Source: Billgrantia pellis (GTDB taxonomy: Bacteria > Pseudomonadota > Gammaproteobacteria > Pseudomonadales > Halomonadaceae). Taken from it: DNA of 64,000 nucleotides. The number at the start of each line of letters is the position of its first letter. Position 1 is the first letter of the stretch. The notes under the pieces are model-generated. The model did not search any database, was not told the origin of the DNA, and saw only the letters and a list, made by a program, of their open reading frames with translations. Below, in pieces: positions 1 to 64,000 of the stretch. The position numbers and the translations under genes are program-made. The stretch covers positions 806,001 through 870,000 of the forward strand of contig NZ_VTPY01000003.1 of NCBI RefSeq assembly GCF_008297955.1, read 5' to 3'.

Positions 1-18
1 TTGACGCGCCTGGTGTAA
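1..18 (+). CDS. 3' end of an upstream gene, possibly leucyl aminopeptidase (pepA)
   Basis: The first six codons in frame 1 read LTRLV and then a TAA stop, so the window may begin inside the last codons of a forward gene. In many gammaproteobacteria the gene directly upstream of holC is pepA, whose product often ends in a leucine-rich tail. The assignment rests only on gene order and five residues. It could equally be a chance stop. Confidence 0.25.
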   Translation: MTRLV

Positions 19-86
19 CAGCGAAGGCGCCGCAATGGGCTCGCTGGTGCGAGTCCGTTGCTCCACAGCTATTACCACGGAGGCGA

Positions 87-198
87 GGGGCGCCGACGGG
101 CAGGCCGGCGCGGAGGTCCTACGCCAGGGATGGCGTCGGTAGCGTACAGGGAAGTATCCACAGTGCCTCCGCGAAGGCCTGCCCGTCGGGAAAGCCCC
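87..198. repeat. Dispersed palindromic intergenic repeat, copy 1
   Basis: This is a nested inverted repeat. Outer arms GGGGC (87-91) and GCCCC (194-198) enclose GACGGGCAGGCC (95-106) pairing perfectly with GGCCTGCCCGTC (176-187), then CGCGGAGG (109-116) with CCTCCGCG (166-173). An inner hairpin ACGCCA/TGGCGT (121-126/131-136) has a GGGA loop. A 25-nt core at 139-163 is identical at 24 of 25 positions to 62322-62346. It lies between the preceding gene end and holC, ending 12 bp before the holC start. Confidence 0.85.
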
Positions 199-210
199 GG
201 GCAGACTCTG

Positions 211-651
211 ATGACCCAAGTCGATTTCTACATACTCCCCGACACCACGCTGGAAGCGCGGCTCGACTTCGCCTGCCGGCTGGCCGAGACCATCGCCGGC
301 AAGGGCTACCGGCTGCACTTGCACGCCGAGGACGAGGCCATGGCCAGCGATCTCGACGAGCGGCTGTGGACCTTCCGCCCCGAGGCCTACCTGCCCCATG
401 CCCTGCTCGGCAGCGACATGGCCGAGAGCGTGGCGGTGACCCTCGGCTGGGAGCACCCACCCGAGCCGAATCCCCAAGCCCCAATGGCGCTGCTCAACCT
501 CGACCCGGGCATCCCCGAGTGGTTCTCGCGCTTCGAGCGGGTCGCTGAGATCATCAACCAGCACCAGCAGGTGCTCGTCGCCAAGCGCGAGTGCTGGCAG
601 ACCTACAAGCAGCGCGGCTATCCCGTCAAAGCGCATCAGCTACGTGGCTAA
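211..651 (+). CDS. holC: DNA polymerase III subunit chi
   Basis: The 146-residue product fits HolC, the chi accessory subunit of the polymerase III clamp-loader complex, which links the replisome to single-stranded-DNA-binding protein. It opens MTQVDFYIL, typical of chi, and carries family-like segments such as LDFACRLAETI and LWTFRPEAYLPHALLG. The frame extends upstream to position 58, but that part lies in the palindromic repeat and has no chi-like sequence, so I take the ATG at 211. It sits directly before valS, the order seen in many gammaproteobacteria (pepA-holC-valS). The repeats before and after it suggest valS also has its own promoter. The SSB partner is encoded in the same window at 57180-57773. 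Confidence 0.93.
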   Translation: MTQVDFYILPDTTLEARLDFACRLAETIAGKGYRLHLHAEDEAMASDLDERLWTFRPEAYLPHALLGSDMAESVAVTLGWEHPPEPNPQAPMALLNLDPGIPEWFSRFERVAEIINQHQQVLVAKRECWQTYKQRGYPVKAHQLRG

Positions 652-664
652 TACCGCCAAGCCA

Positions 665-878
665 GGGGCGCCGGGGGCAGGCCGAAGAGGAGGTCTTTTG
701 CCATGGGTGAGGAGCATGCTCCGAACGGGCTGGCCATGGATGGCCAGCCCTGGTCCTGCAAGCGGAGCAGGATGCGAGAGCGCAGCAGGGCAAAAGTAGC
801 GCCCAGGGATGGGTTCACAGCGCCTCCTCGCAGGCCTGCCCCCGGATCAGCCCCGGTGACGAAACTCCCGGCGCCCCT
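665..878. repeat. Dispersed palindromic intergenic repeat, copy 2 (long variant)
   Basis: This fills most of the 364-bp gap between holC and valS. Outer arms GGGGCGCCGGG (665-675) and CCCGGCGCCCC (868-878) pair perfectly, as do GGGGGCAGGCC (673-683) and GGCCTGCCCCC (833-843). TTTTGCC (696-702) pairs with GGCAAAA further in. About 80 extra bases in the middle form further hairpins, including GGCTGGCC/GGCCAGCC and TCCTGC/GCAGGA. The core motif near 796-820 is recognisable but more diverged than in copies 1 and 3. No gene is seen here. Confidence 0.75.
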
Positions 879-899
879 CTGAAGTGTTATCACACCTGG

Positions 900-929
900 C
901 TGACGCCCACTCCCCCATCGCGCTATAAT
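900..929 (+). promoter_or_regulatory. Probable sigma-70 promoter of valS
   Basis: TATAAT at 924-929 is preceded by CTGACG at 900-905 with an 18-bp spacer. It lies just after the repeat and 87 bp before the valS start, so valS can probably be transcribed independently of holC. Confidence 0.55.
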
Positions 930-1015
930 CGAGCCCATTTTTCGCACGCTTTCGACGACTTTCCGCCGCCCGGCCCACGACCCGGCGGCGATCATTTCTG
1001 GACCCGGAACGCCGC

Positions 1016-3865
1016 ATGGACAAGACCTACCAACCCGAGCAGATCGAATCCCGCTGGTACGAGCGCTGGGAGGCCGACGGCCGCTTCGCCCCCTCGGGCG
1101 AGGGCGAACCCTACTCAATCATGATCCCGCCGCCCAACGTCACCGGCAGCCTGCACATGGGCCACGCGTTCCAGGACACCATCATGGACACGCTGATCCG
1201 CTGGCGCCGCATGCAGGGCAACAACACCCTGTGGCAGGTGGGCACCGACCACGCCGGTATCGCCACCCAGATGCTGGTGGAGCGCAAGGTCGCCGCCGAA
1301 GAGGGCAAGAGCCGCCACGACCTGGGCCGCGACGCCTTCATCGACAAGGTGTGGGAGTGGAAGCACGAATCCGGCGGCCACATCACTCGCCAGCTGCGCC
1401 GCATGGGCGCCAGCGTCGACTGGTCGCGCGAACGCTTCACCATGGACGATGGCTTCTACCAGGCGGTGCAGGAAGTCTTCGTGCGCCTCTATGAAGAGAA
1501 CCTGATCTATCGCGGCAAGCGTCTGGTCAACTGGGACCCGACGCTCCACACCGCCATCTCCGACCTGGAAGTCGAAAACCGCGAGCAGCAGGGCCAGTTC
1601 TGGCACTTCCGCTACCCGCTGGCCGACGGCACCACGACCGATGCCGGCCTCGGCTACCTGGTCGTCGCCACCACCCGCCCCGAGACCCTGCTCGGCGATA
1701 CCGGCGTGGCGGTGAATCCCGAGGACCCGCGCTACGCCTCGCTGATCGGCAAGTTCGTCGAGCTGCCGCTGGTCGGCCGGCGCATTCCCATCGTCGCCGA
1801 CGAGCACGCCGACATGGAGAAGGGCTCCGGCTGCGTGAAGATCACCCCGGCCCACGACTTCAACGACTACGAGGTGGGACGACGCCACGGCCTGCCGCTG
1901 ATCAACGTCTTCACACAGGACGCCGCGATCCTGCCCCAGGCCGAGGCCTTCGACATCCAAGGCCGCCCGCTGCCCGAGATCGACTTAAGCCTGCCCCAGG
2001 CCTACGCCGGCCTCGACCGCTTCGAGGCGCGCAAGCGGATCGTCGCCGACATGGAAGCCGCCGGCCTGCTCGAACAGATCGAGACGGTCAACAACACCCT
2101 GCCCTACGGCGACCGCTCCGGCGACGTCATCGAGCCACTGCTCACCGACCAATGGTTCGTCGCCGTGGAGAGCCTGGCCAAGCCCGCCATCGCCGCAGTG
2201 GAAAACGGCGACATCCAGTTCGTGCCCAAGAACTACGAGAACATGTACTTCTCGTGGATGCGCGACCTGCAGGACTGGTGCATCTCGCGCCAGCTGTGGT
2301 GGGGCCACCGCATTCCCGCCTGGTACGACCGTGAGGGCAACGTCTACGTGGCCCGCACCGAGGCCGAAGCGCGCGAGAAGCACGGCCTTTCCGCCGACCT
2401 CGCCCTGACCCAGGACGAGGACGTGCTCGACACCTGGTTCAGCTCGGGCCTGTGGACCTTCGGCACCCTGGGTTGGCCGGAGCAGACCCCGGAACTGTCG
2501 ACCTTCCACCCCTCCAGCGTGCTGGTCACCGGCTTCGACATCATCTTCTTCTGGGTCGCGCGAATGATCATGCTGACCCTCAAGTTCACCGGCGAAGTGC
2601 CGTTCAAGACCGTCTACGTGCACGGCCTGGTGCGCGACGGCCAGGGCCAGAAGATGTCCAAGTCGAAGGGTAACGTGCTCGACCCCATCGACTTGATCGA
2701 CGGCATCACCCTCGACGAGCTGCTCGAGAAGCGTACCGGCAACATGATGCAGCCGCAGAAGGCCAAGGCGATCGCCAAGGCCACCCGCGACGAGTTCCCC
2801 GAGGGCATCGAGCCCCACGGCACCGACGCGCTGCGCTTCACCTTCCTCTCCCAGGCCACCACCGGGCGTGACATCAAGTTCGACATGGGCCGCCTCGACG
2901 GCTACCGCAACTTCTGCAACAAGCTGTGGAACGCCTCGCGCTACGTGCTGATGAACGCCGAGGGCCAGGACTGCGGTGCGCAAGGTGGCGACGTCGAGTT
3001 GTCGCTGGCCGACCGCTGGATCGTCTCGCGTCTGCAGCAGACCGAGGCCCAGGTGACCCGGGCGATGGAGGAGTTCCGCTTCGATCATGCCTCCCAGGCG
3101 CTCTACGAGTTCGTCTGGAACGAGTACTGCGACTGGTACCTGGAGCTCTCCAAGCCGGTACTGTGGGACGAGGGCGCCAGCGAGGCGGCCAAGCGCGGCA
3201 CCCGCCGCACCCTGGTGCGGGTGCTGGAGGCGATCCTGCGCCTGGCCCACCCGATGATGCCGTTCATCTCCGAGGAGATCTGGCAGCGCGTGGCACCGCT
3301 GGCGGACAAGGCCACGGGCGACGGCAGCGAATCGATCATGGCCCAGCCCTGGCCGCAGCCGGAGAACCACAAGCTCGACGAAGCCGCCACCCACGACATC
3401 GAGTGGCTCAAGGGCGTGATCGTGGCGGTGCGCAACGTGCGCGCCGAGATGAATATCGCCCCGGGCAAGCCGCTCGACGTGCTGCTGACCAAGGGCTCTG
3501 CGGCCGACCGCGAGCGCCTCGAGGCCAACCGCCTGTTCCTCGCCAAGCTGGCCAAGCTGGCAAGCGCTACCTGGCTCGACGACCCGAGTCAGGCGCCGCT
3601 TTCGGCCACACAGCTGGTTGGCGACATGGAGGTACTGGTGCCCATGGCCGACCTGATCGACAAGGACGCCGAGCTCACCCGCCTGGCCAAGGAGATCGAC
3701 AAGCAGGACACGCTGATCGGCGGCATCGAGAAGAAGCTTTCCAACGAGAGCTTCGTCGCCAAGGCGCCGGCAGCGGTGGTCGAGAAGGAACGCGGCAAGC
3801 TCAAGGAGTACCAGGCGGCCCGCAACCTGCTGCTCGAACAGCGCGACAAGATCGCCGCGCTGTGA
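1016..3865 (+). CDS. valS: Valyl-tRNA synthetase
   Basis: This class I aminoacyl-tRNA synthetase charges tRNA-Val in the cytoplasm. It is 949 residues, normal for the family. The HIGH signature appears as HMGH at residues 47-50 within [13 protein letters not shown], and the KMSKS loop is at about 546-550 (KMSKSKGN). Between them lies the CP1 editing domain, including [17 protein letters not shown] near residue 225. The last 70 or so residues form the basic, heptad-rich coiled coil typical of ValRS. The ATG at 1016 gives [11 protein letters not shown], a standard ValRS start. Large open frames on the opposite strand here are shadows of GC-rich codon use. Confidence 0.98.
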
Positions 3866-3882
3866 TTTAAGCGGCCCGAAAC

Positions 3883-3902
3883 CGCCGCCCGCTAGGGCGG
3901 CG
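3883..3902 (+). terminator. Possible weak terminator after valS
   Basis: CGCCGCCC (3883-3890) and GGGCGGCG (3895-3902) form a perfect 8-bp stem with a GCTA loop, 17 bp after the valS stop. There is no T-tract, so intrinsic termination is uncertain. Confidence 0.35.
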
Positions 3903-3982
3903 CTGGAGGGGGCAAGCGCGATCAGGGCGATTCATCAGCAGCGATAAGTTAAAGAACGCTGTTCCGTTACGTTTGTTTACGC

Positions 3983-3988
3983 TATAAT
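3983..3988 (+). promoter_or_regulatory. Probable -10 box for the PAP2 phosphatase gene
   Basis: A perfect TATAAT lies in an AT-rich stretch after valS; the -35 region is weak. The box overlaps an in-frame ATG at 3987, so that ATG is unlikely to be the translation start. This supports the next in-frame ATG at 4023. Confidence 0.5.
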
Positions 3989-4022
3989 GGCCCCCTTGCC
4001 ATTCACATCGCGCCTGCCCCCC

Positions 4023-4763
4023 ATGCCACACTTCGCTTCCTCCTTCGCCGCGGGTCGTGCCCTGCTGTTCAACCTGCTCGGCGTCTTCCTGATAGGAACC
4101 TGGCTCTCCCCCAGTCTGTTGTTCTGGACCGAGCTGGACGATGTCGTCTTCTTCGTCACCAATGCCTGGCTCCGCGAGGACAATGCGGCGTGGGTACTGT
4201 TCGTGGCGTTCTCCAACCATCGCCTGTTCGACGTGGCGAGCCTGCTGGTCCTGTTGGGACTTTTCCTCTGGGCCATGCGGCGCGATACGCAGCACCCCTA
4301 CCGCCTGCTGCGCTGGGGCGGCATCGGCATCACCATGCTGCTCTCGGCGATATTCATCGCCCAGGGCTTCCGTGTGGTAGTGCCTTACACTCACCCCAGC
4401 CCTACCGTGGTCTACGAGAACGTCAACCTCGTGACGCAGCTGGTCGACTTCTCCACGAAGGACAGCGCCGGCAGCAGCTTCCCGGGCGACCATGGTATCA
4501 ACCTGTTCCTATTCACCGCCTTCATGTGGCGATTCGCCGGCCTGCGCGTGGCCCTGGTTAGCGCGGCCTTCGCGGTGCTGCTCAGCGCCCCGCGCATCCT
4601 TAGCGGCGCGCACTGGTTCAGCGACGTGTTCTTCGCCGCATTGGCGATCAACCTGATCGTCACGCCTTGGATACTGCTGACACCGCTGGGCCCGCGCCTG
4701 GCCCAATCCATTACCGACGGGCTGATCAAGGTACGCAGCACCCTGCTGCCGCAAGTGGCCTAG
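4023..4763 (+). CDS. PAP2-family phosphatase, integral membrane
   Basis: This 246-residue protein has about six hydrophobic helices and the PAP2 acid-phosphatase signatures: SSFPGDHG (variant of the PSGH motif) in the middle and PRILSGAHWFSDVF (SRxxxxxHxxxD-like) near the C-terminus. Members remove phosphate from lipid phosphates such as undecaprenyl pyrophosphate, phosphatidylglycerol phosphate or lipid A; the substrate cannot be told from sequence. The first, lysine/arginine-rich PAP2 motif is not obvious. I use the ATG at 4023 because an earlier ATG overlaps a TATAAT box. It is tail to tail with the lipoprotein gene at 4760, overlapping by 4 bp. Confidence 0.85.
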   Translation: MPHFASSFAAGRALLFNLLGVFLIGTWLSPSLLFWTELDDVVFFVTNAWLREDNAAWVLFVAFSNHRLFDVASLLVLLGLFLWAMRRDTQHPYRLLRWGGIGITMLLSAIFIAQGFRVVVPYTHPSPTVVYENVNLVTQLVDFSTKDSAGSSFPGDHGINLFLFTAFMWRFAGLRVALVSAAFAVLLSAPRILSGAHWFSDVFFAALAINLIVTPWILLTPLGPRLAQSITDGLIKVRSTLLPQVA

Positions 4764-5218
4764 TTCGCTCTGCGCCAGCCGCCCAGCACACGCTGATCGG
4801 GGCCAAAGAAAACCAGCCGGTCGTGATCGATCAGGTAGCGGTAGGTGTTTTCCATCATGCCGGTGATGCGGCGAGCGTCATCGAGCTGCGGACAGCCTCG
4901 CCGAGTCGTCGCCAGTTCGCTGAACTCGATGCGGTTGCCCTCGCCCAGCCGGACTTGACCGTTGAGGTCGTTGCAGCCATCACTGCCGCTCACGCGCCCA
5001 TCGGAAGAAACGACGAAGTGCGGCGTCTCGGGCAGGGAGAGGCGTTCGTCGGTGCCCAGCAACAGCAGATTCCAGCGTTGCCCTACCACCGGATGATCGC
5101 TGTCAGCAAGGGCTTCGTCATCATGGCGCGTCGACTCGGAGGGCTGGCTGCCACAGGCCGTCAGCAGGAAAGCGGTGGCTATCATCAGGCCCAGGCGGGC
5201 CACAAGCTTCCTTTTCAT
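4760..5218 (-). CDS. META-domain lipoprotein (HslJ-like)
   Basis: The 152-residue product has a lipoprotein signal peptide with lipobox LLTACGS, so it should be anchored in the envelope. The mature part resembles the META/HslJ domain: a W near the start (GQRWNLLLL), then DGRVSGSDGCNDLNGQ and a later conserved cysteine in TTRRGCPQLD. HslJ in E. coli is a heat-inducible protein linked to novobiocin resistance; the biochemical role of META domains is not settled. The start at 5218 is chosen because it begins the signal peptide (MKRKLVARLG) and follows AGAAGG. The open frame extends upstream without any such features. Confidence 0.8.
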   Translation of the reverse strand: MKRKLVARLGLMIATAFLLTACGSQPSESTRHDDEALADSDHPVVGQRWNLLLLGTDERLSLPETPHFVVSSDGRVSGSDGCNDLNGQVRLGEGNRIEFSELATTRRGCPQLDDARRITGMMENTYRYLIDHDRLVFFGPDQRVLGGWRRAN

Positions 5219-5378
5219 GAATGCCTTCTTTTCTCGGAATGACTTCGTAGTACGGTGAACGTACGAGCGGTGGCCAGGCAGGGCGAAATCAAGCAAACAA
5301 GCGGCGTCGACGGATTGTAAACGCCCCTTGTGAGCCCGATCCCAACGCCGCATGGCCAAGTCGTCGGTCGATACGCTT

Positions 5379-5819
5379 CTACCAGGAACCGGTGTTTTCC
5401 ATGGAAACCCAGGGTTCACGGGGGGGCAGCGGATCGCCTTTCTGCAGCAGCTCGACGGAGATGCCGTCGGGGCTGCGCACGAATGCCATGTGGCCGTCGC
5501 GTGGCGGTCGGTTGATGGTCACACCTGCCGCCTGCAGGCGCTCGCATAACGCATAGATATCGTCGACCCGATAGGCCAAGTGACCGAAGTTACGCCCTCC
5601 GGTGTACGTCTCCGGATCCCAGTTGTAGGTCAGCTCCAGCTCGGGCGCCTTGAGTTCGGCGGAACGGGCCTCATCCTCGGGCGCGGCCAGGAACACCAGG
5701 GTGAAGCGTCCCTTCTCATTCTCCTTGCGCCGTACTTCCTTCAGCCCCAGCAGGTCGCAGTAGAAGTGCAGCGACGCGTCCAGATCACTGACGCGAACCA
5801 TGGTGTGCAGGTACTGCAT
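5379..5819 (-). CDS. gloA: Lactoylglutathione lyase (glyoxalase I)
   Basis: This 146-residue vicinal-oxygen-chelate enzyme converts the hemithioacetal of methylglyoxal and glutathione into S-lactoylglutathione, a toxic-aldehyde detoxification step. Four expected metal ligands are visible: His5 ([10 protein letters not shown]), Glu in LELTYNW, His in FGHLAYRV and Glu in SVELLQKG. The N-terminal FYCDLLGLK and central [15 protein letters not shown] match the family. AAGGAGA sits 7 bp before the ATG. The glyoxalase II gene is not in this window. Confidence 0.95.
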
Positions 5820-5848
5820 GAACGTCTCCTTTTACGTGTTTCGGCACA

Positions 5849-6325
5849 TCAGTCGACAGTATATTCGTTGAAGATGGCCGGCGTCCGATCGTCATGGCGC
5901 CAGGCCAGCACGGCATAGTCGTCGTGGCGCCCCGTTTCCATTCCCGGAGTGCCATGCGGCATGCCCGGCACCGTGAGGCCGGCTACATCGGGTTTCTCGG
6001 CGAGAAGGCGCTTGATGTCCGCAGCCGGCACGTGGCCTTCGATCACGTATCCCTCGACCAGGGCTGTATGGCACGAGGCAATTTCGGGCGTGACGCCGTG
6101 CTCCACTTTCACCGACCGGATATCGGTCGTCCTGTGCTGGCGGACTTCGAAGCCTTCCGCCTCGAGATGTTCGGCCCAGGCCGAGCAACAGCCGCAGTTG
6201 GGGTCCTGGTATACCTCGATGACGGCTTCGGCCCAGGCGGAGGTGGCTAACAGGGCGAGCAGCATACCGACCAGTGCGGAGCGGGCCCGCTTCCGGAGGC
6301 TGCCGTTTGCGGTTAGGATCTTCAT
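5849..6325 (-). CDS. DUF411 family exported metal-binding protein
   Basis: This 158-residue protein has an N-terminal signal peptide (hydrophobic run LVGMLLALLATSAWA) followed by a thioredoxin-like N-terminus with VYQDPNCGCCSAWAEHL, the C-x-C-C motif typical of DUF411. Other family features are SCHTALVEGYVIEGHVPA and VPGMPHGTPGME. Relatives are often encoded near copper-resistance genes and are thought to bind metal in the periplasm, but no copper genes occur nearby here. The start at 6325 is chosen because it directly begins the signal peptide. Confidence 0.85.
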   Translation of the reverse strand: MKILTANGSLRKRARSALVGMLLALLATSAWAEAVIEVYQDPNCGCCSAWAEHLEAEGFEVRQHRTTDIRSVKVEHGVTPEIASCHTALVEGYVIEGHVPAADIKRLLAEKPDVAGLTVPGMPHGTPGMETGRHDDYAVLAWRHDDRTPAIFNEYTVD

Positions 6326-6412
6326 GCCGACGATTCCCGTGTTTTGGAAAGTAGATGAATCGTGACAAGCCGGAGATGGCTTGCCAATACCCCGGCGGAA
6401 GAGTGAGTGAAA

Positions 6413-6949
6413 ATGACGCATTACTGCGATATTGCCCCAGGGCATCCCTATCACGGCCCCTACCACGACGCCGAATACGGTTTCCCGGTCGAGGACGACG
6501 AGCGGTTGTTCGAGCGCCTCGTACTCGAGATCAACCAAGCCGGGCTGTCTTGGCTGACCGTGCTGAAGAAGCGCGACGCCTTTCGCCTGGCCTTCGAGGA
6601 CTTCCGGATCGAACGGGTGGCTGGCTTCGACGACACCGACCGCGAACGCCTGCTCAACGATGCCGGCATCATCCGCAACCGGCTCAAGGTGGAGGCCGTC
6701 ATCCACAACGCCGGCGTGATCCAAGGGCTGCAACGCGAGCACGGCAGCTTCCGTGCCTGGCTCGATCTTCATCATCCCCGCTCCCGCGCCGAGTGGGTGA
6801 AATTGTTCCGGCGCACCTTTCGCTTCACCGGGCCGGAAATCGTCGGCGAGTTCCTGATGAGTACCGGCTATCTACCGGGCGCCCATCGCGATGACTGTCC
6901 CGTACACCGGCACATTCTCGCCGCCGGTCCGGCCTGGCAACGCGCCTGA
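6413..6949 (+). CDS. tag: DNA-3-methyladenine glycosylase I
   Basis: Tag removes 3-methyladenine from alkylated DNA, starting base excision repair. The 178-residue protein shows the family order: an N-terminal zinc-site Cys and His (THYCDIAPG...YHGPYHDAEYG), then LFERLVLEINQAGLSW, containing the conserved glutamate and tryptophan of the substrate pocket, and a C-terminal His/Cys pair in GAHRDDCPVH completing the zinc site. It is slightly shorter than the 187-residue E. coli enzyme. A GTG at 6407 is also in frame; I prefer the ATG at 6413, which lies about 10 bp after GGAAGAG. Confidence 0.95.
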   Translation: MTHYCDIAPGHPYHGPYHDAEYGFPVEDDERLFERLVLEINQAGLSWLTVLKKRDAFRLAFEDFRIERVAGFDDTDRERLLNDAGIIRNRLKVEAVIHNAGVIQGLQREHGSFRAWLDLHHPRSRAEWVKLFRRTFRFTGPEIVGEFLMSTGYLPGAHRDDCPVHRHILAAGPAWQRA

Positions 6950-6990
6950 ACAGGGTGCCCTCGCCCATGCGACCATAAGGAGCCCGATGG

Positions 6991-8058
6991 ATGGATACGC
7001 TGACGCAGGCCGCGTTGGGAGCCGCGGTAGGGGGGGCCGTGCTGGGTCGGCGCCTGGGCCGGCGGGCGGTGCTGATCGGAGCGGCGCTGGGCATCCTGCC
7101 CGATCTCGATGTTTTCATCGATTATGGCGACGCCATCGCCAATGTCACTCAGCACCGTGGCTTCAGCCACTCGTTGTTCGTGCTGACGGGGCTCGCCACA
7201 TTGCTTGCTCTGTTGGTCAGACGACTGACGGCGGCTCGCGACATTCCCTTCGGCCACTGGTGGGCCTTCTTCCTGCTGTGCCTGATCACCCATCCACTGC
7301 TCGACGCGCTGACCACTTATGGCACACAGCTCTGGTGGCCGCTCGACAGGCGCCCCAGCGCCTGGCCGGTTGTCTTCATCATCGATCCGCTCTACACGCT
7401 GCCGCTATTGGCCGGTGTCGGCGTGGCGCTCTTCACCGGAAGCGGTCGTCGCGGCCCCACCTGGGGTCTGATGCTCTCCTGTGCCTATTTGCTCTTTGCC
7501 ATGGGGGCCAAGGGGCTGGTCGAGCAACGCCTGGCACCTCTGCTCACCGCACACGGGCTCGATGATGCGCCACGCCTGGTACAGCCCAGCCCTTTCAATA
7601 CGCTGCTGTGGCGAGCCACCGTCGTAGACGGGGAGTATCAGTACGAAGCCCTGATCGGGTTATTCGATGGCGACCGGCCTCCGCGATTCGAAGTCTATCA
7701 TCGCGGTGGCGACCTCGAGTCCGTGGCGTTGGCCACGGCGAAGGGCCGGCGTCTCGACTGGTTCGCCGGCCCCTTCCTGCGCTACGCGGAACGTGAGCAT
7801 GAAGGCGAGTCGTTGCTCGTGGCGACCGATCTGCGGCTTGGCTTTCCAGGCTTCTACGCCTTCAGCTTCAGCCTGGCCCGGCACGAGGAAACCGGCTGGC
7901 AGCCGCTTGAAGTCAGCGACATGGTCCCGGCCCCCTCGCGGGTCGACCACGCCGTCCTGAAGCGACTCGGCAAACGGCTCTTCGCTGCCGAACCGCCCCT
8001 GTGCACCAGCGAGTTCGTTGCCGAGCGCTGGGTGGTCGAAGTCCACGAGGCCTGCTGA
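6991..8058 (+). CDS. Membrane-bound metal-dependent hydrolase (YdjM/YbcI type)
   Basis: The 355-residue protein begins MDTLTQAALGAAVGGA, a signature of the inner-membrane metal-dependent hydrolase family (COG1988). Metal-binding candidates are the aspartates of LPDLDVF, the histidines in QHRGFSHSLFV and the ITHPLLDALTTYG motif. Four to five membrane helices occupy the first 180 residues; the C-terminal half is a soluble region. The substrate is not known for the family. AAGGAG lies 10 bp before this ATG; an out-of-frame ATG at 6987 is not used. It follows tag by 41 bp and may be cotranscribed. Confidence 0.8.
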   Translation: MDTLTQAALGAAVGGAVLGRRLGRRAVLIGAALGILPDLDVFIDYGDAIANVTQHRGFSHSLFVLTGLATLLALLVRRLTAARDIPFGHWWAFFLLCLITHPLLDALTTYGTQLWWPLDRRPSAWPVVFIIDPLYTLPLLAGVGVALFTGSGRRGPTWGLMLSCAYLLFAMGAKGLVEQRLAPLLTAHGLDDAPRLVQPSPFNTLLWRATVVDGEYQYEALIGLFDGDRPPRFEVYHRGGDLESVALATAKGRRLDWFAGPFLRYAEREHEGESLLVATDLRLGFPGFYAFSFSLARHEETGWQPLEVSDMVPAPSRVDHAVLKRLGKRLFAAEPPLCTSEFVAERWVVEVHEAC

Positions 8059-8087
8059 GCCCAGGCCCAGGCGAGCCTAAGCAGGCA

Positions 8088-8696
8088 TCACAGCGCCTCG
8101 AGCAGCCCGTCGATGGCCTGCTTGGCCTCCTTGAGTGCGGCATCGCGACGGGCCTCGCCCATCGCCAGCCCCTCGGCGTAGACCAGCGTAACGTCATCAA
8201 TACCGATCAGGCCGAGCATCGCCTTGAGATGCGGCGTCTGACTATCCTGTTCGGTACCGGCATATTGACCGCCGCGAGCGGCCAGGATCACCGCCCGCTT
8301 GCCGGTCACCAGCCCCTCAGGCCCCTGCTCGGTGTAGCGAAAAGTCACGCCGGCACGCATCACCCTGTCGAACCAGGTCTTGAGTTGGGAGGGAATGCCG
8401 AGATTGTAGAGCGGTACCGCCAATACCAGCACGTCATGCGCCTGCAGCTCGTCGATCAAAGCATCCGAGCGCAGGGCCAGCGCTTGCTGTTCGGAAGTCC
8501 GCGCTTCGACGGCGACCTGCCAACTGGAGAGTTCGTCCAGCCCCAGGTGCGGCAGTTCATCGGCCACCAGGTCACGCTGGGTGACGGCGAGGTCATCGCG
8601 CTCGGCTGCACGCTTCATGAAGTGATCGGCCAGCGCGTTGGACTGGCCATGCGCGCCGAGAATGGAAGAAGTGACGAGAAGAATACGAGTGCTCAT
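8088..8696 (-). CDS. azoR: FMN-dependent NADH-azoreductase
   Basis: This 202-residue flavodoxin-fold enzyme (E. coli AzoR has 201) uses NADH and FMN to reduce quinones and azo compounds by two-electron transfer. Characteristic segments are the N-terminal RILLVTSSILGAHGQSNAL phosphate-binding stretch, PLYNLGIPSQLKTWFDRV around the flavin, and the later AARGGQY loop. AGGAGA lies 6 bp before the ATG at 8696; the longer open frame has no family sequence. In some bacteria azoR is paired with a divergent LysR-type gene; here the upstream 190 bp holds no gene, only an AT-rich promoter-like stretch around 8740-8810. Confidence 0.93.
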   Translation of the reverse strand: MSTRILLVTSSILGAHGQSNALADHFMKRAAERDDLAVTQRDLVADELPHLGLDELSSWQVAVEARTSEQQALALRSDALIDELQAHDVLVLAVPLYNLGIPSQLKTWFDRVMRAGVTFRYTEQGPEGLVTGKRAVILAARGGQYAGTEQDSQTPHLKAMLGLIGIDDVTLVYAEGLAMGEARRDAALKEAKQAIDGLLEAL

Positions 8697-8817
8697 GGCG
8701 TTCTCCTGGTGGTTGCTCGGGAGGGATGGTCGCCATGATACGTGTATTTTTTCGCACTTAAAGCGCATAGTTTCGCGCTTATCATTCGACAAAATGAAAA
8801 ATGGGCTTTCAGCCATA

Positions 8818-8839
8818 GGCCCTGCCTAATGGCAGGGCC
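8818..8839 (-). terminator. Probable terminator of sodB
   Basis: A perfect 9-bp stem, GGCCCTGCC (8818-8826) and GGCAGGGCC (8831-8839), with a four-base loop lies about 50 bp after the sodB stop on the minus strand. A T-rich stretch (CCCATTTTTC) follows some 15 bp later. Confidence 0.5.
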
Positions 8840-8891
8840 GTTGACTCAAAAAGCCTGTCCGGTGATTCGTCCGCACAGGCCGTCATGCGCT

Positions 8892-9470
8892 TTAGCTGAA
8901 GTTCTGGGCAACGAAATCCCAGTTCAGCACGCTCCAGACGTTCTCGAGATACTTGGGGCGCGCATTGCGATAATCGATGTAATAGGCATGCTCCCAAACG
9001 TCGATGGTCAGTAATGGGGTCTGGCCATGGGCAATGGGCGTGTCGGCGTTGCTGGTATTGACGATGTCCACGCCCCCATCGGCGGTCTTGACCAGCCAGG
9101 TCCAGCCGGAACCGAAGTTGGCTACGGCGTTGGCGTTGAAGGTTTCCTTGAACGTGTCGAAGGAGCCGAACTTGGCAGCAATCGCCTCGGCCAGCGCACC
9201 GCTCGGCTCACCGCCACCGCTGGGCGACAGGCAGTGCCAATAGAAGGTGTGGTTCCACACTTGAGCCGCCTGGTTAAACAGGCCGCCGGAAGAGGACTTG
9301 ATGATCTCCTCGAGAGATTTGTCGGCGTCGTCGGTGCCCTCGGTCAGCTCGTTGAGCTTGTTGACGTAGGCCTGATGATGCTTGCCATAGTGATACTCGA
9401 GAGTCTCGGCGGAGATGTACGGCTCGAGGGCGTTCTTGTCAAAGGGCAGTGCCGGCAGTTCGAATGCCAT
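8892..9470 (-). CDS. sodB: Superoxide dismutase, iron type
   Basis: The 192-residue enzyme disproportionates superoxide in the cytoplasm. Metal ligands His27, His74, Asp157 and His161 are all present (EYHYGKHH, VWNHTFYWHC, DVWEHAYYIDYR). The N-terminal FELPALPF and the AAQVWNHTFYW stretch with its outer-sphere glutamine favour the iron enzyme over the manganese one. It is divergent from a cysteine-rich regulator at 9598; the 127 bp between them probably holds promoters for both. A palindrome AACC-ACTA-GGTT at 9570-9581 is a possible operator. Confidence 0.97.
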   Translation of the reverse strand: MAFELPALPFDKNALEPYISAETLEYHYGKHHQAYVNKLNELTEGTDDADKSLEEIIKSSSGGLFNQAAQVWNHTFYWHCLSPSGGGEPSGALAEAIAAKFGSFDTFKETFNANAVANFGSGWTWLVKTADGGVDIVNTSNADTPIAHGQTPLLTIDVWEHAYYIDYRNARPKYLENVWSVLNWDFVAQNFS

Positions 9471-9597
9471 TATTGTGGCTCCTTGCTACTCACGGTGGAA
9501 GGCGGGACATCCCGTGTCGCTCGGCAGCTCCCACTTGCTTCCGGGACGCCCCGCCGCTATTTTCCAATGAACCACTAGGTTAATTCCAGCCGCCGTT

Positions 9598-10248
9598 ATG
9601 TCAAGCAATACCGATGGAAGCTCCCCGAGCGACACCGCCGAGCGTCTGCTTCATCTGCTGAAGACGCGCGGCCCTCATTCCGCCGCTGCGCTCGGCCAGA
9701 TGCTCGGTACCAGCGGCGAAAACGCCCGGCAGCAACTCACCAAGCTGTCTCGACAGGGGCTGGTGGACCAGCGCCCCCGCCCCGGCGGGGTTGGCAGACC
9801 GACCGTTGAATGGCGACTCAGCGAGGCCGGACACGCTCGCTTTCCCAATGGCCATGCCGAGCTGGCCTCGCGGTTGATCCTCAGCGTGCGCGATACCCTG
9901 GGGGATGAGGCCCTGGCGCGGCTGGTCGAGGCCCGCCAGGGCGAGACTCTGGCGCTGTATCGCGAGGCGCTGGACGATGCTTCCCACCTTGAAGCCCGTG
10001 TCGAGCGACTGGTAGAGATCCGGTGCCGTGAGGGCTATATGGCGGAATGGCAGCGTGAGGGGGACGGCAGCCTGCTGCTGATCGAGAACCATTGCCCCAT
10101 CTGCCAGGCCGCGCAGACCTGCCCGGCCTTCTGTCAGTCCGAACTCGAGATCTTTTGCGCGGTACTGGGCGAAACGGTCGATATCGAGCGCACCGACCAT
10201 GTACTGGCCGGCGCGCGGCGCTGCGTCTATCGCATCAGGGAGAATTAA
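9598..10248 (+). CDS. Helix-turn-helix regulator with a C-terminal cysteine cluster (SufR-like)
   Basis: The 216-residue protein has an N-terminal winged-helix domain (residues 10-75: TAERLLHLLKTRGPHSAAAL, then ARQQLTKLSRQGLVDQ and GRPTVEW) and a C-terminal cluster CPICQAAQTCPAFC plus a further Cys in EIFCAVLGE. This layout recalls SufR-type transcription factors, which bind an iron-sulfur cluster through C-terminal cysteines and repress iron-sulfur assembly genes. It is divergent from sodB, so regulation of the Fe-superoxide dismutase by iron or redox state is a reasonable inference, not shown. It overlaps the convergent lipoprotein gene by 4 bp at its 3' end. Confidence 0.75.
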   Translation: MSSNTDGSSPSDTAERLLHLLKTRGPHSAAALGQMLGTSGENARQQLTKLSRQGLVDQRPRPGGVGRPTVEWRLSEAGHARFPNGHAELASRLILSVRDTLGDEALARLVEARQGETLALYREALDDASHLEARVERLVEIRCREGYMAEWQREGDGSLLLIENHCPICQAAQTCPAFCQSELEIFCAVLGETVDIERTDHVLAGARRCVYRIREN

Positions 10249-11000
10249 GGTGCGATGCCTTGTCCGCAGCCCCGATACGTCCGCCCATCGATGGTGAGCG
10301 TCACCCGGGCCGGAAACGGCTCGCCGCTCATGTCGTCGAAGCAGGCACGCGCTTCCAGGCGCAGCTCGAAGGGCTGGTCGCTCTGGGCACTGGCGAGGAT
10401 TACTCGGCCACTGGCATTGTCCATTCCGGTAACGCGATAAGGCAGCGTCAGCTCGCGCTCGCCATAGTCGAGCAGTAGCGTCAGCCTGGGCGCATCGTGA
10501 GCCAGATTGGCGACCCAGCCGGGTTCGTTGCCACGCGCATGAAACATGACGCCGGGGCGCTCCCCGCGGGTGAGGCTCGCTCTCTCGACTCCGGCCCGGC
10601 AGTCGAGCCGGCCGTTGGCGCTCTCGACCATGGCTTCGTCGCCCTTGGCCCAAAAGCTGAGTTCCCCCTGCTGATAGCGCGCACCGCTGGCCACAACGGC
10701 CGGCTGCAGCCGGTAGGCACCATGAGCCGACCACAGCCGCAGCTCGCGTTCGCCGCTGGCCGAAACCAGGTCCTGGGCCGGGTTGCAGCGCCAGGTCTGG
10801 AAGCGCGCCGCGCCACCGGCGAACAGCATCGAGGGCAACAACGGAGCGGCAGCGCCAGGGGCCTTCGTCAACGACGCCGGCGTGGAATCGCTGGCGTCGG
10901 GACGTGGCGTCTCGTGCGGTGTGGCGGCACAGCCTCCCAGGACCAGGCCGGTGGCGAGCAGGGATAGACGAAGCAGGGATGAAACGGATTGGGACGACAT
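10245..11000 (-). CDS. Lipoprotein with MliC-like and COG3650-like domains
   Basis: This 251-residue predicted lipoprotein has lipobox VLGGCAA after a hydrophobic signal. A proline/alanine-rich linker follows, then a region resembling MliC lysozyme inhibitors (FQTWRCN...GERELRLWS...ELSFWAKGDEAMVES...LDCRAG), and then a C-terminal domain starting FHARGNEPGW of the type in COG3650 lipoproteins. If the MliC part works, it would protect peptidoglycan from lysozyme in the periplasm. The domain calls come from residue patterns only. The ATG at 11000 is chosen because GGAG lies 7 bp before it. Confidence 0.7.
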   Translation of the reverse strand: MSSQSVSSLLRLSLLATGLVLGGCAATPHETPRPDASDSTPASLTKAPGAAAPLLPSMLFAGGAARFQTWRCNPAQDLVSASGERELRLWSAHGAYRLQPAVVASGARYQQGELSFWAKGDEAMVESANGRLDCRAGVERASLTRGERPGVMFHARGNEPGWVANLAHDAPRLTLLLDYGERELTLPYRVTGMDNASGRVILASAQSDQPFELRLEARACFDDMSGEPFPARVTLTIDGRTYRGCGQGIAP

Positions 11001-11088
11001 GCGATCTCCTCGAAACGGTCGGACGTGCACAGGATACCAGGCGCTGCCGATGGCAGGCCCGGCTCCTCGTTCTACGCCCTTCGAACAT

Positions 11089-13386
11089 TCAGCCGTGACG
11101 CTGCCGCAGCACCCGCGCCGCCTCGACCATGTTGGCCAGTGCCGGCTCCACCTCGCTCCAGCCTCGGGTCTTGAGGCCGCAATCCGGATTGACCCATAGC
11201 CGCTCGACGGGGATTCTCTCGGCCGCCCTCTCCATCAGCCGCACCATCCAGCTCACCTCGGGTACATTGGGCGAATGGATGTCGTAGACGCCCGGTCCGA
11301 TCTCGTTGGGGTAGGCGAAGTCCTGGAAGGCGTCGAGCAGTTCCATGTGAGAGCGTGAGGTCTCGATGGTGATGACGTCAGCGTCCAGCGCGGCAATGGC
11401 GGCAATGATATCGTTGAACTCCGAGTAACACATATGGGTGTGGATCTGCGTGGCGTCACGGACGACCGAGGCGGTCAGGCGGAAACACTCCACCGCCCAG
11501 TCGAGATAGGCCTGCCACTCGCCCTGGCGTAGCGGTAAGCCTTCGCGCAGCGCCGGTTCGTCGATCTGAATCGCCGGGATGCCGGCGGTCTCGAGATCGG
11601 CCACCTCGTCGCGCAGCGCCAGGGCGATCTGGCGGCAGGTCGCCTCGCGGGGCTGGTCATCGCGCACGAAAGACCACTGCAGCATGGTTACAGGCCCCGT
11701 GAGCATGCCCTTCATGGGCCGCTCGGTGAGCGATTGGGCGTAGCGGCTCCAGGCTACCGTCATCGGCGCCGGCCGGCTCACGTCGCCGACAATGATCGGC
11801 GGCTTGACGCAGCGTGACCCGTAGCTCTGCACCCAGCCATGGCGGGTGAAGACGAAGCCGTCGAGCTGCTCGCCGAAGTATTCCACCATGTCGTTGCGCT
11901 CGGCTTCACCGTGTACCAGCATATCGAGCCCCAGCACCTCCTGGCGCTGTACGGCGTCGGCGATGGCAGCGCGCATCTGCGCCTCGTAGGCCTCGCCCTC
12001 CAGCTCGCCGCTCTTGTGGGCACGGCGCGTGGCGCGAATCTCGTCGGTCTGCGGAAAGGAGCCGATGGTGGTGGTGGGAAACAACGGCAGGTCCAGTGCG
12101 CGACGCTGCGCGCGAGCACGCACCGGGTAGGGGTTGTCGCGTGAAAGATCGGCGTCGGCGACTTGCGCCAGCCGCGTCTGCACCGCAGGCCGATGCAAAC
12201 GCGGCGATGCGCGGCGGGCGTCCATCGCCGCCGTGGCGGCAGCAACCCGGGCGCGATCCTCCGCACTGGCTCGATTGCCCAGCAACCGCGCCAGGGTCAC
12301 GGTCTCATCGAGTTTCTGGCGAGCAAAGGCAAGCCAGCTTGCGAGTTCTTCGTCGAGATCGGTCTCGGCAGTGAGATCCACCGGCACATGAAGCAGGGAG
12401 CAGGAGGGCGCCAGCCATAACCGTTCGCCCAAGCGCATACGGGCGCTGGCCAGCCGCTCATGAAGCGCCGCCAGGTCGGCACGCCAGACGTTGCGCCCGT
12501 CGATGGCGCCTATCGATAGCACCTTGTAAGCAGGCAGATTGTCGAGCACCGGCGTGAGCTGTTCGGGTGCTCGCACCGTATCGACATGCAGGCCGTCCAC
12601 CGGCAGGCTCACCGCCAGCTGCAAGTTGTCGCCCAGGCCGCCGAAGTAGGTCGCCACCATCAGCTTGACAGGCGCCGAGCGCAGGGCGTTGTAGGCCGAC
12701 TCGAAGGCCTGCTTCCAGGCGATGGGCAGATCCTGCACCAATGCCGGCTCGTCAAGCTGCACCCACTCGACCCCCAGCGAGGCCAGGCGGGCAAGAATCT
12801 CCCCGTAGATCGGCAACACCGCGTCGAGTAGCGACAAACGGTCGAAGCTGCCCGATTGAGCCTTGCCCAGCCATAGCCAGGTCAGCGGTCCGGTCAATGC
12901 CACCTTGACCGGATACCCCGCCGCACGCGCCTCGGCCACTTCATCGAACAGGCGCGAGCTGGCCAGGCGGAAGGCCTGCCCCGCCCGCAACTCGGGGACG
13001 AGATAGTGATAATTGGTATCGAAGTACTTGGTCATTTCGCAGGCGGCGGCCGGCGCGCCGCTGGGTGCCCGCCCACGGGCCATGCGGAACTGGGTGTCCA
13101 GGTCGACCTCGCCGCGGGCGATTTCGGCATCGGCGCCGAAACGGGACGGCACGGCGCCCAGCAGCACGGAAACGTTGAGCACCTGATCGTAGAAGGCGAA
13201 ATCGCCCACAGTAACGAAATCGAGCCCCGCATCACGCTGGGCCTGCCAGTGACGCTCGCGCAGCTCTCGCCCGGTCGTTTCCAGGCCCGCTCGGTCGAGT
13301 CTGCCACGCCAGTAGGCCTCAACGGCGCGCTTGAGCTCTCGGTTCGCACCGATTCGCGGATAGCCAAGCACATGAGCTGATGTCAT
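11089..13386 (-). CDS. metE: Cobalamin-independent methionine synthase
   Basis: MetE transfers the methyl group of 5-methyltetrahydropteroyl-triglutamate to homocysteine, the last step of methionine synthesis, without vitamin B12. It is 765 residues, the usual length of this two-barrel enzyme. The catalytic zinc ligands are visible: His and Cys in [10 protein letters not shown] (near residue 650), Glu in [12 protein letters not shown] and Cys in [13 protein letters not shown] (near 735). The N-terminal half has the linker-barrel features [13 protein letters not shown] and [12 protein letters not shown]. It is divergent from metR, its usual activator. The ribosome binding site is partly inside a hairpin at 13396-13420. 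Confidence 0.98.
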
Positions 13387-13395
13387 GATAATTCC

Positions 13396-13420
13396 CTCTA
13401 CGCATGAATGTTGCGTAGAG
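13396..13420 (-). promoter_or_regulatory. Hairpin over the metE ribosome binding site
   Basis: In the metE leader, CTCTACGC and GCGTAGAG (13413-13420 and 13396-13403 on the plus strand) form a perfect 8-bp stem with a 9-base loop. The 3' arm merges into AGAGGGAA, the Shine-Dalgarno sequence 7 bp before the metE ATG. A farther upstream TTCC can pair with the GGAA. The structure could limit metE translation. It may also be a palindromic operator at DNA level. Confidence 0.5.
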
Positions 13421-13470
13421 TCTCGTCAGGGAAACGAATTGAATCAAACTAAATAAATTAACCTTCAACC

Positions 13471-13483
13471 TGAAGAAATCTCA
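13471..13483. promoter_or_regulatory. Candidate MetR binding site between metE and metR
   Basis: TGAAGAAATCTCA matches the MetR consensus TGAA-N5-TTCA with one mismatch. A nearby TTCA-ACC-TGAA at 13464-13474 overlaps it. The site is 2 bp before the metR ATG and about 85 bp upstream of metE, a suitable place for activation of metE and autoregulation of metR. Confidence 0.45.
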
Positions 13484-13485
13484 TC

Positions 13486-14400
13486 ATGATCGAACTTCGC
13501 CATCTGCGTACACTGGTTGCCCTGCGCGATGCCGGCTCGCTGGTCGAGGCAGCCGAGCGGGTTCACCTGACCCAGTCGGCCCTATCGCATCAGATCAAGG
13601 ACCTCGAGGAACGCATGGGCAGCCCGCTGTTCGTGCGCAAGACGCGCCCGGTGGAGTTCACGCGTGCCGGACAGCGCCTGCTCTCCCTGGCCGAACAGGT
13701 GCTGCCGCTGGTACGTATGGCCGAGCGCGACGTGGCTCGCCTGATCGGTCACGAGCCGGGGCGATTGCATATGGCCATTGAATGCCATAGCTGCTTCCAG
13801 TGGCTGATGCCCACCATCGATCATTTTCGCGACCATTGGCCCGAGGTGGAGATCGACATCCCCGGCGGGCATCATTTCGATCCGCTTCCCGCCCTGGCGC
13901 GAGAACAGCTCGATCTGGTCATTACCGCCGATCCCCAGCCGCTGGCCGGGGTTCATTACGAGCCGCTGTTTCGCTATCAGGGACTGCTGGCAATAGCGCG
14001 CCAGCACCCCCTCGCCGAGCGCGACTATGTCACGCCCCAGGACCTGGCCGAAGAGACGCTGATCACCTACCCCGTGGAGCATGCCCGCCTGGACGTGTTC
14101 ACCCAGTTTCTCGATCCCGCCGGGGTGCGCCCGCATGAGATCCGCACCGCCGAACTCACGGTGATGATGATGCAGTTGGTGGCCAGCGGTCGCGGCGTCT
14201 GCGCGCTACCCAACTGGGCGCTGACCGAGTATCTGGAGCGCGATTACGTCAAGGCGGTTGGCCTGGGCGAGGCGGGGATGTGGAGCACCTTGTACGCCGC
14301 CATTCGCGAGGAGAGCCGCGATCAGCCCTGGATGGAGGATTTTCTGCGCACCGCGCGGGAGACTTCCTTCGCGGTGCTCGAGGGAATCAAGCCCGCTTAG
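13486..14400 (+). CDS. metR: LysR-type activator of methionine genes
   Basis: The 304-residue protein is a LysR-family regulator with an N-terminal winged helix-turn-helix (MIELRHLRTLVALRDAGSLV, ERVHLTQSALSHQIKDLE) and a C-terminal homocysteine-sensing domain. The opening sequence and divergent location next to metE identify it as MetR, which activates metE with homocysteine as co-inducer. Length is standard. Its 3' end overlaps the convergent sensor-kinase gene by 14 bp, so readthrough transcripts would be antisense to each other. Confidence 0.95.
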   Translation: MIELRHLRTLVALRDAGSLVEAAERVHLTQSALSHQIKDLEERMGSPLFVRKTRPVEFTRAGQRLLSLAEQVLPLVRMAERDVARLIGHEPGRLHMAIECHSCFQWLMPTIDHFRDHWPEVEIDIPGGHHFDPLPALAREQLDLVITADPQPLAGVHYEPLFRYQGLLAIARQHPLAERDYVTPQDLAEETLITYPVEHARLDVFTQFLDPAGVRPHEIRTAELTVMMMQLVASGRGVCALPNWALTEYLERDYVKAVGLGEAGMWSTLYAAIREESRDQPWMEDFLRTARETSFAVLEGIKPA

Positions 14401-16024
14401 CGGGCGGCGATGGCCGCAGGCTCGGCTGGGTGGGCAACAGCAGCGAAAAACGCGCCCCGCCCAACTGAGGGCTGTCGTCGACCACCACGCTGCCACCGTG
14501 CCAGGCCATGATCTTCTGTACGATGGACAGCCCCAGCCCGTAGCCGCCGGAGCGCCGGGTGCGGCTGTCGTCGAGCCGCGCGAAAGGCTTGAAGATCGCC
14601 TGGCGCTCGCCGGCCGGCACGCCCGGTCCATCATCTTCGATATCCAGCCGCACCAGACGTGATTCTTGTACGAGCCGTACCAGCACTCGCGACTGCGCAT
14701 GGCGGCAAGCGTTGGCGACCAGGTTCTGCAGCGCTCGCTGCAGATAGCGCGGATCGGCCGTTACCTCGATCTCCGGTCCGGGTGCCAGTTCCAGGCGCAA
14801 TTGGGCGTGCAGCGGCGCCAGCGTATCGATCACGCGCTCGGCGATCGCCCGACAGTCGACCTGTGTGCGCTCGAGCTCGGCGCCGTTGACCATGCCGCTG
14901 TCGAGTCGAGCGTAGGTGAGGATCTCGTCGATCAACTGGTCGAGCTCTTCGATGTCGCTGTCGATGCCATGCAACTGGCGGCGTATCGCTGGGTCGTCGG
15001 TCATGTCCTCGACCATCTGCATGGCGAAGCGAATGCGCGCCACCGGTGTACGCAATTCGTGCGATACCGCGCGGATCATTTCCTGTTGCGAGCGCAGCAG
15101 CGACTGTACCTGGGCCGCCATGGCGTTGAAAGCCATCCCGACCCGCCCGATGAAGCCGCCGCCGTCGACCTTGACCCGCGTATCGAGACGCCCGCTAGCG
15201 ATGCGTCCCGCGGCCAGCTCCAGGCGTGCCAGGCGCGCCTCGACCCCTCGCACGATCAGGTAGATGATCGCCGCCAGCACGCCGAGCATGATCACCAGCA
15301 CCAATAGCAACAGGGAAATGGGGGTGGGCTCGAGCGCCGAGACCGGACCGATCGAGAGCCATTGGCGCGATCCGTCGGCAGCGGGCACGGCGAGATGGAC
15401 CGTCAGCGCCCAGTGGCCCGGCAGCAGGCGAATGACCAGCTCGCCGTCGCGCAGCCGTGTCAACTGGTGACTGTCGAGCCCTTCGGGGGCAAGATCGTGA
15501 AGCTGAACGGGCAGGGCATCGCTGGTCACGCTCGCCAGCCGACGCCGACGTGCGTCTCCGTCCACCTCGGCCAGCCAGTCGCCCAGCATCTGCGCCAGGC
15601 CCCGCAACTGACGCTCGTTAAGGCCGGAGAGGCGTGCTTCGAGGATGCGAGCCTCGCGCGGCACGCGCCGGTAGAGCCGCCAGTTCTCCTCGTCTTCCAT
15701 CTTGACCAGCACCCGGCCGCGCTCCAGCCGACGGCGCTCGAACCAATTGAGTTCGGCAGCGTCCGGATCACGCAGGGCGAGGCGCATATTGAGCATGTCG
15801 GCCTGCTGGGTCAGCCATTCGCCGCGTTGGTTGGCCGGCATCGCCGCTACCCGCCAGGTGAGGAGCTGCAGCGGTGCTTCCGCCAATTGCTCGCGATACT
15901 GCTCTATTCGCACCCGATCGACCAGGGCCAGCCCCATCAGGGCCAGGCCGAAGGTCAGGAGCAGGGCCAGGGCCAGGGCAAGATAGACGCGCAGGAAGGA
16001 GCCATCGGCGAGGAACCGCTGCAT
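14387..16024 (-). CDS. rstB: Sensor histidine kinase (RstB-like)
   Basis: The 545-residue inner-membrane kinase has a transmembrane helix near residues 10-35, a periplasmic sensor region, a second helix near 235-265 (SLLLLVLVIMLGVLAAIIYL), a HAMP linker, a phospho-acceptor H-box AVSHELRTPVARIRFAM (His near 322), an N-box LVANACRHAQ and G-boxes DIEDDGPGVP and GGYGLGLSIV. Its response regulator is the next gene upstream, separated by 3 bp, so the two are surely cotranscribed. RstA/RstB in enterics responds to acid, low magnesium and iron signals through PhoP; the signal here is unknown. It is longer than E. coli RstB (433). Confidence 0.88.
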   Translation of the reverse strand: MQRFLADGSFLRVYLALALALLLTFGLALMGLALVDRVRIEQYREQLAEAPLQLLTWRVAAMPANQRGEWLTQQADMLNMRLALRDPDAAELNWFERRRLERGRVLVKMEDEENWRLYRRVPREARILEARLSGLNERQLRGLAQMLGDWLAEVDGDARRRRLASVTSDALPVQLHDLAPEGLDSHQLTRLRDGELVIRLLPGHWALTVHLAVPAADGSRQWLSIGPVSALEPTPISLLLLVLVIMLGVLAAIIYLIVRGVEARLARLELAAGRIASGRLDTRVKVDGGGFIGRVGMAFNAMAAQVQSLLRSQQEMIRAVSHELRTPVARIRFAMQMVEDMTDDPAIRRQLHGIDSDIEELDQLIDEILTYARLDSGMVNGAELERTQVDCRAIAERVIDTLAPLHAQLRLELAPGPEIEVTADPRYLQRALQNLVANACRHAQSRVLVRLVQESRLVRLDIEDDGPGVPAGERQAIFKPFARLDDSRTRRSGGYGLGLSIVQKIMAWHGGSVVVDDSPQLGGARFSLLLPTQPSLRPSPPAKRA

Positions 16025-16027
16025 GGC

Positions 16028-16714
16028 TCAGGCATCCTTGACGAACAGGTAACCCTTGCTGCGTACCGTCTTGATGCGGTGCGGGTGGTTGGGATCGTCC
16101 CCGATCTTGGGCCGTATCCGCGACACGCGTACGTCGATGGAGCGGTCCTGGCCGTCGTACTTGATGCCGCGCAGGTCACTGAAGATCTCTTCGCGAGTGA
16201 GCACTCGCCCGGCGTTGCTGGCCAACAGCCACAGCAGATCGAACTCGGCGCTGGTCAGGTCGATGCGTTCTCCTTCCAGCCACGCCTCTCGCGTGGCGCT
16301 ATCGATCTCCAGATTGCCGAAGGTGAGGCGCGCATCGCCCGTCTGCTCCGAGGCGTCGGCACGCCGCAGCAAGGCACGCATGCGCGCCAGCAGCACCCTC
16401 GGCTGAACCGGTTTGGGCACGTAGTCGTCGGCCCCCATCTCAAGCCCTAGCACCTGATCCATGTCGTCGGTGCGGGCGGTCAGCATCAGGATCGGCCCGG
16501 CATAGTCGGGCCTGGCCCGGCGACAGATCGACAATCCGTCCTCACCGGGAAGCATCAGATCGAGAATCACCAGATCCGGCTGCAGACTCTGAATCTGCTC
16601 GACGCCACGCGAGCCCTCGGACTCGACCGTCACCCGAAAGCCATTCGACTCCAGATAGTCGCGAGTGAGATCGGCCAGACGTACGTCGTCCTCGATAATC
16701 AGCACGTGTTCCAT
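16028..16714 (-). CDS. rstA: Response regulator (RstA-like, OmpR family)
   Basis: The protein has an N-terminal receiver domain with acidic pocket IIEDD, phospho-acceptor Asp52 (LVILDLMLPG), Thr/Ala in MLTARTD and Lys in DYVPKPVQPR, then an OmpR-type winged-helix output domain ending in RIKTVRSKGYLF. The LRGIKYDGQDRSIDVRVSRI stretch is characteristic of RstA. The frame begins at 16741, giving nine extra residues; I choose the ATG at 16714 because MEHVLIIEDD is the normal receiver start and GGAAAG precedes it. It heads the rstA-rstB pair. A candidate RstA box lies upstream at 16833-16846, suggesting autoregulation. Confidence 0.9.
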   Translation of the reverse strand: MEHVLIIEDDVRLADLTRDYLESNGFRVTVESEGSRGVEQIQSLQPDLVILDLMLPGEDGLSICRRARPDYAGPILMLTARTDDMDQVLGLEMGADDYVPKPVQPRVLLARMRALLRRADASEQTGDARLTFGNLEIDSATREAWLEGERIDLTSAEFDLLWLLASNAGRVLTREEIFSDLRGIKYDGQDRSIDVRVSRIRPKIGDDPNHPHRIKTVRSKGYLFVKDA

Positions 16715-16832
16715 GTCGCTGCTTTCCAGGTTGTCATCCATCCTAGTCGTCCCCGTGCTGGGCTAGTTATGTCATCGGGACACCCTGTCCCGCCACTACT
16801 CGTCAAGCATACCCGAAATGGCGCATTTCGCC

Positions 16833-16846
16833 TGCCTATCGTTACA
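16833..16846. promoter_or_regulatory. Candidate RstA box upstream of rstA
   Basis: TGCCTATCGTTACA matches 10 of the 12 fixed positions of the RstA consensus TACATNTNGTTACA. It lies about 120 bp upstream of the rstA start, which would fit autoregulation. The consensus is from enteric bacteria. Confidence 0.35.
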
Positions 16847-16963
16847 TTTCGCGTCCATGCGGCCTGCTCGCGAAGCATAGCGCGGTGTTACAGAAGTAAC
16901 CAACGGATACCCCCGATGAGCCACAGCTCACCCACAGGTTTTCCACTTGATAACGGCACAAAA

Positions 16964-16979
16964 GCACCCTATCTTGTGC
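16964..16979. promoter_or_regulatory. NrdR box 1 upstream of nrdA
   Basis: GCACCCTATCTTGTGC is a 16-bp near-palindrome resembling the NrdR box (ACACWATATATWGTGT-like). NrdR is the ATP/dATP-sensing repressor of ribonucleotide reductase operons. Its start is 31 bp before that of box 2, the three-helical-turn spacing usual for paired NrdR boxes. Confidence 0.75.
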
Positions 16980-16994
16980 TCATCCAAAGAAAAA

Positions 16995-17010
16995 GCACAA
17001 CATGATGTGC
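16995..17010. promoter_or_regulatory. NrdR box 2 upstream of nrdA
   Basis: GCACAACATGATGTGC is a 16-bp near-palindrome, the second of the pair. It ends 75 bp before the nrdA ATG. The tandem arrangement and its placement before a class Ia reductase operon make NrdR repression of nrdAB likely. Confidence 0.75.
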
Positions 17011-17085
17011 CTCTAGCAAGCTGGCGCCTGGCTGTCAATGCTTCGCCGCCCAACCATCGTCTCACGAAGAAGGGATCTTCGGCCC

Positions 17086-19980
<2,895 letters not shown>

Positions 19981-20108
19981 GTCAAGGTGCTGGCTGCGAT
20001 CGGCCAGGCTGCACTACCGCCTGGCCATCGCTCGCTCAGCTTCGCACGCAACGAGACGATTCCTGATCCGAACGATACCTCGGATCTCGCCAAGATAAAG
20101 GTGAAACC

Positions 20109-21353
20109 ATGCTGAACTGGGACGAATTCCACGAGGACGAAACGAGCGTTGCCGAACAGCCGGCCAAGGCCGCAGCGGCGCCTGCCGCCATGTCACCGCC
20201 AACGGCGGCAGCCGCCGAAGTCAAGGAAACCGGTAACAATTATCGGGTCGCCGACAGCGACCGCCTGGCACGGGCACGCAAGTCGCTCGAAGCGCTCGAC
20301 GTGGCCGCCGGTCTCGAGGAGCTGGAGATGGGCGCGGCGCGCATCGAGGTCAGCGACAAGCAGATGATCAACGCTCGCGCCGACCTCAACCAGCTGGTGC
20401 CCTTCAAGTACGAGTGGGCATGGCAGAAATACCTGGACGGCAGCGCCAACCACTGGATGCCCCAGGAAGTGAACATGAACGCCGACATCGCCCTGTGGAA
20501 GAGCCAGGACGGCCTGACCGAGGATGAACGGCGCATCGTGATGCGCAGCCTGGGCTACTTCTCCACCGCCGATTCGCTAGTGGCCAACAACCTTGTTCTG
20601 GCGCTGTACCGCCTGATCACCAATCCCGAGTGCCGCCAGTACCTGCTGCGCCAGGCCTTCGAGGAGGCGATCCATACCCACGCCTACCAGTACTGCGTGG
20701 AGTCGCTGGGCATGGACGAAGGCGAAGTCTTCAATATGTACCGCGAGGTACCGTCGGTGGCCGCCAAGTCCGCCTGGAGCCTCAAGCACACCCAGTCGCT
20801 GGCACGCCCGGACTTCAACACCGGCACGCCCGAGAGCGACCAGGAGCTGTTGCGCAACCTGATCGCCTTTTACTGCGTGACCGAGGGCATCTTCTTCTAC
20901 TGCGGCTTCAGCCAGATCCTCTCCATGGGTCGGCGCAATAAGATGACCGGCGTCGCCGAGCAGTTCCAGTACATCCTGCGAGACGAGTCGATGCACTTGA
21001 ATTTCGGCGTCGACATGATCAACCAGATCAAGATCGAGAACCCGCACCTGTGGACGCCTGATTTCCAGGACGAGGTGACCCAGATGATTCTCGAGGGCAC
21101 CGAGCTCGAAATCGCCTACGCCCGCGACTCGATGCCCCGCGGCGTGCTGGGCATGAACGCGGCGATCATGGAAGAATATCTGCACTTCATCTGCAACCGT
21201 CGCCTGGCTCAAATCGGCCTCAAAGAGCAATTCCCCGGCGCACAGAACCCCTTCCCGTGGATGAGCGAGATCATCGATCTGCGCAAGGAGAAGAACTTCT
21301 TTGAGACCCGCGTTACCGAGTACCAGGTAGGTGGTGCGCTGAGCTGGGATTGA
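20109..21353 (+). CDS. nrdB: Ribonucleoside-diphosphate reductase beta subunit
   Basis: The 414-residue small subunit carries the di-iron centre and tyrosyl radical for NrdA. Iron ligands are recognisable in the helices containing [13 protein letters not shown] (Glu and His), [13 protein letters not shown] (Glu) and [11 protein letters not shown] (Glu, His). An alanine/proline-rich N-terminal stretch of some 45 residues precedes the fold. The C-terminus ([13 protein letters not shown]) is the peptide that docks on NrdA. It starts 128 bp after nrdA; that gap contains a 7-bp stem (20002-20026) without a T-tract. Confidence 0.97.
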
Positions 21354-21360
21354 GCCAGGC

Positions 21361-21813
21361 ATGAGCCAGGCTATCTTGCCCATCGCCGCCGCCCTGATTC
21401 TCGATGACGAAGGGCGACTGCTGCTGGTGCGCAAGCGTGGCACCGAATGTTTTATGCAGGCCGGAGGCAAGCTCGAACCCGGCGAACTCGCCGAGGCGGC
21501 ATTGCACCGTGAGCTCATGGAAGAGCTCGGCCAAGCACCAACACGGCTGTATTCCCTCGGGAAGTTCACTGCTCCCGCCGCCAACGAGCCCGACTGCCAG
21601 GTTCATGCCTCGCTGTTTCTGGTCGCGATGTCGCCTTCCGTCGCACCGGCAGCCGAGATCGCCGAACTGCGCTGGGTAACGCCATGGGAGGCGCAGCGTC
21701 TGCCTCTGGCAGCCCTCACTCGCGATCACGTGCTGCCGCTGGCCGTTCGGCTCATCCAGCGCGAAGAGATGGGGCGTTGCTGTGAGGGCCACCTCCTCCT
21801 ACGCTCGGATTAG
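21361..21813 (+). CDS. Nudix hydrolase
   Basis: The 150-residue protein has a complete Nudix box (GX5EX7REUXEEXGU) at residues 36-58, GGKLEPGELAEAALHREL followed by MEELG, which binds the metal and cleaves nucleoside diphosphates linked to another group. The start is 7 bp after the nrdB stop, so it is probably cotranscribed with nrdAB. That suggests nucleotide-pool cleaning, but the substrate cannot be read from the sequence. The tail has two cysteines (GRCCEG) of unknown role. Confidence 0.88.
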   Translation: MSQAILPIAAALILDDEGRLLLVRKRGTECFMQAGGKLEPGELAEAALHRELMEELGQAPTRLYSLGKFTAPAANEPDCQVHASLFLVAMSPSVAPAAEIAELRWVTPWEAQRLPLAALTRDHVLPLAVRLIQREEMGRCCEGHLLLRSD

Positions 21814-21844
21814 CAGGTGACCCCATGTGGCAAGGAGGCCCGCC

Positions 21845-22948
21845 ATGGATACCGAATGGAGGAGTGGCAACGGCATCGATTTGCTGCCTGACAGTCGCCG
21901 CTTCGTGCCCGCTCTTCTCGAGGCCATCGACGAGGCCGAAGAGTCGATCTGGTTCGAACAGTACCTGGTCGAATCGGGGCGAGTGACGCGCCGTTTCTTC
22001 GACGCGTTGATCCGGGCGGCAAAGCGCGGCGTCGAGGTGCGTGTGCTACTCGACAGCTTCGGCGCCTCAGGCCTGGGTCAGCGGGACCGCACACGCCTGT
22101 CGACAGCCGGTGTGGCGCTGCGCCACTACAACCCGTTCATGATGCGGCGGCTGCGCCGGAACCTGGTGCGCAACCATCGCAAGCTGATCCTCGTCGACCG
22201 TCGCGTGGTCTACACCGGCGGCTACTGTCTGACCGACGATTACCTGGGCGACTGGTTCGACTTGGTGGTGCAGGCGGAAGGCCCCGTGGTGGAAGACTGG
22301 ATCACGCTATTCGCCGATCTCTGGGAATCCTCCCGCACCCGTGGCGACAGGGCCCAGGTCGAACGGCGTTCTTTGGGCGCCCAAGCCGGGGGCATGAAGG
22401 CGAGGCTGATGCATAACGAGGGGCATCGCCGCCCGACCATCCGTTGTTCCCTGCATCAACGCATCATCGAGGCAACGCGCCGGTTGTGGCTATATACCCC
22501 CTATTTTCTGCCTTCCCGTCAATTGCGCCGACTGATAACCGAGGCGGCAGGACGCGGCATCGACGTTCGCCTGTTGATAGCAGGCGAGGGCCATGATCAC
22601 CCGACCGTACACTTGGCAGGGCAGCGTCACTACGGCCCGCTGCTGGAGGCCGGAGTCAGAATTTACGAGTACCAACCCCGCTTTACCCATGCCAAGTTCT
22701 GCATCGCCGACGACTGGGTTACCGTGGGGTCATGCAACTTCGACCATTGGAGTCTGCACTGGAACCTGGAAGCGAACCTGGAAGTGGAGAGCGCCGATTT
22801 TGCGCGCACGCTCGCCGGTTTGTTCGACGAGCATTGCGCCGACAGCCGGCCGATCCAGGGCCGCGCATGGTCACAGCGCTCCCGGGCGCAGCGAACCCGG
22901 GAGCATGCTGCGGCAATGGTGAGCGCCTGGCTAGCGGGGCTGCGCTGA
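21845..22948 (+). CDS. Phospholipase D family protein, cardiolipin-synthase-like
   Basis: The 367-residue protein has two HKD motifs: HRKLILVD (residues 111-118, followed by VVYTGGYC) and HAKFCIAD (from residue 282, followed by WVTVGSCNFD). This is the layout of cardiolipin synthases without N-terminal membrane helices, such as ClsB, which join two phospholipids. AAGGAGG lies 7 bp before the ATG at 21845, so that start is firm; an upstream in-frame GTG at 21827 is less likely. A second HKD-family gene is at 43104-44651. The neighbouring antiporter converges on it, with 18 bp between the two genes. Confidence 0.87.
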   Translation: MDTEWRSGNGIDLLPDSRRFVPALLEAIDEAEESIWFEQYLVESGRVTRRFFDALIRAAKRGVEVRVLLDSFGASGLGQRDRTRLSTAGVALRHYNPFMMRRLRRNLVRNHRKLILVDRRVVYTGGYCLTDDYLGDWFDLVVQAEGPVVEDWITLFADLWESSRTRGDRAQVERRSLGAQAGGMKARLMHNEGHRRPTIRCSLHQRIIEATRRLWLYTPYFLPSRQLRRLITEAAGRGIDVRLLIAGEGHDHPTVHLAGQRHYGPLLEAGVRIYEYQPRFTHAKFCIADDWVTVGSCNFDHWSLHWNLEANLEVESADFARTLAGLFDEHCADSRPIQGRAWSQRSRAQRTREHAAAMVSAWLAGLR

Positions 22949-22966
22949 GTTGCCTGACTCGGAACG

Positions 22967-24208
22967 TCACTTCGCGCACGCCTTCTGGCGCTGGCGCCAT
23001 CGCCCATAGAGATTGGCGAACGGAGTCGCCGTGGTACCATGAACGGCTATCGAGGCCATCACGATCAGGCTGCCGGCCGTCCAGGCGATATCGTAGCCCG
23101 TGCGGCTCGATACCAACGTGGCGTAATAGAGCGCCGACACCCCGATCGGCCCGAACCATCCCATGATCAGCACGATCGGTGTATCACGCAGCGTGGGGAG
23201 CCATGGCCGCAGCAGCAGTATCACCGGCAGGCGACGCAGCAACAGCACCAGCAGGACCAGGGCCAGCCCTTCCGCGCCCAACGCCCACCATTCGGACCAG
23301 GGCGCGATCAGCCCGAACAGCACAAAGACCGGTAGCGTCAACATGATATTGACCGCTTCCTGCACGTTATCCTCCTCGCTACGATCCTTGCCTCCCACCT
23401 CCTGATCGAAAGCCAGGCCAGCGACAAATACGCCAAGAATGCTGTTGGTACCGAACAGCGACCCCACGCCGAGCACGAAAATCGTCAGCGCCACGGTGAT
23501 CGAGAGAAAGGAGGGTTGATCGAGGTAGCCTCGCGCTTCCGACCAGCGCAGCGCCCGTCCTGCCGCCCAACCCAGCGCAATGCCGATCAGCGCGCCGCCG
23601 CCGATCTCCCATAGCCAGACCCGCCCGATCCAATCGAGCCAGGCGTCATCGGTGGGCGTGGTCAATAGCAGGATCGGCAACAAGACCAGTGGATAGGCCA
23701 GGCCATCGTTGGCGCCGGACTCGCTGGAGAGAAGATGGCGAAAGGCTTCGGGCAGGTTTTCCTTGGCCACGCCGCCGGTGACGATGGAGGATGCCACCAC
23801 CGGATCGGTGGCGCAGACGGTGCCGCCCACCAGCAAGGCCATCAGTAGCGGCAGGCCCATGATCCAGTGGGTGAGCATGGCACTGATGAGGAACATCGCG
23901 GGCATGCCGATGGCCAGCAGCACCAGCAACGAGCGCCAGTGAGCGAAGGGGTAATTGGGCGGAAGCCGCAGCGCGATGCCCATCAGACTGATGCCCAACG
24001 TAAGACGCGCCGTCTCCTCCAGCAATTTCTTACTGTCGCCCCAACCCCGGGGATCGAGTAGATCCGCCGCCTCCGGCCCCAGCGCCACACCCAGCAGGAA
24101 GGCGAACAGAGGAGCCGATAGCCAGGAGCGGTCCAGCGGGCTGGACAACAGAGCGACAAACAATACCAGGCCGCCCACCACCGCCATGGCGAGATTGAGG
24201 TCCTGCAT
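22967..24208 (-). CDS. CPA1-family cation:proton antiporter
   Basis: The 413-residue membrane protein has about 12 hydrophobic helices and two family signatures: CATDPVVASS (the TDPV unwound helix) and SSESGANDGLAYP (the ESxxNDG motif with the ion-binding Asp). Such antiporters exchange Na+ or K+ for H+ across the inner membrane, which fits salt and pH homeostasis in a halophile. The cytoplasmic tail is very short. It is convergent with the phospholipase-D-like gene and divergent from the small gene at 24356. Ion specificity cannot be told from sequence. Confidence 0.9.
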   Translation of the reverse strand: MQDLNLAMAVVGGLVLFVALLSSPLDRSWLSAPLFAFLLGVALGPEAADLLDPRGWGDSKKLLEETARLTLGISLMGIALRLPPNYPFAHWRSLLVLLAIGMPAMFLISAMLTHWIMGLPLLMALLVGGTVCATDPVVASSIVTGGVAKENLPEAFRHLLSSESGANDGLAYPLVLLPILLLTTPTDDAWLDWIGRVWLWEIGGGALIGIALGWAAGRALRWSEARGYLDQPSFLSITVALTIFVLGVGSLFGTNSILGVFVAGLAFDQEVGGKDRSEEDNVQEAVNIMLTLPVFVLFGLIAPWSEWWALGAEGLALVLLVLLLRRLPVILLLRPWLPTLRDTPIVLIMGWFGPIGVSALYYATLVSSRTGYDIAWTAGSLIVMASIAVHGTTATPFANLYGRWRQRQKACAK

Positions 24209-24355
24209 GCCGATTCCCTCCGGTCACTGCAATCCTCTTTACCCTAGGCAACCGCAAGCCAACGGTAAACCGCGCGCAACGGATCGGAGGGAATTGCACG
24301 TCGAATCGGGCCGGGCTAAGGTAGGCATAGACACGAACCGGACAAGGAGTCGACC

Positions 24356-24481
24356 ATGGCCAACGGCGGTTCCCGCAAAAGCGTCATCAAGCGTATCTAC
24401 GTTCCCACCTACGTGCGCCAGCTCCCCAATGGTGAGCGAGTTACCGTTCCCGGTCATTACCGAAAGCCCACCCATACCTGA
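24356..24481 (+). CDS. Small basic protein, 41 residues, function unknown
   Basis: A short frame starts at ATG 24356 with a strong ribosome binding site AAGGAG (24344-24349) 6 bp before it, and ends at TGA 24479-24481. The product begins MANGGSRKSVIKRIYVP, then TYVRQLPNGERVTVPGHYRK. It is rich in Lys, Arg, Val and Tyr, with a beta-strand-like VxVPGHYRK end. The codon choice and Shine-Dalgarno sequence suggest a real gene. I do not recognise a named family. It lies between the antiporter and the pilin operon and is read toward the convergent pilin gene. Confidence 0.6.
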   Translation: MANGGSRKSVIKRIYVPTYVRQLPNGERVTVPGHYRKPTHT

Positions 24482-24515
24482 CGGAAGTCAGCCCGGCGAA
24501 GGGACGCAAAGATGG

Positions 24516-25667
24516 TTACTGCCAGGCGACGATGCGAGGACTCGAGGGCACGAAGGTATCCGGGTTGGTCACATTATCCAGGCTGATGAAGTCGATGCCG
24601 CCGTTGCTGCGGATGTAGGTGCCTGAAACGGCCGCGCCATATAGGCTCGAGTTGCCGTTCTGTCGAATGTAGCCTCCCGCCCAGAACACACCGAAGTTAT
24701 TCGTGCTGCCGTTGAACTCGATATCCTGGCCGGCGACGACGAATAGTCCAATGTTGCTTTCGGTACCAGCGCTCGAGGTTGCACCGTTCATGGTGATATT
24801 GCCTCTCGCTACCAGTGTGATCCGCTTGTCGTTCACAGCACCACTCGAGACAGTCAAGTCTCCGTCACAGTAGACGGTATCGCCGTCTTGTAACTCCCCG
24901 ATTGTCACGGAGCAGGAATGGATCGCGCCTTCGCGGGAGTGGTAGGCGGCAAAGATCGACTCGTCGTAGCGCTTGAAGCAATACGGCGGTGGCTCAGTAC
25001 GTGTACATTGGCTCATGTCCTCGTCGGAAGGCCTCGTACCAGGCAAAGGCACCTCGACCATGCCATTCGATCCATCGGTCACGATGGCATCCGAACCTTC
25101 GTTTAGTGTCATGTCTACGGTGCCGTTGGAATGTACTCCGCCTAACACCGTTGACCGGCCCGTGACCCAGATATAGTCGGCACTCAGCAGTCCTCGGGTG
25201 AAGATGGGGTTGGGAATGGAATCGTACTCGACCTCGGCGATTACAGGCTGGCTTGCAGCCACGACCGTATCGCCGTCGATGATTGCCCCCATGCCGACGA
25301 TGAATCGCTTGTCGTCTTCACGCAGCAAGTAATAGTGGCAGCTTGCATTACCGCTACAAATATCCTCGGATACGCCATTCAGTGCGCTGAAGCGCGCCCA
25401 ATCGAAAGTGGCCAGCTCCATCCGCATGAGTCCGGTGCGGAAATCGGCGGCTGTGGCGCCGTGTCCCCCGGGGCCCCAGCCCGCCGCCACGGCCGTCTCC
25501 GCCGCCATTTGCGCTTGAATCGTCGCCCTGTAGTTACCGGCCAGGCGCTCGTCGAGCAGCGAGGATTGAATGCCCGAAAGGCCCAGCATCAATGACATGG
25601 AAAGAAACGACAGGACAATGATCAGGGCGGCACCCCGCTGCTCTTTCACGTCTCTCCCGGCATGCAT
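24516..25667 (-). CDS. PilX-like pilus protein with beta-solenoid-like C-terminus, copy 1
   Basis: The 383-residue protein opens with a PilX-type N-terminus: QRGAALIIVLSFLSMSLMLG, then GIQSSLLDERLAGNY. The C-terminal two thirds has repeated short strands with Gly/Asn turns (GLLSADYIWVTGRSTV, GNITMNGATSS, GQDIEFNGSTNN, GGYIRQNGNSSLYGA), like a right-handed beta-helix. It is probably a minor pilin-like protein that carries a surface domain. It is closely related to the next gene, with about 89% identity over the last 98 residues. The start may instead be GTG at 25649, which matches the paralog's MKQQRGAAL start and follows GGGAG. It is the last gene of the operon. Confidence 0.72.
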   Translation of the reverse strand: MHAGRDVKEQRGAALIIVLSFLSMSLMLGLSGIQSSLLDERLAGNYRATIQAQMAAETAVAAGWGPGGHGATAADFRTGLMRMELATFDWARFSALNGVSEDICSGNASCHYYLLREDDKRFIVGMGAIIDGDTVVAASQPVIAEVEYDSIPNPIFTRGLLSADYIWVTGRSTVLGGVHSNGTVDMTLNEGSDAIVTDGSNGMVEVPLPGTRPSDEDMSQCTRTEPPPYCFKRYDESIFAAYHSREGAIHSCSVTIGELQDGDTVYCDGDLTVSSGAVNDKRITLVARGNITMNGATSSAGTESNIGLFVVAGQDIEFNGSTNNFGVFWAGGYIRQNGNSSLYGAAVSGTYIRSNGGIDFISLDNVTNPDTFVPSSPRIVAWQ

Positions 25668-25791
25668 CCGATTCTCCGCTTCCCTCGCATGGTCGGATAT
25701 CAGCCTAGCGGAGTGAAGTCAGTTACGTTGCAACTCGCCCGTAACGTTTGATTGCGTGTGTAGCGAAGAGGATTCGATGGTAGTCGGCAGC

Positions 25792-26925
25792 TCACTGCCA
25801 AGCGACGATACGAGGTTTCGACGGCACGAAGGTGTCCGGGTTGGTCACGTTATCCAAGCTGATGAAGTCGATACCTCCATTACTGCGGATGTAGGTGCCC
25901 GCCACGATCGCGCCATACAGGCTCGAATTGCCGTTCTGGCGTACATACCCGCCAGCCCAGAACACGCCGTAGTTGTCGGTGCTGCCGTTGAATTCGATGT
26001 CCTGTCCGGCGATGACGAACAAGCCGACCTCGCTCTCGGTACCGCCACTCGAGGTGGCACCGTTCATGGTGATGTTACCGGTCGCCACCAGCGTGATCCG
26101 CTGGCTCTCGATCGCGCCGCCGTCAACCACCATGTCGCCTGCACAAAAGACCGTATCGCCATCGTTCACTGTGTCGATATCAATGTTGCAATCATTGATG
26201 ACTCCTTCCCTCGCCTGGTACTCGGCAAAGACGGTGGTGTCGTAGCTCTTGTAACAATAGGCGGGTGGGGAAGTACCGCCACAGACGCTCATGTCCTCGT
26301 CCTCAGGTCTTTGCCCCGGCAGAGGCACTTCCACCATACCATTCGTCCCATCGGTCACCAGAGCCTCCGACCCCTCTCGCAGACTTATGTCGACGGTACC
26401 GTTCGAATGAACATTGCCATGGACGGTGGACTGACCCGTGACCCAGATGTAATCAGCGCTCAGCAGGCCATTGGTAAATACCGGGTTGGGGCTCGGCGTG
26501 AATTCGAGGCGAGCGAAGATCGGCTGGCTGACGGCCGACACGCGGCCTTCGCTGACCACCGCCCCCACGCCGGCGATGAAGAAGTCGCTACCTTCCTGCA
26601 GCAGGTAGTAATGGCAGACGAGATTGCCGTTACACGCGTTGATCGAGATATCGCTCAGCCCAGAGAATTCCGGCCAGCTGTAAGCCCGCACATCCAAGCG
26701 GGAGCGAGTGGCATCGAAGTCGCCGACGCTTACCCCGCTGCCGCTCTCGCCCCAACCTACCGAGACGGCTTTCTCCGCCCCCATCTGGGCCTCGGTCGCC
26801 GCCTTATAGTTACCGGCGAGGCGCTCTTCGATCAATGTGGACTGAATGCCCGAGAGCCCCAGCATCATGGAACCGGTCAGCAACGAGAGAACGGCAACCA
26901 GCGCTGCGCCGCGTTGTTGCTTCAT
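25792..26925 (-). CDS. PilX-like pilus protein with beta-solenoid-like C-terminus, copy 2
   Basis: The 377-residue paralog of the previous gene starts MKQQRGAALVAVLSLLTG, a class of N-terminus seen in PilX proteins of type IV pili, with GGGAGG before the ATG. It shares GLLSADYIWVTGQSTVHGN, the central EDEDM-Cys stretch and the Gly/Asn-rich strands of the C-terminus. The N-terminal 150 residues are clearly more diverged between copies than the C-terminal 100. The two copies arose by tandem duplication. Codon differences in the conserved part are mostly silent, which points to purifying selection. The gap between the copies is 124 bp. Confidence 0.75.
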   Translation of the reverse strand: MKQQRGAALVAVLSLLTGSMMLGLSGIQSTLIEERLAGNYKAATEAQMGAEKAVSVGWGESGSGVSVGDFDATRSRLDVRAYSWPEFSGLSDISINACNGNLVCHYYLLQEGSDFFIAGVGAVVSEGRVSAVSQPIFARLEFTPSPNPVFTNGLLSADYIWVTGQSTVHGNVHSNGTVDISLREGSEALVTDGTNGMVEVPLPGQRPEDEDMSVCGGTSPPAYCYKSYDTTVFAEYQAREGVINDCNIDIDTVNDGDTVFCAGDMVVDGGAIESQRITLVATGNITMNGATSSGGTESEVGLFVIAGQDIEFNGSTDNYGVFWAGGYVRQNGNSSLYGAIVAGTYIRSNGGIDFISLDNVTNPDTFVPSKPRIVAWQ

Positions 26926-26970
26926 GTGTGCCCTCCCTATGTACCTTCCTGTCCCATTCCAGGGGCCGAG

Positions 26971-27558
26971 CTAGTCGATGGCATCGTTTCGGTTGACGGC
27001 GCGGAACGCGAAATCGTCGGTATCGCCATCCTGGCTCGATAGCAACGAGAAGGTGATGACCCAGACGCCGTTGACTTCATCTGTACTCATCTCATCACGA
27101 CCGAAGCCGTTTTCGGCGAATGACGTCACGAGCGGCTCGAAATCCGAACCGCTGGGGTCGCCATCGCAATTCTGTCCCATATCCAATGACCAACCTTCGC
27201 TGGGACTGACGGCGGCACTGCTCAAGCGGTAGATACGCACCACCCTCTGCCCTTCACTGCAGCTCGCGCTACTCATTTCGCCGTTGTTAGGAAATTCCAC
27301 TTTCAGCTCGCCGGCAGCGCTATCGTAGCTCAGCGTATCGGCTCGCCGTATATCGCGAATCAGCGTTTCCGTGGCAAAGGTCAACGCCGCCTGTTTGTTG
27401 CTCAGCAATTCGATCTGCCGGAACGTTTGAAATCCCATTAGAAACAGCTGGCCCGCGCCTAGGATGACGATCAGGCCGATCAGCAGCGCCACCATCAGTT
27501 CGATCAGAGTGAACCCTGCCTGTCGCGGCGCGGCAGGCGATGGAGCGGGAGACGTCAT
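26971..27558 (-). CDS. pilW: Type IV pilus minor pilin PilW-like
   Basis: The protein carries a type III prepilin signal RQAGFTLIELMVALLIG with the conserved Gly/Phe cleavage site and Glu5, then a long hydrophobic helix that packs in the pilus core. The following KQAALTFATETLIRDIRRAD matches PilW. PilW, PilV, FimT and PilX prime pilus assembly in the inner membrane. The ATG at 27558 is preferred because GAGG lies 6 bp before it; an ATG at 27570 overlaps the pilV stop (ATGA) and is also possible. The longer frame up to 27642 lies inside pilV. Confidence 0.8.
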   Translation of the reverse strand: MTSPAPSPAAPRQAGFTLIELMVALLIGLIVILGAGQLFLMGFQTFRQIELLSNKQAALTFATETLIRDIRRADTLSYDSAAGELKVEFPNNGEMSSASCSEGQRVVRIYRLSSAAVSPSEGWSLDMGQNCDGDPSGSDFEPLVTSFAENGFGRDEMSTDEVNGVWVITFSLLSSQDGDTDDFAFRAVNRNDAID

Positions 27559-27566
27559 GCGGGGCC

Positions 27567-27968
27567 TCATAACTCGGGCAGTTGAAACTGGTAGACGAAG
27601 GCCATGCCGCTCTCGCCGGTGGCGTAGCGTTCCTCCTGCCAATCGATCGTCGCGGTGTAGGTACAGTCGCTTCCGGACAAGGAGCTGCCCGCATCGATCA
27701 GCATGTCGTTGAACCAGTGACTCACCCAGGCGTTCTCGAAGGCACTGGTGTCGGGGCAGGCATGCGTTGACGCTTGGGAGAGCCCTGCCCAGGCGCGCTC
27801 CTGGGCGTCGATCGCCGCTAGGCTCACCACGGCACGCTGATACCCCATGTGTGCACTCTGCAGCGCCTTGAGCTGCATCGCCGCTACGCCGAGCAGACCG
27901 AGGGAGAGCACCAGTACGGCGACGAGAGCCTCGACCAAGGTGAATCCTGACTGGGCTGGCTGTCTCAT
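27567..27968 (-). CDS. pilV: Type IV pilus minor pilin PilV-like
   Basis: The 133-residue pre-pilin has signal QSGFTLVEALVAVLVLSLG with Gly-Phe cleavage site and Glu5. The helix continues into LLGVAAMQLKALQSAHMG, typical of PilV. It is one of the minor pilins that form a tip/initiation complex. It lies between the fimT-like gene (9 bp before) and pilW (close or overlapping), so translation is likely coupled. Two cysteines (HACPD, SDCTY) may form a disulfide. Confidence 0.85.
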   Translation of the reverse strand: MRQPAQSGFTLVEALVAVLVLSLGLLGVAAMQLKALQSAHMGYQRAVVSLAAIDAQERAWAGLSQASTHACPDTSAFENAWVSHWFNDMLIDAGSSLSGSDCTYTATIDWQEERYATGESGMAFVYQFQLPEL

Positions 27969-27977
27969 TCCCTTATC

Positions 27978-28412
27978 TCAACTGGTTGGCTTGGCAACAC
28001 GCCCGGTCGTGCTGACCTGCATGTCGCGACTATTGCCACCGCTATGATGGACCGTGACACTGCAGCCTGACGAACAGCTCACCCTGCGGCCAAGCGCATT
28101 GAAGGTAATGCTGGTTGCGGTAAGGGTGACCTGAGCGTCACGGGCCTGACGTATGGCGATATCGGTGCCGTCGGCCAACGTGATGCGATATATCCAAGGG
28201 CTGGCCTGCGTGACCCGAAAGGCGACGTCCTCCCGCCGCTTGATCGCCTCACTACGCGCCAGGTTGAGACCTGTCAGTACCTCGTTGTAATCCGCTGCCA
28301 GGCGGTTACCGGCCAGCAGGGTCTGGAACCCCGGCACGGCGATCATGGCCACGATGGCCAACACGGCAATGGTAATCAGCAGCTCGACCAGGGTGAAACC
28401 GCGTGTTCTCAT
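27978..28412 (-). CDS. GspH/FimT-family pseudopilin
   Basis: The 144-residue protein has a prepilin leader and helix TRGFTLVELLITIAVLAI, followed by VPGFQTLLAGNRLAAD and LNLARSEAIKRREDV, a hallmark of GspH/FimT (FimU) proteins. The C-terminal ITFNALGRRVSCSSGCSV includes the typical F-x-x-x-G-R stretch and two close cysteines. FimT-like proteins are minor pilins needed for pilus priming in many gammaproteobacteria. It follows the pilE-like gene by 4 bp. Confidence 0.85.
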   Translation of the reverse strand: MRTRGFTLVELLITIAVLAIVAMIAVPGFQTLLAGNRLAADYNEVLTGLNLARSEAIKRREDVAFRVTQASPWIYRITLADGTDIAIRQARDAQVTLTATSITFNALGRRVSCSSGCSVTVHHSGGNSRDMQVSTTGRVAKPTS

Positions 28413-28416
28413 CGCA

Positions 28417-28833
28417 TCACCAGCAGTTTGCGTTGGGACCGCGCTCGCCGCGATGATTGAGAGTCAGTTCGTCCGGACAGCGATCTGCCTGGCTGGTGCT
28501 GGCCGTCAGGGTATAACCCGAACCATTACCGGTCAGGCTCAGCGAAATGGAGTAGATGCCATCGGGCGAGGAAGTCGGGATCGAGGGGCAGTCGGCATAG
28601 GTGTTATTGACGGTGTAACAGCGCTCCAGTTGCTGCGCCGCTTGCATCAGACCGGCATGCGCATCGGTGCGGCGGCTACCCTCTACGTAACGCTGATAAC
28701 TCGGCACGGCGATCGATGCCAGGATGCCGATGATGGCCACGGCGATGATCAGCTCGAGCAGCGTGAAGCCGGCGGTGTTTCGGGTGCGTGCATGCTGAAA
28801 ACGATGTCGTGCGGGACGGACCTGCATCGTCAC
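28417..28833 (-). CDS. pilE: Type IV pilin PilE-like minor pilin
   Basis: The protein has a leader, cleavage site and helix NTAGFTLLELIIAVAIIGIL followed by ASIAVPSYQRYVEGSRR, the PilE pattern, and a short globular part with paired cysteines (ERCYTVNNTYADC) and a C-terminal ADRCPDELTL...NANCW. PilE-type proteins are minor pilins located first in such operons. I choose the GTG at 28833 because GGGAGG lies 7 bp before it; the ATG at 28827 has poor spacing and the ATG at 28908 overlaps the terminator region. It is the first gene of the pilin operon. Confidence 0.82.
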   Translation of the reverse strand: MTMQVRPARHRFQHARTRNTAGFTLLELIIAVAIIGILASIAVPSYQRYVEGSRRTDAHAGLMQAAQQLERCYTVNNTYADCPSIPTSSPDGIYSISLSLTGNGSGYTLTASTSQADRCPDELTLNHRGERGPNANCW

Positions 28834-28911
28834 TCTGACACCTCCCAAGGCTTCGTTACGTTTGGTTTCAGTATGTATCATGACGCTTTCAGCTGCCAGG
28901 CATGCCATGAA

Positions 28912-28936
28912 AAAAGCCGGGCAATGCCCGGCTTTT
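28912..28936 (-). terminator. Terminator of ispH
   Basis: A perfect 11-bp stem AAAAGCCGGGC (28912-28922) and GCCCGGCTTTT (28926-28936) with a 3-base loop follows ispH by about 46 bp. It works on either strand by symmetry and separates ispH from the pilin operon. Confidence 0.85.
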
Positions 28937-28982
28937 CCACCTTGCGTCGATTGAGTGAACGGGTACTCAAGACATGGCGATT

Positions 28983-29960
28983 CTAGACATTCTTGACCGA
29001 GGATAGCGAATCGCTGGCAATCATGCGTTCACGCAGTTCACGCGGCATCGAGAAGGTGATGGCCTCCTCGCGGCCGGACAGTTCCTGAGGCGCCTGGGCC
29101 CCCAGCCCCTGGAGGCGTTCGATCACTCCCTTGACCAGCACCTCGGGAGCGCTGGCACCGGCGGTAATGCCCACCGTTTCAACCCCCTCCAGCCAGGCCG
29201 AATCGACCTGACTGGCATCGTCGATCAGGTAAGCCGATGTGCCGACCCGTTCGGCCAGTTCCCGCAACCGGTTGGAGTTCGAGCTATTGGGACTGCCCAC
29301 TACCAGCAGCAGGTCGCAACCGGCGGCCAGCTCCCGCACCGCATCCTGGCGATTCTGGGTGGCATAGCAAATATCGTCCTTGCGTGGCCCCTCGATCTCG
29401 GGAAACTTCGTGCGCAGGGCGTCGATCACCCGGGCGGTGTCATCCATGGAGAGTGTGGTCTGGGTGACGAAAGCGAGCCTGGCCGGATCCTTGACCTCCA
29501 GACACTCGACATCGGCCTCGTCTTCCACCAGGTAGATGGCGCCGCCGTGGGACGTGTCGTAGCGTCCCATGGTGCCCTCCACCTCCGGATGGCCGGCATG
29601 GCCGATGAGAATGCACTCCTGACCGCGCCTGGCGTAGCGCAGCACTTCCATGTGCACCTTGGTGACCAGCGGACAAGTGGCATCGAAGACCTTGAGACCG
29701 CGACGCTCGGCATCCTCCTGCACGGCACGCGACACGCCGTGGGCGGAAAAGATCACGATGACGTCGTCGGGCACTTCGTCGAGTTCCTCGACAAAGATGG
29801 CCCCCCGCTCACGCAGCGTATCGACCACGAAGCGGTTGTGCACGACCTCGTGGCGCACGTAAATGGGCGGCCCGAAGACGTCCAGCGCCCGGTTGACGAT
29901 CTCGATGGCGCGATCGACGCCGGCGCAGAAGCCGCGGGGATTGGCCAGCTTGATTTGCAT
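28983..29960 (-). CDS. ispH: 4-hydroxy-3-methylbut-2-enyl diphosphate reductase
   Basis: IspH (LytB) makes IPP and DMAPP in the last step of the MEP isoprenoid pathway using a [4Fe-4S] cluster. The three cluster cysteines are Cys12 ([12 protein letters not shown]), Cys96 ([12 protein letters not shown]) and Cys198 ([10 protein letters not shown]). The active-site stretches SAHGVSR and the [11 protein letters not shown] signature are present. It is 325 residues, normal size. It follows fkpB by 88 bp, as in many gammaproteobacteria. Isoprenoid units feed the IspB enzyme encoded at 40613. Confidence 0.98.
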
Positions 29961-30048
29961 GGTTGCCTTGCCTTGATGCGTCAGGGCATCTGCCGATGGG
30001 AAAGCGGGGAAATGCCGAGCTCCGCTGCGAACGAAGTTCGGGCCTTTC

Positions 30049-30495
30049 CTAATGGGTCTGGGCCGGTCGAACGTCGATCACCTCGACTTCGAAAGTCAGG
30101 GTACGCCCCGCAAGCGGATGGTTGAAGTCCACTTCTACCTGGCGCTCGCCGACGGCGGTGATCACGCCGGGCAGTTCGCCGCCGGCGGGATCGGCGAAGG
30201 ACATCACCGTACCCACTTCGGGTTCGATATCCTCGAAGTCGTCGCGGCTGAGCATCTGCACGTTCTGCGGATTGTGCTGGCCGAAGCCGTGCTCCGGCGT
30301 GATCTCGAAGCTGCCGCTCTCGCCGCCGGTCATGCCCTTCAGCGGGTATTCGAAGCCGGGGGGCAGGTTGCCGTCGCCCACTTGAAAGGTGGCCGGGACC
30401 TTGTCGCGGGTGGAGTCGACCACGGTGCCATCCTCCAGCTTGAGAGTGAAGTGCAGCGTCACTTCCATGCCCTCGTCGATGCGAAACTCGCTCAT
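30049..30495 (-). CDS. fkpB: FKBP-type peptidyl-prolyl isomerase (SlpA/FkpB)
   Basis: The 148-residue cytoplasmic FKBP has an N-terminal [20 protein letters not shown], the [10 protein letters not shown] core, an inserted IF flap (GHNP-like [14 protein letters not shown]) and the C-terminal [10 protein letters not shown]. It catalyses proline isomerisation and acts as a holdase. Length and location between lspA and ispH match SlpA of E. coli. Its 3' end is 88 bp from ispH. Confidence 0.95.
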
Positions 30496-30561
30496 CGTTG
30501 CTCTCGCTCGTTTGTCGTGCGCTTGATCGATCAGTTCATGCCAGCAGCATAGCAGTCGGAC

Positions 30562-31092
30562 CTAGCTTCGCCGCCGTGCCTGCTTGCGGCCTTCGAAGAG
30601 GGATTCCCAGATCAGGCCGATGGCGCCCAGCGTGATGCCAATGTCCGCCACGTTGAAGGCCGGGTAGTACCAGCCGGCGACATGGAACGACAGGAAATCG
30701 ACCACGTAGCCGTGAACCAGGCGATCGTAGAGATTGCCCAGCGCCCCGCCGATGACCAGCGCCAAGGAGGCGCCGAGTAACGGCTCATCGGCCTTGAGGC
30801 GGCTCATCCATACGGTCAACCCGATGCAGGCACCGATGCCGACCAGAGCGAAGAACCAGCGCTGCCAGCCGGGGTGGCCGGCGAGAAAGCTGAAGGCCGC
30901 GCCGGTGTTGTGCAGCAGCGTGAGATTGAAGAAGGGCAGCACCTCCATCGGCTGGCCGTAGCTGAGCAGGCTGGACATCAGCGCCTTGGTGGCCAGATCC
31001 AGCGCCACCACCGCTACCGCCAGCCACAGCCAGCGCAACGGACGGCGCATCGGCGCCACCGCTGCGTCGTCGGTTCGCTTATTGTCACGCAT
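30562..31092 (-). CDS. lspA: Lipoprotein signal peptidase (signal peptidase II)
   Basis: LspA removes the signal peptide of lipid-modified prolipoproteins in the inner membrane. The protein has four hydrophobic helices and the catalytic aspartates in [13 protein letters not shown] and [23 protein letters not shown] and [15 protein letters not shown] also match. The start at 31092 overlaps the ileS 3' end by 8 bp, indicating coupling; MRRPLRWLW at 31050 is an alternative start. It processes lipoproteins like those encoded at 4760, 10245 and 43104. Confidence 0.93.
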
Positions 31093-33934
31093 AGTGGCGA
31101 ATCTCACCGGGGCCCTCCGGTAGGTTGCTGATGCAGCGACTACAGAGGTCGCGGTGATCGGCATGGCGACCGACGTCCTCGCGATGGTGCCAGCAGCGCT
31201 CGCATTTCTGGTGCGGGCTGGCTGTCACGGCCACCTTCAGGCCATCGAGTTCGGTGGCCTCGGCGTCCTGCCCCTCGGGCTGTTTGCTATCGGACAGGCG
31301 CGCCAGGCGCACCTCGCTGGTCAGCATCACGAAGCGCAGCTCCTCGCCCAGCCTGGCCAGGGTGGTATGGAGTTCATCGTCGACGAACAGAGTCACCTCG
31401 GCGGCCAGGTTGCCCTTGATCACCTTGGCGTTGCGGGCGTCTTCCAGACACTTGTTGACCGCCTGCTTGACCTCGAGCACCCGCTCCCAGAACTCGCGCC
31501 CCATCTTGGCATCGGCGGCCAGCGTGGCGAGCCCCTCGTAATAGCTCTCGAGCAGCACGCTGTCGCGGTGTTCACCGGGAATGTGCTCGTAAATTTCCTC
31601 GGCGGTGAACGAAAGAATCGGCGCCACCCAGCGCGCCAGCGCTTCGACGACATGGTAAAGCGCCGTCTGGCAGCTGCGCCGGGCCAGGGAGTCGGCCTGG
31701 GTGGTGTACTGGCGATCCTTGATCACGTCGAGGTAGAAACCGCCGAGTTCCCTCGAACAGAACGTGTGCACCTGCTGGTAGACGTCGAGGAAGCGGTACT
31801 CCTCGAAGGCCTTCTCGATGCGCGCCTGGAGCTGGGCAGCGCGATCCACCACCCACTGGTCCAGCGCCAGCATGTCGCCGAAGGCCACGCTGTCACGGGC
31901 CGGGTCGAAGCCGTTGAGGTTGGCCAGCAGGAAGCGCGCCGTGTTGCGGATACGGCGGTAGACGTCGGCGGTACGCTTGAGGATCTCGTCGGAGACCGCC
32001 ATCTCGCCGGAATAGTCGGTGGAAGCCACCCAGAGACGCAGGATGTCGGCACCCAGCTTGTCCATCACCTCTTGGGGCGCCACCACGTTGCCCATCGACT
32101 TGGACATCTTGCGGCCTTGGGCGTCGACCGTGAATCCGTGGGTCAGCAGGCCGCGATACGGCGGGTGACCGTCGATGGCACAACCGGTCAGCAGCGACGA
32201 GTGGAACCAGCCGCGGTGCTGGTCCGAGCCCTCCAGATAGAGATCGGCACGCGGGCCGCTCCCGTGGCCGTGGGGGTGCGAGCCGCGCAATACGTGACGG
32301 TGAGTCGTGCCGGAGTCGAACCACACGTCGAGGGTATCGGTGACCTTGTCGTAGTCTACAGCCTCATCGCCCAGCAGCTCGGCCGGATCGAGACGGAACC
32401 AGGCGTCGATGCCCTCGCGCTCGACGCGCTTGGCGGCCTCTTCCATCAGCTCGACGGTACGCGGGTGCAGCTCGCCGGTGGCCTTGTGCAGGAAGAACGG
32501 GATCGGCACGCCCCAGTTGCGCTGGCGCGAGATGCACCAGTCGGGGCGGTTGGCGATCATGGCGTGCAGTCGCGCCTGGCCCCAGGCCGGCGTGAACTGG
32601 GTGGCCTCGATGCCTTCCAGCGCCCGCTCGCGCAGAGTGCGTCCGTCCTTGTCCTGGATATCCATGCCCACGAACCACTGCGCCGTGGCGCGATAGATCA
32701 CGGGTGTCTTGTGGCGCCAGCAGTGCATGTAGCTGTGGGTGATGACCTTGTGCGCCAACAGAGCGCCGACCTCACGCAGCTTGTCGACGATCCGCGGGTT
32801 GGCCTTCCAGATCATCTGGCCGCCGAAGAACGGCAGATCATCGGCATAGACGCCGTTGCCCTGTACCGGACTCTTGATCTCGCTGAACGCCATGCCATGG
32901 GCGCGGCAGGTGACGAAGTCGTCGACGCCGTAGGCCGGGGCGGAGTGAACGATACCGGTGCTGCCCACTTCGGACTCGACGTAGTCGGCCAGGTAGACCG
33001 GCGAAAGGCGGTCGTAGAACGGGTGGCGGAATTCGATCAGGTCGAGCGCCTGGCCCTTGGCGGTAGCGATCACGTCGCCTTGGAGCTCGTAGCGCTCCAG
33101 GCAGCTTTCTACCAGTTCGTCCGCCAGCACGAGCAGGCGTTCGCCGGTATCGACCAGGGCGTAAGTGAACTCGGGATGCACGTTGAGCGCCTGGTTGGCC
33201 GGCACGGTCCAGGGCGTGGTGGTCCAGATCACGATGGCAGCGGGCTTGGGCAGTGCTTCCAGGCCGAAGGCGGCCGCCAGCTTGGCCTCGTCGGCAGCCG
33301 GGAAAGCCACGTCGATGGCATCGGACGTCTTGTCTTGGTACTCCACCTCGGCTTCGGCCAGCGCCGAGCCGCAGTCGAAGCACCAGTTGACCGGCTTGAG
33401 CCCCTTGAAGACGTAGCCTGCCGCGACCATGTCCGCCAGGGCGCGGATTTCGCCGGCCTCGTTGGCATAGTCCATCGAGCGGTAGGGGTTGTCCCAGTCG
33501 CCGATCACGCCCAGGCGCACGAAGTCGGTCAACTGGGTCTGGATCTGCGATGCGGCGTACTCACGGCAGAGAGCGCGAGCCTGCTCGGGCTCGAGGTGCT
33601 TGCCGTGAGTGGTCTCCACCTTGTGCTCGATGGGAAGGCCATGGCAGTCCCAGCCGGGCACATAGGGCGCATCGAAGCCGGCCAGGTTCTTCGACTTGAC
33701 GATGATGTCCTTGAGAATCTTGTTGACGGCGTGACCGATGTGGATGCTGCCGTTGGCATAGGGCGGGCCGTCGTGCAGCACGAAGGGCTCGCGTCCGCGG
33801 CGCTCTTCGCGCAGACGCTGGTAGAGCTTCATGTCCTGCCACTGTGCCACTCGGCCCGGCTCGCGCTTGGGCAGGTTGCCGCGCATGGGGAAGTCGGTTT
33901 CGGGCAGGTTGAGGGTGTGCTTGTAGTCGCTCAT
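31085..33934 (-). CDS. ileS: Isoleucyl-tRNA synthetase
   Basis: The 949-residue class I synthetase charges tRNA-Ile. HIGH motif: [29 protein letters not shown]. The CP1 editing domain contains [18 protein letters not shown]. The C-terminal zinc finger is [17 protein letters not shown]...LCSRC. I use the ATG at 33934 ([19 protein letters not shown]) because this is the standard bacterial IleRS N-terminus; an ATG at 33958 overlaps ribF by 14 bp. It is part of ribF-ileS-lspA. A 965-residue open frame on the opposite strand is an artefact. Confidence 0.97.
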
Positions 33935-33944
33935 GTTCAGGAAG

Positions 33945-35006
33945 TCAGCCGTCGTCATGGTCGGCGGAGCGGCCCGCCGAGGATTCGAAAGTCGCGGCCT
34001 CGCGCGCCAACGGCGCCGATGCCAAGGGAAGAGAGTCGTCTGTCAGGCTAGGCGCCTCGGCCGGGTGACTGCGGTCGCCAAAGAAGCGCCGGGCCTGTTC
34101 CTGATCGTTCATGATCTGTTGCTTGAGCGCATCGAAGTCGTCGAACTTCACCTCGCCGCGTAGCCTGGCGCAGGGAAATACTACCAGGCGCTGACCGTAG
34201 AGTTCGCCGTCGAAATCGAACAGATGCGCTTCGATCACCGGCCGATCGCTGCCCACCGTGGGACGCCAGCCGATGTTGGCCACGCCGGTGCGCCGCTGGC
34301 CGCCGGGCAGCTCGACTACCACCGCATAAACCCCGCGTAGCGCCAGCGGCAGGCGCGGCAACGGCAGGTTGGCGGTGGGTACGCCGATGGTGCGCCCGCG
34401 CTGCTGGTCGGCCACGACGCGTCCCTCGAGCCGAAAGGGACGCCCCAGCATGCGCGCCGCCTGGGCGAAGTTGCCACTTGCGAGCAGGGTACGCGCCCGG
34501 GTGCTGGAGACCCGCTCATCGTCCAGGGAAAAGGTGCGGGTATGCTCGACGCTGAATCCTTCGGGACCGCGCCGCTCGCCCTCCTCCGCCAGCAGGTTGA
34601 AGTCGCCGCTGCGATCGCAGCCGAAGCGAAAGTCGTCCCCAACCACCAGATGACGCACACCCAAGCCTTCGACCAGCACCCGATCGATGAATTCCACCCC
34701 GGTCAGGCTTCTCAAACGCTCGTTGAACGGCAGGCAGAGCACATAGTCCACCCCGCTCTCGCCCAGCAAACGGACCTTCTCGCGCAGGCGAGTCAATCGT
34801 GGCGGCGCCTGATCGCCGGCGAAGAATTCACGCGGCTGAGGCTCGAACACGACCACCGTCACCGGCAGGCACAGCTTCGAGGCCTGCTCGCGGCACTGGT
34901 CGAGAATCGCTTGATGACCGCGGTGCACGCCATCGAAGTTGCCAATGGTGGCCACGCAGCCGCGATGTTCGTCGCGCAGGTTGTGCAGTCCTCGAATGAC
35001 TTCCAT
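33945..35006 (-). CDS. ribF: Bifunctional riboflavin kinase / FAD synthetase
   Basis: The 353-residue protein has an N-terminal FAD synthetase domain ([17 protein letters not shown] with the GxFDGxHxGH motif, then [12 protein letters not shown]) and a C-terminal riboflavin kinase domain ([37 protein letters not shown]). It converts riboflavin to FMN and FAD, cofactors for several enzymes here, such as AzoR. The last 40 residues are a low-complexity tail beyond the usual E. coli length of about 313. The frame continues far upstream as an artefact; the ATG at 35006 is correct by homology. Confidence 0.96.
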
Positions 35007-35052
35007 GAAACCGCCGCCGTCCGATAAGAGAGTGAAACGTGTAAAGGCATCG

Positions 35053-35080
35053 ATTATAGCGAACGCCCGTCCCCTTGACA
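35053..35080 (-). promoter_or_regulatory. Probable promoter of ribF-ileS-lspA
   Basis: On the minus strand, TATAAT (35058-35053) is preceded by TGTCAA (35080-35075) with a 16-bp spacer, in the gap between murJ and ribF. The ribF start lies about 45 bp downstream. Confidence 0.6.
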
Positions 35081-35098
35081 GCCGCTCGCCTCTTGGTA

Positions 35099-36715
35099 TC
35101 AACCGCGCATGCGGAACTGTCGCGGCCTGACGCCCAACGCCGCCAGCCAGGCGAAGTAGGCCGCTGCGCCGATCACGACCAGCAGCACCAACCACTTCAC
35201 CCGCGTCCACACGCCCCAGCCGAGCCATTGCTGCCACTCCGGCGCCAGCCAGGCGAGCCCCACGCTCATCACCGCGCAGCCTCCGAGCAGTTGCACGGCA
35301 TAGCGCCCCCAGCCCGGCTGAAACACCAGCACGCCCTGCTTGACCAGCAGCCATCCGAGCAGTCCCGCGTTGAGACACGCCGACAGCGCCGTGGCCAGCG
35401 CCAGTCCGGCATGCGCCAGTGGCCAGATCAGAATGAGGTTGAATACCATGTTGGCCACCATGGCGATAATGCCGACCTTCACCGGCGTCTTGGTGTCCTG
35501 GCGAGCGAAGAAGCCAGGCGCCAATACCTTGATCAGCATGAAAGCGATCAGGCCGAAGGAGTAGGCACGCAGACTCATGGCCGCCATGGCGATGTCGTGT
35601 TCGGTCATGGCGCCGTAGTGGAACAGCGAGATCAGCAGCGGCTCGGCCAGGATCGCCAAGGCCAGCGATGCCGGCAGCCCCAGCAGCAGCACGGCGCGCA
35701 CCGCCCAATCGAGCATGGCGGCGAAGTGCTGGCTGGCTTGTTCGGCGTGGCGCTTGGAGAGCGCGGGCAGAATCACCGTGCCGATGGCGATGCCGAACAC
35801 GCCCAGCGGCAGTTCGACGAGGCGATCGGAGTAGTAGAGCCAGGAGACGCTGCCGGGGGCCAGTAGCGAAGCCAGCACGGTATCCAGCAGCAGGTTGATC
35901 TGTGACACCGACACGCCGAACAGCGCCGGGGCCATCAGTACCAGAATCCGCTTGACGCCGCTGTGGGCGAAGTTGGGCCAGGGCCGCGGCATCAGCCCCA
36001 GGCGCGCCAGGAACGGCACTTGGAAGGCGAGCTGGGCCACACCGGCAATCAGCACGCCCCAGGCAAGCGCCATGGCCGGCTCGCTCATCAGCGGAGTGAG
36101 CAGCAGCGCCGCGCCGATCAGCGAGAAGTTGAGTAGCACCGGGGTGAAGGCCGGCACCGCGAAGCGGTTCCAGGTATTGAGCACGCTGCCGGCGAAGGCC
36201 GTCAGCGACACCAACAACAGATAGGGAAAGGTCAAGCGCAACATGTCGGCGGTAAGCGTGAGCTTGGTCGGATCGCGCCCGAAGCCCGGTGCGAAGAGCC
36301 ACACTAGCCAGGGTGCGGCCAGCATGGCCAGCGCAGTGATCAATGCCAACACCGCTGTGAGGCTGCCGGCCACCGCATCGAGCAGTTCGCGCACCTCACG
36401 CTTGCTGCCGCGCGTGGCGTATTCGGAAAGTACCGGCACGAAGGCCTGGTTAAAGGCGCCCTCGGCAAACAGACGACGCATGAAATTGGGAATCTTGAAG
36501 GCGACGAAGAAGGCATCGGCACCGCTGCCGGCGCCGAACAGGGTCGCCACCACCACGTCGCGCAGCAGCCCCATGACCCGCGACAGCATGGTCATGGCGC
36601 CGACCACCAGGCCGGAGCGCATCAGGCCACCGGCCTTGGGCGCGACGGCCCGATCGTCGGCCACCTTCGTCGGGGCTGGCCGTGCAGGCTCGGGTAATTG
36701 TTCGCGGTCCGTCAC
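35099..36715 (-). CDS. murJ: Lipid II flippase MurJ (MviN)
   Basis: The 538-residue integral membrane protein moves lipid II across the inner membrane during peptidoglycan synthesis. The N-terminus after a 30-residue Pro/Ala stretch reads MRSGLVVGAMTMLSRVMGLLRD, and KIPNFMRRLFAEGAFNQAFVPVLSEY is the MurJ signature. About 14 helices are expected. The start is a GTG after AGGGAGACG; an ATG at 36622 is an alternative. It lies between rpsT and ribF as in E. coli-like orders. Confidence 0.95.
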   Translation of the reverse strand: MTDREQLPEPARPAPTKVADDRAVAPKAGGLMRSGLVVGAMTMLSRVMGLLRDVVVATLFGAGSGADAFFVAFKIPNFMRRLFAEGAFNQAFVPVLSEYATRGSKREVRELLDAVAGSLTAVLALITALAMLAAPWLVWLFAPGFGRDPTKLTLTADMLRLTFPYLLLVSLTAFAGSVLNTWNRFAVPAFTPVLLNFSLIGAALLLTPLMSEPAMALAWGVLIAGVAQLAFQVPFLARLGLMPRPWPNFAHSGVKRILVLMAPALFGVSVSQINLLLDTVLASLLAPGSVSWLYYSDRLVELPLGVFGIAIGTVILPALSKRHAEQASQHFAAMLDWAVRAVLLLGLPASLALAILAEPLLISLFHYGAMTEHDIAMAAMSLRAYSFGLIAFMLIKVLAPGFFARQDTKTPVKVGIIAMVANMVFNLILIWPLAHAGLALATALSACLNAGLLGWLLVKQGVLVFQPGWGRYAVQLLGGCAVMSVGLAWLAPEWQQWLGWGVWTRVKWLVLLVVIGAAAYFAWLAALGVRPRQFRMRG

Positions 36716-36769
36716 CGTCTCCCTTCCTCACCAGCTTCGATCAACGCGGCTTCCCTCTTGCAGGCACAA

Positions 36770-36793
36770 AAAAACCGGCCGCAGCCGGTTTTT
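36770..36793 (-). terminator. Terminator of rpsT
   Basis: A perfect 10-bp stem AAAAACCGGC (36770-36779) and GCCGGTTTTT (36784-36793), four-base loop, follows rpsT by about 60 bp, with a T-run on the minus strand. It separates rpsT from murJ. Confidence 0.88.
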
Positions 36794-36852
36794 CGCGAGC
36801 GTCGTGAACGTGGCCAAGCCAATGGCGTTCGCGACGTCTCCAGGCGTCCGGC

Positions 36853-37119
36853 TTACGCAGCCAGCGCCTTAATTCGCTTGTTCAGGCGACTCTTCAGGCG
36901 CGCGGCCTTCTTCTTGGAGAGCACGTCCTTGTCGGCAATGCGGTCGATGACCGGCTGCGCCTTCTGGAACTCGGTCATCGCGGTGGCATGGTCACCGCCG
37001 TTGATGGCCTTGATGACGCGCTTCACGTAGGTGCGCACCATGGCACGCTGGCTCGCCTTCAGAACACGACGACCTTCCGCCTGACGGGCACGCTTGCGGG
37101 CTTGCTTGCTGTTTGCCAC
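36853..37119 (-). CDS. rpsT: 30S ribosomal protein S20
   Basis: The 88-residue basic protein begins MANSKQARKRARQAEGRR and is rich in Lys, Arg and Ala, standard for S20, which binds 16S rRNA early in assembly. The start codon is GTG, preceded by AGGAGA; non-ATG starts are also seen for rpsT in E. coli, where they take part in translational autoregulation. It is transcribed alone, between proB and murJ. Confidence 0.98.
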   Translation of the reverse strand: MANSKQARKRARQAEGRRVLKASQRAMVRTYVKRVIKAINGGDHATAMTEFQKAQPVIDRIADKDVLSKKKAARLKSRLNKRIKALAA

Positions 37120-37304
37120 TGACTATCTCCTGAAAACTTTAACGCCGCCCGGCTCGGAGCGGCATCGATAACTTTTTGTCCGGCCTGGAAAAAAGGGCTT
37201 CCGGCCGGCCTGGCCATTTCGCCAACGCAACGGTTGCCGACGGGCCGTGTCTGAGAGGATGGCGCATACTACCACACGTATGCGGCGCCATGCTACATGC
37301 CGCG

Positions 37305-37317
37305 CCCCCCCCCCCCC
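37305..37317. repeat. Homopolymer tract of 13 C
   Basis: Thirteen consecutive C (G on the minus strand) lie 3 bp beyond the proB stop, in the proB-rpsT intergenic region. It is the longest homopolymer I see in the window. Such runs are prone to slippage and to sequencing error. Confidence 0.95.
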
Positions 37318-37320
37318 GCG

Positions 37321-38457
37321 TCATAGCACGACGAGATTGTCGCGGTGAATCAACTCGGGCGCTTCCATGTAGCCCAGGATCGCCTCGATCCGGTGGCTCG
37401 GCTGCCCCAGGATGCGACGCGCCTCGTCGGCACCGTAGTTCACCAGCCCCTTGGCCACCCGCTCGCCCTGCTCATCGACGCACAGCACCATGTCGCCGCG
37501 CACGAAATCGCCCGAGAGCATCTTGACCCCTACCGCCAGCAGGCTCGAGCCGCTATCTCGGAGTACCTTCACCGCTCCGGCGTCCAGTGTCAGGCTGCCG
37601 CGCACCTGAAGCTGCCCCGCCAGCCAGCGCTTGCGCGCCGCGATCGGCGCCTCTTCGGGGCACAGCAGCGTTCCCAGGCGCTCTCCGTCGATCAGCCGCG
37701 TGAGCACTCCGGGCTGACGTCCGCTGGCGATTGCCGTGACCGCACCGGAACGCGCCGCCAGCCGCGCGGCCTGCACCTTGGTGGTCATGCCACCGCGCCC
37801 CAGGGCGCCGCCGCCGCCCGCCATCGCCGCCAGCCGCGGGTCACCGGCACGACCTTCGTGGATCAACGACGCTGCCGGGTGGTGCCGCGGGTCGGCGTTG
37901 AACAACCCCTCCTGGTCGGTGAGAATCACCAGCGCATCGGCCTCTAGCAGGTTGGCCACAAGCGCCCCCAGGGTGTCGTTGTCACCGAAGCGAATTTCGT
38001 CGGTGACTACGGTGTCGTTCTCGTTGACCACCGGCACCACGCGCAAATCGACCAAGGTACGCAGTGCCGACCGTGCATTGAGGTAGCGCTTGCGGTTGGA
38101 CAGATCGTCGTGGGTCAGCAACACCTGGGCGGTCAGCAGGTCGTGGCGCGCGAAATGGTGCTCGTAACACTGCGTCAGGCCGTTCTGACCCACCGCAGCA
38201 GCAGCCTGCAGCTCGTGTACCGCCGCGGGACGGGCCTGCCAGCCCAGCCTGACCATGCCGGCCGCCACGGCGCCGGACGACACCAGCACCACGTCGATGC
38301 CGCGGTGATGCAATGCCGCGATCTGGTCGACCCAGCCGCCGATGGCTGCCTCATCAAGACCACGGCCGTCGTTGGTCAGCAGCGCACTGCCGATCTTCAC
38401 CACTACCCGGCGAGCGCCACGCAGCGCATCGCGACCCGGTACCCGCTCATTGCTCAC
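37321..38457 (-). CDS. proB: Glutamate 5-kinase
   Basis: The 378-residue enzyme phosphorylates glutamate, the first committed step of proline synthesis; proline is also an osmoprotectant, relevant in a halophile. An amino-acid kinase domain ([42 protein letters not shown]) is followed by a C-terminal PUA domain. The GTG at 38457 is chosen because AGGAG lies 8 bp before it; a TTG at 38490 would add 11 residues. It follows obgE by 66 bp, as in several gammaproteobacteria. A 13-C homopolymer begins 3 bp after the stop. Confidence 0.95.
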
Positions 38458-38523
38458 CTTTCGCTCTCCTGCAAGGCTGCGATTATCCAACCCCGAGACA
38501 CTGCGCGAGCGATGGCCAACGCC

Positions 38524-39705
38524 TCACTCCACGTATTCGACTTCGACGCCATCATCATCGAAATCGTCATCATCCTGCTCGCTGCGTTTGCGCTTGCGGC
38601 CCAGGCGCGCCTCGGTGCGAGCCACCGCCTCGGCTTCCATGCGTTCGCGCATCTCCCGCTCGCGCTCGGCCGCCTCTTCGTTCTCGTTCTCCTGCCGACG
38701 CTGCTCGGTGAGCCACCGGTGCGCCGCCTGAACCAGCGCATCGGCACCCTCGCCGCTGATCGCCGAGATGCGGTAGACCGGCCCCTTCCAGGCAAGGCCT
38801 TCGAGAATGGCCTGTACGCGAGCCTCACGCTCATCTTCCGGTACGAGATCGAGTTTGTTGATCACCAGCCAGCGCGGCCGCTCGGCCAGCGTCGGCGAGA
38901 ATTGCTTGAGTTCATGGGCAATGGCCTGCGCGGCCTCGACCGGATCGGATTCGTCGAAAGGCGCCACATCGACCACATGAAACAGCAGCCGGGTGCGGGT
39001 CAGGTGCTTGAGGAAACGCAGCCCCAGTCCGGCGCCATCCGAGGCGCCCTCGATCAGCCCCGGCACGTCGGCCATCACAAAATGCTCATGCATGCCCAGC
39101 TTCACCACACCGAGGTTGGGCACCAGGGTGGTGAAGGGGTAATCGGCTACCTTGGGCTTGGCGGCGGAGACCGAGCGGATCAGGGTCGACTTGCCGGCGT
39201 TGGGCATGCCCAGCAGCCCCACGTCGGCCATTACCTTCATCTCCAGACGCAGGTTGCGCCGTTCGCCATCGGTACCGGGCGTGGTCTTGCGCGGCGCGCG
39301 ATTGGTCGACGACTTGAAATGGATATTGCCAAGCCCGCGGCGACCGCCTTGGGCCACCAGCACCTGCTGGCCGATCTCGGTGATGTCGGCAATCACCTCG
39401 AGGGTGTCCTCGTCGATCACCGTGGTGCCCACCGGCACCTTGACTATCAGGTCGCCGCCGGCACGACCGCTCATCTGGCGCCCCTGGCCGGGGCGGCCGC
39501 TCTCGGCCTGATAGTATCGCTGATACTTGAAATCGATCAGGGTATTGAGGGCGTCGTCACCGACCAGGTAGACGCTGCCGCCATGCCCGCCGTCGCCGCC
39601 ATCGGGTCCTCCCTTGGGCACATACTTCTCGCGGCGGAAGCTCAGGCAGCCGTTGCCGCCCCTGCCGGCCTCCACGATGATCGAGGCTTCGTCGACGAAC
39701 TGCAT
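38524..39705 (-). CDS. obgE: Obg-family GTPase
   Basis: The 393-residue essential GTPase acts in 50S ribosome assembly and stress response. It has the glycine-rich Obg fold (residues 1-158, [19 protein letters not shown]), then the G domain with P-loop GMPNAGKS (166-173), [13 protein letters not shown] (G3) and INKLD (G4), and SAISGEG (G5). The C-terminus is highly charged and ends acidic ([11 protein letters not shown]). The ATG at 39705 follows GGGAGAG and gives the canonical start. It forms rplU-rpmA-obgE with the two ribosomal genes upstream. Confidence 0.97.
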
Positions 39706-39744
39706 TGTGACTCTCCCGACGGTCTCTACCGTCATGATACAAGA

Positions 39745-39766
39745 AGGCCCCGCCTGAGCGGGGCCT
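39745..39766 (-). terminator. Hairpin between rpmA and obgE
   Basis: AGGCCCCGC (39745-39753) and GCGGGGCCT (39758-39766) form a 9-bp stem with a CTGA loop. The minus-strand transcript continues TCTTGTATC, so termination is probably only partial. It could lower obgE expression relative to rplU and rpmA. Confidence 0.6.
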
Positions 39767-39790
39767 CCTGCTACCGGTTCGTGCGGTCTC

Positions 39791-40048
39791 TCAGGCAGAG
39801 ACGACGCTGACGAACTTGCGGTTCTTCGGACCCTTGGTCTCGAACTTGATCACGCCGTCGCTCAGGGCGAACAACGTGTGGTCGCGGCCAATGCCCACGC
39901 CGGTACCGGCATGGAAGCGGGTGCCACGCTGACGCACGATGATGTTGCCAGCAGCGACGGCCTGGCCGCCGAACAACTTGACACCAAGGCGTTTGGATTC
40001 TGAATCGCGGCCGTTACGGGTAGAGCCGGCTGCCTTCTTATGAGCCAT
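39791..40048 (-). CDS. rpmA: 50S ribosomal protein L27
   Basis: The 85-residue protein begins [20 protein letters not shown], the invariant L27 start whose flexible N-terminus reaches the peptidyl transferase centre. [20 protein letters not shown] and [12 protein letters not shown] are standard. It is 32 bp after rplU and in the same operon. Confidence 0.99.
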
Positions 40049-40080
40049 TGCAAAGTCCTCGCTCGTTAAGGGGAAGCCGC

Positions 40081-40392
40081 TTAGGCGGAAATCCCGGTGA
40101 TTTTGACTTCAGTGAACCACTGACGGTGACCCTGACGCTTCATGTGATGCTTGCGACGACGGAACTTGATGATGCGTATCTTCTCGCCACGGCCGTGGGA
40201 GACGATCTCGGCGGCCACCTTGGCACCGTCGACCAGCGGAGCGCCAACGGTCACGTTGTCGCCATCGGCTACCAGCAGTACCTGGTCGAACTCGACGGTT
40301 TCGCCGGTCGGAATCTCCAGCTTCTCGAGCTTGAGCGTCTGGCCTTCCTGAACACGGTACTGCTTGCCGCCGCTCTTGATTACTGCGTACAT
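40081..40392 (-). CDS. rplU: 50S ribosomal protein L21
   Basis: The 103-residue product starts [18 protein letters not shown], and ends with [20 protein letters not shown], as in all L21 proteins, which bind 23S rRNA. Upstream ATGs at 40398 and 40413 are in frame, but GGAG lies 9 bp before the ATG at 40392, which gives the normal family length. It is the first gene of rplU-rpmA-obgE. Confidence 0.98.
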
Positions 40393-40496
40393 GTGCATGT
40401 CTCCAGAACTCATCGGGGTTGGCTCTTCGTCGGCCTGCTTCGAGTGGCGCCCCTTCCGGCAGCCATCTAACAGGGAGCATGATGAGTGGGCCGCGC

Positions 40497-40525
40497 ATTA
40501 TAACCGCGGCCGACGGGGCGTTCAA
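40497..40525 (-). promoter_or_regulatory. Promoter of rplU-rpmA-obgE
   Basis: On the minus strand, TTGAAC (40525-40520) and TATAAT (40502-40497) are separated by 17 bp, a near-consensus sigma-70 promoter. It is divergent from ispB; a TATACT at 40533-40538 on the plus strand could be the ispB -10 box, overlapping the same DNA. Confidence 0.8.
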
Positions 40526-40612
40526 GCCGCCCTATACTTTCCCGCAATGCCCATGACCGGCCCCGCCGACGTCTCGCCGCATGGCTTGACGCCCCCATGG
40601 GGGCCCCATAGC

Positions 40613-41683
40613 ATGAGCCGCAACCCAAGGCCACTGCCAACGCCCGGCATGCCGGCCCACAGCCCGATGACGATGCCCATGCCATCCAACGCTCCTTCCA
40701 GCCCTGCCAGTCACACCAACGCTTCATCGGCCCATGCCGCCGTCGCCGACGACTTCGCCGCGGTCAACCGCACCATCGCGGAGCAACTGGCTTCGCGCGT
40801 GCCGCTGGTGGAAACCATCGGCCAGTACATTATCGCCAGCGGCGGCAAGCGCCTGCGCCCGCTGCTGGTGCTGCTGGCCGCCCGCGCCCTTGACTATCGC
40901 GGCGACCAGCACATTTCGCTGGCCGCACTGATCGAATTCATGCACACCTCGACGCTGCTGCACGACGACGTGGTGGACGAGTCGCATATGCGCCGCGGCA
41001 AGGCCACCGCCAACAATGCCTGGGGCAACGCTCCCTCGGTGCTGGTGGGTGACTACCTCTATTCGCGCTCCTTCCAGATGATGGTGGAAATCGGCTCGCT
41101 ACGAATCATGAACGTGCTCTCCAGCGCCACCTGCATCATTGCCGAGGGCGAAGTGCAGCAGTTGACCAACGTGGGTAATCCCGACATCGACGAGGCAACC
41201 TACTTCGACACCATCCAGGGCAAGACCGCCATGCTGTTCGAAGCCGCCACTCACAGCGGTGCGATCCTCGCCGAGGCCGATCCGCAGCAGGAGGCCGCCC
41301 TGCAACACTACGGCCGCTATCTGGGCCTGGCCTTTCAACTCGTCGATGACCTGCTCGATTACCAGGGCGATGCCCAAGCCATGGGCAAGAACGTAGGAGA
41401 CGACCTGGCCGAAGGCAAGCCGACCCTGCCGCTGATTCAGGCCATAGCCGCCGGCACGCCGAATCAGGCCAGGACGATTCGCCAGGCGATCCGCCAGGGT
41501 GGGCTCGATCACCTCGACGAGGTGCTGGCCATCGTACGCGATACCGGCGCCCTGGATTACACTCGGGCTCGTGCCGAGGAGATGGCGGCCAAGGCGCTGG
41601 AACAGCTCGACCGACTGCCTCCCAGTCGCTATCGCGACGGCATGGCCGACCTGGCCCGCCTGGCGGTGGAACGCCAGACCTGA
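40613..41683 (+). CDS. ispB: Polyprenyl (octaprenyl-type) diphosphate synthase
   Basis: This trans-prenyltransferase makes the side chain of ubiquinone. The two aspartate-rich motifs are present: LLHDDVVDESHMRRGKAT and QLVDDLLDYQGDA; SGGKRLRPLLVLLAA is also standard. The start is uncertain. The frame runs up to 40364 and has ATGs at 40547, 40613, 40649 and 40679 in a Pro/Ser/Met-rich stretch unlike other IspB proteins. I choose 40613 as a compromise because a TATACT at 40533 makes 40547 too close to a promoter. Divergence from rplU matches E. coli. Chain length cannot be told from sequence. Confidence 0.93.
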   Translation: MSRNPRPLPTPGMPAHSPMTMPMPSNAPSSPASHTNASSAHAAVADDFAAVNRTIAEQLASRVPLVETIGQYIIASGGKRLRPLLVLLAARALDYRGDQHISLAALIEFMHTSTLLHDDVVDESHMRRGKATANNAWGNAPSVLVGDYLYSRSFQMMVEIGSLRIMNVLSSATCIIAEGEVQQLTNVGNPDIDEATYFDTIQGKTAMLFEAATHSGAILAEADPQQEAALQHYGRYLGLAFQLVDDLLDYQGDAQAMGKNVGDDLAEGKPTLPLIQAIAAGTPNQARTIRQAIRQGGLDHLDEVLAIVRDTGALDYTRARAEEMAAKALEQLDRLPPSRYRDGMADLARLAVERQT

Positions 41684-41709
41684 GCTCTCGTCAACGGTCG
41701 CCGATGGGC

Positions 41710-41737
41710 TTGCAACACCTCATGTTTTACGTATAAT
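41710..41737 (+). promoter_or_regulatory. Promoter of the tRNA-Pro gene
   Basis: TTGCAA (41710-41715) and a perfect TATAAT (41732-41737) are separated by 16 bp, about 55 bp before the mature tRNA. Confidence 0.75.
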
Positions 41738-41792
41738 GCCCATCCGTCAGCTTTCTCGAGCTTTCCGAGAAAGGCCGCTGACACGAAAAAAA

Positions 41793-41869
41793 CGGAGTAT
41801 AGCTCAGCTTGGTAGAGCGCTGCCTTCGGGAGGCAGAGGTCGTAGGTTCGAATCCTGCTACTCCGACCA
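41793..41869 (+). tRNA. tRNA-Pro, anticodon CGG
   Basis: This is a complete 77-nt cloverleaf: acceptor CGGAGTA pairs with TACTCCG, D-arm GCTC/GAGC, anticodon stem CTGCC/GGCAG with loop TTCGGGA giving anticodon CGG, T-arm GTAGG-TTCGAAT-CCTGC, and an encoded 3' ACCA. It decodes CCG. No repeated copy of its 3' end or integrase is seen nearby. Confidence 0.97.
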
Positions 41870-41881
41870 GAATATGCCGCA

Positions 41882-41919
41882 GAAACCGTCACTTATGGAT
41901 CATTCCGGGTGGCGGTTTC
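41882..41919 (+). terminator. Terminator of the tRNA-Pro gene
   Basis: GAAACCGTCAC (41882-41892) pairs with GTGGCGGTTTC (41909-41919) with one G-T wobble, followed by TTCGTTT. It starts 12 bp after the tRNA and overlaps the 3' end of the convergent gene. Confidence 0.7.
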
Positions 41920-42480
41920 TTCGTTTCGGCGTGCGCCCTGTCGGTCCGCGGCATGCGCCCTCTCCGTCGACTCATGGAACGCCTCGAGCCGGGTACCGGC
42001 TCGCCCGCTGCCGTGGATGTCGCCCGGTCGATTGGCTAGCCGCTCTCCGATCCATACGGTGCTCGCGCCCCATACCAGATGTACCGCGATCATCAGGCGG
42101 CGACGGTTGGCCGGGTGTCGGTGAGGCGGCGCCAGGATGTTCAGCGCGGGAATCCAACCGAAATAACTCGCCGCCCATACCGCCACGCCATAGGCGCTAC
42201 CGTAAACCAGCGGGTGCGCAATCTCATGGCGGGTGATCGGATATAGCGCCCCGGCAAAGGCGCCGTAGCCGAAGTGGCTGAGCAGGCTCAGCTCGGCATG
42301 CCGTTCGTCATCCAGCGGTGCATCCGGCTGCACCTTGTGCACGATACCCTGCGTGATTTCACGTGGGGGCAGAGGGTAGCGCTCCTCCCGGGGCAGGCGC
42401 CGGTACAGCGCCTCCATGGCCAAGGTCATGGGGACGGTGGCCAGCAGGCCACCGATGGCACCCGCCAGGTAACGATTCAT
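41893..42480 (-). CDS. Membrane protein of the YagU/DUF1440-like type
   Basis: The 195-residue protein has an N-terminal helix (NRYLAGAIGGLLATVPMTLAM), then EALYRRLPREERYPLPPREIT and two or three further hydrophobic segments (YGSAYGVAVWAASYFG, LMIAVHLVWGASTVW). This resembles small inner-membrane proteins of the DUF1440/YagU kind, but the match is by pattern only. The tail is hydrophilic and histidine/arginine rich. The ATG at 42480 has AAGGAGG 7 bp before it. Its 3' end overlaps the tRNA terminator. Confidence 0.65.
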   Translation of the reverse strand: MNRYLAGAIGGLLATVPMTLAMEALYRRLPREERYPLPPREITQGIVHKVQPDAPLDDERHAELSLLSHFGYGAFAGALYPITRHEIAHPLVYGSAYGVAVWAASYFGWIPALNILAPPHRHPANRRRLMIAVHLVWGASTVWIGERLANRPGDIHGSGRAGTRLEAFHESTERAHAADRQGARRNEETATRNDP

Positions 42481-42546
42481 GGCTTCCTCCTTGAGACACA
42501 TGCGTTTCCAAGACGCACCCGGAGCGGACGGCTGAACCGACCGACG

Positions 42547-43005
42547 TCAGGTTACCGTAATCACGGTGCAGCCGGCGGAATGCGCCACTTGGTGGGACAC
42601 GCTGCCCACCGCCATGCCCTTGAGATCACTCATTCCTCTGCTACCCATGACAATGGCATCGACGCCGATGGCTTCGGCTTCGCGCAGGATCGTGTCGGCG
42701 GGCTTGCCCTCGCGAATGGTTTCCATCACTTCCAGGCCGGAAAGTTCGACGGCCTGTCGAGCCCTGTCCAGAACACCGTGCGCCTGGGGCTCGCCCGTCT
42801 CGCCCGTCTCGGCCAGCTCACGCCGGCGCGCCTCGGTCAACGGTTGACCGGTGGTGCCGGCCAGCATGCCGGCATCGTCCGGCAGTTCGGTCACGTACAG
42901 CAGGTGCAGGATCGCCGACGAGGCTCGCGCCAGCTGCGCTGCGATCGAAAGCGCTTTCTCGGCATGCGACGAGCCGTCGATGGGAACCAGAATGGTACGA
43001 AGCAT
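42547..43005 (-). CDS. Universal stress protein (UspA family)
   Basis: The 152-residue protein has the Usp fold: MLRTILVPIDGSSHAEKAL at the start and the ATP-binding glycine motif GSRGMSDLKGMAVGSVSHQV near the end. Presence of this G-x2-G-x9-G-(S/T) motif suggests ATP binding. Usp proteins help cells survive starvation and other stress. A short tandem repeat codes for ETGETGEP in the middle (42790-42815), an unusual acidic insertion. It lies 66 bp upstream of the YagU-like gene on the same strand. Confidence 0.9.
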   Translation of the reverse strand: MLRTILVPIDGSSHAEKALSIAAQLARASSAILHLLYVTELPDDAGMLAGTTGQPLTEARRRELAETGETGEPQAHGVLDRARQAVELSGLEVMETIREGKPADTILREAEAIGVDAIVMGSRGMSDLKGMAVGSVSHQVAHSAGCTVITVT

Positions 43006-43103
43006 GGCAAGCCCTCGCAGTTGGGCCTAAGTGGAACGAGACGACTGGAGGCCGCTCACTATCTTCAGCCTAGCCACTCAGGCTTCTGGAGCAACCCCGT
43101 ACT

Positions 43104-44651
43104 TTACAGCCAGGGCTCCAACCCCATCAGTCGCGTCAGCCAAGCGCCGAGATGACGCCAAAGATCGCCGGGCTCGCGAGACAGCCGCAGGTTCTCGCCG
43201 CCACGCTCCGTTACCCACGCCAGCCGCCCGTCCGGTTCACGTTCGACGCGATAGCTGAGGGTGGGTCGCTTGCCGAGTTCGATCAGCGCATCCAGCTCGG
43301 CGGCCAACCCTTCGCTGCGGGCCAGGACACCCACCTCCGTATTCCACCAGACCGAGCGAGGATCGGCATTGGCCGACCCCACGAAGAGCCGGTCGTCATC
43401 GATGGCCAGCGCCTTGATATGCAGGGCGGAAGTCGACGAGCCGACACCGCGTCCGTTGGTTTGGCCTAGCTCCTGGTCGGGGCGCATTTCGTACAGTGCC
43501 ACGCCGCTCTCGAGCAGTGTGCCACGATACGGTTGGTAAGCGCCGTGAGCGAACGGCACGTCGGAGGCTTCCAGCGAATTGGTGAAGACCTCGACATCGA
43601 CGCCCGATTCGGCGAGCTCCCGTATCAGCCGCGTCCCCACCTTGCCCGGCACGAAGTAGGCCGAGATCACTGCCAAACGCTCGATCGGCCTGCCCACGGC
43701 CGCCATCAGCTCTCCGGCCATGGTGCGCCGCAGTGGCGGGCGGCCACGCCAAGCCGGCTTGCCGGGCGGATCCCACAGTGCCACGCCTTCACCCCAATGG
43801 AGCCTGCCGATCAACGGCCCTTGGTCCGCATCGGCATAGCGTTGCCGCAAATGGGTGAAATAGGGCGAATCGGCATGCTCGAGGAACCAATCGGAAAGCG
43901 ACGCTCTCAGCTCACGCCAAGCCTCCCCGCGCACGCGGTGGTAACGCTCGATCGGCTGCGCCAGGCCGTGATTCCAATAGAGATAGAAACTCATCGAGAG
44001 CTGCGGCACGACCGGCCCGACTGTCACCAGGTCGAGATCGGTGAGGTTGCGCTCGCTGGCGCTGTAGTATTCATCGCCTAGGTTGCGCCCACCGACGATG
44101 GCCAGCGCTCCGTCGGTGATCCATAGCTTGTTGTGCATGCGGCGCTGCTGTCGCGTCGCGACCGGCAGCGAGGCCAACACCCTGGCCGTCAGGCTACTCC
44201 GACCGATGGCCAGGGCATTGTAAACGCGCACTTCAATATTGGGGTGGCTGGATAGCGCCGCCAACCGTTCGCCCTGCCCAACCGTTGCCAGATCGTCGAT
44301 TAGCAAACGTATCGTCACGCCCCGCTCCGCGGCTTCCAGTAACCGCAGCAGCAACATGCGAGTCGTCAATCCATCCCCCATCAGATAGGTCTGGATATCG
44401 AGGCGTCGATCGGCCTGTTCGCTGAGCAACATGCGCAGGCTAAAAGCGTCCTGACCGCTGGTGAGCAGAGCGAAGCCGCTCTGTGCGGCATGGGGAGCCG
44501 CGCTCAGCGCCGCCCACTGTCCCAACCAAGTGGTCTCGACTTCGGCCGGCGGCAGCGGGGCACCATGCTCGCGCGGGACCGGGGCGCCGGCGCAGCCGGA
44601 CAGCAGTAGTGCCAGCAAGCACCCCCCCACCCAGCCGCGTTGCCAAGTCAT
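43104..44651 (-). CDS. ClsC-like phospholipase D family lipoprotein
   Basis: The 515-residue protein begins with a lipoprotein signal (GCLLALLLSGCAG) and has two HKD motifs: MHNKLWITDGALAIVGGRN and LHIKALAIDDDRLFVGSANAD. The pattern matches cardiolipin synthase C, which joins phosphatidylethanolamine and phosphatidylglycerol. A lipid anchor is unusual compared with E. coli ClsC and would place it on the periplasmic side. Two starts are likely: 44651 (MTWQRGW, chosen for its compact signal peptide) or 44675, which overlaps the upstream gene's stop by 14 bp. Confidence 0.83.
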   Translation of the reverse strand: MTWQRGWVGGCLLALLLSGCAGAPVPREHGAPLPPAEVETTWLGQWAALSAAPHAAQSGFALLTSGQDAFSLRMLLSEQADRRLDIQTYLMGDGLTTRMLLLRLLEAAERGVTIRLLIDDLATVGQGERLAALSSHPNIEVRVYNALAIGRSSLTARVLASLPVATRQQRRMHNKLWITDGALAIVGGRNLGDEYYSASERNLTDLDLVTVGPVVPQLSMSFYLYWNHGLAQPIERYHRVRGEAWRELRASLSDWFLEHADSPYFTHLRQRYADADQGPLIGRLHWGEGVALWDPPGKPAWRGRPPLRRTMAGELMAAVGRPIERLAVISAYFVPGKVGTRLIRELAESGVDVEVFTNSLEASDVPFAHGAYQPYRGTLLESGVALYEMRPDQELGQTNGRGVGSSTSALHIKALAIDDDRLFVGSANADPRSVWWNTEVGVLARSEGLAAELDALIELGKRPTLSYRVEREPDGRLAWVTERGGENLRLSREPGDLWRHLGAWLTRLMGLEPWL

Positions 44652-44661
44652 CCGAGGTGGC

Positions 44662-44904
44662 TCAGGGTTCGTCATCGTTATCCGCCAAGCGCCCTTCCAG
44701 CCGCTTGCGCGCCTTGTTGCGGCGATAACGGCGCGCCAGCGCGAGCCCCAGGGCAAAGAGCACCATGGCGCCCAGGGTCAACCCCTGCCAGGGCCGGGCG
44801 GCCTCGCCGCCCATTAGGGTTTCCAATGTAAGGATCAGGATGAAGCCCAGCGCCTGACTGGCGATGGCCAGGGCACGCAGGGTGTCGAAAGACTGATTCG
44901 CCAT
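44662..44904 (-). CDS. Small membrane protein, 80 residues
   Basis: The protein starts MANQSFDTLRALAIASQALG and has two hydrophobic segments (SQALGFILILTLETLMGG and LTLGAMVLFALGLALA) flanking a short loop, then a basic and finally acidic tail (RRYRRNKARKRL...DNDDEP). AGGAG lies 7 bp before the ATG. It precedes the ClsC-like lipoprotein by 10 bp or overlaps it, so coupled translation is likely. I do not recognise a family; a helper for the downstream enzyme is a guess from context. Confidence 0.65.
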   Translation of the reverse strand: MANQSFDTLRALAIASQALGFILILTLETLMGGEAARPWQGLTLGAMVLFALGLALARRYRRNKARKRLEGRLADNDDEP

Positions 44905-45037
44905 GGAGGCTCCTGCCGGGTGACAGTGCGATGCTCGCACAGTAGGCTCTTGCTCAGCCGGTCGCTGCGAGGCCAGCAAGTGTAGGATTCTAACCGCTCC
45001 TGCCGCCGACGCCGACCCCGTTCTCGGAGCTGTTGCC

Positions 45038-45838
45038 ATGGACGCTTTCGCCCTGGGCCCCGTGCTGATCTCGATTTCACGCCTCTATGCGCTGGGTTGC
45101 GCCCTACTGCTGCTGGTCGCAGCCTGGTCCCTGCTGGGCCTTTCCGGCCCCGCGCGGGCACGCTGGTTCAACGGCCTGCTGCTGGTCTGGCTGGCCGGGG
45201 CCCGGCTGGGGCACGTGGGAATGCACCTCGACGCCTATGCCGCGGCTCCGCTCGACGTGCTCAAGCTGTGGCAGCCGGGATACCACGGCGTATGGGGGTT
45301 GCTCGCGGCGCTGGCCTGGACCGCCTGGACGCTACGCGACCACCTGCTGCGCATGATTGGCGCCATGGCTTTGACGATCGGCGTGTCGGCACTCTGGCTG
45401 GTGCTGGTCACCCTGGCTCCGCTGGGCGGCGGCACTGCCATGGGCGAACTGCCCGCCGTTACCCTGGAGAACCTCGACGGCGAGCCGGTCGATCTGCAAA
45501 CGCTTCGCGGCGAGCGGGTCGTCGTCAACCTGTGGGCCACCTGGTGCCCGCCCTGCCTGCGCGAGATGCCGTTGCTGGCCGAGGCCGACAACCGCGAGGA
45601 CGTGACCGTGGTAGTGATCAATCAAGGCGAGGAGCTGCTGCAGGTGGTGCGCTACCTGGACGAGCAGGGGCTTTCTTTTCGCTATCCGCTGCTCGATCCC
45701 CAGCAAGAGATGATGAGGACGGTCGAATCGCCGGGCCTGCCCACCACCCTGCTGTTCGATACTCGTGGCCGCGCCGTGGAACGCCATGTGGGCGAACTCT
45801 CACGCGCCCAACTCACCTCCTGGCTCGAGCGGCACTGA
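45038..45838 (+). CDS. Membrane-domain/TlpA thioredoxin fusion, disulfide reductase
   Basis: The 266-residue protein has four hydrophobic segments in the first 130 residues (SRLYALGCALLLLVAAWSLL and others), then a TlpA-type thioredoxin domain with LWATWCPPCLREMPLL, active site Cys-Pro-Pro-Cys. The last part has the cis-Pro loop GLPTTLLFD. It is probably a periplasm-facing thiol:disulfide reductase used for cytochrome c maturation or similar. The N-terminal part looks to me like an Lgt-type membrane region, but this is a weak impression. GGAG lies 8 bp before the ATG. Confidence 0.8.
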   Translation: MDAFALGPVLISISRLYALGCALLLLVAAWSLLGLSGPARARWFNGLLLVWLAGARLGHVGMHLDAYAAAPLDVLKLWQPGYHGVWGLLAALAWTAWTLRDHLLRMIGAMALTIGVSALWLVLVTLAPLGGGTAMGELPAVTLENLDGEPVDLQTLRGERVVVNLWATWCPPCLREMPLLAEADNREDVTVVVINQGEELLQVVRYLDEQGLSFRYPLLDPQQEMMRTVESPGLPTTLLFDTRGRAVERHVGELSRAQLTSWLERH

Positions 45839-45974
45839 TCCACGTCTATCGTTTCCCGCCGCTCGCCACCCCCTTAAGCCGTGGCCGGCTTTGCGTTAGA
45901 ATCCCCCGCCCTGTCGCCGCCGGAGAGTTATTCGCGGTGGCATGCGCACCGTATTCAGCATCGACCGAGGCATC

Positions 45975-48926
45975 ATGAGCGACTTTTCACCCGGCCAGCG
46001 CTGGATCAGCGACGGCGAGGCCGACCTGGGCCTGGGCACCATTCTCAGTTGCGATCACCGTAGCGTCACCGTACTGTTCGGCGCCAGCCAGGAGACCCGC
46101 ACCTACAGCAGTCGCCAGGCGCCCCTCACTCGGGTCGCTTTCGGCATCGGCGACCGTATCCTGTCTGCCGAGGGCTGGAGCCTGACCGTCGAGGACAGCA
46201 AGGAAGTCGACGGCCTCATCGTCTACATCGGCGAAGACGACCAGGGCGAGCTGCGCGAGCTGCCCGAGGCCCGCCTGGCCGACACCATGCAGTTCGACCA
46301 GGCCCGCGACCGCCTGCTCACCGGACAGGTCGACCGCAACGACTGGTTCGACCTGCGCTTCCGCACCCTGCATCATCATCACCGCATCGAGCAGAACCCC
46401 GCGCTGGGCCTGGCGGGGCCGCGCATCGACCTGATTCCGCACCAGCTCTACATTGCCGACGAGGTCGCCCGCCGCCACGCCCCGCGGGTGCTATTGGCCG
46501 ACGAGGTGGGGCTGGGGAAGACCATCGAGGCCGGCCTGATCCTGCACAGGCTACTGCTCACCGGCCGTGCCGAGCGGGCCTTGATCCTCGTGCCGGCGAG
46601 TCTCGTGCATCAATGGCTGGTAGAGCTGTTGCGCCGCTTCGCTCTCGAGGTGACGCTGCTTGACGAGCAGCAGAGCCTGGCCCAGGCCGAGAGCAATCCC
46701 TTCGAATCCGGTCAGTTGATTCTCGCCAGCCAGGAGTGGTTGTTCGCCAATCCGCATCGGCAGGAACAGGCCGCCGCCTGCGACTGGGATCTGCTGATCG
46801 TCGACGAGGCACACCATCTCGACTGGAGCGCCGAGCAGGTCGGCCCGGGTTACGCCTGCGTCGAACGCTTGGCAAGGGCCGTGCCGGGCTTGCTGTTGCT
46901 AACCGCCACCCCCGAGCAGATGGGGCTCGACAGTCATTTCGCCCGCTTGCGCCTGCTCGATCCGGATCGCTACCACAGCCTCGACGCCTTCCGTGAGGAG
47001 GAGCAGCACTATGTCGAGGTGGCCCAGGCGATCGACGCCCTGGAGCGCCTGCCCGATGGCGGCACCGCCGACTATGATGCGGTGGCCGCCGTGATCGGCG
47101 AACCCGACAGCCTGGCCCTGCTGAGCATCCTGTCCAATCCCGAGACCGGCGAGAGGCAGCAGGCCAGCGCCCGTACCCAACTGCGCGAGCAACTGCTCGA
47201 CCGCCACGGTACCGGCAGGGTGATGTTCCGCAATAGCCGCCGCCACGTGGGCGGCTTTCCCGAGCGCCACCTGCACCTGGCGTCGCTTCCGCTGCCTTCG
47301 GCCTACCGCCGCGTGCTACGCAAGCTCGAGCGCAATGAGGATTATCTCGACGAGTTGCTCATCGAGACCGGACTCGACCACCCCGATGGGCTCATCTACC
47401 CCGACGCCGTCTACCGGGCGCTCACCGATGACCCGCTCAACGCCGAACCCTGGTGGCAGATCGATCCACGCGTGACCTGGTTGCTGGAGCGCCTCAGCGA
47501 TACGGGAGAGCGGGGCTTCGCCGACGACAAGGTACTGGTAATCGCCCATCAGCGCGAGACCGCCCAGGGCTTGGCCGAAGCGCTGCGTGTGCTGGGTGGT
47601 GTGCACGCCCCGGTGTTCCATGAAGGGCTTACGCTAGTGGAGCGCGACCGTGCCGCGGCGGCCTTCGCCGACGAGGAGGAGGGCAGCCAGGTGCTGGTGT
47701 GTTCGGAGATCGGTTCCGAGGGGCGCAATTTCCAGTTTTGTCGGCACTTGGTGATGTTCGATCTACCGCAGCATCCCGATCAGCTCGAGCAGCGTATTGG
47801 TCGGCTCGACCGCATCGGACAGCGTCACGCGATCGAGATTCACGTGCCGCTGTTCGAGGCCAGCCCCGGCGAACGGCTGCTTCGCTGGTTTCACGAGGGC
47901 ATGGATGCCTTCGACGCCCCCCACGGGGTCGGCAATGAGCTGTTCGACGCCTTCGGCGATGCGCTGTCCGAAGCCCTGCTCGACGACGAAGCCCTGGACG
48001 AGGTGATCGCCGAGACCCGCGCCCTGTTCGAGGGCCGCCTGGCCCAGCGCAACGCCGGACGCAATCGTCTGCTGGAACTCAACGCCTGCCGCCCGGTGCG
48101 AGCCGAGGAAGTGGCCGCGGCAATCCGCGAGCTCGACGATGATCCGGCACTGCCGCGCTATCTGGATCAGGCGCTGGATATCTTCGGGGTCGACAGCCAG
48201 GAACTCGGCGGCGACCTACTGCTGCTGCAGCCGAGCCCGCAAATGCTTGACGGCCTGCCCGGGCTGGCCAAGGGCGAGGAGGGCTTCACCGCCACCCTGT
48301 CGCGCTCGCGCGCCCTGGCCCGTGACGACGTGCAGCGACTCTCCTGGGAGCACCCGCTGCTGCGCGAGGTGATGGGACGTATCCTCGATGGCACCATGGG
48401 CAACACCGCGCTGGCGCTGCTCAGGCACCCGGCAATCCCTGCCGGGCGGCTGATGGCCGAGCTGGTCTTTCGCACTTACTGCCCGGCGCCGAAGCGGCTG
48501 CACGTCAACCGCTTCCTGCCGCCCACCGCAGTGCGGGTACTGCTCGACGAGTCCGGCGCCGTGCTGACCGACAAGGTCTCGTTCACCGGGCTGTCGAAGA
48601 ACCTGCAAAAGGTCAGGAAGGCGATGGCACGCGATCTGATCCGCAGCCGCCACGACCAATTGCGGGGTTTGCTGATCCAGGGCGAAGAGGAAGCCGAGCG
48701 CGAGCTGCCGAGTATCGTCGAGTCCGCCCAGATCCGCATGCGACAAGCGCTCGATGCCGAGCTTGCCCGTCTGGAAGCACTGGCCCGGCTCAACCCGGCG
48801 GTGCGCGAGGAGGAACTCGAGGCCCTGCGCCGCGAACGGGGTGAGCTCGATGCGGCAATCGATGGAACCCGGCTTCGCCTGGATGCGGTACGGGTCATCG
48901 TCACGGTAGGCGAGGAAAGCCGCTGA
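45975..48926 (+). CDS. rapA: RNA polymerase-associated ATPase RapA
   Basis: The 983-residue Swi2/Snf2-family ATPase recycles stalled RNA polymerase after transcription. The N-terminus MSDFSPGQRWISDGEADLGL is the Tudor-like start of RapA. Helicase motifs: LLADEVGLGKTIEAGLIL (I), LIVDEAHHLDW (II, DEAH), LLLTATPEQMGLDSHFA (III), VCSEIGSEGRNFQFC and QRIGRLDRIGQRH (V, VI). The ATG at 45975 follows GAGG closely; the ATG at 45942 is less likely. Length is close to E. coli RapA (968). Confidence 0.97.
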   Translation: MSDFSPGQRWISDGEADLGLGTILSCDHRSVTVLFGASQETRTYSSRQAPLTRVAFGIGDRILSAEGWSLTVEDSKEVDGLIVYIGEDDQGELRELPEARLADTMQFDQARDRLLTGQVDRNDWFDLRFRTLHHHHRIEQNPALGLAGPRIDLIPHQLYIADEVARRHAPRVLLADEVGLGKTIEAGLILHRLLLTGRAERALILVPASLVHQWLVELLRRFALEVTLLDEQQSLAQAESNPFESGQLILASQEWLFANPHRQEQAAACDWDLLIVDEAHHLDWSAEQVGPGYACVERLARAVPGLLLLTATPEQMGLDSHFARLRLLDPDRYHSLDAFREEEQHYVEVAQAIDALERLPDGGTADYDAVAAVIGEPDSLALLSILSNPETGERQQASARTQLREQLLDRHGTGRVMFRNSRRHVGGFPERHLHLASLPLPSAYRRVLRKLERNEDYLDELLIETGLDHPDGLIYPDAVYRALTDDPLNAEPWWQIDPRVTWLLERLSDTGERGFADDKVLVIAHQRETAQGLAEALRVLGGVHAPVFHEGLTLVERDRAAAAFADEEEGSQVLVCSEIGSEGRNFQFCRHLVMFDLPQHPDQLEQRIGRLDRIGQRHAIEIHVPLFEASPGERLLRWFHEGMDAFDAPHGVGNELFDAFGDALSEALLDDEALDEVIAETRALFEGRLAQRNAGRNRLLELNACRPVRAEEVAAAIRELDDDPALPRYLDQALDIFGVDSQELGGDLLLLQPSPQMLDGLPGLAKGEEGFTATLSRSRALARDDVQRLSWEHPLLREVMGRILDGTMGNTALALLRHPAIPAGRLMAELVFRTYCPAPKRLHVNRFLPPTAVRVLLDESGAVLTDKVSFTGLSKNLQKVRKAMARDLIRSRHDQLRGLLIQGEEEAERELPSIVESAQIRMRQALDAELARLEALARLNPAVREEELEALRRERGELDAAIDGTRLRLDAVRVIVTVGEESR

Positions 48927-48959
48927 GCCGGCGTCCGGTAAGGGCGGGTACTGGGTGCA

Positions 48960-49871
48960 TTAGCGCTTACCGAGGATATTCGTCAGCGCCGCTTCAAGGG
49001 TCGGATAGCGGAATGTGAAGCCGGCCTCGAGCAACCGCGCCGGACGCATGTCGGCACCGGTCAGCAGCAGGCGCGCCATCTCGCCGAACGTCGCTTCGAG
49101 CACGAGTGCGGGTACCGGGAGCGGGGCCGGCCGATGCAGCAGGTGCGCCAGGGTGCGGGTGAATTCGGCGTTGGTCACCGGCCTGGGCGCGCTGCCGTTG
49201 AACGCTCCCTCGAGGTCGTCGCGTTCGAGCAGGAACAGAATCGCTTGCACCAGATCCTCGCGATGGATCCACGGCATGAACTGACGGCCATCACCGAAGC
49301 GCCCGCCGAGTCCCAGCTTGAACGGGGTCAGCATCTTTTCGAGGGAGCCGCCGCCTGCATCCAGCACTAATCCGGTGCGAAGCCGTACCACCCGAGTGCC
49401 GAAGTCGGCTGCTTCCTTGGCCGTATCTTCCCAGCGCTTGCACAGGCGGTGAGCGAACTCGTCGTGAGGCGGGGTCGCCTCGGTGACCTCGCGGTCGCCC
49501 TGATCGCCGTAGTAGCCCATGGCCGACCCCGACACCATGACGCGGGGCGGCACACCGCTGGCCTGTGCCAGCTGTTCGCAAAGAATCACCAGGTCACGGG
49601 TGACGTTGATCCGCGAGTCGACCAACCGCTGCTTCTGGCTGGCGGTCCAGCGATGCGCGGCGATCGGCTCGCCGGCCAGATTGACGATGGCCTGGGGCGA
49701 AGCGTCGACGAAATCGAGCACCGAGCGACGAATGTCGACGCCTCCGGGCAACCTGTGCCTGGCGGCATCCGGCTCACGAGAAACGACCTGGAGACGATGC
49801 CCTGCCTCCTTGAGCCGCTGACACAGCCGCTGGCCGACGAAACCGCTGCCCCCGGTAATGAGTACACGCAT
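48960..49871 (-). CDS. NAD(P)-dependent epimerase family protein (TIGR01777/YfcH type)
   Basis: The 303-residue protein opens MRVLITGGSGFVGQRLCQRL, a Rossmann dinucleotide site, and has DFVDASPQAIVNLAGEPIA, VSGSAMGYYGDQGD (catalytic YxxxD region) and the C-terminal RPARLLEAGFTFRYPTLE stretch typical of TIGR01777. Members, including YfcH, resemble sugar epimerases but have no proven reaction; some are labelled cell-division inhibitor SulA by mistake. It is divergent from the CbiX-like gene; TATACA and TGTACA lie between them. Confidence 0.88.
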   Translation of the reverse strand: MRVLITGGSGFVGQRLCQRLKEAGHRLQVVSREPDAARHRLPGGVDIRRSVLDFVDASPQAIVNLAGEPIAAHRWTASQKQRLVDSRINVTRDLVILCEQLAQASGVPPRVMVSGSAMGYYGDQGDREVTEATPPHDEFAHRLCKRWEDTAKEAADFGTRVVRLRTGLVLDAGGGSLEKMLTPFKLGLGGRFGDGRQFMPWIHREDLVQAILFLLERDDLEGAFNGSAPRPVTNAEFTRTLAHLLHRPAPLPVPALVLEATFGEMARLLLTGADMRPARLLEAGFTFRYPTLEAALTNILGKR

Positions 49872-49906
49872 TGCTGCCCCCTCTCTCGACTGCCGTCCCG
49901 CCTGGT

Positions 49907-49923
49907 TATACAGCCTTTGTACA
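49907..49923. promoter_or_regulatory. Two TATACA/TGTACA half-sites upstream of cbiX
   Basis: TATACA (49907-49912) and TGTACA (49918-49923) are 5 bp apart in the divergent promoter region. They resemble the half-sites of the operator at 50400-50423 but not its 12-bp spacing, so a role for the same regulator is only possible. Confidence 0.35.
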
Positions 49924-50002
49924 TCTTTGCTATTCTAATGGAAACATGGCGCCCTTGCGCTGCTTGCCTTTCATCCGGCCATTGCCCCGATGGAGAATGC
50001 AC

Positions 50003-50383
50003 ATGACCTATGGCCTGATCCTGCTGGCTCACGGATCCAGCGATCCCAAGTGGCGCGCTCCTTTTGCGCAACTCCACGAAGCGTTGGCCGCGCGTCTGCA
50101 GACTCCGCTGCAACTGGCCTACATGGAACTCAGCGAGCCCTCGCTCGAGACGGCCGTGGCCGAGCTATCGGCCTCCGGCATCCAGCGTGCTGAGATCCTG
50201 CCGTTGTTCTTCGCCGCCGGCCGCCACTTGCGCCGTGACGTGCCCGCTCAAGTGGAAGCGCTACGTGCCGCTCATCCCCACATGGCGCTGACGCTGCTGC
50301 CGCCGGTCGGCGAACATCCCGCCTTCGTCGATGCCCTGGCCGCCGTGATCGCCGAGCAAGCCGGCGACGCATTGTCGACTTGA
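50003..50383 (+). CDS. CbiX/SirB-like sirohydrochlorin chelatase
   Basis: The short, 126-residue chelatase has the N-terminal MTYGLILLAHGSSDPKW with the catalytic His of the HGSxD motif, and FFAAGRHLRRDVPAQ with the second His region. CbiX-short enzymes insert cobalt or iron into sirohydrochlorin for cobalamin or siroheme synthesis. GGAG is 7 bp before the ATG at 50003. It lies directly upstream of a LitR/CarH-like regulator, consistent with a link to corrinoid metabolism. The metal cannot be deduced. Confidence 0.85.
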   Translation: MTYGLILLAHGSSDPKWRAPFAQLHEALAARLQTPLQLAYMELSEPSLETAVAELSASGIQRAEILPLFFAAGRHLRRDVPAQVEALRAAHPHMALTLLPPVGEHPAFVDALAAVIAEQAGDALST

Positions 50384-50399
50384 AGCGATCACATTCGTT

Positions 50400-50423
50400 G
50401 TACATGACTCGTTTAGCGTACAA
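50400..50423. promoter_or_regulatory. Candidate LitR/PplR-type operator
   Basis: TGTACA (50400-50405), 12 bp, then CGTACA (50418-50423). This differs at one position from the motif T(G/A)TACA-N12-TGTA(C/T)A that I recall for class II LitR (PplR) proteins of Pseudomonas putida. TACAAT at 50420-50425 could be the -10 box of the MerR gene, so the operator would overlap its promoter. Confidence 0.55.
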
Positions 50424-50509
50424 TATTTCCCGGCGACGAGCCTGACGGCGCGCAGGCCGCCACTCCCGCGCTGCGCAAAAGCCACGACCCACGAGAGGCA
50501 GAGGCGAGC

Positions 50510-51424
50510 ATGACCGACAAGGCGCCCCACCCGGCCGACACGCCGCTCTATCCGATCCGCGAGGTGTCACGTATCACCGGGGTCAACTCGGTCACGCTGC
50601 GTGCCTGGGAGCGCCGCTATGGCCTGATCCGCCCCCAACGCACCCCCAAGGGGCATCGACTGTATGCCCACGAGGACATCGAGCGCGTCGAGCGCATCCT
50701 GCAATGGCTCGGGCGCGGCGTGCCCGTCAGCCAAGTCAGGGAACTGCTCGACCAGCCTGAAGCGGCGCCCACGCCCATTCCCGCCAGCGGCGACTGGCCC
50801 AGCCAACAGCGCCAGCTCATCGCCGCCATCGAGGCGCTGGATCTGGGTCAGTTGGAAGTGCTGTTCAATCAGAGCCTGGCGCTCTATCCGGTATCCGTTT
50901 GCCTGTCGGAGTTGTGGCAACCCGCCGTGCGCGAACTCGAGGAGCGCTGGTCGGACCAGCTCGGCGCAGCGCTGCAGCGCCGCTGCCTGGAAGCCTTTTT
51001 GCGCACGCGCATCGGCATTCGTCTTCATCATGCCAACCAGTGCCTCAAGGGACCGACGCTGCTGGTCGCCCCGCTGCCCGACGATCCGGGGCCGCTATGG
51101 CTGCTGCTGGCCGCCCTGGCAGCCAGCGACGCCGGTTACCGCATCCAGTTGCTGGACACCGCACTGCCGTTCGGCGAGCTGCCGCTGGCGGTAGAGCGAT
51201 TCGGGGCCGGCGCTCTGCTGCTGGTCAGCGGCCGCGCCGAGCGGGCCGACCTGGTGCGCCGCCAGCTGCCGCGATTGGCGGAACAACTCGACGCCCCCCT
51301 CGGCCTGTGCGGGCCGGTGGCGCGCATTCGCGGCAATGTGCTGGCCGACAGCCTGGTGGAGCTACTGGGTGATGACCTGCCCTTGGCCATGACCCGCCTG
51401 CGTTCCTTGATCCATGACGCATGA
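50510..51424 (+). CDS. MerR-family regulator, LitR/CarH-like, apparently lacking B12 ligands
   Basis: The 304-residue protein has an N-terminal MerR helix-turn-helix (YPIREVSRITGVNSVTLRAW, ERRYGLIRPQRTPKGHRLY), then a four-helix part and a C-terminal Rossmann-like domain in the order of CarH/LitR photoreceptors. In CarH, cobalamin is held by a His in ExHxxG and one in an EH motif after W. The matching places here read DDPGPLW (residues 191-197) and, after Arg146-Trp147, QRR (156-158), so both histidines seem absent. It may act as a B12-independent regulator. A matching operator lies upstream. No photolyase gene is seen nearby. Confidence 0.8.
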   Translation: MTDKAPHPADTPLYPIREVSRITGVNSVTLRAWERRYGLIRPQRTPKGHRLYAHEDIERVERILQWLGRGVPVSQVRELLDQPEAAPTPIPASGDWPSQQRQLIAAIEALDLGQLEVLFNQSLALYPVSVCLSELWQPAVRELEERWSDQLGAALQRRCLEAFLRTRIGIRLHHANQCLKGPTLLVAPLPDDPGPLWLLLAALAASDAGYRIQLLDTALPFGELPLAVERFGAGALLLVSGRAERADLVRRQLPRLAEQLDAPLGLCGPVARIRGNVLADSLVELLGDDLPLAMTRLRSLIHDA

Positions 51425-51525
51425 CGACGCCCGTCACGAGGCCACCGCTCATGCGTATGCCGATGTGTTTCGGAAAGCTCCGGCGGAAACTGTTGCACGT
51501 AGAGGATGCGGGCCGCTGCAGCCGG

Positions 51526-53391
51526 TCATGTCAAGGGCTCGGGTCGCAATACCAGTTCCGGCTGTTGACCCGCCACCTGCACCTGCCACTGCGCCTCGAT
51601 TGCCGCGGCCGGCCCCGGTCGCGCATAGAGGAAGCCCTGCACCAGCCGGCAACCGGCCTGTTGCAGGAAATCCAGCTGTCCTTGTGTCTCCACCCCTTCG
51701 GCCACCACGTCCAATCCCAGTCCGCGCGCCATTGCCAGCACGGCGCTGACGATGGCGGCATCGGCCGGGTCGTCGGGCAGCGAACGGATGAAGGCGCGGT
51801 CGAGCTTGAGCTTGTCCAGTGGCAAGTTCTTGAGATAGCTGAGCGATGAATAGCCCATGCCGAAGTCGTCGATCGCGATACGGTGCCCACGTGCACGAAG
51901 CGCCTCGAGGCGCGGCACGATATCGCCGGCGCGCTCGTCAAGCAGCACCGATTCCGTCAGTTCCAGGCCAAGCTGGGCAGGAGCGATGCCGTGCCGCGCC
52001 AGCCCCGCCGAGAGCGCCGTTTCCAATTCGCCCTGAAACATCTGGATCGCCGAGATATTGATCCATACCGGCAAGGCCGGCATGCCCAGCTCGCGCCAGC
52101 GTGCCATCTGGGCCAGTGTCTCGTCGACCACCCAATTGCCCAGTGGCCCCATCAGGCCATGCCGCTCCGCCAGGGGAATGAAGTCGCCGGGCGATACCAT
52201 GCCATATTCCGGATGGCGCCAGCGCAGCAGCGCCTCCATGCCGACCACGGCGCCATCGCTGATGCGATGCTGAGTCTGATAATGCAATTCGAGTTGGTCG
52301 CCGTTGGCCAGGGCATCGCGCAGGCCATAGACGAGCGTCATGTGCGGTGAATTCTGCACATCCAGAGCCGGGCGAAACCGTTGACTGACATTGCGTCCAT
52401 GACGCTTGGCCGAATAGAGCGCCGACTCTAGCCGCTGGAACAACACGCCGGACTCCTTGCCATCCTCCGGAGCGCGGCAGCTACCGATGGAGAGCCCCAG
52501 GCGCAGCGGTTTGTTGCCCAGCTCGAAGGGCTCGCCCATGTGCTGGCGCAATCCGGCAACCCAGTTTTCGTGATCATCGAACGTCGTGGTGCGTATCGCC
52601 AGGAACTCGTCGCCACCCAGGCGACCCACCACGCCGCCGGCAATGTGGCGCGCCAGGCGCTGGCCGAATCGTGCCAGCAGGCGATCGCCCTGTTCCACGC
52701 CGAGGCTGTCGTTAACCGATTTGAAGCCATCGATGTCGATGATCGCCATGTCCAGGCTCTCGCCTGCCCGCAAGTGCCGTAGACGCGAGGTCATCAGGTC
52801 GTGAAGACGACGACGGTTGGGGAGTCCGGTGAGAGGGTCCTCGAAACCGATGCGTCGAAGATCCTGCTCGCGCGCCTTGTGAACGGAGATGTCGGTAAAC
52901 GTACCGACATAGTGAGTGATGCGTCCACGACTGTCGGTGATTGCCTTGATTCGCAGCCATTCGGGGAACTCGTCGCCTTGCTTGCGCCGGTTCCAGATTT
53001 CGCCTTCCCAGCGCCCCTTGCTCTGCAGGGTCTGCCAGAAGCGCTTGAAGAATGCCGTATCGTGACGTGCCGCAGCCAGGTTGGTGGCGTTGAGGCCGCG
53101 CACCTCCTCCTCGGTGAAGCCGGTGATGCGCGTGAAGGCGGGATTCACGGCGAGAATGTGGTTATCGGCATCGGTGATCTGTACGCCCTCCTCGGAGAGC
53201 ATCAAGGCTTGCTGCATCAGATCGGCATGCTCACGGTCGCGCCTCACCTGCCGCCATACGTCCACGATCCCCAGCGCCACGACGCCGATTGCGACCATGC
53301 GCAGGGCTGGGCTGGGCAGCCAGATGCAGGCCGTCAATGCTGCCAGGGCAGCCCAGACGAGCGGGCGATTGGTCGCAATGGATGACCGCAT
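51526..53391 (-). CDS. Membrane PAS-GGDEF-EAL cyclic-di-GMP protein
   Basis: The 621-residue protein has two N-terminal hydrophobic segments ([16 protein letters not shown] and [15 protein letters not shown]), a PAS domain ([20 protein letters not shown]), a GGDEF domain ([18 protein letters not shown]) and an EAL domain ([12 protein letters not shown]). All usual EAL catalytic residues can be seen: EALLRW, the Asn in [26 protein letters not shown] and VAEGVET. The GGDEF signature is complete but no RxxD inhibitory site precedes it. It may both make and break c-di-GMP. The start at 53391 begins [11 protein letters not shown]; an upstream frame adds 31 residues. Confidence 0.88.
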
Positions 53392-53642
53392 GTAAGACCC
53401 CGGTAAATCGATTGGTAAAGTACGACAGCACGCCCATGCGAAGCATCGACCCTGCCCAGAAATATCGACACAAAGAGCCGACACTTTAATCGCTAGCCAC
53501 TACCGCGTCATGCCTGACGTGCAATCGCGAGCCTCGGCCAGTAGACTAGGCAGGGCCGCCCGGGCGGGTCGGCCGTCAGTGCCATGCCGCATTCGCATTG
53601 CGCGCGGGAGGGCCCACAACAACTGCGACTCGGAACGACTCA

Positions 53643-54158
53643 GTGACCAAGCAACACTCTTTCGAACGCGAAGAACTGCTGGCATGTAGCCGCGGTGAAC
53701 TCTTCGGTCCCGGCAATGCCCAGTTGCCGGCGCCCAACATGTTGATGCTCGACCGCATCACGCGCATCCATGAACAGGGCGGCCAGTTCAACAAGGGCGA
53801 GCTGATCGCCGAGCTGGATATCCACCCCGACCTTTGGTTCTTTGATTGCCATTTCCCCGGCGATCCGGTAATGCCCGGGTGCCTGGGACTGGATGCCATG
53901 TGGCAGCTGGTAGGCTTCTACCTGGGCTGGCTCGGCCATCCCGGGCGCGGTCGTGCGCTGGGCTGCGGTGAAGTGAAGTTCACCGGCCAGATCCTGCCCG
54001 AGGCCGAGAAGGTTACCTATCATATCAATATCAAGCGCATCATTACCCGGCGCCTGATTCTGGGCATCGCCGACGGCACCGTCTCGGTCGATGGCCGCGA
54101 TATCTACCAGGCCCACGACCTGCGCGTCGGCCTGTTCACCTCTACCGCGAATTTCTGA
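53643..54158 (+). CDS. fabA: 3-hydroxydecanoyl-ACP dehydratase/isomerase
   Basis: FabA introduces the cis double bond into unsaturated fatty acids in the cytoplasm. The 171-residue protein has catalytic His70 ([16 protein letters not shown]) and Asp84 ([18 protein letters not shown]). The start is GTG at 53643, giving [20 protein letters not shown]; the open frame adds 15 residues not seen in the family. It is 14 bp upstream of fabB, forming the classic fabAB operon. Confidence 0.97.
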
Positions 54159-54172
54159 AACAGGAGGCTCCC

Positions 54173-55390
54173 ATGCGACGAGTGGTAGTCACCGGCCTGG
54201 GCATCGTGTCCTGCTTGGGCAACGACGCACAATCGGTCGTCGAAGCGCTCCGGAGCGGGCGCTCGGGCATTCGCTTCAAGGAGGAATACGCCGAGCGCGG
54301 CTTTCGTAGCCAGGTCGCCGGGGTCGTGGATATCGATCTGGATGCGCTGGTCGATCGCAAGCTGCGTCGTTTCATGGGCGACGCGGCGGCCTATGCATAT
54401 GTCAGCATGGCTCAGGCCATCGAGGATGCCGGCCTCTCTCCCGAGCAGATTTCCAGCGAGCGCATCGGCCTGATCGCCGGCTCCGGTGGCGCGTCCAGCG
54501 CCAACCAGGTCGAGGCCGCCGACGTCATGCGCGAGAAGGGCCTGCGTCGGGTCGGCCCCTATCGGGTTACACGCACCATGGGCAGCACCGTGTCCGCGTG
54601 CCTTGCCACCCCGTTCCGGATCAAGGGCGTCAACTATTCCATCTCCTCGGCCTGCGCCACCTCGGCGCACTGCATCGGCAGTGCCATGGAACAGATCCAG
54701 ATGGGCAAGCAGGACGTCGTCTTCGCCGGTGGCGGCGAGGAGGAGCACTGGACCCTATCATGCCTGTTCGATGCCATGGGCGCCCTGTCCACTCAGTGCA
54801 ACGAAATGCCCGAGAAGGCTTCACGGCCCTATGACAAGACGCGCGATGGCTTCGTCATCGCCGGCGGCGGCGGCATGCTGGTGCTCGAGGAGCTCGAGCA
54901 TGCCAAGGCACGCGGCGCGAAGATCTATGCCGAACTGGTCGGCTACGGCGCCACCTCGGATGGCTACGACATGGTCGCGCCTTCCGGCGAGGGCGCGGCA
55001 CGCTGCATGCGCCAAGCCATGGCCACCGTCGACGGCAAGGTCGACTACATCAACACTCACGGCACCTCGACACCGGTGGGTGACGTGGCCGAGTTGCGGG
55101 CGATCCGCGAGGTCTTCGGCGACAGCACGCCGCCGATGAGTTCCACCAAGTCATTGACCGGCCACTCCCTGGGCGCCACCGGCGTGCAGGAGACCATCTA
55201 CTCGCTGTTGATGATGGAGCACAGCTTCATTGCAGCCTCGGCCAACGTCGAGGAACTCGACGATCAGGCCGCGGGGTTCGATATCGTGACTCGCCGCCGC
55301 GACGATGTCAGCGTCGAACGGGTGCTCTCCAACAGCTTCGGCTTCGGTGGCACCAACGCCTGCCTGGTACTGCAGCGCTATCGCGACTGA
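54173..55390 (+). CDS. fabB: 3-oxoacyl-ACP synthase I
   Basis: The 405-residue condensing enzyme elongates unsaturated acyl chains. The Cys-His-His triad is Cys161 ([13 protein letters not shown]), His296 ([12 protein letters not shown]) and His331 ([12 protein letters not shown]). [18 protein letters not shown] is the usual start, with AGGAGG 6 bp before the ATG. It is followed by an efficient-looking terminator at 55416-55440. Confidence 0.98.
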
Positions 55391-55415
55391 GCGGCGCCGA
55401 CAGCGATACCACGAT

Positions 55416-55440
55416 AAGGGCGCCCCATGGGGCGCCCTTT
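55416..55440 (+). terminator. Terminator of fabAB
   Basis: AAGGGCGCC (55416-55424) and GGCGCCCTT (55431-55439) with the inner CCATGG as loop, then TTTACTTT. A long self-complementary stem 25 bp after the fabB stop. Confidence 0.85.
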
Positions 55441-55503
55441 ACTTTCCCTCCCAGGCGCGAATCCGTCAGATGGCTTCGCAGCCCACCAGCGTGACGATCC
55501 CAC

Positions 55504-56265
55504 TCAAGCGTTGGTATTCGGCTCGATCGCCGGCTTGGCGACGGCAGGCCGCGGCACTTCCGAAATCTCGGCCAGGCGTGCCTCGATCCACGCCTCGGTT
55601 GCAACCAGCACCTCCTCCGGTGTGCGTCCGATCGTTTCGATCGGCTCGCCCACCACCACGTTGAGTTCCCCGGGATTTTTCACCCAATGACGCCCCGGCC
55701 AGCGCTCTCCGGCATTATGCGCCACCGGCACCACCGGCACGCCCGCGCGACAGGCGATGACGGCACCGCTCTTGTTGTAGCGGCGTCGCTGCCCCGGCGA
55801 CACCCGCGTTCCTTCGGGAAAGATCAGCACCGTCAGTCCCTCCTGAAGCCGCGCCACGCCCTGGGACAACACCTGTCGCATGGCCCGTGCCGGCTTCGAA
55901 CGGTCGAGGGCAATGGGATGCAACAGGCGTAGGCCCCAGCCAAAAATCGGGATGCGCAACAGCTCCTGCTTGAGCACCGTGCAGACCGGAGGCTTGAGGA
56001 TCTGCAGATAGATCGTTTCCCATTCGCACTGATGGTTGGCCAGGATCACACACGGCCCCGAAGGCAGGCGCTCCCGTCCCTGGATGCGATAGCGAACGCC
56101 ACAGGTCCAGCGGAACCAAGCGGTAATGAAATGATTGTAGAGATTGAGCAGGCGATAGCGGGATCGCAGCGGCAGCAGCGGTGCCACAGGCAGGAAGAGA
56201 ATCCCGCTGATGAGGATGGCCAGAAAATAACCTAAGTAAAACAGCAGACTGCGCAACACGTTCAT
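55504..56265 (-). CDS. plsC: 1-acyl-sn-glycerol-3-phosphate acyltransferase
   Basis: The 253-residue inner-membrane enzyme makes phosphatidic acid from lysophosphatidic acid. It has an N-terminal helix (SLLFYLGYFLAILISGILFL) and the acyltransferase motifs ANHQCEWETIYL and LIFPEGTRVSPG. The first motif is HX4E instead of the usual HX4D; my recollection is that a branch of bacterial PlsC proteins has this form. The ATG at 56265 overlaps the stop of the upstream gene (ATGA), so the two are translationally coupled. Confidence 0.88.
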   Translation of the reverse strand: MNVLRSLLFYLGYFLAILISGILFLPVAPLLPLRSRYRLLNLYNHFITAWFRWTCGVRYRIQGRERLPSGPCVILANHQCEWETIYLQILKPPVCTVLKQELLRIPIFGWGLRLLHPIALDRSKPARAMRQVLSQGVARLQEGLTVLIFPEGTRVSPGQRRRYNKSGAVIACRAGVPVVPVAHNAGERWPGRHWVKNPGELNVVVGEPIETIGRTPEEVLVATEAWIEARLAEISEVPRPAVAKPAIEPNTNA

Positions 56266-57149
56266 GGACTGGCGCGGTCCTCCTCGCTGGTGACCTGATG
56301 CGCCTGACACCACTCGTCGAGCAGTCGACCCACTTCGAGCCGCCACGGCTTCTGGTGAACGCCGAAGGCTTCCAGCACCCGTCGGCAATTGAGTACCCGC
56401 CGCAGCGGTTGATCATGGTGATGCTTGAGCGCCTTCACCTCGCCCAGCGCGATGTGTTCCCCGAGCCCTTCGAGCCGAGTCGACAGCTGGGTACGCACCA
56501 TGGAAGTGAAGGTATAAGCGCTGACCGGCTCGGTACCTGCCAAATGGTAGGCGCCCCAAGCGTTGGAACCGCACGCCAACTGATGCAGCATACCCACCAA
56601 AGCCATCGCCACGGCATCCGCCGAAGTGGGACAGAAAATCACATCCTGTGCGGCGCGCACCTCTTCGCCATTCACCAGGCTGTCGATGACGCCGCTGAGC
56701 CAGGCATGCCCTCCCTCAAGAGCGAACAGCGGCCCCAGCCGCACGATCAGGTGGCGCGGATGGGAGCGACGAATGCTATCGCCCACGGCGATCAGTCGAC
56801 GCAGGCTCTCGTCACGCGGCGCCGGGATGACGTGTTCGTCGATGGGCGTCTCGAAGCCGTCCTGATAGAGCTGATCGGAGACGCACCAAACCAGCGGGGT
56901 ATCCGTCTGGCGGCATGCCGCCAGACACGCCTCGACCCCTTCGCCATGCGTGATCACTGCCGCTGGCTCTATCTCCATGGGAGCAGACAGCGGCGGTATG
57001 ATCACCGCATCCGGCGCCAGCTCCCGCAAGTGGGCGGCATCGACCGCCAGCCCCGGCTCGATAACGAGTTCGGTGTCACTACGCCGATGCACCAGCCTGG
57101 CCAGGGCCAGGTTGAGGCAGTGGCCGGCGTCCAGTACCAACAGCTTCAC
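56262..57149 (-). CDS. RmlD-like sugar-nucleotide-binding family protein
   Basis: The 295-residue protein recalls the RmlD (dTDP-4-dehydrorhamnose reductase) fold: MKLLVLDAGHCLNLALARLV at the Rossmann site, WCVSDQLYQDG at the RmlD active-site position and RRSHPRHLIVRLGPLF later. The glycine motif is degraded and the catalytic Tyr-x3-Lys is not evident, so enzyme activity is doubtful. It overlaps plsC by 4 bp (ATGA). Role unknown; the coupling to plsC suggests envelope lipid work. Confidence 0.7.
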   Translation of the reverse strand: MKLLVLDAGHCLNLALARLVHRRSDTELVIEPGLAVDAAHLRELAPDAVIIPPLSAPMEIEPAAVITHGEGVEACLAACRQTDTPLVWCVSDQLYQDGFETPIDEHVIPAPRDESLRRLIAVGDSIRRSHPRHLIVRLGPLFALEGGHAWLSGVIDSLVNGEEVRAAQDVIFCPTSADAVAMALVGMLHQLACGSNAWGAYHLAGTEPVSAYTFTSMVRTQLSTRLEGLGEHIALGEVKALKHHHDQPLRRVLNCRRVLEAFGVHQKPWRLEVGRLLDEWCQAHQVTSEEDRASP

Positions 57150-57179
57150 ACAATAGTCTCCCGCCTGGGGCGATTGGCG

Positions 57180-57773
57180 TCAGAACGGGATCTCATCATC
57201 GAAATCATCGAAGCTGCCCGGATCCGGGGCGCCGTAATTGTTCTGCCGCTGGCCTCCCTGCTGGGGTTGCCCGCCCTGCTGGGGATGACCGCCTTGGGGA
57301 GCCGGGCGCTGCTGGGGTTGGCCGCCATAGCCGCCCTGCGGCTGCGGAGCCGGCGCTCCTTGCGGGGCACCATAGCTGCCAGCCTGCTGCTGCGGCATGC
57401 CGGCACCGGGCTGGCCGGCGAAGTCGCCACCGCCACTGCGGGAGTCGAGCATCTGCATGTCGTTGGCGACGATCTCGGTGGTATAGCGATCCTGGCCGTC
57501 CTGCCCTTGCCACTTGCGGGTCTGCAGGCGACCTTCCACATAGATTCGCGCGCCTTTCTTCAGGTACTGCTGGGCGATCTCGGCCAGCTTGTTGAACATC
57601 ACGACACTATGCCACTCGGTACGCTCCTGGCGCTGACCGCTTTGACGGTCGGTCCAGGTGTCGGTGGTAGCCAGCCGCAGATTGGCGACAGGACTGCCGG
57701 AGGGCATGAAGCGCACCTCGGGATCCTGACCCAGGTTGCCGATGAGAATGACCTTGTTGACGCCGCGGGCCAT
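57180..57773 (-). CDS. ssb: Single-stranded DNA-binding protein
   Basis: The 197-residue protein has the OB-fold N-terminal domain ([40 protein letters not shown]), a long Gly/Gln/Pro-rich linker and the acidic tip DFDDEIPF that docks partner proteins, including HolC. The linker is unusually rich in PQQG and GGQPQQ repeats. It is upstream of the RmlD-like gene on the same strand, separated by 30 bp. Confidence 0.98.
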
Positions 57774-57844
57774 GCTGAACTCCCTTTAGGTTGTACATGG
57801 AACATTGTCATGCAACGACCACCAGGCCGCTGCCTGCGCGCAGG

Positions 57845-59233
57845 TTAACCGCCTCGCTGGCGGCCGGAGCGGATCAGCCGTGCCAGGGCCTCCTCGTCGA
57901 GGCGACGCCGGTCCACCTTAAGATACGCGACTCGCTCCTCAGGCACGACCAGAACATCCTCGACCCCTGCTACATCGGCGAAGCTGGCCATCAGTGTATC
58001 GAGGGCATCGCCCTGATGCTCGTCTCCCAAGGCCACGACCTCACTCGACAGATGGGGCGGTGGCGGCATGCCCAACATCAGCAGCCACCAGACGCCGGCC
58101 AGCACGGCACTGCCGACGAAAACCGCCGTCAGCCCCCACTGCTGGGCCAGCAGCCCGCCCATCACGCCGCCAAGAAAAGCGCCCAGGAACTGGCTGGTGG
58201 AATAGAGCCCCATCGCCGACCCCTTGGCACCGGCCGGCGCCAGCTTGCTCAGCATCGAGGGCAGGGTTGCCTCGAGCAGATTGAAGGCGATGAAGAATAG
58301 CAGCAGCCAGGCGAACAATGCCCAGCCGCTACCGAATCCGGCCAGCCCCGCCAGACTGACGGTGATGGCGGCGATCGCCACCAGGCACATGCTCTTCATG
58401 CGCTGGCGCTTCTCCGCAATGATCACCAGCGGCACCATGCCGACGAAAGCCAGCGCCATGATGGCCAGGTAGGTCAGGCCATGCCGCTCCACGCCAATGC
58501 CCGCCTCGACCAGGCGGAACGGTACGGCAACGAAGATCGCCATCAGCACCAGGTGCAGCGAGAAGATCGATAGGTCCAGCCGCCAAAGGTCGGCGCGCGT
58601 GAAGATCGCGGCCAGCTGCCCGCGATCGATGCCCACGTCGCGATGTCGCAATCGCCGGGGCGCCGGCGGTACCAGCTTCCATAGCACCGCCAGGCCCAGG
58701 GCGGCGAGCAGTGCGGTGAACCAGAATACCGCGGAGAGCCCGAAAGCGGCTGCCAGCCATGGCCCCAACACCATCGCGACGGCAAAGGCCACGCCGATCG
58801 ACAGGCCAATGGTGGCCATGGCCGCGGTGCGTACCTGTTCGCGTGTCTGGTCGGCGAGCAGCGCCATGATAGCGGCGGCAACCGCCCCGCTGCCCTGTAG
58901 ACAGCGCCCGGCAATCACACCGCCAATGGTTTCGGAGCCGGCCGCCACCACGCTGCCGAGCAGGAACAGCAGCAGACCGGTGGCGATCACCGGCTTGCGG
59001 CCGATGCGATCCGAGAGCAGACCGAAAGGGATCTGCAATAACGCCTGGGTCAGGCCGTAGATGCCCAGCGCCAGTCCCACCAGCAGCGGCGTGGCACCGG
59101 TCAGCTCTTCGGCATACAGTGCCAGCACCGGGAGCACCATGAACAGCCCCAGCATGCGTGTCGCATAGAGGTTGGCCAGGCCGGCGATGGCACGCCGTTC
59201 GGAGGCTAGCAGCAGTCCAGAGACCTTGCGCAT
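57845..59233 (-). CDS. MFS transporter with soluble C-terminal domain
   Basis: The 462-residue transporter has about 12 hydrophobic helices; family motif A appears as FGLLSDRIGRKPVI between helices 2 and 3. The last 70 residues (from about 395) are hydrophilic with a beta-alpha-beta-like pattern, GVEDVLVVPEERVAYLKVDRR, recalling a ferredoxin/HMA-like fold without the CxxC. Similar proteins lie between ssb and uvrA in Pseudomonas-type genomes. Substrate unknown. It is divergent from uvrA. Confidence 0.88.
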   Translation of the reverse strand: MRKVSGLLLASERRAIAGLANLYATRMLGLFMVLPVLALYAEELTGATPLLVGLALGIYGLTQALLQIPFGLLSDRIGRKPVIATGLLLFLLGSVVAAGSETIGGVIAGRCLQGSGAVAAAIMALLADQTREQVRTAAMATIGLSIGVAFAVAMVLGPWLAAAFGLSAVFWFTALLAALGLAVLWKLVPPAPRRLRHRDVGIDRGQLAAIFTRADLWRLDLSIFSLHLVLMAIFVAVPFRLVEAGIGVERHGLTYLAIMALAFVGMVPLVIIAEKRQRMKSMCLVAIAAITVSLAGLAGFGSGWALFAWLLLFFIAFNLLEATLPSMLSKLAPAGAKGSAMGLYSTSQFLGAFLGGVMGGLLAQQWGLTAVFVGSAVLAGVWWLLMLGMPPPPHLSSEVVALGDEHQGDALDTLMASFADVAGVEDVLVVPEERVAYLKVDRRRLDEEALARLIRSGRQRGG

Positions 59234-59334
59234 AGGGATAGGAACGCTTCCGTGGTGGGGGGCCTAGGCCCTTTTGGTGAACCGCCTATTCTAACGATTC
59301 CGGGCCAGGCAGGAAACGTCCCTGCCATAGCGCT

Positions 59335-59364
59335 TTGGCGCGCAGCGGGACGCGGACGTATAAT
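59335..59364 (+). promoter_or_regulatory. Promoter of uvrA
   Basis: TTGGCG (59335-59340) and a perfect TATAAT (59359-59364) are separated by 18 bp, about 31 bp before the uvrA ATG. I do not see a full LexA box (CTGT-N8-ACAG) here. Confidence 0.65.
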
Positions 59365-59394
59365 CGAGGCTTTGCCGAATGCCATGAGGTGGCA

Positions 59395-62256
<2,862 letters not shown>

Positions 62257-62272
62257 CTATATGACGGCCAGC

Positions 62273-62370
62273 GGCGCCGGGGACTGGTCGTAACGGGGGT
62301 CCGATTCCAGGGAAGGAATCGGTAGCGTACAGGGAAGTATTCACAGCTCCCCCGCAACGACCTGTCGCGG
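62273..62370. repeat. Dispersed palindromic intergenic repeat, copy 3
   Basis: Arms GACTGGTCGT (62282-62291) and ACGACCTGTC (62357-62366) pair with one mismatch; CCGATTCC (62301-62308) and GGAATCGG (62315-62322) form an inner hairpin with loop AGGGAA. The 25-nt core at 62322-62346 differs from copy 1 (139-163) at only one base. The arms differ in sequence from copy 1 but still pair. It lies 16 bp after the uvrA stop. Confidence 0.85.
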
Positions 62371-62400
62371 CCAAGCCGCAACTAACTGACCAGCCATAAA

Positions 62401-62430
62401 AAAACCCGGCTTCGTAAGAAGCCGGGTTTT
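62401..62430. terminator. Bidirectional terminator between uvrA and rplQ
   Basis: AAAACCCGGCTTC (62401-62413) and GAAGCCGGGTTTT (62418-62430) form a perfect 13-bp stem with a GTAA loop and A/T tracts on both sides. It can end both the uvrA and the rpoA-rplQ transcripts. Confidence 0.92.
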
Positions 62431-62475
62431 TCGTCTTGCTACAGTACTGCCGGGCCAAGGCCCGCCGTCAAAGGA

Positions 62476-62871
62476 TCACTCCTCGGCGGCAGCTTCCTCG
62501 GCCTCCTCGACGACCGGGCGGTCGACGAGTTCGACGAAGGCCATGGGAGCGTTGTCGCCGGTGCGGAAGCCGCACTTGAGGATACGGACGTAACCGCCCG
62601 GACGCTCGGCGTAGCGCGGACCCAGCTCGTTGAAGAGCTTGCCGACCGCTTCCTTGGAGCGGGTGCGGCTGAAAGCCAGACGACGGTTGGCGACGCTGTC
62701 CTGCTTGGCCAGGGTGATCAGCGGCTCGATGACGCGACGCAGCTCCTTGGCCTTGGGCAGGGTTGTCTTGATCACTTCGTGCTCGATCAGCGACACGCTC
62801 ATGTTCTTGAACATGGCTTGGCGATGCGAGCTGGTACGATTGAGGTGACGACCACTCTTACGATGACGCAT
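62476..62871 (-). CDS. rplQ: 50S ribosomal protein L17
   Basis: The 131-residue protein begins [20 protein letters not shown], invariant for L17. The family core [20 protein letters not shown] is present and the tail is acidic ([10 protein letters not shown]). It is the last gene of the alpha operon, 39 bp after rpoA. Confidence 0.99.
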
Positions 62872-62910
62872 GGTTGTGATTCCTTACCAAACTGGGACTC
62901 GAGTCGACGC

Positions 62911-63909
62911 TCACGCGGAGGCCTTGTCGTCCTTCAGGCTCGCCGGCGGCCAGTTTTCCAGCCGCATGCCAAGGGAAAGACCACGAGCAGCCAACACGTC
63001 CTTGATCTCATTCAGGGACTTCTTGCCGAGGTTCGGCGTCTTCAGCAGCTCCACTTCAGTGCGCTGGATCAGATCACCGATGTAGTAGATATTCTCGGCC
63101 TTCAGGCAGTTGGCACTGCGGACGGTCAACTCGAGATCGTCTACGGGGCGCAGCAGGATCGGATCGACGTGATCCTCTTCCTCCTCGACCTCCTGTTCCT
63201 TGTCGGCTTCCAGATCGACGAACGCGGCCAGCTGCTCCTGCAGGATGGTGGCGCTGCGGCGAATGGCTTCCTCGGGATCCAGGGTGCCGTCGGTTTCCAG
63301 GTCGATGATCAGCTTGTCGAGGTCGGTCCGCTGCTCGACTCGCGCGGCGTCGACGGCGTAGGAGACGCGACGCACGGGGCTGAAAGTGGCATCCAGCTGC
63401 AGGCGGCCGATGGCGCGAGACTCATCGTCGGCACCGACGCGAGCGTCTGCCGGCTCGTAGCCGCGACCGCGAGCGATCTTGAGCTGCATCTTGAGCTCGG
63501 CGCCCTCGTTGACGTGGGCGATGACGTGATCCGGATTGACGATCTCGACATCGTGATCGAGGACGATGTCGCCCGCTGTCACCACGGCCGGGCCCTGCTT
63601 GTTCAGCGAGAGCACCGCCTCGTCGCGACTGTGCATGCGGATGGCCACGTCCTTGAGGTTCAGGAGAATCTCGATGACGTCTTCCTGAACACCCTCGATC
63701 GCGCTGTACTCATGCTCGACACCCGAAATCTCGACTTCCACCACGGCGCAGCCGGGCATGGACGAGAGCAGAATGCGGCGCAGCGCATTGCCCAGGGTGT
63801 GGCCAAAGCCACGCTCGAACGGTTCGAGCACGATCTTCGCGTGATGCGCGCTGATCTCTTCGACCTTGATATCGCGCGGACGGAGAAACTCTGTCACTGA
63901 ACGCTGCAT
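62911..63909 (-). CDS. rpoA: RNA polymerase alpha subunit
   Basis: The 332-residue subunit has an N-terminal dimerisation domain ([33 protein letters not shown]) and a C-terminal domain that contacts activators and UP elements ([38 protein letters not shown]). The start [18 protein letters not shown] follows AAAGG. It belongs to the alpha operon between rpsD and rplQ. Confidence 0.99.
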
Positions 63910-63991
63910 AACTACACCTTTGAGGCTGCCTAACGGTTACTCGGTACTCGACGCCGGCCCCGCAGGACCGGCGCGACGCAGTCAGCGACGC

Positions 63992-64000
63992 TTACTTCGA
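63992..64000 (-). CDS. rpsD: 3' end of rpsD (ribosomal protein S4), cut by the window edge
   Basis: On the minus strand the window edge reads Ser-Lys-TAA. S4 proteins end in Tyr-Ser-Lys, and rpsD always lies just upstream of rpoA in the alpha operon. Only two residues are visible, so the call rests mainly on gene order. Confidence 0.65.
   Translation of the reverse strand, partial: SK

What the first reader, a model, noticed from the sequence alone, without database searches (positions are those of the whole stretch)
87..198. Structured dispersed repeat with compensatory changes between copies
Three intergenic sites (87-198, 665-878, 62273-62370) share a common architecture. Copies 1 and 3 carry a 25-nt core that differs at one base, and a short hairpin with an AGGGA-type loop just before it. 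The sequences of both the outer arms (GACGGGCAGGCC/GGCCTGCCCGTC versus GACTGGTCGT/ACGACCTGTC) and the inner stem (ACGCCA/TGGCGT versus CCGATTCC/GGAATCGG) differ between copies but stay paired. This covariation suggests selection for a folded DNA or RNA, not just a spreading sequence. I know of no named element of this form.
Basis: seen in the sequence. Interest (0 to 1): 0.72.

Follow-up and report, generated by a model that had tools for sequence, protein, structure and literature searches.

The report
Scattered repeat with paired CsrA-type hairpins
A short folded DNA repeat, scattered between genes in Halomonas-type and some other gamma-proteobacteria, usually carries two small hairpins that look like docking sites for the RNA-binding regulator CsrA; if CsrA does bind, many unrelated messenger RNAs are tied to one global control system.

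Summary
The three window copies belong to a family of about 110 nt: at least 20 copies in this genome, present in 56 of 61 same-genus genomes and in 16 of 370 genomes of the class (both counts include this one). Covariation is very strong: over 71 copies, 31 of 39 pairs show two-sided changes. No Rfam family reached its threshold at the copies tested, and no paper held any of six core strings.

The key result is what the hairpins are. Both inner hairpins have the loop A-N-G-G-A-N closed by a C-G pair. Stems change; of the loop only the two N positions vary. This is the published CsrA/RsmA target (PMC7652899, passages). Where both are found, the GGA motifs lie 22-25 nt apart in 160 of 172 copies. 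The genome encodes one CsrA.

Best reading: a dispersed palindromic element that, transcribed in the sense direction, offers a CsrA dimer two sites in 3'-UTRs and gene spacers. CsrA binding is inferred, not shown. Against a purely local RNA role: about a third of copies between co-directional genes are antisense and keep the loop equally well.

The parts
87..198 (+). Copy 1, whole element: outer stem 87-91/194-198, arms 93-106/176-189, P2 109-116/166-173
   Evidence: sequence, fold, R1 match G000:C3:806090-806187 E 2.1e-16
118..139 (+). Copy 1, P3 hairpin; loop AGGGAT at 126-131 closed by C-G: CsrA-type site
142..164 (+). Copy 1, GCG - P4 hairpin (loop AGGGAA 148-153, closed by C-G) - tail TCCACAGT, where most copies have TTCACAGC
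665..854 (+). Copy 2, whole element with long P3; arms 670-683/833-845, outer stem 665-669/850-854
   Evidence: R1 matches only its inner part 806718-806844, E 4.1e-4
696..795 (+). Copy 2, long P3 domain: outer stem 696-702/789-795 enclosing nested hairpins
   Evidence: same kind of insert by eye in L077, L079, L082, L109, L114, L126
727..750 (+). Copy 2, nested hairpin GGGCTGGCC-ATGGAT-GGCCAGCCC: CsrA-type site inside the insert; its GGA is 69 nt from that of P4
   Evidence: a sub-threshold, non-significant RsmW match lies at the same place (18 bits, gathering 52, E 1.8)
799..821 (+). Copy 2, P4 hairpin (loop AGGGAT 805-810) with tail TTCACAGC
867..877 (-). Detached inverted copy of the element's 5' end beside copy 2; in relatives with an inverted element at this site it is the element's own end
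   Evidence: comparison of holC-valS spacers by eye
62271..62379 (+). Copy 3, whole element: outer stem 62271-62275/62375-62379, arms 62282-62291/62357-62366
   Evidence: R1 match G000:C3:868274-868370 E 5.7e-17
62301..62322 (+). Copy 3, P3 hairpin; loop AGGGAA 62309-62314 closed by C-G: CsrA-type site
62325..62347 (+). Copy 3, P4 hairpin (loop AGGGAA 62331-62336) with tail TTCACAGC

Best explanation
This is a dispersed palindromic element of about 110 nt, found between genes in a patchy set of Gammaproteobacteria. A long outer stem holds a junction from which two short hairpins (P3, P4) project. Each hairpin has the loop ANGGAN closed by C-G, mostly 22-25 nt apart. When the element is transcribed in the sense direction, as the 3' UTR of the gene just upstream or as an operon spacer, it most likely binds one CsrA dimer across both hairpins. 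Each copy would then affect decay or downstream translation of its own mRNA, and all copies together would buffer free CsrA. Shown: architecture, covariation, loop rule, spacing, intergenic position with a sense bias, presence/absence and opposite orientation between species, one CsrA gene. Inferred: transcription, CsrA binding, the effect on mRNA, and how copies spread.
For: (1) Loop rule. With only the flanks fixed (GTAGCG-N12-TTCACAGCGC), all 150 matches that one search listed (nine of the 56 genomes with matches; more were not listed) were tallied: 144 are NNC-ANGGAN-GNN. A 150, G 150, G 148, A 149 of 150; the two N positions carry 0.82 and 0.19 bits. P3, which no search pattern fixed, follows the same rule in 70 of 71 aligned copies, and in 90 of 117 non-identical copies from named genomes within the 45 nt before the core. 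(2) The literature match: SELEX consensus RUACARGGAUGU, mostly six-base hairpin loops; ANGGAN loop contacted by RsmE; bridging of sites 10-63 nt apart, optimum >18 nt (PMC7652899, passages). (3) Stems covary while loops do not. (4) GGA-GGA spacing 22-25 nt in 160, 18 in 11 and 50 in 1 of 172 copies; 23 of the 195 copies were left out for lack of an upstream A-N-GGA-N within 45 nt. (5) Six long-P3 variants and window copy 2 move the hairpin but keep ANGGAN. (6) Sense bias between co-directional genes: 54 same against 25 opposite in the pattern copies, 11 against 3 in this genome. (7) One CsrA gene, near-identical over its core to CsrA/RsmA of solved structures. (8) G-U exceeds A-C on the sense strand, 38:12 and 62:37.
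Against: No binding, expression or RNA data were available. About a third of copies between co-directional genes are antisense (25 of 79; 43 of 139), and these keep P4 as well as sense copies (42 of 43 against 95 of 96; the search pattern held P4 letters, so worn copies are under-sampled in both), so loop conservation may not come from the local mRNA. In window copy 2 the two sites are 69 nt apart along the chain, beyond the cited bridging range, unless the fold brings them together. CsrA does not explain the conserved tail UUCAC or the long near-perfect arms. The G-U excess is weak in the widest set (110:82, p 0.05), by columns (14 against 6, p 0.12), reversed in P0 (9:16), and not significantly different between transcribed and untranscribed settings (Fisher p 0.16). 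354 of 370 genomes of the class lack the core pattern. SELEX favoured stems of four or fewer pairs, whereas P3 has about eight. In the widest set 15 of 195 copies overlap a called gene.
Confidence: 0.6

Rival explanations
1. A selfish DNA element (MITE- or REPIN-like). Its folded single strand is recognised by an unknown mobility enzyme, and the loops and tail are that enzyme's recognition code. Any CsrA likeness is secondary.
For: Presence/absence differs between close relatives at three sites. Copies stand in opposite orientation at orthologous sites. Antisense copies keep the loop. Distribution in the class is patchy with local amplification, up to 59 exact matches in one genome. Arms are copy-specific yet 95% complementary in 17 Marinobacter copies, as DNA palindrome correction would give. 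The conserved tail is not needed by CsrA.
Against: It does not predict the CsrA rule (fixed A, GGA and C-G closing, free N at positions 2 and 6) in two separate hairpins. The sense bias (54:25) and the G-U excess favour RNA. I saw no conserved terminal sequence or clear target duplication at the few sites compared. No partner transposase was searched for.
Confidence: 0.23
2. A general mRNA 3'-end hairpin (as recalled for REP, ERIC and NEMIS repeats) that protects or processes transcripts by its strong fold, without CsrA.
For: Very stable folds (-75.7 and -43.9 kcal/mol for copies 1 and 3), position soon after stop codons (median 40 nt from stop to 50 nt before the core, n=117 copies with a same-strand upstream gene), sense bias.
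Against: A stability role needs no fixed loop sequences; here the loops are among the most conserved parts while stems vary.
Confidence: 0.12
3. The compensatory changes come only from DNA-level palindrome correction and gene conversion between copies; there is no selected structure.
For: Long near-perfect arms with few G-U pairs (62 of 2790 cells); shared P3 stem types across non-orthologous copies.
Against: Correction does not keep unpaired bases constant, yet loop and tail bases are nearly invariant in A3 while stems vary, and P3 loops recur in genera with otherwise unlike sequence.
Confidence: 0.05

Closest known systems
TwoAYGGAY RNA (RF01731) and reverse-complement Bacillaceae-1 (RF01690)
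   Same: Two strong matches each to the CsrA-binding hairpin motif; proposed on that ground to be CsrA-binding RNAs (PMC4333381, passages).
   Different: RF01731 gave no match at E up to 5 in window 1-1000 or in ten loci with copies. Here the loop is ANGGAN, often AGGGAN; a long outer stem and a conserved tail are present; the element is dispersed in tens of copies.
CsrB / RsmY / RsmZ sponge RNAs (RF00018, RF00195, RF00166)
   Same: Repeated GGA hairpins that bind CsrA/RsmA (PMC4383904 and PMC7652899, passages).
   Different: Those are dedicated small RNAs; here two sites per element, scattered between genes. In this genome RF00018 and RF00166 gave no match at the E used and RF00195 none over cut-off.
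REP / REPIN, ERIC, NEMIS and other MITE-like repeats
   Same: Small, palindromic, intergenic, multi-copy repeats (recalled; titles and starts of abstracts).
   Different: Unit size, two-hairpin centre and loop code differ as far as I recall those families. Arms are not shared between copies in Marinobacter (37% identity over 136 pairs), unlike terminal repeats recognised by a transposase.

Membership tests
CsrA/RsmA binding RNA | ANGGAN hexaloop closed by C-G, with GGA fixed | tested here: met
   P4 144 of the 150 listed matches; P3 70 of 71, 90 of 117 in the wider set; in this genome P3 17, P4 17, both 14 of 20 by script
CsrA/RsmA binding RNA | two sites 10-63 nt apart for dimer bridging | tested here: met
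   172 of 172 measured copies at 18-50 nt, 160 at 22-25, 23 of 195 not measurable; window copy 2 is an exception at 69 nt; range from PMC7652899
CsrA/RsmA binding RNA | host encodes CsrA | tested here: met
   this genome only: one CsrA, E 1.7e-26; sequence, solved relatives
CsrA/RsmA binding RNA | measured binding, transcription of the site | not testable with these tools
   needs EMSA, CLIP-seq, RNA-seq
TwoAYGGAY (RF01731) | match to the family's covariance model | tested here: not met
   no RF01731 match at E up to 5 in window 1-1000 (two copies) or in 10 loci with copies
CsrB/RsmY/RsmZ sponge RNA | match to the sRNA family models | tested here: not met
   element copies match none over gathering (one RsmW match below it, E 1.8); in this genome RF00166 and RF00018 no match, RF00195 ten weak matches, none over cut-off and none at the places
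MITE | terminal inverted repeats conserved between copies | tested here: not met
   Marinobacter arms: 95% paired within a copy (17 copies), 37% alike between copies (136 pairs). In Halomonas-type copies the arms are largely shared, so this depends on lineage
MITE | target-site duplication at filled against empty sites | tested here: inconclusive
   only short flanking repeats (TGGC; GGCCA/AGCCA) seen by eye at two sites; also expected from palindrome deletion
REP/REPIN | partner RAYT transposase and GTAG-flanked short palindrome (features recalled) | not tested
   no RAYT search was made; GTAG precedes P4 in 70 of 71 copies of A3 by its columns 57-60 but not in most other genera shown

The most novel reading that the evidence does not exclude
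A mobile, invertible regulatory cassette. Long inverted arms let the element flip in place: sense orientation puts a CsrA dimer site into the neighbouring transcript, antisense removes it. Insertion, loss and inversion would thereby wire and unwire dozens of genes to the Csr system over short evolutionary times, and the copies together would act as a distributed CsrA sponge.
Probability: 0.15. Interest if true: 0.86.

Novelty: new variant of a known kind. Interest (0 to 1): 0.68.

Why it matters
If CsrA binds, one post-transcriptional regulator has tens of ready-made docking sites per genome, spread by a repeat family across several gamma-proteobacterial lineages and mostly downstream of genes rather than in the leader regions where its known targets are mainly described. 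It would give small palindromic repeats a defined protein partner and show a route by which RNA regulons are rewired. It also yields a ready test set: many copies with varied stems and constant loops.

Tried and rejected
Rfam: no family over threshold at the copies tested. The window's RsmW match at 727-750 is below threshold (18 bits against gathering 52, E 1.8) and is not used as proof; other sub-threshold matches that touch copies 1 and 2 (HOTTIP_3, mir-3547, sR10) were taken as chance. A Halomonas copy against phage records: no match; against plasmid records: one Halomonas megaplasmid. A Pectobacterium copy against E. coli: matches in 5 of 5426 genomes, so hardly a native E. coli repeat. 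Viral contigs: one pattern match, L169, whose flanks I did not analyse.

A result I first took as support proved an artefact. Searches gave P4 intact in 92 of 96 sense but 35 of 43 antisense copies (p 0.009). My pattern had demanded GCG and so miscounted the GCC...GGC variant. Recounted on the loop alone it is 95 of 96 and 42 of 43, p 0.52. The claim was dropped, and the result now counts against a purely local RNA role.

The sense/antisense difference in G-U against A-C cells is in the expected direction but not significant (68:35 against 27:24, Fisher p 0.16). Comparison of arms at orthologous Marinobacter sites by a genus-wide search failed: only one genome was held in the genus searched. 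The 87 same-orientation and 29 'flipped' pairs are not independent. Of the 29, five are two separate elements in one locus (positions) and two rest on identities of 26-49%; some same-orientation pairs are also of low identity. The outputs were cut, so parts of their lists were not seen. A first covariance alignment of other genera (A2) was not used, as R1 fits them poorly. Paper searches: no hit for the terms; two searches listed papers of which none appears, from the listing, to describe such a repeat; one search gave only the Rfam 12 paper, whose passages do not describe it; PMC2267715 and PMC10969869 were searched for terms only, PMC2864571 too.

Full report
What is there. Window 87-198, 665-854 and 62271-62379 hold three copies of one element. 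The window is G000:C3:806001-870000 of a 4.35 Mb genome. Named records with the same element are mostly Halomonas and close genera, so this genome is probably of that kind; it was not identified. The core pattern, up to 3 mismatches, has 3 matches in the window and none in 100 dinucleotide shuffles.

Family size. A covariance model (R1) from five copies of this genome finds 20 copies at E up to 0.001 in the genome. Two weaker matches look like worn copies, and one more lies on the opposite strand of a counted copy. Only 143-150 first-look candidates per genome were scored in most genomes, so counts are lower bounds. Of 29 genomes (this one and 28 relatives) 21 have matches. Of the 19 same-genus genomes 18 do, with 11-46 copies each; G001 has none. 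The flank-only pattern is in 56 of 61 same-genus genomes, this one included, with no match to the reversed control pattern. In the class, 16 of 370 genomes, this one included, match the stricter core pattern, control again 0, with 59 matches in one genome and 25 in another. By my count of the titles, with recalled taxonomy, these are 65 Halomonadaceae, 15 Marinobacter, 8 Microbulbifer, 3 Shewanella, 4 Alteromonadaceae-type, 2 Pectobacterium and 22 others; all are gamma or unassigned except one Nitratireductor MAG contig (L123).

Architecture. From outside in: an outer stem P0; arms P1 and P2; a first inner hairpin P3; the linker GTAGCG (AGCG in other genera); a second hairpin P4; the tail UUCACAGC; and the returning arms. 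A short helix pairs the bases just before P4 with those after the tail. In 195 copies its ends read GCG/AGC in 172, GCC/GGC in 11, CCC/GGG in 2, GTC/GAC in 1 and other in 9; 13 of the 14 copies with the three variant kinds are outside the window's genus.

Covariation. On 71 copies, nearly all of Halomonadaceae type with one of Microbulbifer (A3), my named structure has 39 pairs. 91.0% of cells are standard pairs (shuffled 79.2), 31 pairs have two-sided changes (shuffled 19.7), and the covariation score is 0.361 (shuffled 0.147; slid at most 0.091). RNAalifold on its own finds 34 pairs, 25 with two-sided changes. P4 alternates mainly between CCC/GGG, TAC/GTA and TCC/GGA. P3 has at least five stem types. 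Relatedness of copies is not removed by these controls, and the copies were chosen for ungapped, high-scoring matches to R1.

The loops. Both hairpins obey one rule: C-[A N G G A N]-G. For P4, with only its flanks fixed, 144 of the 150 matches listed obey it; these come from nine of the 56 genomes with matches. For P3, never fixed by a search, the rule holds in 70 of 71 copies of A3. Among 117 non-identical pattern copies, 90 show it within 45 nt of the core. Of the other 27, six are long-P3 variants that carry the hairpin further upstream (L077, L079, L082, L109, L114, L126), five carry it in reverse complement (L080, L084, L097, L148, L160), and the other 16 have altered, shortened or no such loop. 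In this genome a script finds the P3 site in 17 and the P4 site in 17 of 20 copies, both in 14; by eye one further P4 was missed because of a one-base deletion in the tail. Two such hairpins (three Watson-Crick pairs each) 16-30 nt apart arose once in 60 Markov replicas of the window, both strands; the window itself has two such pairs.

Why CsrA. The review PMC7652899 (passages) gives the SELEX consensus RUACARGGAUGU, six-base loops in most ligands with AC and GU paired, the ANGGAN loop with contacts to A and GGA in RsmE, and two-site bridging at 10-63 nt with an optimum above 18. The P4 of the copy at C3:368981 (GUACAGGGAUGU) fits the consensus letter for letter; window copies 1 and 3 differ from it at one base. 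The GGA-GGA distance is 22-25 nt in 160 of 172 copies; 23 further copies of the 195 had no A-N-GGA-N within 45 nt and were left out. In window copy 2 it is 69 nt, outside the cited range along the chain. The genome has one CsrA, matched over its core by CsrA/RsmA chains of solved structures. CsrB and RsmZ gave no match in it and RsmY only below cut-off; in those calls RsmZ and RsmY passed no cut-off in any of 14 control genomes, CsrB in one (E. coli among those it rang in), so a missing classical sponge is possible but not shown.

RNA or DNA. Among pair cells that are not Watson-Crick, G-U (tolerated in the sense RNA only) exceeds A-C (tolerated in the antisense RNA only): 38 against 12 in the helices of A3 other than P0 (p 0.0003), though by columns only 14 against 6, p 0.12, and in P0 it is 9 against 16. 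In the arms of 112 varied copies it is 62 against 37, p 0.015, and in 195 copies 110 against 82, p 0.051. This is modest support for sense RNA.

Context. With a simple codon-based gene caller (overlaps up to 40 nt ignored), 114 of 118 pattern copies overlap no called gene. Between co-directional genes 54 are sense and 25 antisense; convergent spacers 18, divergent 6; the rest lack a called neighbour on one side. For 22 copies of this genome (20 plus the two weak ones) the numbers are 11, 3, 5 and 1, and two overlap a called ORF. In the wider, partly redundant set of 195 it is 96 sense, 43 antisense, 20 convergent, 11 divergent, and 15 overlap a called gene. Antisense copies keep P4 as well as sense copies. 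That is a real difficulty for a purely local mRNA role. It fits recent insertion or inversion, antisense transcription, or selection on the element's own spread.

Dynamics. At pepA-holC, holC-valS and uvrA-rplQ, relatives differ: element present, absent, reduced to a remnant, or (holC-valS in G008, G005, G016) present in the opposite orientation (G002 could not be oriented at the first two sites). The two genomes identical in the first 100 residues of valS (G010, G008) lack copy 3. One search lists further orthologous spacers with opposite orientation. In 17 Marinobacter copies the arms are 95% complementary within a copy but only 37% alike between copies. In L087 and L117, at what looks like one orthologous spacer, they are different sequences though each is near-perfectly paired. 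How such copy-specific arms arise is unexplained; DNA palindrome correction is a candidate.

Verdict. The feature is real, widespread in some lineages and, as far as my searches reach, unnamed. The reading that it presents paired CsrA sites rests on a precise sequence-structure match and needs a binding test. It is filed as a new variant of known kinds (dispersed palindromic repeat; CsrA-binding RNA), not as a member of the TwoAYGGAY, CsrB/RsmY/RsmZ, REP or MITE families, for which defining features were not met or not tested.

Noticed in passing
window 696-795; L077, L079, L082, L109, L114, L126: Recurrent long-P3 variant: an insert with several hairpins that itself carries a C-ANGGAN-G hairpin (GGCCATGGATGGCC and variants).
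   Followed up: partly
L080, L084, L097, L148, L160: Variant in Vreelandella and Halomonas records whose P3 domain carries the hairpin in reverse complement (CCGCCATCCATGGCGG), giving a GGA loop on the opposite strand.
   Followed up: no
L075, L143, L162, L187, L189: Two separate elements on opposite strands, cores about 190-270 nt apart, in one intergenic region; at least one member has a GCC...GGC, CCC...GGG or GTC...GAC junction helix.
   Followed up: partly
Marinobacter loci, e.g. L087, L113, L117, L143, L161: Arms of about 28 bp are near-perfect within each copy but unlike between copies; the origin of copy-specific palindromic arms is unexplained.
   Followed up: partly
A3 columns 75-80; window 157-162, 814-819, 62340-62345: The unpaired UUCACA stretch after P4 is nearly invariant and not explained by CsrA binding.
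   Followed up: no
L287 4001-4109 (E. coli plasmid NZ_CP058751.1): A relative of the Pectobacterium copy occurs in 5 of 5426 E. coli genomes, all from waste water (4 plasmids, 1 chromosome); in this one it lies beside an alcohol dehydrogenase gene, with transposase fragments nearby.
   Followed up: partly
L232, L239, L241, L242, L243, just after the uvrA stop: Short tandem repeats (about 7 nt, such as AAGGAGC or CTGTAAG) follow uvrA in relatives that lack the element there.
   Followed up: no
L250, after the uvrA stop: CRISPR-like array (three repeats CGGTTCATCCCCACGCATGTGGGGAACGC seen) directly downstream of uvrA in G021.
   Followed up: no
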